Below, piece after piece: positions 1-45,712 of a DNA stretch of 45,712 nucleotides. The number at the start of each line of letters is the position of its first letter. Position 1 is the first letter of the stretch. A model generated the notes under the pieces. That model was not told the origin of the DNA and searched no databases. It saw only the letters and a program-made list of their open reading frames with translations. The DNA is taken from positions 1 to 45,712 of the forward strand of contig NZ_WIAD01000048.1 in NCBI RefSeq assembly GCF_009618275.1, written 5' to 3'. The stretch is from Roseimaritima sediminicola (GTDB lineage Bacteria > Planctomycetota > Planctomycetia > Pirellulales > Pirellulaceae). The translations under genes and the position numbers were made by a program.

Positions 1-51
1 GCGGTACGGAAGCGGATCGTTGCAGCGGTCCAGCAGCGTCTCGACTCAGAC

Positions 52-305
52 TGACTCCCCCTCACCCCCAGCCCCTCTCCCCCAAAGCTTGACTCGCTAA
101 AGCTCGCCGCGCTTCGGGGGAGAGGGGAGCAAGAGAGTGCGTGGGGAGGACGCGGCGAAGCGCGTCGCGATTCGGGGGAGAGAGAAGCAAGAGAGAGCGC
201 GGGTGCGGGCCCCCAAAACACCCCTTTCTCCCCTCTCCCCGGGGCGCGGCGAGCCTAAGCGAGTCCAAGATCCGGGGAGAGGGGAGCAAGAGAGAGAGCG
301 CGGGA
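52..305. repeat. Dispersed G/C-rich intergenic repeat, degenerate copies
   Basis: The window opens with about 320 bases without a gene. They hold two or more copies of a dispersed element: a run of the type CCCCTCACCCCCAGCCCCTC, a short core, then the complementary GGGGGAGAGGGG, so each copy can fold into a long hairpin. The first copy spans about 55-140. A second, more degenerate copy spans about 220-295, with purine-rich GAGCAAGAGAG tails after each. The same family recurs at 8640-8921 and 14372-14650. Translations of this DNA give spurious LTPSPSP-type peptides, so the short reading frames here are not genes. Confidence 0.8.
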
Positions 306-324
306 TGGGAGTGGGAGGTGGTTC

Positions 325-3312
325 TTACTCTTTCACCACGCGGACGACTTCCACAAAATGTTTGGCTTCGACATCGAGACAGTCTTTTAATTGATGCCGG
401 CAGCTGATCCCGCTGGCGACGATCGTTTCGCCTCGATCGGTCGCTTCACGCACCGCCGGGAATAATCGGTCCTCGCCGATCTGCCGGGACAGGTCGTAGT
501 GCTCGTAGCCAAACGAACCGGCCATGCCACAGCACCCCGAGTCGACTTCCTGGCACTCGCTGCCGGTCATCTGATCGAATAACTGATGCGTCGCGGCGGT
601 CCCGAACAACGCTTTCTGGTGACAGTGACCGTGTAACAATACGCGCTCGGAGTCACTCTCCAGCTGCACGCCTTCCCGCGCCAAGAAGACGTCGATCATC
701 ACGATCTGACCGGCCACGCGCTGAGCGACCACTTGGTCGTCGATCAAGTCCGCCAGATCGTCTACCAGCGCCGACGCGCAGGACGGCTCGAGGCAAACGA
801 TCGGTAGGCCTTCGCGAGCGAACACGTCCAGGTTCTCGAAGACGCGTTCACCCAGCTGCTTGGCTTCGCGCACCAGTCCTTTGGACAGGCGTGGACGCTG
901 GCAGCAACCGGCCCGCGCCAAACGCACTTCAAAGCCGGCGGATTCCAGCAATTCGATGGCTGATCGGCCCACGCCCGGTTCAAAATAATTGGCGTAGGTG
1001 TCGTCGAACAAAACCACCGGACCACGGTTGCGAGGACCTGGCTGCAGAGGTTCCCGCTGGAGCGACTGCTCCAGCGTCTCGCTGGCAAACGCGGGCAGGG
1101 GACGGCGGCGATCGATCCCGGTCAGGCGCTCGAGCACCGCTCGGCCACCGGGGAAGCGGCCGGCGAAACTGGTCAGCTTGGCCGTGCGTCCGGCAAAGCG
1201 CCGGGCGGCATCGGGCATCCGGCCGAGCAGCTTCGCGGCCAAAGAGATGCCTTTGCGATCGTGCCGCATCTGCAAGGCTTCGCTCTTCAGCTTGGCCATG
1301 TCCACGGCGTTGGGACATTCACTCTTGCAGGCTTTGCAGGACAGGCACAGCGACAGCACGTCGTGAATGCCGTCGGAGCCGAGGGCCGCGACCGGATCCG
1401 ACCCCAGCTGACCGGACATGGCCAACCGCAGGGCGTTTGCTCGTCCGCGCGTGCTGTGTTGTTCGTCGCGGGTGGCCATGTACGAGGGACACATCGTGCC
1501 GGAGCCGATCTTGCGACAGGCGCCCACGCCGTTGCACTGTTCGATCGCAAGCTGCAATCCGCCCTGGTCGGCGTAACGATACAGCGAGGCCGCTTCGGCT
1601 TCGGCCGCGTGAGCCTCGTAACCGGGTTGTTGGTAGCGGAGGTTCTCGGTCAACTTCTGGGTGTCGATCACTTTGCCCGGGTTCATCAGTCCGGCCGGAT
1701 CGAACAGCTGCTTGACTTCGCGGAACGCCTGGTACAGGTCGGGGCCGAACATTTGCGGCAGGTATTGTCCGCGGAGCTGGCCGTCGCCATGCTCGCCGGA
1801 CCACGACCCGCCGTACTGCATCACCCACTGGAATGCCTGGTCGGCAATCTGCTGCATGGTGCGGGCCTGCTGGGGATCGTGCAGGTCCAGGGCCGGCACC
1901 ACGTGCACCACGCCGACCGAGGCGTGGGCGTACAGGCTGACCCGATCGATCTCGTGCTCGGCGCACAGCTTCCGGATCTTGGCGATGTACTCGGCCAGAT
2001 GTTTGGTGGGAACGCAGGCATCCTCGATAAAGTCGCGTCCCTTGTTGGCACCGCGAACATTGGAGATCAGTCCCAGCCCCAGCTTGCGAGTCTCCCAGAC
2101 GTCGCGCATGCCCTTGGCGTCGGAGAACACGGGCCAGGAGTAACCGATGCGTTTTTCGCGCATCGCCGTGGCGAATTGTTCGCAGCGTTGGCGTGCCTCC
2201 GCCGCGTCCCGGCCAAAGAACTCGACGATTTGCACCGCATGCGGATCGCCGCTGACAAAGTAGGCCATGTCCCGTGTGGCGGGATTAATTTTCGCCTCCC
2301 GCATCACGGTCGCGTCCAGCAGTTCCACCGTCGACGGGTGAAACTGCAGCATCGTATCGACCGACTGCAGGGCGGTGACAAGATCATCAAAATGCACCAC
2401 GCACAGGGCGGTGGCGGAGGGCAGGGGAGTCAGCCGCACTTTGGCGTCCAGCACCAGCGCCAGCGTGCCTTCGCTGCCGACGATCAGATTCGAAAGGTTC
2501 CAGCGGCGTTGGCCTTGGTTGTGTTCGCGTCGCGGACCGATGTCGCCGGTGTAGCCCGCTCCGTCGACGAACTCATCCAAGTTGTACCCCGACACGCGGC
2601 GGAGCACCTTGGGATAGCGGCGGAGGATCTCGTCGTGATGGGCGTCGATGATCTCGCCCACACCGCGGTACAGTTCGGCTTCGCGCGGGCCGGTGTTTTC
2701 GCCCGCAGCCCGCCGCTGCCACTGTTCCGCGTCGACCTCGTCCAGCTCGCACACCGTCCCATCGCTCAGCATCACGCGGCAGGACAGCACGTGATCGATC
2801 GTCTTGCCGTAGACGACGCTGCGTGTGCCGCAGGTGTTGTTGCCGATCATCCCGCCGATGGTGGCTCGAGAACCGGTGGCCGGGTCCGGGGCAAAGTGCA
2901 AGCCGTGCGCGGCGACCGCCGCGTTCAACTGGTCGCGTACCACGCCGGGCTGGACGCGAGCCCACTGGCCCTGGACGTCCACCTCGAGGATCTGGTTCAG
3001 GTACTTTGAAACGTCCAGCACGATGCCCGGACCATAGGTCTGTCCGGACAACGACGTCGCTCCGCCGCGGGGCGTGATCGGCACACCACGGCGGTGGGCC
3101 AAGCGCATCGTTTGCAGGATGTCCTGTTCGTCGCGCGGCACGACGACACAGGCGGGCATGACTTGAAACAGCGAAGCATCGGTGGCGTAGACGCCGCGCA
3201 GCACGTCGTCGACGTAGACTTCGCCTCGCACACAAGCGGACAGATCACGTTTCAGTTCGTCCAGCTGGTGGCGTTCACTGCTGGAAGGTGAGGCGAGGGT
3301 TGCGTCAGTCAC
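325..3312 (-). CDS. FAD-linked oxidase / Fe-S oxidoreductase fusion (YdiJ-like)
   Basis: A 995-residue, probably cytoplasmic flavoprotein that would oxidise a 2-hydroxy acid (D-lactate, glycolate or D-2-hydroxyglutarate type) and pass electrons through Fe-S clusters. The FAD_binding_4 domain is marked by PRGGATSLSG (81-90) and GNNTCGTRSVVYGK (about 157-170). It is followed by an FAD-oxidase C domain with SGEHGDGQLRG. A 4Fe-4S ferredoxin-like segment has Cys656, Cys659, Cys662 and Cys666 (CLSCKACKSEC). Two CCG-type modules follow (GCCQRP near 803, SGCCGMAGSFGYE near 927). The length fits the fused GlpC-like class; glycolate oxidase itself splits these parts into GlcD and GlcF. The gene diverges from the PSD1 gene across 245 bases. 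Substrate is not deducible; fold and class are secure. Confidence 0.9.
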   Translation of the reverse strand: MTDATLASPSSSERHQLDELKRDLSACVRGEVYVDDVLRGVYATDASLFQVMPACVVVPRDEQDILQTMRLAHRRGVPITPRGGATSLSGQTYGPGIVLDVSKYLNQILEVDVQGQWARVQPGVVRDQLNAAVAAHGLHFAPDPATGSRATIGGMIGNNTCGTRSVVYGKTIDHVLSCRVMLSDGTVCELDEVDAEQWQRRAAGENTGPREAELYRGVGEIIDAHHDEILRRYPKVLRRVSGYNLDEFVDGAGYTGDIGPRREHNQGQRRWNLSNLIVGSEGTLALVLDAKVRLTPLPSATALCVVHFDDLVTALQSVDTMLQFHPSTVELLDATVMREAKINPATRDMAYFVSGDPHAVQIVEFFGRDAAEARQRCEQFATAMREKRIGYSWPVFSDAKGMRDVWETRKLGLGLISNVRGANKGRDFIEDACVPTKHLAEYIAKIRKLCAEHEIDRVSLYAHASVGVVHVVPALDLHDPQQARTMQQIADQAFQWVMQYGGSWSGEHGDGQLRGQYLPQMFGPDLYQAFREVKQLFDPAGLMNPGKVIDTQKLTENLRYQQPGYEAHAAEAEAASLYRYADQGGLQLAIEQCNGVGACRKIGSGTMCPSYMATRDEQHSTRGRANALRLAMSGQLGSDPVAALGSDGIHDVLSLCLSCKACKSECPNAVDMAKLKSEALQMRHDRKGISLAAKLLGRMPDAARRFAGRTAKLTSFAGRFPGGRAVLERLTGIDRRRPLPAFASETLEQSLQREPLQPGPRNRGPVVLFDDTYANYFEPGVGRSAIELLESAGFEVRLARAGCCQRPRLSKGLVREAKQLGERVFENLDVFAREGLPIVCLEPSCASALVDDLADLIDDQVVAQRVAGQIVMIDVFLAREGVQLESDSERVLLHGHCHQKALFGTAATHQLFDQMTGSECQEVDSGCCGMAGSFGYEHYDLSRQIGEDRLFPAVREATDRGETIVASGISCRHQLKDCLDVEAKHFVEVVRVVKE

Positions 3313-3430
3313 GAGAGCAAAGTCGATAGAGGGGGCATTATTTGTTCAGGCCTCATTCTAGAGCATCCGAAGCAGACTTGGAGCGGCGTCGGGAAAGCGG
3401 TTTTGCCGGCACAGACCAGCGCGGATTCGT

Positions 3431-3459
3431 TTGTTTTGTCGGGTATCGAGGGCTATGAT
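3431..3459 (+). promoter_or_regulatory. Possible sigma70-like promoter of the PSD1 gene
   Basis: TTGTTT (3431-3436) and TATGAT (3454-3459) are separated by 17 bases, about 100 bases upstream of the ATG at 3558, in the divergent spacer. The -10 matches TATAAT at 5 of 6 positions; the -35 is weak. This is a pattern match only. Confidence 0.3.
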
Positions 3460-3557
3460 AGGAGCACAGGGCATCCCCTTCCTACCACCGTGCGGCGTTC
3501 CACCTGCCCGTCTTTCGCGCCGCCTCGTTTTCCTGTCCCTACCACTGCAGTCGGTCT

Positions 3558-6500
3558 ATGTGCGTGGAATATCGGTTCCGGTGCTCGCCGCGAACGGCTT
3601 TTGTTGTTGTCACCGCTGTGCTCTCGGTCGCGGCGTCCTTGGACAGCCGGGCCGCCGAACCGGCGGTCGATTTCAATCAGGACATCCGCCCGATTCTTTC
3701 CAACCACTGCTTTGCCTGCCACGGTCCCGACGAAGAACAGCGGGACTCGGGCCTGCGTCTGGATACCGAGGACGGCTTGCTGGGGGTCGTCGAGGCCGGC
3801 TCGCCCGATGACAGCGACTTGATCGCGCGGGTGTTCGCCGAAGACGAAGGCATGCTGATGCCTCCGCCAGAGGCTCACAAACCGCTGTCGGCCGAGCAGA
3901 AAGAGAAACTGCGGCAGTGGGTTCAGCAGGGCGCGGCGTACGCCTCGCATTGGTCGTTTGTGGCTCCCACGCGGCCCGCCGACGAGAGCATCGATGCGTT
4001 CATCGACGCCAAACTGGCGCAGGCCGGGCTGGAGCCCAGCGGTCCGGAAGACCCGCGCCGTCTGTTCAGGCGTCTGGCTTTCGACCTGACCGGCTTGCCT
4101 CCCAACATCGAAGACCTGGAACGCTTTGCTGCCGATCCGTCGCCAGAGGCCTACGAGGCGGCCGTCGACCGCATGTTGGCCTCGCCCCGCTACGGCGAAC
4201 ACATGGCCCGCTTCTGGTTGGACTTGGTGCGTTACGGCGACACCCACGGACTGCACCTGGACAATTACCGCGAGATGTGGCCGTACCGGGACTGGGTCAT
4301 CCAGGCCTTTAACGACAACCAGCCCTTTGATCAATTTGGCATCGAGCAACTGGCTGGCGATCTGTTGCCGGACCCGACGCGCGAGCAATTGATCGCCAGC
4401 GGGTACAACCGTTTGAACGTGACGACCAGCGAAGGCGGTTCGATCTATGACGAGGTGTTCTTTCGCAACGTCGTCGATCGCGTCGATGCGTTCGGCACGG
4501 TGTTCCTCGGCCTGACCACCCAGTGCGCCACCTGTCACGACCACAAGTTCGATCCGATCACCCAGAAGGATTACTACTCGCTGTACGCATTCTTCAACAG
4601 CCTGGACGGTCGCGCCCTCGACGGCAACGCCAAGGATCATCCGCCCAACATCCGCGTCCCCCAGCCCGAGGACGAGCGTCAGCTGGCCGCGATCGCAGAG
4701 CAACTGGCCAGCCTGGATGCGGAAAGCCGCCAACCGATCGACACCGTCGATGCCCAACAAGCTCGCTGGGAGGAGTCGCTGGAGCGCGAAGGCGAACTCC
4801 GCTGGCACGTGCTGCAGCCCGAGACGTATTCGCTGCAAGACGACTCGACGCTGACCCTGGCCAGACTGGAAGACGGTTCGCTGCAAGCCACCGGCCAGCC
4901 GCCGGCCAAGGACACCCTGACGCTGGAAGCACCGCTACCGGATGGGCCGGGCCTGCGGCTGCTGCGACTGGAAGTCCTGACCGACGGACCGAAGGGCCTG
5001 GGCGGTTTGAGCCCCAACGGCAACGCCGTGTTGTCGGAACTTGAAATCGAAACCAAGTCCACCGCGACCGGCGGTGAATGGTTGCCGATCAAGGTGGCCT
5101 ACGGCGAAGCCGACTACGAACAACCCGATGGCAAATTCGCCTTGGCCTACGCCTATGACGGCAAGGTGGCCGCCAACGAAGGCTGGGCGATCGGCGCCCA
5201 CCTCAATCCCGGTCCGCGGACCGCTTGGTTCGCCACTCGCGGCTTGCTGGGCGAAGGCGACGACGCTCGGCTGCGGGTGCGACTGAAGTTCCAGTCGCAG
5301 TACGCGGGACACCAGTTCGGCCACGTGCGGTTTTCGGTCAGCGACCAGATCCCGCAAGCCGCGCCGGAAAAGCAACTGAAACAATCCCCCTGGCATCTGG
5401 CCGGGCCATTCCCCGTGGAAAGTGCCCAGCCCGGTTACGACCGCAAAATCGGTTCCCTGAAAGGACCGCTGGATCCGGCCAAGACCATCCGTTACCAGGA
5501 TCAAGACTACGCGTGGCAAGCCAAGGAATCCTTTGGCGACGCGGTTCCCAACGACCTGCCGGTCGTGGACGACCAACCGTCGGTGACCTTGCTGCACCGT
5601 ACGATCACCGCTCCGGCAGCCCAGAAAACCAGCCTGCTGCTGGGCACCGACGACGGCGTGCAGGTCTGGTTGAACGGCAAACAGGTGGCCATGGTGCGCG
5701 AGGCTCGGCCTCTGATCCCGCTGGAAAACGAATACCAACTGGACCTCCAACAGGGCGCCAACGAACTGTACTTGCGAGTGGTCAATCACAGCGCCGCATC
5801 GTCGTTCTCCTACGCCCTGCGTTCGCCCTCGGCACCGGTTCCGGAAGCGATCAAGACCGTCGCCGCGATGCCGGCCGAGAAACGGTCCGCCGCCCAGTCT
5901 GCGGCTCTGCAGAGCTACTACCGGCAGGTCGCTTGCCTGCATCCGGATTGGTTGGCCCTGCAGGACGAACGAGCCGGGCTGGTCAAGCGCCGAGAACAGA
6001 TCCAGGAATCGACACCCATCACTTTGATCTGGAAGGAAACCGACAAGCCGCGACAGGCGCACCTGATGCAGCGAGGGCAATACGACCAACCGGGTGAGGA
6101 AGTTCCGCGGCGGGTGCCGGAGTTCCTGCCGCCGATGGACGAGGACGCGCCGCGGGACCGCCTGGGGCTCGCCCGTTGGTTGTTCGCGCCGGACCACCCG
6201 TTGACCGCGCGCGTGGCCGTCAACCGTTTCTGGCAACAGGTGTTCGGTACGGGCATCGTGAAGACCAGCGAAGACTTCGGCTCTCAGGGCGACCAACCCA
6301 GCCACCCGCGATTGCTGGACTACCTGGCCGTGGACTTTCAAAGCAACGGCTGGAACGTCAAACGCTTGATGAAGCAATTGGTCATGTCCGAGGCCTACCG
6401 CCGCAGCAGCGCCGCCACACCGGCGATGATCGCAGCGGATCCCGGCAACCGCTTGCTGGCTCGTGGCCCGCGTTTCCGTCTGGATGCGGAGATGCTGCGG

Positions 6501-7073
6501 GACCAGGCTCTGGCGGTCAGCGGACTGTTGGTCGAAAAGATCGGTGGTCCCAGCGTCAAGCCGCCGCAGCCCGATGGCCTGTGGTTCGCCGTGGGCTACT
6601 CCGGCAGTAACACCGTGCGGTTCAAAGCGGACTCGGGCGACAAGATCTATCGGCGCAGCGTGTACACGTTCTGGAAACGCACCAGCGCCCCGCCGCAGAT
6701 GTCCACCTTTGATGCGCCCAGTCGCGAATCCTGCACCGCCCGCCGCGAACGCACCAACACGCCACTGCAGGCGCTGTTGTTGATGAACGAGCAACAGTAC
6801 GTCACGGCGGCAAAACGCTTGGCGGCCGAGGTCTTGGGAATCAAGGCCAGCGACCGGCAACGCGTCGACGAATTATTTCATTCCGTCGTCCTGCGACCGC
6901 CCAGCGATGCCGAAGCGGCCGAACTGGTCAGTCTGTTGGAGGACGCTCGGAGGATGTACGAGCAGGACCCGGCGGTCGCCGAATTGTTGGTGGGCAGCCC
7001 CGAACCCGAGCAGGCCGCCTGGACCATCCTTGCCAATACGCTGCTGAACCTGGACGAAGTGGTCAGCAAGTAG
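3558..7073 (+). CDS. PSD1 / planctomycete cytochrome C domain protein (PSCyt1-DUF1549-DUF1553)
   Basis: A 1171-residue exported protein of a family hugely expanded in Planctomycetota and of unknown biochemical role. A hydrophobic N-terminal segment (about 13-33, ending near SRAAEPA) is a probable signal peptide. The PSCyt1 region starts with [20 protein letters not shown], whose Cys51-Cys54-His55 is a c-type haem motif. DUF1549 follows (about 150-350) and contains a second CxxCH, Cys323-Ala-Thr-Cys-His327. The middle region (about 390-830) carries beta-sandwich and coiled segments. DUF1553 lies at the C-terminus, from the [10 protein letters not shown] and [11 protein letters not shown] motifs to the end. 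The DUF1501 gene follows 49 bases downstream, the usual partner in this phylum, so the two are probably co-transcribed and work together outside the cytoplasm. The ATG at 3558 is the only start that leaves a full signal peptide. Confidence 0.93.
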
Positions 7074-7122
7074 ACCTGAACGCTTCCTCCCGGCACACGA
7101 CCTTTTACCGAGGCGAAAATCC

Positions 7123-8571
7123 ATGAATGAATTGACTCGTCGACATTTTTTCTCGCGCACCTCCGCCGGCTTGGGCGCCGCCGCCCTGGCGACGCTGGAA
7201 GCCCAGCTCGCCTCCGCCTCGCCTTCGGTTTCTTCTGCCGCCGCGGCCGGAGGGTTGCCGAACCTGCCGCACCACGAACCCAAAGCCAAGCGGGCGATCT
7301 ACCTGTTCATGTCCGGCGCGCCGAGCCAGATGGACATGTGGGATCCCAAACCCGCCATGGCCGACTGGTACGACAAGGACCTGCCCGAGTCGATCCGTCA
7401 GGGGCAGCGATTGACGACCATGACCAGCGGCCAGGCCCGCTTTCCGATCGCGCCGAGCATCTACAAGTTCTCGCCCCACGGCCAGGCCGGCACGATGGTC
7501 AGCGAACTGCTGCCGCACCTGGCCAAGAAGGTCGACGACATCGCCCTGGTGCATTCGATGCACACCGAAGCGATCAACCACGACCCGGCGATCACCTACA
7601 TCTGCACCGGCGACCAGTTGCCCGGCAAAGCCAGCTTGGGTGCCTGGTTGAACTACGGGCTGGGCACCGAGAACGAGAACCTGCCGGCGTTCCTGGTGAT
7701 GACGGCCACCTGGTCGGCCCGCCGCGATGCCCAGGCGCTGTACAACCGCCTGTGGGGCAACGGCTTTTTGCCCAGCAAGTACCAGGGCGTCGCACTCCGT
7801 AGCGCCGGCGACCCGGTCTTGTACCTGTCGAACCCGGACGGGGTCAGCGGCGCCGTGCGGCGGCGCATGCTGGATTCGCTCAGCCGCTTGAACGAGCAGG
7901 AATACGCGCGGCGATCCGATCCGGAAACCACGGCCCGGATCGCGCAGTACGAGATGGCTTACCGGATGCAGACCAGTGTGCCCGACTTGATCGACATCTC
8001 GGACGAACCGCAGCACGTGCTGGACCTGTACGGCCCCGACGTGACCACACCCGGCACGTTTGCCCATTGTTGCCTGATGTCGCGGCGAATGGCCGAACGC
8101 GGCGTTCGCTTTACGCAGATCTTCCATCGCGGCTGGGACCAACACGGCAACCTGACGGGCGACCTGCCCAAACAGTGCAAAGACGTCGACCAACCCTCGG
8201 CCGGCTTGCTGACGGACCTCCAGCAGCGCGGGCTGCTGGACGACACGCTGGTCGTCTGGGGCGGCGAGTTCGGCCGCACGATCTACTGCCAGGGCGGGCT
8301 GTCGAAAACCAACTACGGCCGCGACCACCATCCCAAATGCTTCTCGATCTGGTTGGCCGGAGCGGGCATCAAGGGCGGCGTCGTGCACGGCAAGACGGAC
8401 GAGTTCAGTTACAACATCCTTGAAGGAGCGCACCACATCCGCGACCTGAACGCCACGATCCTGCACCTGATGGGCATCGACCACAAACGCTTTGTGTTCC
8501 CCTTCAAAGGCCTCGACCAACGCCTGACCGGCGTCGAGGAAGCCTACCTGATGGATTCGATCCTGGGTTAG
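7123..8571 (+). CDS. DUF1501 family Tat-exported protein
   Basis: A 482-residue protein of the DUF1501 family, related to the alkaline phosphatase/sulfatase superfamily fold but with no proven activity. The N-terminus [16 protein letters not shown] carries an RRxFF twin-arginine motif followed by an Ala-rich hydrophobic stretch (about 15-45), so export in folded form by Tat is expected. Family landmarks seen include [47 protein letters not shown] and the C-terminal [14 protein letters not shown], with His and Asp residues in metal-ligand-like positions. It directly follows the PSD1 gene, the standard planctomycete pair. A repeat-rich spacer begins within 13 bases of its stop codon. Confidence 0.93.
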
Positions 8572-8583
8572 GAGAATAACGCC

Positions 8584-8622
8584 GTAGCCGAACTCGCCGT
8601 AGCTGAACTCGCCAGAGTTTGG
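8584..8622 (+). repeat. REP-like GTAG hairpin, one and a half copies
   Basis: GTAG at 8584 begins a half copy, and GTAG at 8599 begins a full copy. In the full copy AACTC (8606-8610), loop GCCA and GAGTT (8615-8619) form a perfect 5-bp stem. It lies just downstream of the DUF1501 stop codon. The same layout recurs at 14281, 29637, 29672 and 29884 (minus). The GTAG head plus palindrome matches the general design of REP sequences moved by RAYT transposases. Confidence 0.7.
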
Positions 8623-8639
8623 ACAGTGCGATCGCAGAT

Positions 8640-8921
8640 CTCCTGACTCAAACGGATTCTATGTACGAATAGATTCCTTTTCTCCCCTCTCCCCCGAAGC
8701 CTGGCGAGGCTAAGCGAGCCAGGCTTCGGGGGAGAGGGGCCGGGGGTGAGGGGGGGATTGCAGAGCAGCACACTATTACCGTATTTCGATGCTGTGCACG
8801 GCTGGGAAATGGAATGCAATGAGTCATCCAGTTGCACCTGAGCCCCCTCACCCCCAGCCCCTCTCCCACCACTGCTTCACTCGCTGACGCTCGCGGCGCC
8901 GCGGGGGAGAGGGGAGAAAAT
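8640..8921. repeat. Composite ~280-bp dispersed repeat, left inverted copy
   Basis: The 8572-8987 gap has no gene. It carries, in order: a module with GACTC...GGATTCTATGTA; a CTCCCCTCTCCCCC hairpin (about 8680-8755) whose core reads AAGCCTGGCGAGGCTAAGCG; a link containing CCGTATTTCGATGC; and a second, oppositely oriented hairpin (about 8842-8918) with core CACTGCTTCACTCGCTGACG. Read in reverse complement, 14372-14650 has the same modules in the same order, including the CCGTATTTCGATGC link and the TTGCACCTGAG flank. The two are therefore inverted copies of one element. Confidence 0.85.
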
Positions 8922-8987
8922 GTTGTTTTTCGCAAAACTCAGATCTTGCAACAGCGCCGCCCCTGCCCGAACTCTAGCGACGAGCAG

Positions 8988-10172
8988 CTACGGCCGGTTC
9001 ACTTCGATAAACTCCAGCGGGTCGTCGGCATCGCGGTCGGCGACGCGGATCGCCAGGTTGCCCGCCAACAGATCGCGAAACGATTTGCCGACCACCTCCG
9101 CGCGCCAGCCCTGCAGCAGATACGGTTTCTTGCCGCTCGACTGCTCGCTCAATTCGTAAGCGACCAGCTCGCGAACGTTTTCCATGTTGCCGACGATCGC
9201 CGGTGCCATCTGGTGTTGTCGACAAACACAGTTGATCGACATCGACAGGAACTGGGCCAACAGGTTCGAGAACCGGCGCCGGTTGCTGCGAGGTCGCTTT
9301 GGCAAATCCGCCTCGGGCACCTCCAGCGCCTTGCGAACCGCTGCGGCGATCTCGTCGTACAGCCGCGCCAGATTGCGACGCTCCATGCCGCGGACCGAGC
9401 GGATCCGGTCCACTTGATCGGTTTCTCGCTTGGCCAGTTCGATCACCAAGTCGTCGCGAAGGACCCGGCGCGGTGGTTGGTCGACCGCTTGTGCGCGGTC
9501 CTCACGCCACAGCCACACCTGCCGCACGATCTCCATCTGCCGTGGCGACAGGCCGGACATCCCGCTGACGCGGCGCCAGTTCTCCTGCTCCTCGCCGTTG
9601 ATCACCGCTTGCTGGAGGTCCGCGATCTCTTCCTCCAACCATGACTGCCGCTGGAGCTGGTCGACCCGAGCGGCCAGCTTCTTCTGCATCGATCGCAGCT
9701 CGGTGACGTCCTGCAGCGCGTACTTGATCTGGTGCCGGCTGAGCGGACGATGGCGCCAATTGGTTCGCGATTCGCCCTTGGCCAGCGTCTTGCCTTCGAG
9801 CCGCGAGACCAGCGTTCCCAGCGACGCGGGGTACTCCAGGCCGGTAAAGCCCGCGGCCAACTGGACGTCGAACAGGCCCGCGATCGGCTTGCCGGTGAAC
9901 CGGTAACAGAACCGAATCTCTTCCCGGGCCGCGTGCGCGATCACGGTCCGGCCCGGCGTACTGATCAAATCCCAAAACGGCTGCGTGTCGGGCATCGTCA
10001 GCGGATCGACGACCGCCAAGCGGTTGCCCGAGGCAATCTGCAACAGACACAGCTCGGGGCGGTAACGGTCTTCGGAAACGAACTCGGTATCAAAAGCGAT
10101 CCAGTCTTCGCGAGCGATCGTGTCGCAGAATTGATCGAGTTGCTCGCGGGTCGTGATGGATTCGTGCTGCAC
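8988..10172 (-). CDS. rnd: Ribonuclease D family 3'-5' exonuclease with HRDC domain
   Basis: A probable cytoplasmic 3'-5' exoribonuclease of tRNA and stable-RNA processing. Exo I is IAFDTEFVSEDRYRPELCLL. Exo II is AHAAREEIRFC. Exo III is HQIKYALQDVTEL, with the DEDDy tyrosine. The block WRRVSGMSGLSPRQM starts an HRDC-like region, followed by the clade-typical C-terminus. At the Exo II position where E. coli RNase D has the catalytic Asp (HAGSEDLEVF) this protein has Glu. The start is uncertain: no ATG precedes the conserved core, and I chose the GTG at 10172 (VQHESITT). A TTG 15 bases earlier and a GTG at 10250 are alternatives. Length (about 394 aa) suits the family. Confidence 0.85.
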   Translation of the reverse strand: MQHESITTREQLDQFCDTIAREDWIAFDTEFVSEDRYRPELCLLQIASGNRLAVVDPLTMPDTQPFWDLISTPGRTVIAHAAREEIRFCYRFTGKPIAGLFDVQLAAGFTGLEYPASLGTLVSRLEGKTLAKGESRTNWRHRPLSRHQIKYALQDVTELRSMQKKLAARVDQLQRQSWLEEEIADLQQAVINGEEQENWRRVSGMSGLSPRQMEIVRQVWLWREDRAQAVDQPPRRVLRDDLVIELAKRETDQVDRIRSVRGMERRNLARLYDEIAAAVRKALEVPEADLPKRPRSNRRRFSNLLAQFLSMSINCVCRQHQMAPAIVGNMENVRELVAYELSEQSSGKKPYLLQGWRAEVVGKSFRDLLAGNLAIRVADRDADDPLEFIEVNRP

Positions 10173-10461
10173 GGTATCGATCTGGTCCAAGCAAATTGGG
10201 GGGACGAAACGGTGATCGTTCTCTACAAAATGAGACGCCCCCCCGAACACCCTAATTCCTCGACTTTAGCGGCCCTGGGCCGAATTCACCACGGGACTAA
10301 GCTCGTCACAGGGAGTGCATCGGATTCCAAGGAAGGTCATCGAAGGCGTCAGGACTTCTTTTTCGCGGCGTCGAACCGCCGGGTGCGAGCTGGCGCGGCC
10401 AGCGTACAGGCCGGTGGGTGCCTTTCGAGAGCTCGGCCGCTTGCAGTATCCTTTGGGCAAT

Positions 10462-11181
10462 ATGAATGCTGTGGATACCGATGCGAGTCGACGAACGACC
10501 GGATTGCTGATCAGTGCGACAAACCTGGCGGAGGTCGTTTTGGCGGCGGACCGGGGCGTCGATATCGTGGATATCAAAGACCCCCACCGCGGAGCCCTGG
10601 GCGCGGCCGATCCGCAGCTCTGGCGTGCGGCTGCCGAGGCGCTTCCGCCGCATGCCCGCCTGTCCGCCGCCCTCGGTGAAGCGACCGAGGCCGCTTCGGC
10701 CGCGCAGGTGCCGGCTCGATTCGCGTTTGCGAAAGCCGGTCCGGCGGGCAGCGCAACGGTCGACCGGCTGACCCATCACTGGCATCGGATCCGCGACCAG
10801 CTCCCGCCGCCGGTCCAACAGGTTGCCGTAGCCTATGCGGATCACGAGGCCGCCGACTGCGCGCCGCCCGAAGCGATTCTGGCCGCTGCCGCTCGCCGGG
10901 GACTACGCTGGTTCTTGATCGATACGTTCGTCAAAGACGGCCGCAGCACGCTGGACCACCTGGACGTCGCGCGGCTAGAAAACCTTGCTCGCTCGGCTCG
11001 CCAAGCCGACATCCGGTGGGTGCTGGCCGGTTCGCTGCGGCTGGACGAAGCGGAACGCTGGGCGACGCTTCGGCCTCACTTCGTCGGCCTTCGCGGGGAT
11101 GTCTGCGAACGTTCCCGCACCGGCACGCTGGTCGCCGACCGAGTCGAACGCTGGAAACAGTACCTGGCCCGACTAGAATAG
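10462..11181 (+). CDS. mfnB: (5-formylfuran-3-yl)methyl phosphate synthase (MfnB-like)
   Basis: A 239-residue TIM-barrel-like enzyme. In methanogens MfnB condenses two glyceraldehyde 3-phosphates into the furan precursor of methanofuran; planctomycetes and methylotrophs keep homologues with the tetrahydromethanopterin/methanofuran formaldehyde-oxidation genes. The family signature is ISATNLAEVVLAADRGVDIV followed by DIKDPHRGALGA, with the catalytic-type Asp and Lys. FAFAKAGPAG and LIDTFVKDGRSTLDHL follow. The ATG at 10462 puts the first beta strand about 13 residues from the N-terminus, as in the family; the frame is open further upstream to 10315 but that part has no family features. A 76-aa gene and astD-astB follow on the same strand. 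No other C1-transfer gene is in the window. Confidence 0.85.
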   Translation: MNAVDTDASRRTTGLLISATNLAEVVLAADRGVDIVDIKDPHRGALGAADPQLWRAAAEALPPHARLSAALGEATEAASAAQVPARFAFAKAGPAGSATVDRLTHHWHRIRDQLPPPVQQVAVAYADHEAADCAPPEAILAAAARRGLRWFLIDTFVKDGRSTLDHLDVARLENLARSARQADIRWVLAGSLRLDEAERWATLRPHFVGLRGDVCERSRTGTLVADRVERWKQYLARLE

Positions 11182-11279
11182 TTGGGTAGAGCCCCTTCCT
11201 GGGCCCGGCAGCCCGATCCTTCCGCTGCGGGGCAGGGTGCTGTGCCGTGTTGTGGTTTTCTTGTGAGTCGCGTGCTGTT

Positions 11280-11510
11280 ATGGGTTTCATCGAACTGACC
11301 GGTAAAACATTGCTGGACGTCGTCAATGAGGGCGAGGTGGACCTGAGCCAGTTGCATGCCGCCGGCGTCGTGGGCGATTCCATCTTGCGCGTCAACCAAC
11401 ACGGCGAGATCGAGCTGCGTACCCGAGCCGGCTGGAAGCTGGTGGGCGGATTGATTGGCAATTTTGAGACTCGGCTGCGTTCGATCACCGGCTTGGATTG
11501 GGTATCCTAG
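11280..11510 (+). CDS. Small conserved-looking hypothetical protein (76 aa)
   Basis: It starts MGFIELTGKTLLDVVNEGEV and continues with a compact alpha/beta-looking sequence without Cys, signal peptide or membrane segment. It ends four bases before the astD start, after a 98-base gap from mfnB, so it is probably translated from the same message as astD and astB. Its composition (Val-Gly-Asp strands, Trp-Lys near position 51) is protein-like and its codon use resembles its neighbours. I do not recognise a characterised family. A role linked to the AST genes or to mfnB is only a positional guess. Confidence 0.65.
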   Translation: MGFIELTGKTLLDVVNEGEVDLSQLHAAGVVGDSILRVNQHGEIELRTRAGWKLVGGLIGNFETRLRSITGLDWVS

Positions 11511-11514
11511 ATGG

Positions 11515-12975
11515 ATGCTCAACACACATTTATGGATCGATGGCCGAGACGTCCCCGGCGATGGCGAAGCGCTGTGCAGCCGTAACCCGGCCGATCAAAC
11601 ACCGGTATTCCAAGGCGCCGCAGCTTCCTCCGCACAGGTCGCCCAGGCTTTTGAGGCCGCCTGCAAAGCCGGCCCACGCTGGGCCGAGCGGCCCCAGGAC
11701 GAACGCGATGCGATCGTCCTGCAGTATGCTCAGAAAGTAGAACAGCGGGCGGACGAGCTGGCCGAGCTGATCACTCGCGAGATCGGCAAACTGCCCAGCG
11801 ACGCTCGCAGCGAAGTCGCCGCGGCGGTTGCCAAAGCCCAGATCAGCATCGATGCGCTCAAAGAGCGTCGTGGCGACATCGACCAACCACTGCCCGATGG
11901 CCGGCGGACAGTGCGTTACCGGCCCCTGGGTCCGGTCCTGGTTTTGGGACCTTTTAATTTTCCCGCACACCTGCCCGGCGGCCATCTGATCCCCGCGCTG
12001 CTGGCCGGCAATCCGGTGGTGTTTAAACCCAGCGAACTGACGCCGGCCGTGGGACGCTGGATGGTCGACCGCTGGACCGAGGCGGGATTGCCCGCCGGCG
12101 TGTTGAATCTGATCCACGGCGATGCCACGGTGGCGGCCACCGCGGTGGACGATCCGCGCGTCGCCGGCGTGTTCCTGACCGGTGGGTACGCGGCGGGCCG
12201 AGCCATCCACCGCCAGTTGGCCGGACGCCCAGAGGTGTTGTTGGCACTGGAACTGGGCGGCAATAATCCGGTCGTCGTCGCCTCGCCCCCGGACCCTGCG
12301 GCGACCGCCGAGCAGTTGCTCCAATCAGCCTTTGTCTCCGCCGGCCAACGCTGCACCTGTGCGCGGCGGTTGATCGTCGTCGACAACGAGGCCGGGCGGC
12401 GAACCGTTGACGCGCTGGTGCAGAAGATCCGCACCCTGCGCTGCGGGCTGCCCACCGAGGACCCCGAACCGGATATCGGCCCGATGGTATCCAGCCGGCA
12501 TGCGAACCTGCTGCTGCAGGCCGAAGCCAACTTCCTCGCCTATGGCGGCGAGCCGTTGGTCGAAGCTGGTCAGGAAGCCGGCTGCGGGGCGCTGGTGCGT
12601 CCGGGCATCGTCGACATGACGAATTGCCACGATGCGGTCGACCAGGAATGGTTCGGGCCGCTGCTGCAGCTGTACTGGGTCGCCGACTTCGATCAAGCGA
12701 TTCGCCGGGCGGCGGACACGCGTTACGGTTTGGCGGCCGGTTTGTTTGGCGGCGATGAAGCGATGTTCGAGCGGTTTCGGCAGCGGGTTCCCGCCGGCGT
12801 GATCAACTGGAATGCTCCCACAACCGGAGCCAGCGGTCGGTTGCCCTTCGGCGGCGTGGGAGCCAGCGGAAACCATCGACCGGCCGGCTACTACACGATC
12901 GATTACTGTAACGATCCGGTGGCCTCGTTGATCCGCAATCCCCGGGACGGACAGGATGACGATTCAGGAAATTAA
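11515..12975 (+). CDS. astD: N-succinylglutamate 5-semialdehyde dehydrogenase
   Basis: A 486-residue NAD-dependent aldehyde dehydrogenase. It converts N-succinylglutamate semialdehyde to N-succinylglutamate, step four of the arginine succinyltransferase (AST) pathway. Visible landmarks are GPFNFPAHLPGGHLIPALLA in the cofactor site, VFKPSELTP, FLTGGYAAGRAIH, the general-base segment LELGGNNPVVV and the nucleophile Cys280 in SAGQRCTCARRL. The N-terminus LWIDGRDVPGDG is AstD-like. The ATG at 11515 lies five bases after the upstream stop; the ATG at 11511 is in a different frame. The 3' end overlaps astB by 20 bases. The overlap with astB supports AstD over a generic aldehyde dehydrogenase. Confidence 0.9.
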   Translation: MLNTHLWIDGRDVPGDGEALCSRNPADQTPVFQGAAASSAQVAQAFEAACKAGPRWAERPQDERDAIVLQYAQKVEQRADELAELITREIGKLPSDARSEVAAAVAKAQISIDALKERRGDIDQPLPDGRRTVRYRPLGPVLVLGPFNFPAHLPGGHLIPALLAGNPVVFKPSELTPAVGRWMVDRWTEAGLPAGVLNLIHGDATVAATAVDDPRVAGVFLTGGYAAGRAIHRQLAGRPEVLLALELGGNNPVVVASPPDPAATAEQLLQSAFVSAGQRCTCARRLIVVDNEAGRRTVDALVQKIRTLRCGLPTEDPEPDIGPMVSSRHANLLLQAEANFLAYGGEPLVEAGQEAGCGALVRPGIVDMTNCHDAVDQEWFGPLLQLYWVADFDQAIRRAADTRYGLAAGLFGGDEAMFERFRQRVPAGVINWNAPTTGASGRLPFGGVGASGNHRPAGYYTIDYCNDPVASLIRNPRDGQDDDSGN

Positions 12976-14284
12976 TTTCGATGGACTGGTCGGCCCGACG
13001 CATCATTTCGGCGGCCTGGGCGTGGGCAACCTCGCTTCACGACAGCACGGAGGCCACGTCGCACGGCCCCAAGCCGCCGCCCTGACGGGCCTACGAAAAA
13101 TGCAACGTGTCGCGGCATGCGGAGCGCCACAGTTCGTGTTGCCGCCGCAGTCGCGTCCCGACTTGGACTTTCTGCGTGCGATCGGTTTCAGCGGCCCTAC
13201 GCAAAGCTTATTGGCCGAGGCGGCCGAGCAGGCGCCGCGTCTGCTTGCGGCGGCCTGGAGCGCTTCGGCGATGTGGACAGCCAATGCCGCGACCGTCACC
13301 GCCGCCCCGGACAGCCGTGACGGACGTTTGCACCTGAGCGTCGCGAACCTGACCAGCAGCACGCACCGGAGTCTCGAACCGGGCCAAACCCATCGTCGTT
13401 TGTCGCAGATCTTTTCCCCCACCTCCGCCGCCGTGCACGGCCCCCTGCCATCGACGTGGGGGCTTCGCGACGAGGGAGCCGCCAACCACATGCGCTTGTT
13501 CGACGACAGCGGCACTCGGGGCGTGGAGCTGTTCGTCTGGGGTGCGGACCGGGAAACAAACGATCCCACGCTTTCCACCAGCCCGCATCCGGCTCGTCAA
13601 ACGCTGGAGGCCAGCCGTGCGATCGCGCGTCGCCATCGCAGCCACAACGCGATCTTTCTGCGGCAAGATCCGCGGGCGATCGCTGCCGGAGCGTTTCACA
13701 ACGATGTGGTGGCGACCAGCTGTCGCAACGTCCTGCTGGCGCATGAACGGGCGCTGGCAGATCTCGATGCGCTGGACGCTGTTGCGGAAACCTACCGACG
13801 AGTGTGCGGGCAGACGCTGCACGTGGAACTGGTCCGCGAAGAAGCCTTGCCGCTTGCCGAAGCGGTTGCCTGCTATCTGTTCAACAGCCAGTTGATCGTC
13901 GATGCCGCCCGGCCCGGCGACGCCATGACGCTGGTGTGCCCGTCCCAGGTCGCCGACTCGCCCGCCGCGACCGCCGTCGCAGAGCGTTGGCTGGACGGTC
14001 CCGGTCCGATTGAAAACGTGGTGTATGTGGACCTCCAGGAGAGCATGAGCAACGGTGGCGGGCCGGCGTGCCTGCGGTTGCGGGTGCCGATGGATGCCGC
14101 TCAATCGGCCAGCCTGCCCCAAGCTCTGCGGCTCGACGACTCGCTGGCCGAGCGGCTGGAAGAGGTGATCGAACGGACGTACCCGGAAGAGATCACAGCC
14201 GAGGACTTAGCACGAGAAGAGCTCGTAGAACATTGCCAGGAAGCCTACCGAGCCGTGTGTGAGGTGCTGGAAATGATTCCGTAG
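12956..14284 (+). CDS. astB: N-succinylarginine dihydrolase
   Basis: A 442-residue cytoplasmic amidinotransferase-fold hydrolase. It converts N2-succinylarginine to N2-succinylornithine, releasing two ammonia and CO2, step two of the AST pathway. The N-terminus MTIQEINFDGLVGPTHHFGG is a family hallmark. Later blocks are FLRQDPRAIAAGAFHNDV, with a catalytic-type His, and SNGGGPACLRLRVPM, with Cys372 as nucleophile. Length matches E. coli AstB (about 447 aa). Translation starts inside astD. No astA, astC or astE is present, so the remaining steps must be encoded elsewhere or be replaced. The TAG stop codon lies inside the GTAG head of a REP-like hairpin. Confidence 0.93.
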   Translation: MTIQEINFDGLVGPTHHFGGLGVGNLASRQHGGHVARPQAAALTGLRKMQRVAACGAPQFVLPPQSRPDLDFLRAIGFSGPTQSLLAEAAEQAPRLLAAAWSASAMWTANAATVTAAPDSRDGRLHLSVANLTSSTHRSLEPGQTHRRLSQIFSPTSAAVHGPLPSTWGLRDEGAANHMRLFDDSGTRGVELFVWGADRETNDPTLSTSPHPARQTLEASRAIARRHRSHNAIFLRQDPRAIAAGAFHNDVVATSCRNVLLAHERALADLDALDAVAETYRRVCGQTLHVELVREEALPLAEAVACYLFNSQLIVDAARPGDAMTLVCPSQVADSPAATAVAERWLDGPGPIENVVYVDLQESMSNGGGPACLRLRVPMDAAQSASLPQALRLDDSLAERLEEVIERTYPEEITAEDLAREELVEHCQEAYRAVCEVLEMIP

Positions 14285-14304
14285 CTGAAGTCGCCAGACT
14301 TTGG
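14281..14304 (+). repeat. REP-like GTAG hairpin overlapping the astB stop codon
   Basis: GTAG (14281-14284) supplies the TAG stop of astB. It is followed by AAGTC (14288-14292), loop GCCA and GACTT (14297-14301). Relative to the AACTC/GAGTT copies at 8606 and 29644, both sides of one base pair have changed (C to G and G to C), so pairing is kept. Confidence 0.7.
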
Positions 14305-14308
14305 GACG

Positions 14309-14704
14309 GAGATTTGAGATTTGCTGACTCCGGCGGAATCTATGTAGGGGCTCGGAGCGGTAGAAAACATGGTTTTCTCCCCTCTCCCCCGCGGCGCCGC
14401 GAGCGTCAGCGAGTGAAGCAGTGGTGGGAGAGGGGCCGGGGGTGAGGGGGCTCAGGTGCAACGGAATGCTTGTTTGCGTACGCCTTTCCGATTCCCGCAC
14501 CGCATCGAAATACGGAAGTGGTGTCGCTCTGCTGGTCCCCCTCACCCCCAACCCCTCTCCCCCGAAGCCTGACTCGCTTAGGCTCGCCAGGCTTCGGGGG
14601 AGAGGGGAGAAAACGATTTTTTCATACACAGATTCCGCCGGAGTCAGGAGATGTGAGATTTTCCGACTCCGGCGGAATCTATGTAGGGGCTCGGAGCGGT
14701 AGAA
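14309..14704. repeat. Direct repeats flanking the right composite element
   Basis: The 14285-14766 gap holds no gene. A ~55-base module containing GACTCCGGCGGAATCTATGT and then AGGGGCTCGGAGCGGTAGAA occurs at about 14309-14365 and again at about 14649-14704 in the same orientation, on either side of the G/C-rich composite element. Shorter relatives with GGAATCTATGT or GGATTCTATGT lie at 8650-8665 and, on the minus strand, at 29776-29815. Confidence 0.8.
14372..14650. repeat. Composite ~280-bp dispersed repeat, right inverted copy
   Basis: Reverse-complement counterpart of 8640-8921. It has a TTCTCCCCTCTCCCCC hairpin with core GCGTCAGCGAGTGAAGCAGT, a link with GCATCGAAATACGG, then a second hairpin ending GGCTTCGGGGGAGAGGGG. 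Minus-strand reading through this DNA yields a long but spurious frame rich in LTPGPSP-type peptides. Confidence 0.85.
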
Positions 14705-14766
14705 GGCAATGTTTTCTACCGCGCGGCCGCGATTCGGGAACGTTCCGGCGGCATCGGCGATTGTGC

Positions 14767-15183
14767 TCAGGAAGCACTCGGATCCAGCGGCCGTTCGGGG
14801 CGGCGCTGGGGGCCGGGGATCTCGGGGCCGGTATGGGTGATGCGGTTCTGTTGGTCGACGAAGATCAGCCGCGGCTTGTGTTCGCCCAGCTGCGTTTGTT
14901 CGACGTACGCGTAGGTCGCCACGATGACCTGGTCGCCGGGAAAGATCAGATGGGCCGCCGCGCCGTTGGCGCACACGTCGCTGGAGCCGGCCTGGCCGCG
15001 GATGGCATAGGTTTCCAGCCGCGTCCCCCGGGTAACGTTCCAAACGTGCAGCGATTCATAGGGCACGATATCGGCCGCCGCCATCAATTCCGGTGGAAGC
15101 GTAAAGCTGCCTTCGTACGCGACATCGGCGCCGGTGACGGTGAGTCGATGGATTTTGGCACTAAGCAGTTTCTTGGTCGACAT
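14767..15183 (-). CDS. panD: Aspartate 1-decarboxylase
   Basis: A 138-residue pyruvoyl-dependent enzyme that makes beta-alanine from aspartate for pantothenate and coenzyme A. The proenzyme self-cleaves between Gly25 and Ser26 (YEGSF), Ser26 becoming the pyruvoyl group. Other landmarks are KIHRLTVTGADV, ESLHVWNVTRGTR, the NGAAAHL segment and PGDQVIVATYAY. The C-terminus runs about 12 residues past the E. coli enzyme with a Pro/Arg-rich tail. I chose the ATG at 15183 because it gives the normal short N-terminus. It lies 47 bases downstream of a receiver-domain gene on the same strand, so they are probably co-transcribed. Confidence 0.93.
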   Translation of the reverse strand: MSTKKLLSAKIHRLTVTGADVAYEGSFTLPPELMAAADIVPYESLHVWNVTRGTRLETYAIRGQAGSSDVCANGAAAHLIFPGDQVIVATYAYVEQTQLGEHKPRLIFVDQQNRITHTGPEIPGPQRRPERPLDPSAS

Positions 15184-15230
15184 GGTCGTCCCTAGGAGAT
15201 AACACTCGGACAAACGCCGAGAGAAGTAAA

Positions 15231-15602
15231 TCAGCCGAGCACGGCCTGCAGCCGCTCCTGCGTCTGCGGATCATTCAGCGACAGTTTGCCAAACCCGCGG
15301 ATCGCCCCTTCGGCCACCGCCGTGTCCTGGTGTTCGTCGTAGTTGGTCACCAGCATCACGGGCACATCGGCAACCTCGGGATCGGCTTTCAACGTCCGGA
15401 TGACTTCCAAGCCATCGGTGTAGTCCCGGTCCAGTTTGCGATTGACCGTGACCAACGCGACGTCCTGTTGTTTCAGCGCGGCCAGCGTGTCTTCGGCCCC
15501 GTGGGTCTGAACGACTTTGACGTTAAACGACGACTTGAGCATCTGGCGGATGGAGTTGAAATCCGGGCCGCAGTTTCCACAGTCGACAACGATTTTAGTC
15601 AT
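15231..15602 (-). CDS. Stand-alone degenerate response-regulator receiver domain
   Basis: A 123-residue CheY-like protein with no output domain. The alternating strand and helix pattern and the conserved Thr86 (MLVTN) and Lys106 (GFGKLS) positions are visible. The acidic pocket is incomplete, with Asp7 followed by Cys8 in place of a second Asp. The phosphoacceptor position, at the end of strand 3 (VALVTVNRKLD), is Asn54. Conventional phosphotransfer is therefore unlikely, and a protein-protein interaction role is more plausible. The start is the ATG at 15602. The gene precedes panD by 47 bases. No histidine kinase is nearby. A role in controlling PanD is conjecture from position only. Confidence 0.8.
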   Translation of the reverse strand: MTKIVVDCGNCGPDFNSIRQMLKSSFNVKVVQTHGAEDTLAALKQQDVALVTVNRKLDRDYTDGLEVIRTLKADPEVADVPVMLVTNYDEHQDTAVAEGAIRGFGKLSLNDPQTQERLQAVLG

Positions 15603-15767
15603 GGTTGATAAATTCAAAGCAAGAGGATCGGGTGACCGGCCTGGTTCTATTATTGGCTTTCGGCCACGTTAGAAAAGCCCCGGACAGACCGCAACCGCGT
15701 CCAGAACAAAGGGGCCAGAGCGAGAGAATGCAGCGGCGATGCCGGGCGGGGCGGCCGCAGCCGAGTG

Positions 15768-15796
15768 CCCGCTCTCGGCCAAGGCGCGAGAGCGGG
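15768..15796 (-). terminator. Hairpin downstream of the PQQ-like lipoprotein gene
   Basis: CCCGCTCTCG (15768-15777) and CGAGAGCGGG (15787-15796) form a perfect 10-bp stem with a 9-base loop. It lies 17 bases past the stop of the lipoprotein gene, in the 211-base gap before the receiver gene. No U-run follows, so it may be an attenuating or mRNA 3'-end hairpin and not a full intrinsic terminator. Confidence 0.5.
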
Positions 15797-15813
15797 AACC
15801 GCATGGCGAATGA

Positions 15814-18543
15814 CTACTCCTGTTTGCTGATCGCAAACAGTTTGTCTTTGGTGCTGATGTACAGGGTGTTGTTCGCCGCCACGACCGTGCTGTACACGCT
15901 GCTGCCCATGTAGATCTCTTCCAGGGGCTCGCTGTGGTCTTTGCCGAACTTGAACACAGCCACTTCGCCGTCTTCATCGCCCATAAAGACGTGTCCATCG
16001 GCGATCAGCGGGCTGCCCCAGCTCTGGGCCAACATGTCGTAGGTGAAGTGGACAATCGGCTTGCCATCGTCGGTGCCCTTAGCATCGAGACAGTGGAAGA
16101 TGCCCGAAAAGTCGGCCACGTACAGCACGTCGTCTTTGATCGCCACCGTTCCACAGCTGCGGTGCATCTCCTCTTCGAAGTCGATTTCACCGTCGCCGTT
16201 TTGGTCGACCACGCTGTAGTGCCAGACGACGCCCGAGTTGGGGTTATCGACGGCCACTTCGCCATCCTCGGGCTTGACCGCTTGGATCCGCCGGTGCTCC
16301 AGCGGGACCCGTCCGTCGCCTTCGACCTTCAGCGCCAACTGCGGGCTGATGTCGCCGCGTTTGGTGGGATCGATGCACCACAGGTGCCCTTCGCCTTCGC
16401 CATGTTCGGGGTCCTGGCCGACGGCCAAGTACACCAAACCGTCGTAGGCGACCGGGGTGGCGATCAAGTTGTTTCGCGTGCCTTCACCACCGAGGATCCA
16501 TTCCGATTCCTTGGGGTTGCAGTCGAATTCCCACAGCAGTTCCGGCTTGCCATCTTTGCCGCGATCGGCTTTGAAGCTTCGGAGCCAGCCGTCGCCACCG
16601 GCGAACAGAACCTGCGGCACGCCCCCGAGTACGGCGACCGTGGGGCTGGACCATTGACCGTGCAGGATGTTGCGGCCCGGGGAATCGTCCTGCCAGATCA
16701 ATTCGCCCGTGTTCTTATCCAAACAGATGAAACTGGGCGCGGCCGGGGCCGGCAGGTTGATATGCGTCTCGTCCAAGCCGTTGCTGGTGTTGACGAACAA
16801 CAGGTCGCCGTAAGCGGTCACCGAGCAGGAAGCCATGTTGTGTTGGCTCACACCCAGCGGCTCGGACATCATGTCGAACACCCAGATCACGTCGGCGTCT
16901 TGCTTGTCGTGGACCGAGAGGGTTTTGAAGATCGACAGCCGGGGACCGGCGACTTTCAGGTCCAACGTTCGTTCGACGCCGGCGACCTCGCCGGTCAGCT
17001 TCCACTGGCTGCCCTCTTCGACCGTTTCGATCGAGACGTTCTCGCCCAGTTTGTGGCCTCGCTGGTCCAGTAGTTCGGCCAGGGCATCGGAGACGTTGCC
17101 TTCGCCCAACGCTTCGACCGTGCCCTGGTAGGCTTCGTCGGCTTTCGCCAGATCGGCCACGCGAGCGACTTCGTCTTTGACCGGCCCGTCGTCTTCACCA
17201 TCGTGGAATCCGCGGGTGTCCAGGCAGCGGACCTCGCCACGACTGGTCACAAACCACAACCGCTCGCCTTCGACGTAGGCGGCACTACAGATCCCCTGCA
17301 GCGGCCAGTCGTGCACGCGGCCGGTGATCAGCTTTTCGCTGCTGTGCTGCCACAACAACTCACCGGTTTCTTCGTCGAACGCCAACAGGCATCCCAGGTC
17401 GATATCGTTGGGATAACGCGGCAGATGACCCGCCCCGTTGTTGGTCCCTACGTACACCTGGCCGCCGGCGACAACCGGGTTGCCGTAGGTCTGGCTGCCC
17501 AGGTTCGCGATCCACTTGATGTTTTCCGCTTCGGAACTGTCCCATTCGCCGGTGCGGCGATCAAAGCGGCCGACGTTCCAGGTGGTGGGGATGTTTTCCA
17601 CGTTGGGCGTGTTGTTGCGCAGCCGCGTCCCGCCCCACTGCGGCCAGTCGCCGCCGGCCTGGAGAATTTCTTCCGGGTCGTTCACTTCGTCGGAAACCAG
17701 TTGGGTCGCCGTTTCGACTTCGCCGGCAACGTCCACCGCAGTTTCGGGTTTGGCTTCGGGTTTGGCTTCGGCTTCGGGTTTGGCTTCAGCTTCCGGCTCG
17801 CTGGACGCGACCGTTTCGGCGGCCGTTTCCGGCTTCATTTCCGGCTCCGCAGCGGCTTCCGGTTCGGGTTCCGGCTGAGCTTCCGGTTCGGGTTTCGCTT
17901 CCGGTTCGGGTTTCGCTTCGGGCTGAGGCTTGGGGGCCGGCTTGGCGGCTGCGGCTACGCGAGGCGCGGCCTCCACCTCTTCGACAACCGCCGGGGCGGG
18001 GCGACCGAAGGGCGATTCCGCCGGGGCGGCCCCCGGTCGCATCGATCCGGTGGTGGTATTGGAGCCAAAGGGACGCATCCCGGCGGCGGTGGCGTTGGAT
18101 CCAAAGGGACGCATGCCTGCGGCCGTGGCGTTGGATCCAAAGGGACGCATGCCTGCGGCGGTGGCGTTGGATCCAAAGGGACGCATGCCGGCGGCGGTGG
18201 CGTTGGATCCGAAGGGACGCATGCCGGCGGCGGTGGCGTTGGAGCCGAAGGGACGCATGCCGGCGGCCGTAGCGTTGGAACCGAGCAGGGTCTGATTGGA
18301 TCCCAAGGTGGTTCGGTTGGACTGGCTGGCGGGCCGGAAGTTATTGATGTCGCCGACGGTCTTGACCGGCGCCGGCTTCGATTCGGGCTCGCCCGCATCG
18401 ACATCCAAGTCCAGCGACACGTCGACGTCTTCGTAGCTGATCTCATCAGCCGGGGGCCGACAGCCCCCGAGGGTCGTAGCGGCCACACTGCCCAGCAGCG
18501 CGGCGCCGATCAACATCGACCAAGCAGAGAGTTCGTTCTTCAT
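15814..18543 (-). CDS. PQQ-like beta-propeller lipoprotein with 12-residue repeats
   Basis: A 909-residue exported protein. The N-terminus has a lipoprotein signal with lipobox LGGC, Cys28 being the lipidated residue. A low-complexity arm follows: about six tandem 12-residue units of the type GSNATAAGMRPF (about 90-161), then a Pro-Glu-Ala-Lys-rich stretch (about 200-285). The folded part (about 295-909) is a PQQ/YWTN-type beta-propeller with repeats such as GNPVVAGGQVYVGTNNG, LLAFDEETGELLW, FICLDKNTGELIW and GSPLIADGHVFMG. A non-propeller insert lies near 470-540. The arm probably spaces the propeller from the membrane. True PQQ binding is not shown. Another propeller gene lies 75 bases upstream. 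Lnt, encoded at 38634-40400, could acylate it. Confidence 0.85.
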   Translation of the reverse strand: MKNELSAWSMLIGAALLGSVAATTLGGCRPPADEISYEDVDVSLDLDVDAGEPESKPAPVKTVGDINNFRPASQSNRTTLGSNQTLLGSNATAAGMRPFGSNATAAGMRPFGSNATAAGMRPFGSNATAAGMRPFGSNATAAGMRPFGSNATAAGMRPFGSNTTTGSMRPGAAPAESPFGRPAPAVVEEVEAAPRVAAAAKPAPKPQPEAKPEPEAKPEPEAQPEPEPEAAAEPEMKPETAAETVASSEPEAEAKPEAEAKPEAKPETAVDVAGEVETATQLVSDEVNDPEEILQAGGDWPQWGGTRLRNNTPNVENIPTTWNVGRFDRRTGEWDSSEAENIKWIANLGSQTYGNPVVAGGQVYVGTNNGAGHLPRYPNDIDLGCLLAFDEETGELLWQHSSEKLITGRVHDWPLQGICSAAYVEGERLWFVTSRGEVRCLDTRGFHDGEDDGPVKDEVARVADLAKADEAYQGTVEALGEGNVSDALAELLDQRGHKLGENVSIETVEEGSQWKLTGEVAGVERTLDLKVAGPRLSIFKTLSVHDKQDADVIWVFDMMSEPLGVSQHNMASCSVTAYGDLLFVNTSNGLDETHINLPAPAAPSFICLDKNTGELIWQDDSPGRNILHGQWSSPTVAVLGGVPQVLFAGGDGWLRSFKADRGKDGKPELLWEFDCNPKESEWILGGEGTRNNLIATPVAYDGLVYLAVGQDPEHGEGEGHLWCIDPTKRGDISPQLALKVEGDGRVPLEHRRIQAVKPEDGEVAVDNPNSGVVWHYSVVDQNGDGEIDFEEEMHRSCGTVAIKDDVLYVADFSGIFHCLDAKGTDDGKPIVHFTYDMLAQSWGSPLIADGHVFMGDEDGEVAVFKFGKDHSEPLEEIYMGSSVYSTVVAANNTLYISTKDKLFAISKQE
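18061..18276 (-). repeat. 36-bp coding tandem repeat, about six copies
   Basis: Six near-identical 36-base units encode GSNATAAGMRPF inside the lipoprotein arm. Diverged half units flank them: TTTGSMRPG on the C-terminal side and GSNQTLLGSN on the N-terminal side. Several units are almost base-identical, which suggests recent expansion by slippage or unequal exchange. Confidence 0.9.
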
Positions 18544-18618
18544 CAGTCTCGATATGGAAAAAGTGGATTGGAAGGCCAGGAGGGAAGGGGTGAACGATTC
18601 GAAAATCGCCCATCGCCT

Positions 18619-20832
18619 TTAATCATTGGCGGTGACCTGCAAATTGTCCAAGTACAACTCGGCGTTCTTGGCGTTGCCGGTCAGCCCGGGGCTGCCGGTC
18701 AAATTCGGGGACTCATCGCGGGCGGTGATGGTCCACTCGTTGGGTTCGGGCTGGTCTTTGGGCCAGACCTTGCCCGAAAGCACGGCAACTTTCTTGCCAT
18801 CTTCTTCAACGATCTCGGCCCGCAGCTTCATGCGGTACCAAGTGTCTTCTTGCCAGGGATAGTCGATCGTGGAGGCCATCCGCAACTGCGTTGGCCAGGT
18901 ATAGATCTGCAATTCCTGGTTCTCGCCCTGCAGTTCCAGGGCGTAGCCGTGGGCCGAGACACCGATATCGGGCAGTTTGTTGTCCTGCCGCTGGCCGCGA
19001 GCGTCGACGGCGATGGTGTAATTGGCCAAATCGCTCGGTCCCATCCACGCCCGACTTCGGGCTCCCTTGGGAATGGTCGTGATCTTGACCAGGGCGGGCG
19101 AACCGTCGACGGTGCGAATCACGTGGCGGTAACGGGCCCCGATCCAGGTTTCCGGAGCGTCGTCGGCGTCGTCAAAATCGAAGGACCAGGGCAGCGGGGG
19201 GATCGATCGCAGGCGAGCGTCGCCTTGCAAGTCGCCCACCGACGCGGTGATTTTGACGGCGTGATGACTGTCGTCCTGCGGTGCGGTGTAGGTATTGCCG
19301 TCGAACGAACCGCCGCCGGTCGCTGTGAACTGGGCCGACTGGTCGCTTTCGATGCGTTGGCCCAGGGCATTGTACAAGCGAACCTCAAAGTCCACTTTGT
19401 CTCCGGGACCGATGGTCGATTCGGCGGGTACGATCTGGACCCAAGCGGCGTCCGGATTCTGCTCCACCGGCGTCGTTTCTCCCTCAGCCTGCCGGGGCTC
19501 GGCGGCCTCGGCGCCCGAGTTTGCGACGCAGTACATCGCCGATTGACCGGGGAAGTACAGGCGGCCGTTGGCGGCGATCGGCGAACCGTTGAAGGCTTCG
19601 TTGCGGATCCGGCCGCGGTTGAGCACTTCGACGCCATCCTCGGTGGGCTCGGCAATCGCCCAGCGACCGTTTTCGGTCAACACGTACAGTTTGCCGTCGG
19701 CCATCAACAAACTGGCCCACTGGCGGCTGTCGCCCAGGGTGACGCGTTCTTCGATGAATTCACCCGACTCGATATCGATGACGTACATCTTGCAGCGGTC
19801 GTCGATGATGTACAGCCGGCCGTCATGCGCGACCGGAGCACTGCGTCCGACCACCAAACCTTCGATCTTCCAAAGCTCTTTCGCCTGGGTCTGATCACCG
19901 CTGCCGGAAATCTCCAGGGCCACGACCGCGCCCATCGACGTTCCGCTGACGTTCTCTTCGCTGTGGCTGGCGATCACGGTGTTGCCGACCACCAGAGGCG
20001 TGGCGAACAGGCCGCGACGCGACAATTCGTAGTGCCACAGCGGTTTGCCGGTTTGCGGCTGGAACCCCCAGACCGAGCCGTCGCCGGCGCCGACGACCAA
20101 CTGCTGTTGGCCATCGATCGTGACCAGTGACGGCGCCGAATACGTGGTGTCCTCGGGCAGATCCCGCGTGCCGTTGAACCACACGATCGTTCCCGTGCGC
20201 TTGTCAAAGGCGATGAAGCGGTGGTTGGGTTTGGCGCGTTCGCCGTAATTAATAATGATCCCGCTGATGATCACCAGATCGTCGGCGATGATCGGGAAAT
20301 TCGTCCGTCCCCCGTAGGTGCTCAGCATACCGAACTGTTCGTGTAGCGGCAGGCTCCACACGGTTTCGCCGGTCTCGCCGTCGATGCACAGGAAGTAGTC
20401 GCAGACGCCCAGGGCGTAGACATATCCGGTTTCCGGGTCACAGACCACGCTGGACCACCCGACGCGGGTATCGGGCACGTCGCTGAGCCAGACGTTGAAG
20501 CGGTTCTCCCAGAGGATTTCGCCGGTTTCGGCATCGGCGCAGACGACTTTCTCGCCTTCGCGCTTGGTGCCCGGTTCGCTGCGCATGATGCTGTACAAGC
20601 GGCCGTTCATGACCGTGGGCGTGGTCCGGCTGGCCAACGCTTCGCTCTTCCACAGCAGGTTGCTGTCCTCGCCGCCCTTGGGATCCCAGTCGGCCGGAAG
20701 GTTGGTTTCAGGGCTGATGCCGTCGTACAGCGGGCCTCGCCAATAAGTCCAGTCGGCGGCCGAGACGGCGCTCATACCACACAGCACAGTCACGGCTGCA
20801 AGCACGAGTGATAGGAAACGGTGTTGTGTCAT
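18619..20832 (-). CDS. Secreted PQQ-like beta-propeller protein (BamB-like fold)
   Basis: A 737-residue exported protein. The N-terminus MTQHRFLSLVLAAVTVLCGM runs to a probable cleavage after SAVSAA. The mature part opens with DWTYWRGPLYDGISPETNLP, a common start for planctomycete propellers. Blade repeats include YALGVCDYFLCIDGETGETV, FIAFDKRTGTIVWFNG, GSVWGFQPQTGKPLWHYE and GRLYIIDDRCKMYVID. After about residue 465 the fold changes to a beta-sandwich-like C-terminal region with DWTY-independent motifs, ending in AELYLDNLQV, suggestive of a laminin-G/concanavalin-like module. I chose the ATG at 20832 because it gives the correct signal peptide. The gene lies between a cupin gene and the PQQ-like lipoprotein gene on one strand. 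Function unknown. Confidence 0.82.
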   Translation of the reverse strand: MTQHRFLSLVLAAVTVLCGMSAVSAADWTYWRGPLYDGISPETNLPADWDPKGGEDSNLLWKSEALASRTTPTVMNGRLYSIMRSEPGTKREGEKVVCADAETGEILWENRFNVWLSDVPDTRVGWSSVVCDPETGYVYALGVCDYFLCIDGETGETVWSLPLHEQFGMLSTYGGRTNFPIIADDLVIISGIIINYGERAKPNHRFIAFDKRTGTIVWFNGTRDLPEDTTYSAPSLVTIDGQQQLVVGAGDGSVWGFQPQTGKPLWHYELSRRGLFATPLVVGNTVIASHSEENVSGTSMGAVVALEISGSGDQTQAKELWKIEGLVVGRSAPVAHDGRLYIIDDRCKMYVIDIESGEFIEERVTLGDSRQWASLLMADGKLYVLTENGRWAIAEPTEDGVEVLNRGRIRNEAFNGSPIAANGRLYFPGQSAMYCVANSGAEAAEPRQAEGETTPVEQNPDAAWVQIVPAESTIGPGDKVDFEVRLYNALGQRIESDQSAQFTATGGGSFDGNTYTAPQDDSHHAVKITASVGDLQGDARLRSIPPLPWSFDFDDADDAPETWIGARYRHVIRTVDGSPALVKITTIPKGARSRAWMGPSDLANYTIAVDARGQRQDNKLPDIGVSAHGYALELQGENQELQIYTWPTQLRMASTIDYPWQEDTWYRMKLRAEIVEEDGKKVAVLSGKVWPKDQPEPNEWTITARDESPNLTGSPGLTGNAKNAELYLDNLQVTAND

Positions 20833-20908
20833 GGGCAAAGTTCGCTCGAACATGGTGGGAGAAAGGGACAGAAGGACTCGAGTTCAATCAGTCTGTGGGC
20901 GGGTTCCA

Positions 20909-21292
20909 TCAGTCTGTGGGCCCGCCGGGTGTGGGCCCGCCGAGGAATTCGTCTGCGGGATCGAATTTGGGCGTACAGAAGATAACGACTTCCATCTGCC
21001 CGACGGCTCGATGCGGAACGCCCGGGGGAATCAAGATGGCCATCCCTTGCCGGACCGGGTGCAGGGTCCCGTCCAGTTCGATCGCCGCATCGGATTCACA
21101 GCGAAGGATCACGTAGACCTCGGTTTGGCGGCGGTGAAAGTGGACCTGGGCGTTTTGATCAATGGAGGTCAGATGGACGGTGGCGGGGAAATCGGTTCGT
21201 TCGGCAAAGGCTCGGCGAGCCACTCCGCAGGGGCAAGGCAGGGGGGGCAGGGCTCGCAGATCGACCAGCTGGGCGGTGGGTTGCTGGTCCAT
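20909..21292 (-). CDS. Cupin-domain protein
   Basis: A 127-residue single-domain cupin. Motif 1 is VHFHRRQTEVYVILRCE, with metal-ligand-type His, His and Glu. Motif 2 is GMAILIPPGVPHRAVG, with the late His. A short Cys-containing N-terminal segment (PLPCPCGVARRAF) precedes the barrel. The tail GGPTPGGPTD is encoded by short direct repeats. Such proteins often bind sugars or small ligands, or act as isomerases or sensors; the specific role cannot be read here. It is the first gene of a minus-strand series, 76 bases ahead of the secreted propeller gene. Confidence 0.8.
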   Translation of the reverse strand: MDQQPTAQLVDLRALPPLPCPCGVARRAFAERTDFPATVHLTSIDQNAQVHFHRRQTEVYVILRCESDAAIELDGTLHPVRQGMAILIPPGVPHRAVGQMEVVIFCTPKFDPADEFLGGPTPGGPTD

Positions 21293-21345
21293 AGGTGGGT
21301 GGGAAGGGGTTAAAACGAAGCGATTACGGAAAGCTTGCCCCCTAT

Positions 21346-21351
21346 ATTATA
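21346..21351 (-). promoter_or_regulatory. Perfect TATAAT box upstream of the cupin gene
   Basis: On the minus strand the sequence reads GGTATAATATAGGG, a consensus -10 box about 54 bases before the cupin ATG. No convincing -35 lies 16-18 bases upstream, so this is a partial promoter call. Confidence 0.35.
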
Positions 21352-21671
21352 CCGATTCTGACGGTCCGGCTACGGACAACCCGAAAGTTGTCGTTTGAAT
21401 AAGCAAAAAGCTGGAAATCGCGCCATCTGGTAAAGCTTATCAAGCACTCAAAAATACGCCGGAAAGCTAACCGAGCGAGGGCTTTGGTCCGATACCCTAT
21501 GTTGTCGCTCGAACGAAGCGGATTGAATCCACTCACCATGGACCATCCCCCAACACCTTCGCTCGCACGACAAGACTTAGGGACCTCGCCATAGGATGGC
21601 GTTGTACCAACCAGTGATCCGAAACAACGGCGTCGCGATTTCGACGGCTACGGCCGCCGACTTCCAGCCCT

Positions 21672-21728
21672 TGCTAGCAGAGCGAAGTCAGCGGGCCGAA
21701 TGTCCGCATTCGGCTGGCAGGTGCTAGC
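21672..21728 (+). other. Potential structured leader or small RNA segment
   Basis: The 21293-21856 gap (564 bases) has no convincing gene. Within it an outer inverted repeat (GCTAGCA at 21673-21679 with TGCTAGC at 21721-21727) encloses a perfect inner hairpin: GCCGAATG at 21695-21702, loop TCCG, CATTCGGC at 21707-21714. This gives a two-tier fold about 130 bases upstream of the Cys-rich protein gene. It matches no riboswitch or tRNA that I recognise. It could be a 5' leader element, a small RNA or chance pairing. Confidence 0.35.
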
Positions 21729-21842
21729 GGTAACCGGGGTCTGATCGATGGCAACTTCGTCCACCGACCATATCCTTTTACCAGCTGGACGCTCCGCGGT
21801 TGCCAAGACACTGCATGAACTGACATTCACGCTTTTGCGTTT

Positions 21843-21856
21843 AGGAGACGATCTCC
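21843..21856 (+). promoter_or_regulatory. Shine-Dalgarno inside a hairpin abutting the start codon
   Basis: AGGAG (21843-21847) is a good ribosome-binding site nine bases before the ATG at 21857. GGAGA (21844-21848), loop CGA and TCTCC (21852-21856) form a small perfect stem that would mask the site and end exactly at the start codon. Confidence 0.5.
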
Positions 21857-22738
21857 ATGAAGCGGACCATTCTCGTTGCAACCCTGATGCTCGGCAGCTC
21901 GATCTGCTCGCAAAGCTTTGGGTTTGATTTGTTGGACCGGATGCTCGGTCTGAAGGGCTGTGGCAGCCACAGCTCGTGTTGCGAAGCTCCGGCTTGTGAC
22001 ACCGTTTGCGAACCGGCTTGCGGCTTGGAAACGGCTTGCGGCGACTGCTGCGAACCGGCTTGTGGTCTGGAATCGGCTTGCGGCGACTGCTGCGAACCGG
22101 CTTGCGGCCTGGAATCGGCTTGCGGCGACCACTGCTGCGAACCGGCCTGTGGCTTGGAATCGGCTTGCGGCGACTGCTGCGAACCGGCTTGCGGCCTGGA
22201 ATCGGCTTGCGGCAACCACTGCGGCGAACCGGCTTGCGGATGCGAGCCGAGCTACGGCTGCGACAGCCACTGCCACGGCAAAAAGAAGGGCTTGTTCGAC
22301 AAGCTGTTCGGCGGCCTGAAGTGCTGCGATAAGGGCTGCGACAGCGGCTGCTGCGAAGTCGCTTGCGAACCGGCTTGCGGTTGCGAAACCGCTTGCGGTG
22401 ACAACTACTGCGAACCGGCCTGCGGCTGCGAATCGCACTACGGTTGCGACAGCGGCTGCGACAGCGGCTGCCTGAGCAGCAAAGGCTGCGGACTGCTGGA
22501 CAAACTGTTCGGTGGCAAGAAGAAGCACGGCTGCTGCGACATGGGTTGCGACAGCGGATGCGGATGCGGAGCTCCGGCCTACGCCGCTCCCATCGCTCCG
22601 GCTCCCGCCCCGGTTTCGGCTCCGGCTCCGGCCGCCGAGCAAGCGGCTCCCGTCGCTCCGGCTCCGGTTGTCGACCCCAGTGCTAACCTGCACAGCAAGC
22701 GTCGCGTCATTCAGGCCAGTGCCCAATACGTTCGCTGA
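21857..22738 (+). CDS. Secreted Cys-rich repeat protein
   Basis: A 293-residue exported protein with about 50 Cys. A signal peptide (MKRTILVATLMLGSSICSQS, cleaved near FG) is followed by tandem 14-residue units of the type CCEPACGLESACGD (about 45-130), more degenerate CEPACGCE and GCDSGCDSGC units to about 240, and a Pro/Ala-rich linker. The C-terminal tail is basic (SKRRVIQASAQYVR). Three similar amphipathic motifs punctuate the Cys arrays: FDLLDRMLGLKGCG, GLFDKLFGGLKCC and GLLDKLFGGKKKHGCC. Such spacing suggests disulfide cross-linking or metal binding, possibly in the protein-rich planctomycete envelope; this is inference. The gene has a strong Shine-Dalgarno and is followed by the best intrinsic terminator in the window, which points to a highly expressed single-gene unit. 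No named family was recognised. Confidence 0.85.
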   Translation: MKRTILVATLMLGSSICSQSFGFDLLDRMLGLKGCGSHSSCCEAPACDTVCEPACGLETACGDCCEPACGLESACGDCCEPACGLESACGDHCCEPACGLESACGDCCEPACGLESACGNHCGEPACGCEPSYGCDSHCHGKKKGLFDKLFGGLKCCDKGCDSGCCEVACEPACGCETACGDNYCEPACGCESHYGCDSGCDSGCLSSKGCGLLDKLFGGKKKHGCCDMGCDSGCGCGAPAYAAPIAPAPAPVSAPAPAAEQAAPVAPAPVVDPSANLHSKRRVIQASAQYVR

Positions 22739-22780
22739 ATAAGCGAAACGAGGGCTCTGTAACCTCTAGACGTGACCCCA

Positions 22781-22825
22781 AAAGCGGCCCGCTCGGTGTA
22801 TAACCAGAGCGGGCCGCTTTTTTTT
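22781..22825 (+). terminator. Rho-independent terminator of the Cys-rich protein gene
   Basis: AAAGCGGCCCGCTC (22781-22794) pairs perfectly with GAGCGGGCCGCTTT (22807-22820) across a 12-base loop and runs straight into an eight-T tract. It lies 43 bases after the stop codon. Confidence 0.92.
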
Positions 22826-22845
22826 GTGCGCCGATCGTGAACACA

Positions 22846-22863
22846 GTAGCTCGGCCGAGCTAC
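22846..22863. repeat. GTAG-headed perfect palindrome
   Basis: GTAGCTCGGCCGAGCTAC is an 18-base perfect palindrome between the terminator and arsM. It shares its GTAGCTCGGC head with the hairpin at 45577-45600, so it is probably a minimal REP-like element; an operator for arsM is the alternative. Confidence 0.5.
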
Positions 22864-22906
22864 GATTCTTTTTGCCGCTTCCGCTCGCCTACGGAGCTCT
22901 CCCGTC

Positions 22907-23857
22907 ATGTCGGATTCGCCCACTCCCATCGTCCGAGAGTCCTACGGCCGCACCGCCCAGAGCGGTTTGTCGAGCGACGACCCCGGCGTGCACCGCGTGG
23001 CCCAAGCGTTTGGATACTCGGCCGAAGAACTGGCCGCCATTCCGGCCGAAGCCAACATGGGATTGTCCTGCGGCAACCCGTTGGCCACGGCCAATCTCCG
23101 CGCCGGCGAGACGGTCGTCGACCTGGGCAGCGGCGGAGGCCTGGACGTGTTTCTCGCCGCCCGCAAGGTCGGCCCCTCGGGACGCGCGATCGGCATCGAC
23201 ATGACGCCGGAAATGATCGAATTGGCCCGCCGCAACGCCGCCAAAGGCTACGCCGGCCAAGCCTACGAGAACGTCCAGTTCCTGCTGGGCCGGATCGACC
23301 AAATCCCGCTGCCCGACGCCAGCGCCGATGTGATCATCTCCAACTGTGTGATCAATCTGGCCGAAGACAAAGAAGCGGTCTTTGCGGAGATGTTCCGGAT
23401 TCTTAAACCCGGCGGCCGCGTCGCCGTATCGGACATCGCCCTGAAACAAGCGCTGCCCAGCGAGCTGGCCGAAAGCATCGCCGCGCACGTGGGCTGTATC
23501 GCCGGAGCGATCTCGCCGCAGGACTTCCAGCGAGGCCTCAGCGGAGCAGGCTTTGCCGACATCGCCATCGTCGACACCGGCGCCGATCTGAACAGCTACG
23601 CCCTGGCCGACGGGCAAGCCGGTTGCTGCACGCCGTCCGACATGTCCTCCGGGGCGAGCGACGAATCTGCTGGCGGCCTGCCGGTCGCCGGTTGTTGTTC
23701 ATCGCCGCCGGAAGGTTCGCCGGCCAAGGATGGCGAATCGTCGCCGCCGGGCCTGCACCGTCAGCTGGCCGATCTGCTTCGCCGCTACGACGTCAACGCG
23801 CATGCCGCGGCGGTACGCGTATTCGCGCTGAAACCGACCGCTGGACCCAAATCCTGA
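22907..23857 (+). CDS. arsM: Arsenite S-adenosylmethionine methyltransferase
   Basis: A 316-residue cytoplasmic methyltransferase that would methylate As(III) to volatile or less retained species. The SAM-binding motif I is [15 protein letters not shown], with motif [16 protein letters not shown]. The three As-binding cysteines of the family are visible: Cys55 (MGLSCGNP), Cys147 ([11 protein letters not shown]) and Cys197 (AHVGCIAGA). The C-terminal part carries two more CC pairs (AGCCTP, AGCCSS) in a flexible Ser/Gly/Pro-rich segment, as in several ArsM proteins, and a final helical region. No arsR, arsC or arsenite pump is adjacent, so it appears to be a stand-alone gene. The start [14 protein letters not shown] is typical. 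Confidence 0.92.
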
Positions 23858-24008
23858 TTTTTCGGCCCATAAAGATTGCACCACCCCCCCACGAGGAGCT
23901 AAATTCTGGGATTGCGGTCCGCCGCGAAAGTTTGCGAGAAGGCGATGGTTCGATCACTTTTTCGCAGTTGCGACCTTTGCCGGTCCCTAACGAAAACGGT
24001 CCAAGATC

Positions 24009-25865
24009 ATGTGCGGTATCGTTGGATATGTTGGCCCCAAGACGGCAGGCACGTTCCTGATCGATGGCCTGCGGCGACTGGAATATCGCGGCTACGATAG
24101 TTCGGGAATCGCCGTGCTGGGCGACGACGGCGTGGCCCTGCATCGTGCGGTCGGCCGCATCGACAACTTGGTCAGCGTGATCGGGAGCCAATCGCCGAGC
24201 GGTTCGCTGGGCATCGGCCACACGCGTTGGGCCACGCACGGTCCGCCCACCGAAGGCAACGCCCATCCGCACCGCGGCGGCAACGGCGAAGTGGTACTGG
24301 TGCACAACGGGGTGATTGAAAACTTTCAACCGCTCCGCGAAGAACTGGTCGCCAAGGGCTATGCCTTTCAGTCTTCGACCGACAGCGAAGTCATCGCGCA
24401 CCTGATCGCCGACGCGCTGGCGACCAGCCCTCGAGATTCTGAAGACGCCGAGCAGCGTTACGTCGATGCGGTCCAGCAAACGGCCAACCGTCTCCGCGGC
24501 ACCTACGGCTTGGCGGTCCTGTTTGCCGACTGCCCCGAGATGCTGATCGCCGCCCGCTTTGGCAGCCCCCTGGTCGTGGGCGTGGGCCGGGGCGAACACT
24601 TCATCGCCTCGGACGCTTCGCCTCTGGCCGGGCACACCGACCGCATCGTGTACTTGGCCGACCATCAACTGGCCATCCTACGGCCGGGCAGTTTGACGGT
24701 CCTGCACCGCGACAACGGCAAGATCAGTCCCGACGTCCAGATGCTGGAAACCGAAACCGAACAGGTCAGCCTGGACGGCTACGACCACTACATGTTGAAA
24801 GAGATCTACGAACAGCCCGACGCGATTCGCAACGCCATGCGGGGCCGGCTGGACGACCAGAACGCGACGGCCCTGTTTGGCGGTTTGAATCTGACGCCCC
24901 AGCAACTGCGCAGCGTCGACCGCATCATCCTGACCGGCTGTGGCACCAGCTGGCACTCGGCCCTGGTCGGCGAATACCTGTTGGAGGAGTTCGCGCGGAT
25001 TCCGGTGGAGGTGGAGTACGCCAGCGAACTGCGGTACCGCAACCCGCCGATCGAACCGGGCACGCTGGTCTTCGGCATCACGCAAAGCGGCGAGACGGCC
25101 GACACGCTGGCCGCCCTGGTGGAAACCAAACGCAAGGGTCACCGCACGCTGGCGATCAACAACGTCGTGGGCAGCTCGATCGCGCAGGCGGCCGACGGCG
25201 GGGTGTACCTGCATGCCGGACCGGAGATCGGCGTGGCCAGCACCAAGGCCTACACCTCGCAGTGCTGCACGCTGGCGATGCTGGCCCTGTATTTCGGCCG
25301 CTTGCGACACCTCAGTTACGAAGCCGGCAAGAGCTATATCGAGAACCTGCGGCGGCTGCCCGCCGCGGTCGAACAAGCCCTTTCCTGCGATGCTCTGGTG
25401 CGAGGCATCGCCGAAAAGTACCAATCGGTCAACACGTTCTTGTACCTGGGTCGGCAGTACAACTTTCCGACCGCCCTGGAAGGGGCGCTGAAGCTGAAAG
25501 AGATCAGCTACATCCACGCCGAAGGTTATCCGGCGGCGGAGATGAAACACGGCCCGATTGCTCTGGTCGACCAGCACACGCCCAGTGTATTCATCGTGCC
25601 TCGCGGGACGACTTACGAGAAAGTGCTGGCGAACATGGAAGAGGTGAAGGCACGCGGGGGCCCGATCATCGCGATCGCCTGCCAGGCCGACCCGGCCATC
25701 GACTCGCTGGCCGATGACGTCGTTCACGTGCCGGCGATCCCGGAGTTCCTGCAGCCGATCGTCAGCGTGATTCCGCTGCAACTGTTGGCCTACCACGTGG
25801 CCTTGATGCGCGGTTGTGACGTCGACAAACCCCGTAACTTAGCAAAAAGTGTCACCGTCGAGTAG
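24009..25865 (+). CDS. glmS: Glutamine-fructose-6-phosphate aminotransferase (isomerising)
   Basis: A 618-residue cytoplasmic enzyme that makes glucosamine 6-phosphate, the entry to UDP-GlcNAc. The glutaminase domain begins MCGIVGYVGPKTAGTFLIDG, Cys2 being the nucleophile after Met removal, followed by LEYRGYDSSGIAV, HTRWATHG and HNGVIENF. Two SIS isomerase domains follow, with GCGTSWHSALVGEYLLEEFA, GITQSGETADTLAAL, GRQYNFPTALEGALKLKEIS and GYPAAEMKHGPIALVD. The C-terminus LAKSVTVE is invariant in the family. No glmS ribozyme-like sequence was recognised in the 151-base upstream gap. GlmM, the next pathway enzyme, is at 42507-43862. Confidence 0.97.
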   Translation: MCGIVGYVGPKTAGTFLIDGLRRLEYRGYDSSGIAVLGDDGVALHRAVGRIDNLVSVIGSQSPSGSLGIGHTRWATHGPPTEGNAHPHRGGNGEVVLVHNGVIENFQPLREELVAKGYAFQSSTDSEVIAHLIADALATSPRDSEDAEQRYVDAVQQTANRLRGTYGLAVLFADCPEMLIAARFGSPLVVGVGRGEHFIASDASPLAGHTDRIVYLADHQLAILRPGSLTVLHRDNGKISPDVQMLETETEQVSLDGYDHYMLKEIYEQPDAIRNAMRGRLDDQNATALFGGLNLTPQQLRSVDRIILTGCGTSWHSALVGEYLLEEFARIPVEVEYASELRYRNPPIEPGTLVFGITQSGETADTLAALVETKRKGHRTLAINNVVGSSIAQAADGGVYLHAGPEIGVASTKAYTSQCCTLAMLALYFGRLRHLSYEAGKSYIENLRRLPAAVEQALSCDALVRGIAEKYQSVNTFLYLGRQYNFPTALEGALKLKEISYIHAEGYPAAEMKHGPIALVDQHTPSVFIVPRGTTYEKVLANMEEVKARGGPIIAIACQADPAIDSLADDVVHVPAIPEFLQPIVSVIPLQLLAYHVALMRGCDVDKPRNLAKSVTVE

Positions 25866-25930
25866 CGTCGGTTGACGGACCAATTAACCTGAAGTACCTA
25901 TTCCTGATCCCATCCGTGGAGGTTCTAAAA

Positions 25931-26122
25931 ATGAAGACGACCGGCCTGAGCTACAACTCGCGCAAAGCCCTGACCGTGCACATTGGTGAACAGGCGGGAA
26001 CCGAGATCGCCAATTTGATCCAGCGGATGGCGACGGAAATCGATGAACTGCGGCGCACCAAAGTCAGCGTCACGCGGATCGTCCCCAACCAGAATCGCTC
26101 CTTTGCTGACGAACCAGCCTAA
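25931..26122 (+). CDS. Small hypothetical protein (63 aa)
   Basis: A short protein, MKTTGLSYNSRKALTVHIGE onward, with a central amphipathic helix (about 22-42, QAGTEIANLIQRMATEIDEL) and a short strand (VSVTRIVP). There is no signal peptide or membrane segment. A clear Shine-Dalgarno GGAGG (25918-25922) sits eight bases before the ATG, supporting translation. It lies 65 bases after glmS and 12 bases before the sugar epimerase gene. I do not recognise a family. Confidence 0.7.
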   Translation: MKTTGLSYNSRKALTVHIGEQAGTEIANLIQRMATEIDELRRTKVSVTRIVPNQNRSFADEPA

Positions 26123-26134
26123 CCCAACTCGACT

Positions 26135-27145
26135 ATGACGACTTACTTAGTAACCGGTGCGGCCGGGTTTATCGGATCCAGTCTCTCACGGTTGCTGCTC
26201 GACAAATCGATTCAGGTTGTCGGCCTCGACAACCTGAATGACTACTACAGTGTCCAACTGAAAAAAGATCGTCTGGCGCGGCTGCAGCAGCGCGACGGAT
26301 TTCGCTTTGTCCAGGCCGATCTGGCCGATCGCCCGGCGATGACGCGACTGTTCGAAGAACACCGCTTCGACCGCGTGGTCCACCTGGCCGCCCAGGCCGG
26401 CGTGCGGTACTCGCTGACGCACCCCCACGCCTACACCGAATCGAACATCGAGGGCTTTCTGAACATCCTCGAAGGCTGTCGCCACAGCCAGGTGCCGCAC
26501 CTGACCTACGCCAGCAGCAGCAGCGTCTACGGGGCCAACACCGAGATGCCGTTCTCGGTCCACCACAACGTGGACCATCCGGTCAGCCTCTACGCGGCGA
26601 CCAAGAAAGCCAACGAATTGATGGCCCACACCTACAGCCACCTGTACGGACTGCCGACGACCGGACTGCGGTTCTTTACCGTCTACGGTCCCTGGGGCCG
26701 GCCCGACATGGCCCTGTTTTTGTTCACCAAAGCCATCCTCGCCGGCCAGCCCATCGATGTCTTCAACCGCGGCGAAATGCGCCGCGACTTCACCTACATC
26801 GACGACATCGTCCAGGGCGTGTTCCGCACCGCCGAGCAGATCGCCGAGCCCAATGAGCAGTGGTCCGGGGCCAGCCCGGATCCGGCCTCCAGTAAGGCTC
26901 CGTACCGGATCTACAACATCGGCAACAACCAACCGGTCCAGCTGAACCACTTTATCGACGTCATCGAAAAAGCGATCGGCAAACCGGCCAAGCGGAATCT
27001 GATGCCCATGCAGCCCGGGGACGTGCCGGCCACCTACGCCGATATCGACAGCCTCGAAGCGGCCGTGGGCTTTCGCCCCCAGACCAGCATCGAAGAGGGC
27101 ATCGAGCGATTCGTCCAGTGGTACCGCGAGTACTACGGCGTCTGA
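26135..27145 (+). CDS. NAD-dependent sugar epimerase, UDP-glucuronate 4-epimerase-like
   Basis: A 336-residue short-chain dehydrogenase of the extended type. The Rossmann motif [10 protein letters not shown] lies at about 8-17 and is followed by [20 protein letters not shown], a hallmark of UDP-glucuronate 4-epimerases. The catalytic set is Ser (YASSSSVYG), Tyr and Lys (YAATKKANE). [19 protein letters not shown] and the C-terminal VQWYREYYG also fit that group. The product would feed galacturonate-containing surface polysaccharides. Related UDP-glucose epimerases or dehydratases cannot be fully excluded. It follows glmS and the 63-aa gene on the same strand, consistent with nucleotide-sugar supply. 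Confidence 0.88.
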
Positions 27146-27210
27146 GCGGCAACGCCGATTAAACCCTCCCACCGGGCATTGGTGTCAACACACGTCGGCG
27201 TTCAAGATAC

Positions 27211-27342
27211 CACCCTCCCTTTGGGAGGGTCGCGAGGAACGAGCGGGCAGGGCTTGCACGGTGACTTCACCCACAATGTAGGATCGAATTCCAACTAACG
27301 CCCTCCCCGGTCCCGAGAGACCGACCTTCCCAGGGGGAGGGT
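27211..27342. repeat. Inverted pair of CACCCTCC / GGAGGG hairpin repeats
   Basis: The 342-base gap before leuC holds no gene. Copy one (27211-27253, plus) starts CACCCTCCCTTTGGGAGGGT and ends in a second G/C arm, CGAGCGGGCAGGGC. Copy two (27300-27342) is on the minus strand and reads CACCCTCCCCCTGGGAAGGT with a GGTCTCTCGGGACCGGGG second arm. Further GGGGAGGGCC fragments follow near 27370. A close relative is embedded in the lnt coding sequence at 39760-39814. Confidence 0.8.
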
Positions 27343-27487
27343 GATGGGATGTGTAGACACCAACGTCCCCGGGGAGGGCCTCCCGCAGCCCCGCCCATTG
27401 GACTTTTTCGCTCTGCGGCTAGAATCAGGAGACGTTTCACTATCTCTACCTGATTCTTAATAGGGCGTTTGCCGACGCCAGCATACA

Positions 27488-28897
27488 ATGAGTAATTCGC
27501 CGCAGACGATGTTTGAAAAGATCTGGGACCAGCACGTGGTCCATGCCGAACCCGGCAAACAGGCGATTCTATACATCGATTTGCATCTGGTTCACGAAGT
27601 CACCAGCCCCCAGGCCTTCGAGGGGCTGCGGATCAACGGACGCTCTGTCCGGCGGCCCGAACGGACGATCGCCACGCCCGATCACAACGTTCCCACCTCC
27701 GACCGCAGCCTGCCGATCGCCGACCCGATCGCCAAAAAACAGATCGCCACGCTCCGCGAGAACTGCCGCGAGTTCGGCGTACAGCTGTTCGATATCGATG
27801 ACGTCCGCCAGGGCATCGTCCACGTGATCGGCCCGGAAAACGGCTACACCCAGCCCGGCATGACGATCGTCTGCGGCGACAGCCACACGGCCACCCACGG
27901 CGCCTTCGGCGCTCTGGCCTTCGGCATCGGTACCAGCGAAGTCGAGCACGTGCTGGCTACCCAGACCCTGCTGCAGTACAAGCCCAAGACGTTCGAGCTG
28001 CGGGTCGATGGCGAACTGGCTCCCGGCGTCACGGCCAAGGACATGATCCTGTACCTGATCGGCCAGATCGGCACCGCCGGCGGCACCGGGTACGTGCTGG
28101 AATACACCGGCCAGTGCGTCCGCGCCCTGTCCATGGAAGAACGCATGACCGTGTGCAACATGTCGATCGAAGCGGGGGCTCGCGCCGGCATGATCGCCCC
28201 GGACGAGACGACCTTCGAGTACCTTCGCGGCCGGCCCAACGTGCCCGCCGATTTCGAGGCCGCCGTCGAGCGCTGGAAACAACTGCCCAGCGATCCCGGC
28301 GCCCAGTACGACAAAAGCCGCACCTTCCAAGGTCGCGACATCCAGCCGCAGGTCACCTGGGGAACCAACCCCGGGCAGGTCCTCAGCGTGGCCGACAAAA
28401 TCCCCAGCCCCGGGGACTTCTCCGACGCCACGGACCAGAAAACCACCGCCGACGCGCTGGAGTACATGGGCCTGACGGCCGGCACGCCGCTGACCGACGT
28501 GACCCTCGACCGCGTCTTCATCGGCTCCTGCACCAACGCCCGGATCGAAGACCTGCGGGCGGCCGCCGCGGTGGCCAAAGGACACCGGGTCAGCGATCGC
28601 GTCAGTGCGATGGTTGTGCCCGGCAGCGGACAAGTCAAACGCCAAGCCGAGCAGGAAGGCTTGGACCGGATCTTCAAAGAAGCCGGTTTCGATTGGCGCG
28701 AGGCCGGCTGCAGCATGTGCCTGGCGATGAACCCAGACAAACTGGAACCGGGCGAGCGCTGCGCCAGCACCAGCAACCGCAACTTCGAAGGCCGTCAGGG
28801 CAAGGGCGGACGCACCCATCTGGTCAGCCCCGCGATGGCCGCCGCCGCCGCGGTCTCCGGTCACTTTGTCGATATCCGTGACTGGAAATACCAGTAA
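27488..28897 (+). CDS. leuC: 3-isopropylmalate dehydratase large subunit
   Basis: A 469-residue aconitase-family subunit. With LeuD it isomerises 2-isopropylmalate to 3-isopropylmalate in leucine synthesis, in the cytoplasm. The N-terminus [11 protein letters not shown] is canonical and follows seven extra residues from the ATG at 27488. The 4Fe-4S ligands are Cys in [17 protein letters not shown] and the CSMC pair in [13 protein letters not shown]. Other landmarks are [38 protein letters not shown] and [20 protein letters not shown]. leuD follows after 61 bases. The upstream gap is full of dispersed repeats, with no leader peptide recognised. Confidence 0.97.
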
Positions 28898-28958
28898 CCC
28901 GCACCCACGCACGCTTCGCACCGGCCCTTTCCAGCACTTCCGAAAAACCATCTGTCCC

Positions 28959-29558
28959 ATGCAAAACTTCACCATCCACACCGGCGTCGTGGCCACCATG
29001 GACCGCGCCAACGTCGACACCGACCAGATCATCCCCAAGCAGTTCCTCAAGCGGATCGAACGCACCGGCTTTGGCCAGTTCCTGTTCTACGACTGGCGCT
29101 ACGAAGCCGACGGCAAGACGCCGAATCCGGCCTTCGAGCTGAACCGAGTGAACGTCAAAGGGGCTTCGATCCTGGTCACGCGTCGCAACTTCGGCAGCGG
29201 CAGCAGCCGCGAGCACGCCGTCTGGGCGCTGGACGATTTCGGCATCCGCTGTGTGATCGCACCGTCCTTTGCCGACATCTTCTTCAACAACTGTTTCAAG
29301 AACGGCTTGCTGCCGATCACGCTCAGCGAAACCGACATCGACCAGCTGTTCCAGCGTGCCGAGGCCAATTCGCCGTACCAGTTGACCGTCAACCTGGAAG
29401 ACCAAACGATCAGCGACGGGCAGGGTTTCGAGCGATCCTTCGAAGTCGAACCGCATCGCCGCCACTGCTTGATGCACGGCCTGGACGACATCGCCCAGAC
29501 GCTCGAGCACGAGGACAAGATCACCGCGTTCGAACAAGCCCGCGGGTCGTTTGGTTGA
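28959..29558 (+). CDS. leuD: 3-isopropylmalate dehydratase small subunit
   Basis: A 199-residue partner of LeuC carrying the swivelling domain. The sequence starts [20 protein letters not shown], with [20 protein letters not shown] following. The substrate-loop motif [15 protein letters not shown] is intact, as is [21 protein letters not shown] chose the ATG at 28959 because the family begins just before this conserved block; upstream in-frame codons overlap the end of leuC and are not family-like. The last two codons (GGT TGA) form the first unit of a GGTTGAT heptamer array. Confidence 0.97.
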
Positions 29559-29623
29559 TGGTTGATGGTTGATGGTTGATGGTTGTTGGTTGTTAGTTGT
29601 TAGTTGTTAGTTGTTAGTTGTTA
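29553..29623 (+). repeat. Heptamer array GGTTGAT / GGTTGTT / AGTTGTT
   Basis: About ten 7-base units begin within the leuD stop codon: four GGTTGAT, then two GGTTGTT, then AGTTGTT units. It is complementary to the array at 29914-30023. Confidence 0.9.
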
Positions 29624-29636
29624 GTCGACGCGCCTC

Positions 29637-29695
29637 GTAGCCGAACTCGCCAGAGTTTGGACGGGGTGCACGTAGCCGAGCTCGCAAGAGTTTGG
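29637..29695 (+). repeat. Two REP-like GTAG hairpins in tandem
   Basis: Copy one (29637-29660) has stem AACTC/GAGTT with loop GCCA. Copy two (29672-29695) has AGCTC/GAGTT with loop GCAA and one wobble pair. Both begin GTAGCCGA and end GTTTGG. Confidence 0.7.
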
Positions 29696-29815
29696 ACAGG
29701 TGGCTGCGAGAGCGATCCCGATCGACGCACGAGCAACCTCGCCCCAAGGGGGCAAATGCGGTGTTTTCTTTTCGCACATAGATTCCGTTAGAGCCAGCAA
29801 ATCTCAAATCTCAAA

Positions 29816-29867
<52 letters not shown>

Positions 29868-29883
29868 TTTAAACTCGCCACTT

Positions 29884-29907
29884 CCAAACCCTGGCGAGTT
29901 CAGCTAC
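29884..29907 (-). repeat. REP-like GTAG hairpin, minus orientation
   Basis: In minus-strand reading GTAG (29907-29904) is followed by AACTC, loop GCCA and GGGTT (one G-U pair). It mirrors the plus-strand copies at 29637 and 29672 and follows the 3' end of the minus-strand gene. Confidence 0.65.
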
Positions 29908-29913
29908 GGGTCT

Positions 29914-30023
29914 CAACCAACAACCAACAACCAACAACCAACAACCAACAACCAACAACCAACAACCAACAACCAACAACCAACAACCAACAACCAACAA
30001 CCAACAACCAACAACCAACAACC
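29914..30023. repeat. Heptamer array CAACCAA, about 15-16 copies
   Basis: About 110 bases of perfect seven-base units end two bases from the stop codon of the minus-strand haem-binding gene. In minus-strand sense the unit is GGTTGTT, the same as in the array after leuD, so both convergent genes have the same kind of array at their 3' ends. Confidence 0.95.
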
Positions 30024-30025
30024 AC

Positions 30026-32986
30026 CTACTGCTGCAGGTAACCGATCAGATCGCGGATCTGTTTGTCGGTCAGCGGTTCCAAGAGGCCGTCGGGCATCAT
30101 CGAAACGCTCGAAACCCGGTGCTCGTCGATCTCCTCGACCGGCACGACGATTCGCTCGTTGATCGTCCGGAGCGTCAGCGAGCGTGCGTCCTGGCGGACG
30201 AATAATCCGGTCAGCACGCGGCCGTCGCGCGTCGTGACGACGTGCAGCAGGTAGTCGCGCGAGACCGCTCCGCTGGGCGAAACCAGGTTCTCGAGCAGAT
30301 AGTCCAGATTGCGGCGTTGGGCGCCGGTCAGATCCGGCCCCAGCTCCGCGCCTTGCCCCAAAAACTTGTGACACGCCCCGCAGTGCTGCTGAAACAATTG
30401 CCGGCCATGGGCTAAATCGGCGTCGGCCAAAACGTCGGCCGTCAACCACGACTTGTAGTGCTGGATCTTGCGAGCCTGCTGGGCGGTGGTCGGCTCGAGC
30501 TTGCCCCAGAGCGTCTCGACGCGGCCGGCCAACGCTGGATCTCCCAAACGCCGCAGCTGCCGCGCGGCAAACGCCGTCAGGTCCGCGGCCGGAATATGTC
30601 CTTGTTCCATCGCCGCGACCAGCGTCTCGGCCCACGTTAGCCGCGTCGCCAAGGTCTGCAGTGCCTCGCTTTTCTCGGCGGCCGACCAGGCCGAATACCG
30701 CCCCAGGATCTCTTTGGCCACCGCGGGCGATGGGTAATGCACCAGCGCCCGCAGCGCCGTGGTCCGCAGCTCCGCGTCGTCGAGCATCGCGATCAATGCC
30801 GGCTCCAGTTCCGTCGGCCGCGCGGCCGCCAAAACTTCGATCGCTTGCCGGCGTCGCCGCGGCGATGCCGTGACGTCAGTCGCTTGGCCGATCAACGTCC
30901 GCCGGACGTTCGGATCGCCAAATCGCAGACCCAATCGCGTCGCCCGCTCGCTGACGGCCGCTTTCTCACTGGCCAGCAAACGGCCGTACGCCTCCGGCCA
31001 AGCGGCGGGCAGCGGAACATCGCGACGTCCCTCCAGCCCCGCCAGCAAACCGTCCAGCAAATTAATCTGCGCCGCTGCGTCCAGTTCGCGATCGGTCAAG
31101 CGCGACACCAACATGGCCACCCCTTCGGCCGCACGGTCGCTGTCGGCGATCCGCCGTGCTATGTGCCGACCAACCGTGGGGATCTGAGATTGAAGCGCCA
31201 GCGAAACAAACCGCGTTAGGTCCTCGCCGATCAGCGGCTCGACACCGTACCAGATCATCAGCGGCAGGTTCGCGTCGCGGGCGTCTTCGCCACGGCGGGC
31301 CAGCTCCGTGGCGATCGGCCAGCGATGTTCTAAAGGCAATCGCTGCAGAGCGCTGGCCAGCGACAACCGCACCAGCGGCGAAGCATCTCGGGCGGCCAAC
31401 AGACGCAGCCGCTCGGCCAACGCCTCCGGTGCATCGGCCTGTTCGCACAGCAACGTCACGGCCCAGGAGCGCAGGTTCTCGTCGTCGGCCTCCAGCAGTG
31501 CGATCAGCGTTTCTTGTTGCAGAGCATCGCAGGCGTGCAGGGTCCACAACGCGCGCAGCCGCCGCGGCACTTCGGAGTGATCGTGCAGGTGCTTGCGCAG
31601 CCGCTCGTAAGCCGCCTTCAGATCCTGTCCGGCCGCCGCCCGCTCCTGCAGGATCCGCCGGGCGTGCCGCACGTACCAGTCGTTGCGGTGCAGGTGCAGG
31701 TCGGCCAATTGTCGCGAAGACAGAGCGGCGAGGTCGTCGTGCTCCCGTTCGGCCGCATCGCCATACGTGATGCGAAAGATACGTCCGGTCTGCCGCTGGG
31801 TGTTGCGGGTGTGGTGGCATTCGCCGGTGTCCGACCAGTCGCTGACAAAGATTTCGCCGGCGGCGCCTTGGGCCAAGGTCACGCCGACGAACCAGGGATC
31901 GGCCGAACGAGCAAAGTCCGGCCCGTGCGAAGCGACGTATCCCGAACCCTCGCGGCGCAGCAGATCGTTGTTGATCCGTTTGCCGTGGATGTTGTTGGTG
32001 AACAATTGGTTGCGGTAGCGAGGCGGAAACGCATCGGCCAGATAAATTAATGTGCCGCAGTGAGCATGACCGCCGCCGGCGCCGTCCTCGGCCGCCGACC
32101 CCAAGCCGTTTCGCGGATTGCCGATGCCCACGAAATGCAGGTGGTCGGCGATCGTGTCGATCCGCTCGTAGGCGTACTGGCTGGACGCCCGGCCGCGCCA
32201 GGGTTCGTAGTGCGCCCCCTGGATCACCTGGAACAGATGTGGGTTCACACAGTTGCAGACAAAGGCGTGTCCGTAATCGTTCCAGTCGATGCCCCAGGGA
32301 TTGGTCGTGCCATCGGCGTACGCTTCCCAGACGTCGCGGACCACGTGGTAACGGTACACACCCCCGTCGAACCGCGTCCGTTGGTCGTCGCCGTCGCCCG
32401 GGCGCCCGATCATCGACCAATTGGTCCGGCCATGGGTTCCATACAACCATCCGTCGGGCCCCCAGGCCAGGGCGTTGGCCAGGTTGTGAGCGTTGGCGTG
32501 CGTGCCAAAGCCATCTCGGATCACTTGCGGAGGCCCATCGGGCACGTCGTCGCCGTCGCGGTCGGGTAGAAATAATAATTGCGGCGGCGACACCACCCAC
32601 ACCCCGCCAAACCCCACTTCGATGCCCGTGACGTAGTTCAAGCCATCGTAAAAGAGCGTGCGCCGATCGTGCCGTCCATCGCCATCGACGTCCTCGAGAA
32701 TCACGATCGAATCGCCCGACTCATTCGTCTTGACCGGATAGTTATCGGCTTGGGCGACCCACAGCCGGGCGCGGTCATCCAGACAGAATCCGATCGGCTG
32801 CCGCACCGCGGGTTCGCCGGCAAACAGGGTGACCTCGAACCCCTCGGGAACGCGCATCGTCGCGGCCGCTTCCAAGGGCGGCAAGGCGGCCGGAGCAGGC
32901 TCCTGAGCCCCGACACCGGACGTCAGGAGCAACCAGCCCAGGCCGGTAATCCACAATCGGAACGAGCTGCTTTCGACGTATCGCAT
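30026..32986 (-). CDS. PVC-type haem-binding CxxCH dehydrogenase with HEAT-like repeats
   Basis: A 986-residue exported protein of a family common in Planctomycetota, Verrucomicrobiota and relatives. The signal peptide MRYVESSSFRLWITGLGWLL is cleaved near GVGAQE. An N-terminal six-bladed-propeller dehydrogenase-like domain (about 40-450) has MRVPEGFEVTLFAGEP, RLWVAQADNYP, DVDGDGRHDRRTLFYDGLN and NPWGIDWNDYGHAFV. A helical HEAT-like region follows (about 480-840, with many Leu/Ala-Arg helices). The C-terminal cytochrome c domain has Cys869-Gly-Ala-Cys-His873 (FQQHCGACHKFLGQG), with Met in VSSVSMMPDGL as the likely axial ligand. I chose the ATG at 32986 because it gives the signal peptide. Probable periplasmic oxidation of sugars or alcohols; substrate unknown. 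Its stop is two bases from a heptamer array. Confidence 0.9.
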   Translation of the reverse strand: MRYVESSSFRLWITGLGWLLLTSGVGAQEPAPAALPPLEAAATMRVPEGFEVTLFAGEPAVRQPIGFCLDDRARLWVAQADNYPVKTNESGDSIVILEDVDGDGRHDRRTLFYDGLNYVTGIEVGFGGVWVVSPPQLLFLPDRDGDDVPDGPPQVIRDGFGTHANAHNLANALAWGPDGWLYGTHGRTNWSMIGRPGDGDDQRTRFDGGVYRYHVVRDVWEAYADGTTNPWGIDWNDYGHAFVCNCVNPHLFQVIQGAHYEPWRGRASSQYAYERIDTIADHLHFVGIGNPRNGLGSAAEDGAGGGHAHCGTLIYLADAFPPRYRNQLFTNNIHGKRINNDLLRREGSGYVASHGPDFARSADPWFVGVTLAQGAAGEIFVSDWSDTGECHHTRNTQRQTGRIFRITYGDAAEREHDDLAALSSRQLADLHLHRNDWYVRHARRILQERAAAGQDLKAAYERLRKHLHDHSEVPRRLRALWTLHACDALQQETLIALLEADDENLRSWAVTLLCEQADAPEALAERLRLLAARDASPLVRLSLASALQRLPLEHRWPIATELARRGEDARDANLPLMIWYGVEPLIGEDLTRFVSLALQSQIPTVGRHIARRIADSDRAAEGVAMLVSRLTDRELDAAAQINLLDGLLAGLEGRRDVPLPAAWPEAYGRLLASEKAAVSERATRLGLRFGDPNVRRTLIGQATDVTASPRRRRQAIEVLAAARPTELEPALIAMLDDAELRTTALRALVHYPSPAVAKEILGRYSAWSAAEKSEALQTLATRLTWAETLVAAMEQGHIPAADLTAFAARQLRRLGDPALAGRVETLWGKLEPTTAQQARKIQHYKSWLTADVLADADLAHGRQLFQQHCGACHKFLGQGAELGPDLTGAQRRNLDYLLENLVSPSGAVSRDYLLHVVTTRDGRVLTGLFVRQDARSLTLRTINERIVVPVEEIDEHRVSSVSMMPDGLLEPLTDKQIRDLIGYLQQ

Positions 32987-33138
32987 GGACGGAAAGGGGG
33001 AAGAACGACAAGAAAGGCATGGCAGGAAGGGGCGTCCTGCCATTGTAGCTCCTACCCGCCGGCGAACTTGCCACGGGCGGATGCCCCCCGATAGACTGAC
33101 AGACTCACCTTCTTCATCGCGGTTGGGGGCAAGGCGGT

Positions 33139-34260
33139 ATGCAGACGGACTCGCAACGAACGCCGACGGTGACAACCTGGTTGCGGCTGACGATGGTGCC
33201 GGGGATCGGTCCGCGGATCCTGGCCGATTTGCTGGACTGCTTCGACACACCCGAAGCGGTGCTGGCCGCCGACAGCCGGCAACTGATGGGCGTGCCCGGC
33301 GTCGGCACCACACTGGCCCATCGCATCCGTCACGCGGCCGATCATGTGGACACCGAAGGCATCCAGGCCTGGTGCGAGCAGACCGGCACGACGATCCTGC
33401 TGCGCTGCGCGCCCGAGTACCCGCGGGCGCTCACCGAGCTGCGGGACGCGCCCCCGGTGCTGTTTTGCGGCGGCCACTTGCAGGCGCAAGACGCCCTGGC
33501 CGTCAGCATCGTCGGCACCCGCCACGCCACGATCTACGGTCGTCGTCAGGCCGAGCGTTTGGCTTATGGCTTGGCCCGAGCCGGCGTGACGATCGTCAGC
33601 GGGCTGGCTCGCGGGATCGATACGGCGGCCCACCGCGGCGCCTTGGATGCGGGCGGACGAACCATCGCGGTGCTGGGCGGCGGGCTGGGAAAGATCTATC
33701 CGCCGGAGAACGCCGAGTTGGCCGAAACCATCCGCGGCCACGGCGCCCTGCTCAGCGAGTACCGGCCGGACGCCGCGCCACGCGGAGGAATGTTTCCGCA
33801 GCGTAATCGCTTGATCAGCGGCCTCGCCATGGCCGTGATCGTCGTCGAAGCTCCGGACCGCAGCGGCGCGCTGATCACCGCCCGGCTGGCCGCCGAGCAG
33901 GGTCGGGACGTGTTCGTCGTCCCCGGCGGCGTCGACAGCCGCGCCTCCCGCGGTTGCCTGCAATTGATCCGCGACGGGGCCACGATGGTGCGCGGCCCCG
34001 AAGACGTGCTGGAGGATCTGGGCCCGGCGGTCGATAGCATTGAAACCGACTCCGGACACACCCTGCGAAACGGTTCGGAATTGTTGCTGAACGACCAGGA
34101 ACGGGCGGTCTTGCAGGCGATCGAGCCGCAGGCTACGGCGATCGACGCCGTCGTCGCCCGCAGCACCTTGCCAGTTCATCGTGTACTGGCGACGATTACG
34201 GTTCTGGAATCGCGCAAATTGGTCCGCCGGCTGAGTGGACAATACGTCGCCCGGGTTTGA
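33139..34260 (+). CDS. dprA: DNA-processing protein DprA
   Basis: A 373-residue cytoplasmic protein that loads RecA on incoming single-stranded DNA in natural transformation. An N-terminal helix-hairpin-helix-like part (VPGIGPRILADLLD and GVPGVGTTLAHRI) precedes the Rossmann-like core, with VSIVGTRHATIYGRRQAERL, IVSGLARGIDTAAHRGALDA, TIAVLGGGLGKIYPPEN, PRGGMFPQRNRLISGLA and VFVVPGGVDSRASRG. The C-terminal winged-helix-like domain is visible (LPVHRVLATITVLESRKLVR). The helicase gene follows 11 bases downstream, so the two are probably co-transcribed. No com pilus or ComEC genes are in the window. Confidence 0.95.
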   Translation: MQTDSQRTPTVTTWLRLTMVPGIGPRILADLLDCFDTPEAVLAADSRQLMGVPGVGTTLAHRIRHAADHVDTEGIQAWCEQTGTTILLRCAPEYPRALTELRDAPPVLFCGGHLQAQDALAVSIVGTRHATIYGRRQAERLAYGLARAGVTIVSGLARGIDTAAHRGALDAGGRTIAVLGGGLGKIYPPENAELAETIRGHGALLSEYRPDAAPRGGMFPQRNRLISGLAMAVIVVEAPDRSGALITARLAAEQGRDVFVVPGGVDSRASRGCLQLIRDGATMVRGPEDVLEDLGPAVDSIETDSGHTLRNGSELLLNDQERAVLQAIEPQATAIDAVVARSTLPVHRVLATITVLESRKLVRRLSGQYVARV

Positions 34261-34271
34261 CAGAAGGATGT

Positions 34272-36341
34272 ATGGTGACGCCACCCCTGGATGCCGCGGC
34301 AATTTTGGGCCCTGAGGGTCGCATTGCACAGCGCTTACAAAACTACGAACACCGCCCCCAGCAGATGGAGATGGCCGAGGCGGTCGCCGCTGCGCTGGCC
34401 GCGGGCAAGCACCTGATCGCCGAAGCCGGCACCGGAACGGGCAAGAGCTTTGCCTACCTCGTCCCGGCCATCCTGCATGCCACGGCCGACCAACATGACG
34501 ATTCGTCACCGTCCTCCAACCAGAACCCCGACAAAGCCAAACGGACACGGCGGGTCCTGATCAGCACCCACACGATCAGCCTGCAAGAACAGCTGATCAA
34601 CAAAGACCTGCCGATCCTGAACAGCGTTATTCCGCGCGAGTTTTCCGCCGTGCTGGTCAAAGGACGCGGCAATTATCTGTCGCTGCGGCGGATGCAAACG
34701 GCTCGCGCCCGCGCCACCCAGTTGATGGGCTTTGACCGCCAGATCCAGCAACTGCAAGCGATCGAACAATGGGCCAAGACCACCTCCGACGGCAGCCTCA
34801 GCACGCTGCCGGTGCGTCCCGACCGCGACGTCTGGGACGAGGTCCAAAGCGATTCGGGCAATTGCTTGGGCCGCAAGTGCAAGACGTACAAAGAGTGTTT
34901 TTATTTCAAAGCTCGCCGCCGCGCGACCGGCGCGCAGATCTTGATCGTCAACCACGCCCTGTTTTTCAGCGACCTGGCGCTGCGGCAACAGGGCGTCAGC
35001 ATCCTGCCCGATTACGACGCCGTGGTCCTGGACGAATGCCATACGATCGAAGCGGTCGCCGGCGACCACCTGGGCGTGCGCGTGACCAGCGGCCAAGTCG
35101 ATTACATCCTGAACAAGCTGTACAACGACCGTACGCAGAAAGGCCTGTTGGTCGCGCACGACCTGCAGGGCATGCAAAAGGAAGTCGAACAGTGTCGGCA
35201 CGCCTCGACCAATTACTTTGCCGACCTGCTGGACTGGCAGGAGCGTCACGGGGCCAGCAACGGGCGCGTCACCCAAGCCAAAGTCGTTCCCAACGCGGTC
35301 AGCAAGACGCTGGAGAAATTGGCCGGCCGTCTGCACAGCTACGGCCGCGATCTGAAGAACGAATCGGACGCCAAAGATTTTACCTCGGCCCACGACCGTT
35401 TGATGCTGTTGGCCGGTCAACTGCGCAGCTGGAACGAGCAGACCCTCGGCGCGGCGGTGTACTGGATGGAACGGACCCCCACCAGCCGCGGCTTGCCGCG
35501 GGTCACCCTGGCGGCCGCTCCGATCGACGTCGGCAGTGTGCTCCGCGAACAATTGTTCCAACCCAAAGAGGACGAGGAAATCTCACGCCCGCGGTCGGTG
35601 ATCCTGACCAGTGCGACGTTGGCCGTGGGCAAGGAACGAGACTTTTCCTTCTTTCGCTCGCGGGTCGGACTCAGCGGTGGCGGTTCGCTGCGCGTAGGCA
35701 GCCCGTTCGATTATTCCCAACAAGCCAAATTGACGCTGGTGACGGATCTGCCCGATCCTTCGGCCCAGCGCCAGGCTTTCGAGAAAGCTTTGCCGGCCCA
35801 GATCCAGCACTACATCGCCCAGACCGGCGGCCACGCCTTTGTGCTGTTTACCAGCTACGACCTGCTGCGGCGCTGCGCCTCGGCGTTGGTGCCGTGGTGC
35901 GGCCGCCAGGGGATGAACCTGTACAGCCAAGCCGGCGACCAAACCCGCACCCAGTTGCTAGACGCCTTCCGCAAGAATCCCCGCAGCGTCCTGTTCGGCA
36001 CCGACAGTTTTTGGCAGGGCGTCGATGTGCCGGGCGATGCCTTGCAAAACGTGATCATCACCAAGCTGCCGTTCAGTGTTCCCGATCATCCGCTGCTGCA
36101 AGCGCGCTTGGAAGCGATCCGCGAATCCGGTGGCAACCCATTTCGCGATTATCAATTGCCCGAAGCGGTGATCAAACTGCGACAGGGATTCGGGCGGTTG
36201 ATCCGCACGGCCACCGATTCGGGCATCGTGGTGATCCTGGACCCTCGGGTTCACAGCAAGCACTACGGCCGCACCTTCGTGCAGTCGTTGCCGACGATGG
36301 AAACGGTTCACGCCCGCGCCACCGATGCGATTCGGGTGTAG
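34272..36341 (+). CDS. DinG/XPD-like superfamily 2 DNA helicase
   Basis: A 689-residue ATP-dependent helicase, probably 5'-3' and active in repair or replication-conflict resolution. Walker A is AEAGTGTGKS (Lys58). The Walker B box is VVLDECH (254-257), a DECH variant of DEAH. Motif Ia is STHTISLQEQLI. C-terminal motifs include SATLA, GTDSFWQGVDVPGD and the arginine-finger segment QGFGRLIRTATDSG. In the Fe-S region Cys198, Cys203 and Cys209 (NCLGRKCKTYKEC) are kept. The first ligand position, usually Cys in the GRGNYLCLRR type, is Ser137 (GRGNYLSLRR). The ATG at 34272 has an AGAAGGA site just upstream. Bacillus DinG is an exonuclease; no such domain is present here. Confidence 0.88.
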   Translation: MVTPPLDAAAILGPEGRIAQRLQNYEHRPQQMEMAEAVAAALAAGKHLIAEAGTGTGKSFAYLVPAILHATADQHDDSSPSSNQNPDKAKRTRRVLISTHTISLQEQLINKDLPILNSVIPREFSAVLVKGRGNYLSLRRMQTARARATQLMGFDRQIQQLQAIEQWAKTTSDGSLSTLPVRPDRDVWDEVQSDSGNCLGRKCKTYKECFYFKARRRATGAQILIVNHALFFSDLALRQQGVSILPDYDAVVLDECHTIEAVAGDHLGVRVTSGQVDYILNKLYNDRTQKGLLVAHDLQGMQKEVEQCRHASTNYFADLLDWQERHGASNGRVTQAKVVPNAVSKTLEKLAGRLHSYGRDLKNESDAKDFTSAHDRLMLLAGQLRSWNEQTLGAAVYWMERTPTSRGLPRVTLAAAPIDVGSVLREQLFQPKEDEEISRPRSVILTSATLAVGKERDFSFFRSRVGLSGGGSLRVGSPFDYSQQAKLTLVTDLPDPSAQRQAFEKALPAQIQHYIAQTGGHAFVLFTSYDLLRRCASALVPWCGRQGMNLYSQAGDQTRTQLLDAFRKNPRSVLFGTDSFWQGVDVPGDALQNVIITKLPFSVPDHPLLQARLEAIRESGGNPFRDYQLPEAVIKLRQGFGRLIRTATDSGIVVILDPRVHSKHYGRTFVQSLPTMETVHARATDAIRV

Positions 36342-36344
36342 GAA

Positions 36345-37200
36345 GGCAGGCAGGAATCATTGCGGGCGCGGCGCACCCTTTCCCGGTGACCAGTGGAACG
36401 CTCGCGACCGGACTTGTGGCTAGCAATAGCGAGGCCATCCTCGATCGCGCGGCTGAAATAATCGAAAAAGCCAGTCCCCAATTGGTCCTGGTCCTCACTG
36501 TGCTATCGGATGTCATCAAAGACATCGGCCCGAAAGACTTGGGCGAAATGGCCGGGATGATTGTGTACGAAGTCATGTAGACGGTGCTATTTTCCGTGGT
36601 GACCGCGCCTCTCGGTGGGGCAGGAGGTGCCGCTCGGTTGGCGATAGCCCCCATCAAGGTCCTTCGCCATGCCGCCCAGATGGAAGCGTTTGCCAATCAC
36701 GCCACGACTCTGCTAAAATTAGCCGGTTACTTTGAAAATGCCGGCAATTTGGGAACGCTAGCAAAAGCTGGCAACACAAGTCGGATTGTCGATCTTGCAG
36801 ATGAAGCCAGCGATACCTTGCGCGGTGTCCAGGCTCCAAACAGTGCAGGGACTGTCATTGACTATCTCGTCCCGCAGGAGCTGCGAGGCAAGCCGTGAAT
36901 TGGCGTAGTAACAAGTTCTTCGGCCACACGTTCAATCAACACGGAGCAGGGCCGAAGATTACACGTCGGCTTACCGGACGCGTTGGAGGTACCGGACAGC
37001 CACAAGGTCAATGGCTCGATAATTAGCGTGCCGCCGAGTTCCTGAACGACCTGCCTGATATCGGAGAGGCGGCGACTGTTCGGATTCCGCAAGGTCTCGG
37101 TCGTGTGATAATGCCTGATGGATCGTTCGTTACTGCGGAATGGGCAAGAGTCGTTGTATCTCCGCCCGGCTTCCGTACCGCGTTCCCAGTCATCCCGTAA
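36345..37200 (+). pseudogene. Broken polymorphic-toxin C-terminal region
   Basis: Three pieces read as one decayed gene. Piece one (about 36345-36577, same frame as piece two) contains ILDRAAEIIEKASPQLVLVL and VIKDIGPKDLGEMAGMIVYE, a pretoxin-like helical region. A TAG (36578-36580) interrupts it; piece two (TVLFSVVTAPLGGAGGAARL onward) continues to a TGA at 36896. Piece three lies in another frame (from about 36898): FFGHTFNQHGAGPKITRRLT, GRVGGTGQPQGQWLDN, TAG at 37024-37026, then RAAEFLNDLPDIGEAATVRI and a finish at SPPGFRTAFPVIP with TAA at 37198-37200. The HxxxxHGAG...GRVGGTGQPQGQWLD pattern resembles nuclease-type toxin tips of RHS/CdiA-like proteins. Two stops and a frameshift make it non-functional as read. 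The 5' part of the parent toxin is missing. Base composition is less GC-rich than the neighbours. Confidence 0.65.
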
Positions 37201-37209
37201 GGAAGAAAC

Positions 37210-37722
37210 ATGTTTTGCAAACTACAAATTTCCGACGTGGAAAAAACTACGTTTCCGGCGGTGGAGTTCGACCCAGAATACGATGATGCTCGTTCGGTCA
37301 TCGCCTCGATCTGTGATGGACTCGATGAAGCTGGGACTGCGACATTTATCGTGTCTGGATTCGGAGACTCTGCTTGGCCTTTCGATGTCGCAACCGATTT
37401 AGTGACACTGATTGAACAGCTGCCAGAAGCCCTGACAGTTTTGGAATTGCGATCAGGCGAGTTCCGCATCGACTTTTACGAACAAGGAATCGAACGTCTG
37501 ATCTTCTTCAATTGCAGCGGCGATGTGACGGAGTTGCGGTGCCAATCACGGACGGATTGGGAGCCAAGCCCGAATGAAATGAGGGTGCGTTCAAGTGAAC
37601 TTGCGGCAATGTTGAGTGCGGTATACCGCCAGTTCATGAATGTTGCGATGGCAACGCCAATGCCTGATGCGGCTAGAAAAGCACTAACCGAGTGGGCGGT
37701 GATGCGAAACGTTGCCGCTTGA
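37210..37722 (+). CDS. Candidate orphan immunity protein
   Basis: An intact 170-residue cytoplasmic-looking protein beginning MFCKLQISDVEKTTFPAVEF, acidic in its first half, with no signal peptide or membrane segment. The ATG lies nine bases after the TAA of the toxin remnant, with a ribosome-binding site GGAAG (37201-37205) overlapping that junction: the usual toxin-then-immunity arrangement. The sequence mixes strands (TATFIVSGFGDSAW, EFRIDFYEQGIERLIFFNC) and C-terminal helices (ELAAMLSAVYRQFMN, AARKALTEWAVMR), a plan common among immunity proteins. I do not recognise the specific Imm family. Codon use is visibly less GC-rich than in dprA or lnt, which suggests horizontal acquisition. The immunity role is inferred from position. 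Confidence 0.65.
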   Translation: MFCKLQISDVEKTTFPAVEFDPEYDDARSVIASICDGLDEAGTATFIVSGFGDSAWPFDVATDLVTLIEQLPEALTVLELRSGEFRIDFYEQGIERLIFFNCSGDVTELRCQSRTDWEPSPNEMRVRSSELAAMLSAVYRQFMNVAMATPMPDAARKALTEWAVMRNVAA

Positions 37723-37979
37723 CTGACGCCTTGCGTTCTTCGCCGGTCGCGAAGCGACCGCGGCGACGATACGAAGTCGTCGCAGCCACGGGCCGGAAGC
37801 CCGCCACGCTGGATGACCGCGCACCGGAGCGATAGCGACCGAACGGAGGGAAGACGCAGCGACGAGGAACGAGGAGCGGAGACCGCACCGGAGTGACCGA
37901 GCCAATGCCGAGACCACCACGAGCCGACGAGGCGGGCGGATTGCACCGTGCCCTCAATCGAGGCAAGTTGCGTGCTACT
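37723..37979. other. G/C-rich non-coding patch with a row of short hairpins
   Basis: No supportable gene. Three successive hairpins are seen: GGTCGC/GCGACC with a GAA loop (37745-37759), CGACGA/TCGTCG with a 7-base loop (37764-37782), and CGGGC/GCCCG with a CGGAA loop (37789-37803). The rest is rich in CGACGAGGAACGAGGAGCGG-type purine runs. Overlapping frames on both strands look like shadow translation. Confidence 0.5.
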
Positions 37980-38297
37980 ATCTTTCACAAAAACGCCGAA
38001 GACTGGCGGTGGAGTTCGTTGTGGCGTTGGCTTCGCAAGCCCTAGCCCCCGCCGCCGCTGCTGTCTCCTTGGCTGTTGCCGCGCGGCTTCCCGGTTGGGT
38101 CAAGCGTGTCAACACGCCCCTTTCCGAGGGCGAACTGGCAGCCGTGCGTCTTTCGGCCCAGCGTGGCAACCCCTTGGGTGACGAAGGCTGGGTCGAGTCG
38201 ACGGCACGTCGACTTCACTTGGAATCACCGTTCGCCAAGAGGCCGACAGCGAGTTCGTTTTCCCAAGATGGACATCAAAGACGCCTGCCCCCTTTGA
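37980..38297 (+). pseudogene. REP-associated tyrosine transposase (RAYT), C-terminal remnant
   Basis: Reading across frames recovers the end of an IS200/IS605-like RAYT. FHKNAEDWRWSSLWRWLRKP (from about 37983) corresponds to the family's RAEDWPWSSL segment. After a frameshift near 38040, LPGWVKRVNTPLSEGELAAV and QRGNPLGDEGWVESTARRLH (about 38090-38225) match the usual WVxxVNxPxxxxELxxxRxxxxRGxPFGxxxWVxxTAxxLxLES block. After another frameshift near 38230, RSPRGRQRVRFPKMDIKDAC ends at a TGA (38295-38297), like the RPRGRPRK tail. The N-terminal part with the HUH and catalytic Tyr motifs is absent. REP-like GTAG hairpins follow at once, as expected for a RAYT locus. The family recognition is from memory of the consensus. 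Confidence 0.75.
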
Positions 38298-38361
38298 TTT
38301 GTCCGGACGGGTTTCCTGTGCGGAGACGACCTCGGTCGGAATCGCAGAGCGATTGATTGTG

Positions 38362-38534
38362 GTAGCCCCAAAGCGCGAGCCCGGGGGAACACCAACAAAC
38401 CATCCGAAAAGCCCTGGAAGGGCGACATGAGACCGTGCCAATATGCACGGGTGGCTACAGCAGTTCATGTCGTCCCTCCGGGACTTGCGCGCGGTGGTGG
38501 GGTGTCCGTACCCTGGGTTGGCACCCAGGGCTAC
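38362..38534. repeat. Cluster of REP-like hairpins
   Basis: The 38298-38633 stretch has no gene. It holds four palindromic units: GTAG-CCCC...GGGG (38362-38387); a long imperfect inverted repeat with AGCCCTGGAAGGGCGACATG near 38410-38429 facing TCATGTCGTCCCTCCGGGAC near 38465-38484; inside that, CCGTGC/GCACGG ending in CTAC (38433-38458, a minus-strand GTAG unit); and a perfect 8-bp stem CCCTGGGT/ACCCAGGG, loop TGGC (GCCA on the minus strand), ending in CTAC (38511-38534). Confidence 0.8.
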
Positions 38535-38633
38535 CACATGTCGCCACTGCCGTGGCTGCCACGCCGCAATTGCATCGGCCCTACAATGCTTCAGCAACCG
38601 ATGGGACATGCCGGAGTTGTTTCCGAACGGTTC

Positions 38634-40400
38634 CTAAAAAGAATCTGCCGCTCGCCGCCGCTGGACCAACCCGACAACTGCCAAGACCGCCACCACCAAG
38701 GCCAGCCCTCGCACCGGCCAGTCGCCGACACTTTGGTACCAACCCCAGCGCCCGTCGACCGTGGGCGTCGCCAGGATGTGACCGTGAGTGTTTTTCTCCA
38801 GCGACGCCACCATGCGTCCGCTGCCGTCGACCCACATGGTCGGCCCCGTGTTGGACGCCATCAACAACGGCCGCCGCGTGGCCACGGCCATGAACTGTGA
38901 ACAACGCTGGTGGTGCTCGAGAATGGGCGAACCGCCGAACCAGGCATCGTTGGTCAGGTTGACGATCACATCAGGCGGTGTGCCGTCGGCCGTCAACTCA
39001 CGCACCGCTCCGACGGTAACATGTTCGACGGCCGTTTCGAAACAGATGTTCGGGGCGATTGCCGTGCCCTGCAGATCAAATACTTTGGCCTGCTCGCCCG
39101 GCGTCACGCGAGGCAGGGCGGCCAACTGGTACAGCGCCGGGAACCATTCGAAAAACGGGATGTACTCGCCGAACATCACCAGATGCCGTTTGCCATACCA
39201 ATCCACCACGCGGCCATCGGGACCGACAAACACCGCCCCGCTATGGGTATGCGCACGCTCCGCAAAGCGCATCGTACTGCTGCCGACCAACAGCGATGGC
39301 GGCGTCGACCGAACGCCGGCAAAGGTCAATCGCCGCTGCACCTCGCCGGCGTTCTGCTGCCAGATTTCGGCATTGGTTTCGATGCGGGTGGCGAACTGTG
39401 CTTGGTCCATGGCCGCCTCCGCAGGAACCACCGCGTCGGGCTCGAGCATCATCCAGGGCAAGCCGCGGGTGAACATCGATTCGGGCCAGACCACCAGATC
39501 CACTTGCCGACCGCCGGCGGAGCGCATGGCGGCCTGCGACCCCTGAAGGTACGAGTCGAAGATTTCCGCCTGACGCGACGGCGTCATGATGTAGGTGACC
39601 GGTTCGTTGCGCTGGATCAACGCGACACGCACGCCCAACGGCCGAGCCTCCGCCGTCGCTTCGACCTGTCCCAATCGATAGCCACCGTAGACCAGCGTGC
39701 CGACGACCAACACGCCGGCGAAGGCGAAACCGCCAAAGCGAGCCAGCGGTCCGGGGGCCGGCCCTCCCCGGGCCTGAGAGCCCGACCCTCCCGCTGCGCT
39801 GGAGGGTGTTTTAATGGCGCGAGCGACCGCGGCGGCAACCGCGGCCAAGACAAAACTGACGGCATAGCTGCCCTGCAGATCCGCCACCTGGATCACCAGG
39901 GGAAGAGCCGCCTGGGAATGCCCCAGCAAACAGGCCGAGAAGCCCGTGAACGCGTAGCCGCGAATTAATTCCAGCCCAACCCAGACCGTGGGCACGACGA
40001 TGACCGCGGGGATGCGCAGCCGCAGGCCGACGCGTGTAACGCCCACGAACACCGGCACGTAAGCCCCCAGGTACACGCACAACGTGATCCAGCCCAGGAA
40101 CATGGCCGGATGCGCAAAGCACAGCCCGTACAGGGCGACCAGCCAGAACGCCGCGCCGCCCAGCCACAGCCACCCGACCTCACGCCGATTGGGCGCTTGC
40201 GGGGCCAGGGCCACCAGGGTCCACGGCCCGAGCGCCACCCAGCCCAGCGGCCACCACCCCAGCGGCTCCATCGCCGCCCACAACAGCGCCGCACCGGCCA
40301 GCGCCAAGTTGCGTACCGCCGGCCGCGCCCGGCGTGGCTTGTCGCTCACGTCCCCGGGTATGCTTGCCGGTTCCGGCGACGCCGCTTCGGAATCGTCCAT
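38634..40400 (-). CDS. lnt: Apolipoprotein N-acyltransferase
   Basis: A 588-residue inner-membrane enzyme that adds the third acyl chain to lipoproteins. The N-terminal half has about seven hydrophobic spans (from NLALAGAALLWAAMEPLGWW to VSFVLAAVAAAVARAI, plus a span near 225-245). The periplasmic nitrilase domain carries the catalytic triad Glu307 (VVWPESMF), Lys404 (GKRHLVMFGEYIPF) and Cys453 (APNICFETA). A last span and a basic tail (GLALVVAVLAVVGLVQRRRA) end the protein. A segment of about 18 residues (KTPSSAAGGSGSQARGG region, about 196-214) is encoded by a dispersed repeat and is absent from the usual family plan. The ATG at 40400 is 42 bases downstream of the pgm stop, so the pair is probably co-transcribed. 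Confidence 0.9.
   Translation of the reverse strand: MDDSEAASPEPASIPGDVSDKPRRARPAVRNLALAGAALLWAAMEPLGWWPLGWVALGPWTLVALAPQAPNRREVGWLWLGGAAFWLVALYGLCFAHPAMFLGWITLCVYLGAYVPVFVGVTRVGLRLRIPAVIVVPTVWVGLELIRGYAFTGFSACLLGHSQAALPLVIQVADLQGSYAVSFVLAAVAAAVARAIKTPSSAAGGSGSQARGGPAPGPLARFGGFAFAGVLVVGTLVYGGYRLGQVEATAEARPLGVRVALIQRNEPVTYIMTPSRQAEIFDSYLQGSQAAMRSAGGRQVDLVVWPESMFTRGLPWMMLEPDAVVPAEAAMDQAQFATRIETNAEIWQQNAGEVQRRLTFAGVRSTPPSLLVGSSTMRFAERAHTHSGAVFVGPDGRVVDWYGKRHLVMFGEYIPFFEWFPALYQLAALPRVTPGEQAKVFDLQGTAIAPNICFETAVEHVTVGAVRELTADGTPPDVIVNLTNDAWFGGSPILEHHQRCSQFMAVATRRPLLMASNTGPTMWVDGSGRMVASLEKNTHGHILATPTVDGRWGWYQSVGDWPVRGLALVVAVLAVVGLVQRRRAADSF
39760..39814 (-). repeat. Dispersed hairpin repeat inside lnt
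   Basis: On the minus strand it reads TTAAAACACCCTCCAGCGCA, then GCGGGAGGGTC and a second arm CGGGCTCTCAGGCCCGGGGA. The two-arm layout CACCCTCC...GGAGGGTC...GGGGAGGGC is the same as in the repeats at 27211-27253 and 27300-27342. It stays in frame and encodes a Ser/Gly/Pro-rich linker between membrane spans. Confidence 0.7.
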
Positions 40401-40442
40401 GATATGTTTCCTGTGCTCGCACGCTCGCCACAACGAGCCGAG

Positions 40443-42278
40443 TTAGATATTGCCGGCGTAATCCTGCACGTCCTTGACCAGACCGTCGATCCGGGCGGCC
40501 AATTCTTCGCGGGCCTTCTGCAAGTCCTGCGACTGCTCCGCCGGCAAACAGCTGAAGATATAGAATTTGACTTTAGGTTCGGTACCCGAGGGACGCACGG
40601 CGACGTAGTTGCCGTCCTGTTGGAGATCCATGATCACAACATCGCCCACCGGTCCATCCAGCGGCCGGGCCTGGCCACCGCCGACGGACAGGATCTGGCT
40701 GCTGGCGTAGTCGCGAACCTGTTTAACGCCCATTCCGCCCAGCGTCTTGGGCGGATCGCTGCGGAAGGCGGCCATCAATTTTTTCATATTGGCCATGCCC
40801 TCGCTGCCTTCCATGAACACGTTGATCAGGTGTTCGGCATGGTAGCCGTGACGTTGGTACAGCGTGTCCAGATACTCGTGCAGCGACCGGCCATCGGCGC
40901 GCAGCTGGGCGGCCAATTCACTGATCAGCATGCAGGCCACCGGCGCGTCCTTGTCCCGCGCGTACTGCCCCACCAGGTAACCGTGCGATTCCTCGGTGCC
41001 GAACACGAACTTGTCGGGCCCTTCGCGGTCGATCACTTCGGCGATCCATTTGAAACCGACCAACAGATTGCTCTCGCAACGAACGTCGTACTGCTGGGTA
41101 ATCTTGGCGACCAGTTCGGTGGTCACCAAGGTCTTAACGATGTAATTCGATGCGTCGAGAGTACCGGCCGCCTTGCGGCGCGACAGGATGTACTCAGTCA
41201 GCACCGCGCCGATTTGGTTCCCGGTCAACGTCGCCCAGGGACCGCTGGTATCGGTCGTCGTCGGCGCGGCCACGCCCATGCGGTCGGCATCGGGGTCGGT
41301 GGCCAAGACCAGGTGAAAGCCGTTGGCCTTGGCGTGTTCGATCGGACCATCGAACACGGCCGGGTTCTCGGGGTTGGAAACGTGCCCGGGAACATTGGGA
41401 AAGTCACCGCTGGGTTCGGCGTGCGGACCGTACACTTCGACGTCGTTGAAACCATCTCGCTTGAGCAGTGGGATCGTGGCAAAGGCGCCCACGCCATGCA
41501 GCGGCGAAAACAATACTTTCACGTCTCGCGGACCACCCAGCTGGCAGGCGACCGCGGCTTCTAGGTAAGCCGCATCGACCTCGGCGGTGCAGATCTCGAT
41601 GCGTCCGTCATCGACGGCCTTTTGAAAATCCACCTGCTCGATCGCTTCGCAGGCCATCACCTGTTCGACCACTTGTTTGTCGTAGGGCGGCAGCACCTGG
41701 CCGCCGGTGGACCAGTAAACTTTCACGGCGTTGTCCGACGGCGGGTTGTGGCTGGCCGTGACCATGATCCCACACGTACACCCCTTCAGCCGCACGGCGA
41801 AGGACAGCTGCGGCGTCGCACGGTACTCGTCCAGGAAATACACCTTGAAACCGGCGGCGACCATGATCGACGCACACAGCTCGGCAAACTCGCGTGAGCG
41901 ATGGCGTGTGTCGTAAGCGATCGCACAGGACAGGTCCGTCGAATCGACGTTCTGTTTGACACAGTTGGCCAGGCCCTGGGCACTTTCGCCGATCGTCCGA
42001 GCGTTGATGGCGTTGGAGCCGAAGGGGTACATGCGGCCTCGGCGACCACCGGTTCCAAACGGAATGACCGTCCAGAACACGTCGTCCAGCGTCTGCCACT
42101 TGCCCTCGGCGATGTGTTGTTGGATCGGTTCGCGATACTGGGCGTAACGGTCTTCGGTCAACCAACGTTTGATGTTGTCCACGGCCGCGGCCGTCAGCCG
42201 CCCTTCGGCGGCCGCTTGTTCGAGTTGTTTCAGCGAGTCGGCAATGTCGACAGCATCGGTGTTTTCGGCGCGAGTCAT
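40443..42278 (-). CDS. Alpha-D-phosphohexomutase (phosphoglucomutase/phosphomannomutase)
   Basis: A 611-residue cytoplasmic enzyme interconverting hexose 1- and 6-phosphates. Four domains are visible. The phosphoserine loop is TASHNPPSD (Ser176). The metal loop is ATDPDADRMGVA. The sugar-specificity loop is FGTEESHGYLVG. The C-terminal phosphate-binding loop is VRPSGTEPKVKFY. The N-terminus has an extra helical stretch of about 70 residues (SLKQLEQAAAEGRLTAAAVD and following) before FGTGGRRGRMYPFGSNAINA. The length and GTEESHG loop fit the PgmB-like bacterial glucose/mannose class; substrate choice is not resolved. It precedes lnt and diverges from glmM, itself a phosphohexomutase, across 228 bases. 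Confidence 0.9.
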   Translation of the reverse strand: MTRAENTDAVDIADSLKQLEQAAAEGRLTAAAVDNIKRWLTEDRYAQYREPIQQHIAEGKWQTLDDVFWTVIPFGTGGRRGRMYPFGSNAINARTIGESAQGLANCVKQNVDSTDLSCAIAYDTRHRSREFAELCASIMVAAGFKVYFLDEYRATPQLSFAVRLKGCTCGIMVTASHNPPSDNAVKVYWSTGGQVLPPYDKQVVEQVMACEAIEQVDFQKAVDDGRIEICTAEVDAAYLEAAVACQLGGPRDVKVLFSPLHGVGAFATIPLLKRDGFNDVEVYGPHAEPSGDFPNVPGHVSNPENPAVFDGPIEHAKANGFHLVLATDPDADRMGVAAPTTTDTSGPWATLTGNQIGAVLTEYILSRRKAAGTLDASNYIVKTLVTTELVAKITQQYDVRCESNLLVGFKWIAEVIDREGPDKFVFGTEESHGYLVGQYARDKDAPVACMLISELAAQLRADGRSLHEYLDTLYQRHGYHAEHLINVFMEGSEGMANMKKLMAAFRSDPPKTLGGMGVKQVRDYASSQILSVGGGQARPLDGPVGDVVIMDLQQDGNYVAVRPSGTEPKVKFYIFSCLPAEQSQDLQKAREELAARIDGLVKDVQDYAGNI

Positions 42279-42506
42279 GTTCAGGCTTTATTGGTCGGGA
42301 GGCCGGAGGATTCGGTCAGGAGTCCAGAGGACGAGAACGGTCGCGAGGGCAAACCCGCGCGCGTCCGATTTTAAGCCTTTTCCTGCTGCGGGGAAACTCG
42401 GCGGGTCGCCGCTCCAAGTCGTGATCGCTAGGATTGACCGCGATTGTTTTCTTCGCACACAGCCCGATTCCCCGTCCACAACCCCCAGGCCCACCAATAG
42501 AGCCCT

Positions 42507-43862
42507 ATGTCGAAATTGATCATCAGCGTCAGCGGTTTGCGAGGCATTGTCGGCGAAACCCTCGATCCCCTGGTTGTGGCTCGCTATGCAGCCGCGTTTT
42601 CGGTTCACGCACCGGCCGGCCCGATCGTGGTGGCCCGCGACGGCCGTGCGACCGGACCGGTGCTGCGCGACGCCTTGACCGCGGCCCTGCGCGCGGCCGG
42701 ACGCGAGGTGATCGACGCCGACGTGGCCGCCACGCCGACGGTGGGCGTTCTGGTGCGGCACCTGCAAGCGGCCGGGGCGGTGATGATCTCGGCCAGTCAC
42801 AACCCGCCGCCCTATAACGGCATGAAACTATTCGGCGCCGACGGCCGTGTCCTGGACGCCCGCCAGGGAGCCACCGTTCGTGATACTTATCTTGCGGAAA
42901 CCCCCGCCTGGGTTCCGCACGACGGCCTCGGATCGCTCCGCCGCGAAGCCGACCCGCATACGCCGCACCTGGAAAAGGTACTGGCCACGGTCGACGGTCC
43001 AGCGATCCGAAAACGCAACTTCCGCGTCCTGCTGGACAGCAATCACGGGGCTGGCAGCCTGCTGGGCAAACGCTTGCTGGAAGCCCTGGGCTGTGACGTG
43101 GTGGCCCTGGGCGACACGCCCGACGGCCTCTTTGACCACACGCCCGAACCGACCGCCGAGAACCTCCGAGAGGTCGCCGCCCAGGTTCGCGAGGCGCACT
43201 GCGATGTCGGCTTCTGCCAGGATCCCGATGCCGATCGACTGGCCCTGATCGATGCCGACGGACGCTACATCGGCGAAGAGTTCACGCTGGCCCTGTGCGT
43301 GCAGCGCGCCCTGGAGCATCCCGAAACCACCGGGCCAATGGTCATCAATTGCGCCTCCAGCGCGATGTCCGAACAACTCGGTCGCCAAGCGGGCGTGGAG
43401 GTGTATCGCAGCGCGGTCGGCGAAGCCAACGTGGCCGACCTGATGATCGAAAAAGACGCCAAGTACGGCGGCGAAGGCAATGGCGGTCCGATCGACCCCC
43501 GCGTGGGATACGTCCGCGACAGCTTTGTCGGGATGGCTCAGATCCTGGACCTGCTCCAGAGCAGCGACCAGACCTTGGCCGAGCTGGCCGACGCCATGCC
43601 GCGGTATGCCATCCATAAAACCAAAGCCACCGTGCCGAGCGAAAAACTGGACGACGTGCTGGATGCGATTGCCGGGGAGATGACCGACGGCCACCAGGAT
43701 CGACAGGATGGCCTGCGGGTCGCCTGGGACGATGCCTGGCTGTTGGTTCGCGGCAGCAACACCGAACCGATCGTGCGGCTGATCGCCGAAGCGGAAGACG
43801 TCGGCAAGGCGGCCGCCCTGTGCCAGCGAGCGTCGCAAATCGTCCAACGAGTTACAATGTAG
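42507..43862 (+). CDS. glmM: Phosphoglucosamine mutase-like phosphohexomutase
   Basis: A 451-residue cytoplasmic enzyme, likely converting glucosamine 6-phosphate to glucosamine 1-phosphate on the way to UDP-GlcNAc. The N-terminus MSKLIISVSGLRGIVGETLD is GlmM-like. Ser97 is the phosphoserine (ISASHNPPPYNGMKLFG). The metal loop is CQDPDADRLALID. The specificity loop GGEGNGGPIDPRVGYVRD is of the type seen in archaeal-style phosphoglucosamine mutases and not the GGEQSGH of most bacterial GlmM. The phosphate loop is LLVRGSNTEPIVRLIAE. It stops two bases before the next gene's ATG, implying translational coupling. Phosphomannomutase activity cannot be excluded. Confidence 0.85.
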   Translation: MSKLIISVSGLRGIVGETLDPLVVARYAAAFSVHAPAGPIVVARDGRATGPVLRDALTAALRAAGREVIDADVAATPTVGVLVRHLQAAGAVMISASHNPPPYNGMKLFGADGRVLDARQGATVRDTYLAETPAWVPHDGLGSLRREADPHTPHLEKVLATVDGPAIRKRNFRVLLDSNHGAGSLLGKRLLEALGCDVVALGDTPDGLFDHTPEPTAENLREVAAQVREAHCDVGFCQDPDADRLALIDADGRYIGEEFTLALCVQRALEHPETTGPMVINCASSAMSEQLGRQAGVEVYRSAVGEANVADLMIEKDAKYGGEGNGGPIDPRVGYVRDSFVGMAQILDLLQSSDQTLAELADAMPRYAIHKTKATVPSEKLDDVLDAIAGEMTDGHQDRQDGLRVAWDDAWLLVRGSNTEPIVRLIAEAEDVGKAAALCQRASQIVQRVTM

Positions 43863-43864
43863 GC

Positions 43865-45580
43865 ATGCGATATCCGTTTGCCTGTACGTTGTGCGCGATC
43901 CTGCTTGTCGGTTTCCTTGGCCCGGGCAGCGCAGCGGCGGACCTGCCGCCGCACCAGCGTCCGGATTGCCAGCGGGTGTTCTTTCCGCTGGCCGCGGGGC
44001 AGACGGACGCGGCCAGCGCTACCGACATCGCCGCCAGCCGGCGTCTTCTATCCGAAGCGGCTGCGGCGCTTTCGCACAGCGACGACTTGGCCGCCTCGGA
44101 GGTGGCCTACCGCAAACTGTGGCAGGCGCATCACGCCAACCCGGCCGAACCCAACATCCGCCGCGTCCTGGGGCTGCCCGCCGAAGCGCACGTCACCATG
44201 ACGCTCCGCCCGGGCCGCGCCGCACCGCCCATTCTGCGCTGGCGACGCGGCCGGTACCTGCAGTGCGACACACCGCACTTCAGCGTCCACTCCCAAGCCG
44301 ATCGCGAGACCACCCGCGCGGTCGCCCAACAACTGGAACGCTTCTACTGGATCTGGACTCAGGTGTTCTTTCCGCTGTGGCAGGACCGCGCCGACGTCCG
44401 CCGCGCAGTGCAAGGGCAGGGCAGGATCGCCAGTGGCGGCAGGCGGATGCGAGTGGTGCTGTACCGCGACCACCAAGCCTACGTGGCGGGGCTGCGTGAA
44501 CACGTGCCCGGCATCGAGCGTTCGACCGGTTTCTATTCCGATCGACAACAGTGCACGTTCTTGTTCGCCGGCCAGGATGCCGATCCGGCAACCTGGCAAC
44601 ACGAATTGACCCATCAACTGCTGCGCGAAGCCACGCGATCGCGGCTGCGCGTGCAGGATCGACCGGGCGAAGCGACCGAGTTTTGGCTGGTCGAAGGCAT
44701 CGCCAGCTACATGGAATCGGTGCGCTTCGCGCCCACGTATGCTCTGGTTGGTGGCTGGGAATCGCCGCGGATGCAGTTCGCGCGGTATCGCTGGCTGGCC
44801 GCGGGCGATCGCATGACGCTGGCCGAACTGGTGCCGCTGGGACGAGCCGAAGTGCAAGCTCGCGAGGACATCGCCCGCTGGTACGCCCACAGCGCGGCCT
44901 ATGCGCACCTGTTCATGGACGGCGGCATGCCGGAGGGTCGCGATCGGATCCTGGCGCATTTAATTCAGCTGTACGACGTCACGCGGTTGCCCTCGGAAGC
45001 GGACGTCGATGCGGCCGCCCTGGATGTGCAAGCGGCCACCGAGCGGATGCCGCATTTTTTAAGGCTCGATGACGCCCGGCTGTACCCTCCCGATCCCCAG
45101 ATTCCATTGCATTCGATCTGCCTGGGCCATACGCGCATCTCACCGGCCGCCCTGCAGCGGATCCCGCCTCAAACGCAACTGCGATGGTTGAACCTGGCCG
45201 GCGTGCCGGTCAATACGCAAGACGTATCGCGGCTGCTGGCCGAAACCGGCCAACTGGATCAATTGAGTTTGGAAAACACACGGATCGACGACGCGATCGG
45301 CAATGTTCTCGCCAACGCGACGGCCTTGACGGAGCTGGACCTCAGCTTCACGCCCATCGGCGACGCGGCAATCGAGAATCTATCGCCGGCGGCGCCGCTG
45401 GAAACCGTTTACCTGACCGGCACGCAAGTCGGAGAAGCCGCCGTGAAGTGGCTCCTCCGCCGCGACACCGTTCGTCAGATCGACGTCCAGCGCACAAGCG
45501 TCGATGCGGCGGCGTTGCAGACGTTACGCGAACAACACCCACAAGTGCACTTCAATCCGCTGCAGTTGGTCCAACAGTAG
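43865..45580 (+). CDS. Secreted zinc-peptidase-like protein (DUF1570-like) with leucine-rich C-terminus
   Basis: A 571-residue exported protein. The signal peptide MRYPFACTLCAILLVGFLGP is cleaved near GSAAA. A gluzincin-like HExxH motif, His246-Glu-Leu-Thr-His250 (WQHELTHQLLRE), and a downstream EGIASYMESVRF fit the DUF1570/peptidase MA-like family, with the Glu in EGIA as a likely third ligand. The region PHFSVHSQADRETTRAVAQQ ahead of it is also typical. From about 425 to the end, short leucine-rich-type repeats appear (LRWLNLAGVPVN, LDQLSLENTRID, LTELDLSFTPIGD, LETVYLTGTQVGE). The start is two bases after the glmM stop. A role in envelope or matrix protein turnover is possible but unproven. 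The stop codon TAG lies in a GTAG-headed hairpin. Confidence 0.82.
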   Translation: MRYPFACTLCAILLVGFLGPGSAAADLPPHQRPDCQRVFFPLAAGQTDAASATDIAASRRLLSEAAAALSHSDDLAASEVAYRKLWQAHHANPAEPNIRRVLGLPAEAHVTMTLRPGRAAPPILRWRRGRYLQCDTPHFSVHSQADRETTRAVAQQLERFYWIWTQVFFPLWQDRADVRRAVQGQGRIASGGRRMRVVLYRDHQAYVAGLREHVPGIERSTGFYSDRQQCTFLFAGQDADPATWQHELTHQLLREATRSRLRVQDRPGEATEFWLVEGIASYMESVRFAPTYALVGGWESPRMQFARYRWLAAGDRMTLAELVPLGRAEVQAREDIARWYAHSAAYAHLFMDGGMPEGRDRILAHLIQLYDVTRLPSEADVDAAALDVQAATERMPHFLRLDDARLYPPDPQIPLHSICLGHTRISPAALQRIPPQTQLRWLNLAGVPVNTQDVSRLLAETGQLDQLSLENTRIDDAIGNVLANATALTELDLSFTPIGDAAIENLSPAAPLETVYLTGTQVGEAAVKWLLRRDTVRQIDVQRTSVDAAALQTLREQHPQVHFNPLQLVQQ

Positions 45581-45600
45581 CTCGGCTGTCCCCAGCCGAG
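45577..45600 (+). repeat. REP-like GTAG hairpin overlapping a stop codon
   Basis: GTAG (45577-45580) contains the TAG stop of the peptidase gene. CTCGGCTG, loop TCCC and CAGCCGAG (45581-45600) form a perfect 8-bp stem. Two CACGAG-type units follow. The remaining bases to 45712 hold no recognisable gene. Confidence 0.75.
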
Positions 45601-45712
45601 ACGAGCACGAGCAGAGGTGGGGAGCGAGCTTGTCACTGACGCTCGGGTGGATGCCGATGCCTTGCTGTGCTGAATCGCGAAGCGATGGCGGTTGATAGCC
45701 TCGGATGCCAAT

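What the first reader, a model, noticed from the sequence alone, without database searches (positions are those of the whole stretch)
36345..37722. Decayed polymorphic toxin with an intact neighbouring immunity gene
Seen: three reading-frame pieces, interrupted by TAG (36578), a TGA with frame change (36896) and TAG (37024), join into a protein-like C-terminus. It ends nine bases before an intact 170-aa gene with its own ribosome-binding site. Composition is less GC-rich than the flanking genes. Known: RHS/CdiA-type toxin tips are shuffled together with an adjacent immunity gene, and orphan immunity genes can protect against siblings. Inference: the toxin tip was lost and protection retained. 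The tip motif (HTFNQHGAG...QPQGQWLDN) and the immunity protein may belong to undescribed families.
Basis: partly seen in the sequence, partly recalled or inferred. Interest (0 to 1): 0.72.

Follow-up and report, generated by a model that had tools for sequence, protein, structure and literature searches.

The report
Broken bacterial toxin, intact antidote gene
A bacterium carries the wreck of a toxin tip of a kind used between rival bacteria, next to a gene for its antidote that is still whole; the pair matches no named family in the libraries searched, but the kind of arrangement is well known.

The parts
34257..36341 (+). dinG-type helicase gene, left flank
   Evidence: Pfam Helicase_C_2 E 1.1e-44 (the name dinG is recalled); 86% identical in same-genus G392
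36342..38633 (.). inserted stretch between dinG and lnt (toxin remnant, immunity gene, transposase remnant, dispersed repeat)
   Evidence: In same-genus G392 and G394 lnt follows dinG after about 0.4 and 0.1 kb; lower GC3 in the toxin pieces and immunity gene
36344..36577 (+). open piece 1 (78 codons), frame 2, unassigned, ends at TAG 36578
36581..36895 (+). open piece 2 (105 codons), frame 2, unassigned, ends at TGA 36896
36898..37023 (+). toxin tip, N-terminal piece (NWRS...QGQWLDN), frame 1, ends at TAG 37024
   Evidence: aligned with 7 tips of other genomes
37027..37200 (+). toxin tip, C-terminal piece (RAAEFL...FRTAFPVIP) with its TAA stop
   Evidence: aligned with 7 tips of other genomes
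37199..37205 (+). likely ribosome-binding site AAGGAAG
   Evidence: sequence itself
37210..37722 (+). intact immunity gene, 170 codons
   Evidence: 11 relatives in genome contigs, 24-37% identical, directly behind the tip in 7; keeps 20 of 20 columns invariant in the other 11
37895..38300 (+). decayed, internally deleted copy of a Y1-type (RAYT-like) transposase gene
   Evidence: 88-91% DNA identity to copies in own contig C110, whose frames match Pfam Y1_Tnp at E 2.2e-13 and 1.6e-14; two window frames of the remnant themselves gave no Pfam match
38340..38560 (.). dispersed repeat with an Acido-Lenti-1 RNA-like motif at 38511-38557
38634..40433 (-). lnt (apolipoprotein N-acyltransferase), right flank
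   Evidence: Pfam LNT_N E 7.1e-22

Best explanation
A toxin-tip plus immunity cassette from an RHS/HINT-type polymorphic toxin system lies, without a delivery core, in an insert between dinG and lnt. Shown: the tip and the 170-aa protein are homologous to pairs encoded side by side in other bacteria; the tip is interrupted; the immunity frame is whole. Inferred: the intact tip is a metal-independent RNase of RNase A/BECR-like fold, delivered by RHS-type proteins into neighbouring bacteria; the 170-aa protein binds the tip and blocks its active site. In this genome the tip can no longer be made whole, and the gene left over works, if expressed, as an orphan immunity gene against rivals that still deliver such a tip.
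Confidence: 0.75

Rival explanations
1. Neutral relic: the cassette came in, the tip broke, and the immunity gene is unbroken only because too little time has passed; it gives no benefit.
For: P(0 breaks in 170 codons)=0.165 at the rate of the pieces; the tip still keeps 25 of 27 invariant columns; G480 shows a decaying immunity gene; the insert also holds a decayed transposase.
Against: All 20 columns invariant in 11 distant relatives are kept; the same end state is seen in two unrelated lineages; immunity genes without a detectable tip in the genome or nearby are frequent.
Confidence: 0.2
2. Orphan tip-immunity cassette as a reservoir: the insert never encoded a whole toxin here but is a stored module for recombination onto an RHS core. 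This concerns origin and overlaps with the best explanation; the odds are not exclusive.
For: No RHS core is seen in the insert; the frame change lies exactly at the start of the tip; other RHS genes exist in the genome; orphan CT/immunity modules without start signals are described (PMC3150448 passages).
Against: The TAG inside the tip would spoil the reservoir; no shared core sequence was found that could guide recombination (piece 2 has no relatives).
Confidence: 0.25
3. Assembly or sequencing errors: the toxin tip is in fact intact.
For: The genome is a 185-contig assembly; no reads could be mapped; the tip is little drifted.
Against: Three breaks fall within 450 bases (36578-37026), while dprA, dinG, lnt and pgm are open over kilobases; even unbroken there would be no core.
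Confidence: 0.05
4. The 170-aa protein is not an immunity protein but an accessory (activator or chaperone) of the tip.
For: No functional data; its fold match is weak.
Against: Position directly behind the toxin tip and frequent survival without a detectable tip fit immunity, not an accessory.
Confidence: 0.04

Closest known systems
Orphan cdiA-CT/cdiI and rhs-CT/rhsI modules (PMC3150448, passages seen)
   Same: Detached toxin tip without core or start signals, followed directly by an immunity gene; in several instances hit by IS or transposon genes
   Different: Here the tip is interrupted by a stop, no VENN motif is seen in the pieces, and the module lies alone between housekeeping genes rather than behind a main toxin gene
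CdiA-CT of Yersinia kristensenii (PDB 5e3e), bacterial RNase A superfamily branch
   Different: No sequence match found; RHS/HINT carriers rather than CdiA; Tyr replaced by Phe in 2 of 7 tips
MafB2-CT of Neisseria meningitidis MGI-2 (PDB 8hhj) and YxiD tip of Bacillus subtilis (PDB 9v8i)
   Different: Middling Z, 16-18% identity; different carriers (recalled)
SMDB11_2280 of Serratia marcescens Db10, orphan immunity to an Rhs NADase (PMC10539506, passages seen)
   Same: Immunity gene without its toxin in the same genome, shown to protect against rivals
   Different: Unrelated toxin activity; there the gene sits in a T6SS cluster, here in a lone insert

Membership tests
RHS/HINT-type polymorphic toxin-immunity system | Variable toxin domain at the very C-terminus of a large RHS or HINT protein | tested here: met
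   Met in relatives L003, L004, L005, L006, L007, L012, L036 (L006 is cut by a contig end); L011 had no Pfam match in its tip frame; in the window only the tip is left and no core is seen
RHS/HINT-type polymorphic toxin-immunity system | Immunity gene directly downstream of the tip | tested here: met
   9 nt apart in the window; 1-37 nt in 7 of 11 relatives; plasmid pair
RHS/HINT-type polymorphic toxin-immunity system | Same tip on different cores | tested here: met
   RHS, RHS with subtilase domain, RHS plus HINT, HINT
RHS/HINT-type polymorphic toxin-immunity system | Tip toxic, neighbour neutralises it | not testable with these tools
   needs expression assays
Contact-dependent inhibition (CdiA-CT/CdiI) | VENN motif at the tip boundary, CdiA-type carrier | tested here: not met
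   No VENN in the translated pieces; carriers of the tip in 8 frames scanned are RHS/HINT or unassigned. A CdiB gene was not searched for in the whole genome
Bacterial RNase A-like toxins (Y. kristensenii CdiA-CT type) | RNase A-like fold | tested here: inconclusive
Bacterial RNase A-like toxins (Y. kristensenii CdiA-CT type) | Sequence match to a Pfam family of such toxins | tested here: not met
   No Pfam match for 5 of the 8 tips beyond two weak unrelated ones; that Pfam holds a model for this branch (RNAse_A_bac) is recalled
Bacterial RNase A-like toxins (Y. kristensenii CdiA-CT type) | Active site His, Arg, Thr, Tyr | tested here: inconclusive
   The 7 tips have invariant His10, His15, Arg28 and in 6 of 7 Thr93; no residue-level superposition was available
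Named Imm families | Match to an immunity family in Pfam or NCBIfam | tested here: not met
   Only weak unrelated matches for P0005 and 5 of its 11 relatives

The most novel reading that the evidence does not exclude
An undescribed toxin-immunity family pair, spread over Gram-positive and Gram-negative bacteria, with an RNase A-like tip and an immunity protein of a fold not yet seen in immunity proteins, in which the toxin half dies repeatedly while the immunity half persists as portable protection.
Probability: 0.45. Interest if true: 0.5.

Novelty: new member of a known kind. Interest (0 to 1): 0.35.

Why it matters
It adds a toxin-immunity pair that the scanned libraries do not name, with an easily testable activity, and a small set of loci (three broken tips beside open immunity genes, several immunity genes with no detectable tip) on which the question whether orphan immunity is kept by selection or merely lags in decay can be tested.

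Full report
What is there. Between dinG (34257-36341, +) and lnt (38634-40433, -) lies a 2.3-kb stretch. It opens with two frame-2 pieces (36344-36577 and 36581-36895) separated by TAG 36578 and ended by TGA 36896. Then come two frame-1 pieces (36898-37023 and 37027-37197), separated by TAG 37024, and a TAA at 37198. Nine bases further starts an intact 170-codon gene (37210-37722) with AAGGAAG in front. Third-position GC is 0.49-0.67 in the pieces and 0.53 in the intact gene, against 0.77-0.82 in four neighbouring genes.

The 170-aa protein has kin. One pattern-seeded scan of the species genomes found 11 relatives (of 56 stretches that matched a pattern): three Paenibacillus, Cohnella, Anaeromicropila, Polaromonas, a Burkholderiales and a gammaproteobacterial assembly, Andreprevotia, Pseudomonas putida and Sorangium. 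Identity to the window protein is 24-37%; 20 columns are invariant in the other 11 and all 20 are kept here. The core motif is DFYEQGIE.

The neighbour in those genomes is a toxin tip. In 7 of the 11 (L003, L004, L005, L006, L007, L011, L012) the frame directly upstream, 1-37 nt away, ends in the same domain of about 100 residues (NWKS..FGHTF..HG...QGQWLNN...GLGQVI...KTAYPI). The two last window pieces align to it along its length and keep 25 of its 27 invariant columns. In P. putida (L009) one 134-codon frame holds an RHS repeat and then the last 24 residues of the tip (E 0.0016 in a small search), followed by the intact immunity gene. L002, L008 and L010 show no tip remnant in the DNA held (L010 has only about half a kilobase upstream). 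The whole genomes behind L002, L008, L009 and L010 have no tip at E 0.01 or better (0 of 4; the L009 stub falls below that limit, and some of these assemblies may be incomplete). Seven of the tips were found through their immunity genes, which biases the count; an independent check is the plasmid collection, where tip and immunity queries each hit one record of 72,556, the same Oscillatoria plasmid, with both genes side by side.

Carriers. RHS_repeat is found in the frames of L004, L005, L007, L012 and L036, PT-HINT in L003, L006 and L036, a subtilase domain also in L012. Not all are whole: L006 starts at a contig end, L003 has a 517-aa frame, and in L011 the RHS core and the tip lie in different frames and the tip lacks its last residues.

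Wider counts. In 392 genomes drawn from the window's phylum the immunity profile hits 4: the window and three of one other genus, distant (E 1e-17 to 1e-18), with no tip in the 1.5 kb held on either side. The tip profile hits the window and one weak fragment (2 of 392). In 104 genomes of the family of L012's host, immunity is in 5 and the tip in 3 at E 1e-5: two are L003 and L012 again; G487 has RHS-like sequence (by eye), a tip split over two frames and an open immunity frame; G478 has immunity alone; G480 has only the last 68 positions of an immunity gene. So a broken tip beside a whole immunity gene was seen three times in unrelated hosts (window, L009, G487), while each of the 8 open-frame tips seen (the plasmid included) has immunity next to it. 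No relative was found in viral contigs, and none of the immunity protein in phages.

How it got here. In 2 of 3 same-genus genomes dinG is followed directly by lnt, after about 0.4 and 0.1 kb; the third shows no lnt in the stretch held. The toxin-immunity stretch is therefore most simply an insertion. Behind the immunity gene lies a decayed Y1-type transposase gene (RAYT-like, name recalled), 88-91% identical to copies in the same genome, two of whose frames match Y1_Tnp. One further copy of its tail lies in the same open frame just in front of RHS repeats at the end of contig C162. The genome has RHS genes on C162, C172, C5 and C2 but no second convincing copy of the tip or of the immunity gene. 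The change of frame at 36896-36898 coincides with the first residue of the tip, so the upstream pieces may never have been part of the same protein.

Is protection kept by selection? Not decided. At the rate of breaks in the pieces (3 in 283 codons) an unbroken 170-codon frame has probability 0.165. Window immunity shares 34% with that of L005 although the tips share 68%; intact pairs with tips 65-75% alike have immunities 41-51% alike. Against L007 (60% and 35%) and L004 (56% and 35%) the window lies in the usual range, so this hint of faster change rests on one comparison. For selection speak the full set of invariant residues and the repeated finding of immunity without toxin. Orphan immunity has been shown to protect in Serratia (PMC10539506, passages), and orphan CdiI is produced in E. 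coli EC93 (PMC3150448, passages).

Known or new. Tip-immunity modules detached from their core are well described. What the libraries do not name is this pair of families: none of the window pieces, 5 of the 8 tips and 6 immunity proteins scanned has a credible Pfam or NCBIfam match, and the window's own pieces and protein have none in PADLOC. Whether it is named in print could not be tested by sequence; text searches were by words only. I file it as a new member of a known kind.

Noticed in passing
window 37895-38300: Internally deleted, frame-broken copy of a Y1/RAYT-like transposase, 88-91% identical to copies on own contigs C110 and C97; a tail copy lies just in front of RHS repeats at the end of C162.
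   Followed up: partly
window 38340-38560: Dispersed repeat with an Acido-Lenti-1 RNA-like motif (35.6 bits, gathering 37); the family gives 112 matches in this genome, 103 over the cut-off, with only 150 of 1679 candidates scored, and none in 14 control genomes.
   Followed up: partly
L047 (own contig C162, 4515-13866, -): Three RHS frames in a row in the window's genome with different C-termini: a tandem RHS array whose own tips were not studied.
   Followed up: no
L011 2463-5927: Sorangium RHS core and tip lie in different frames and the tip lacks the TAYP end; the immunity gene starts one base behind it: perhaps another decaying toxin.
   Followed up: no
L030, L031: Distant immunity relatives sit among other small genes that look like an immunity-gene cluster (by eye only).
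   Followed up: no
window 37740-37834 (-): ARAGORN calls a tRNA-Gly that Rfam does not support.
   Followed up: partly
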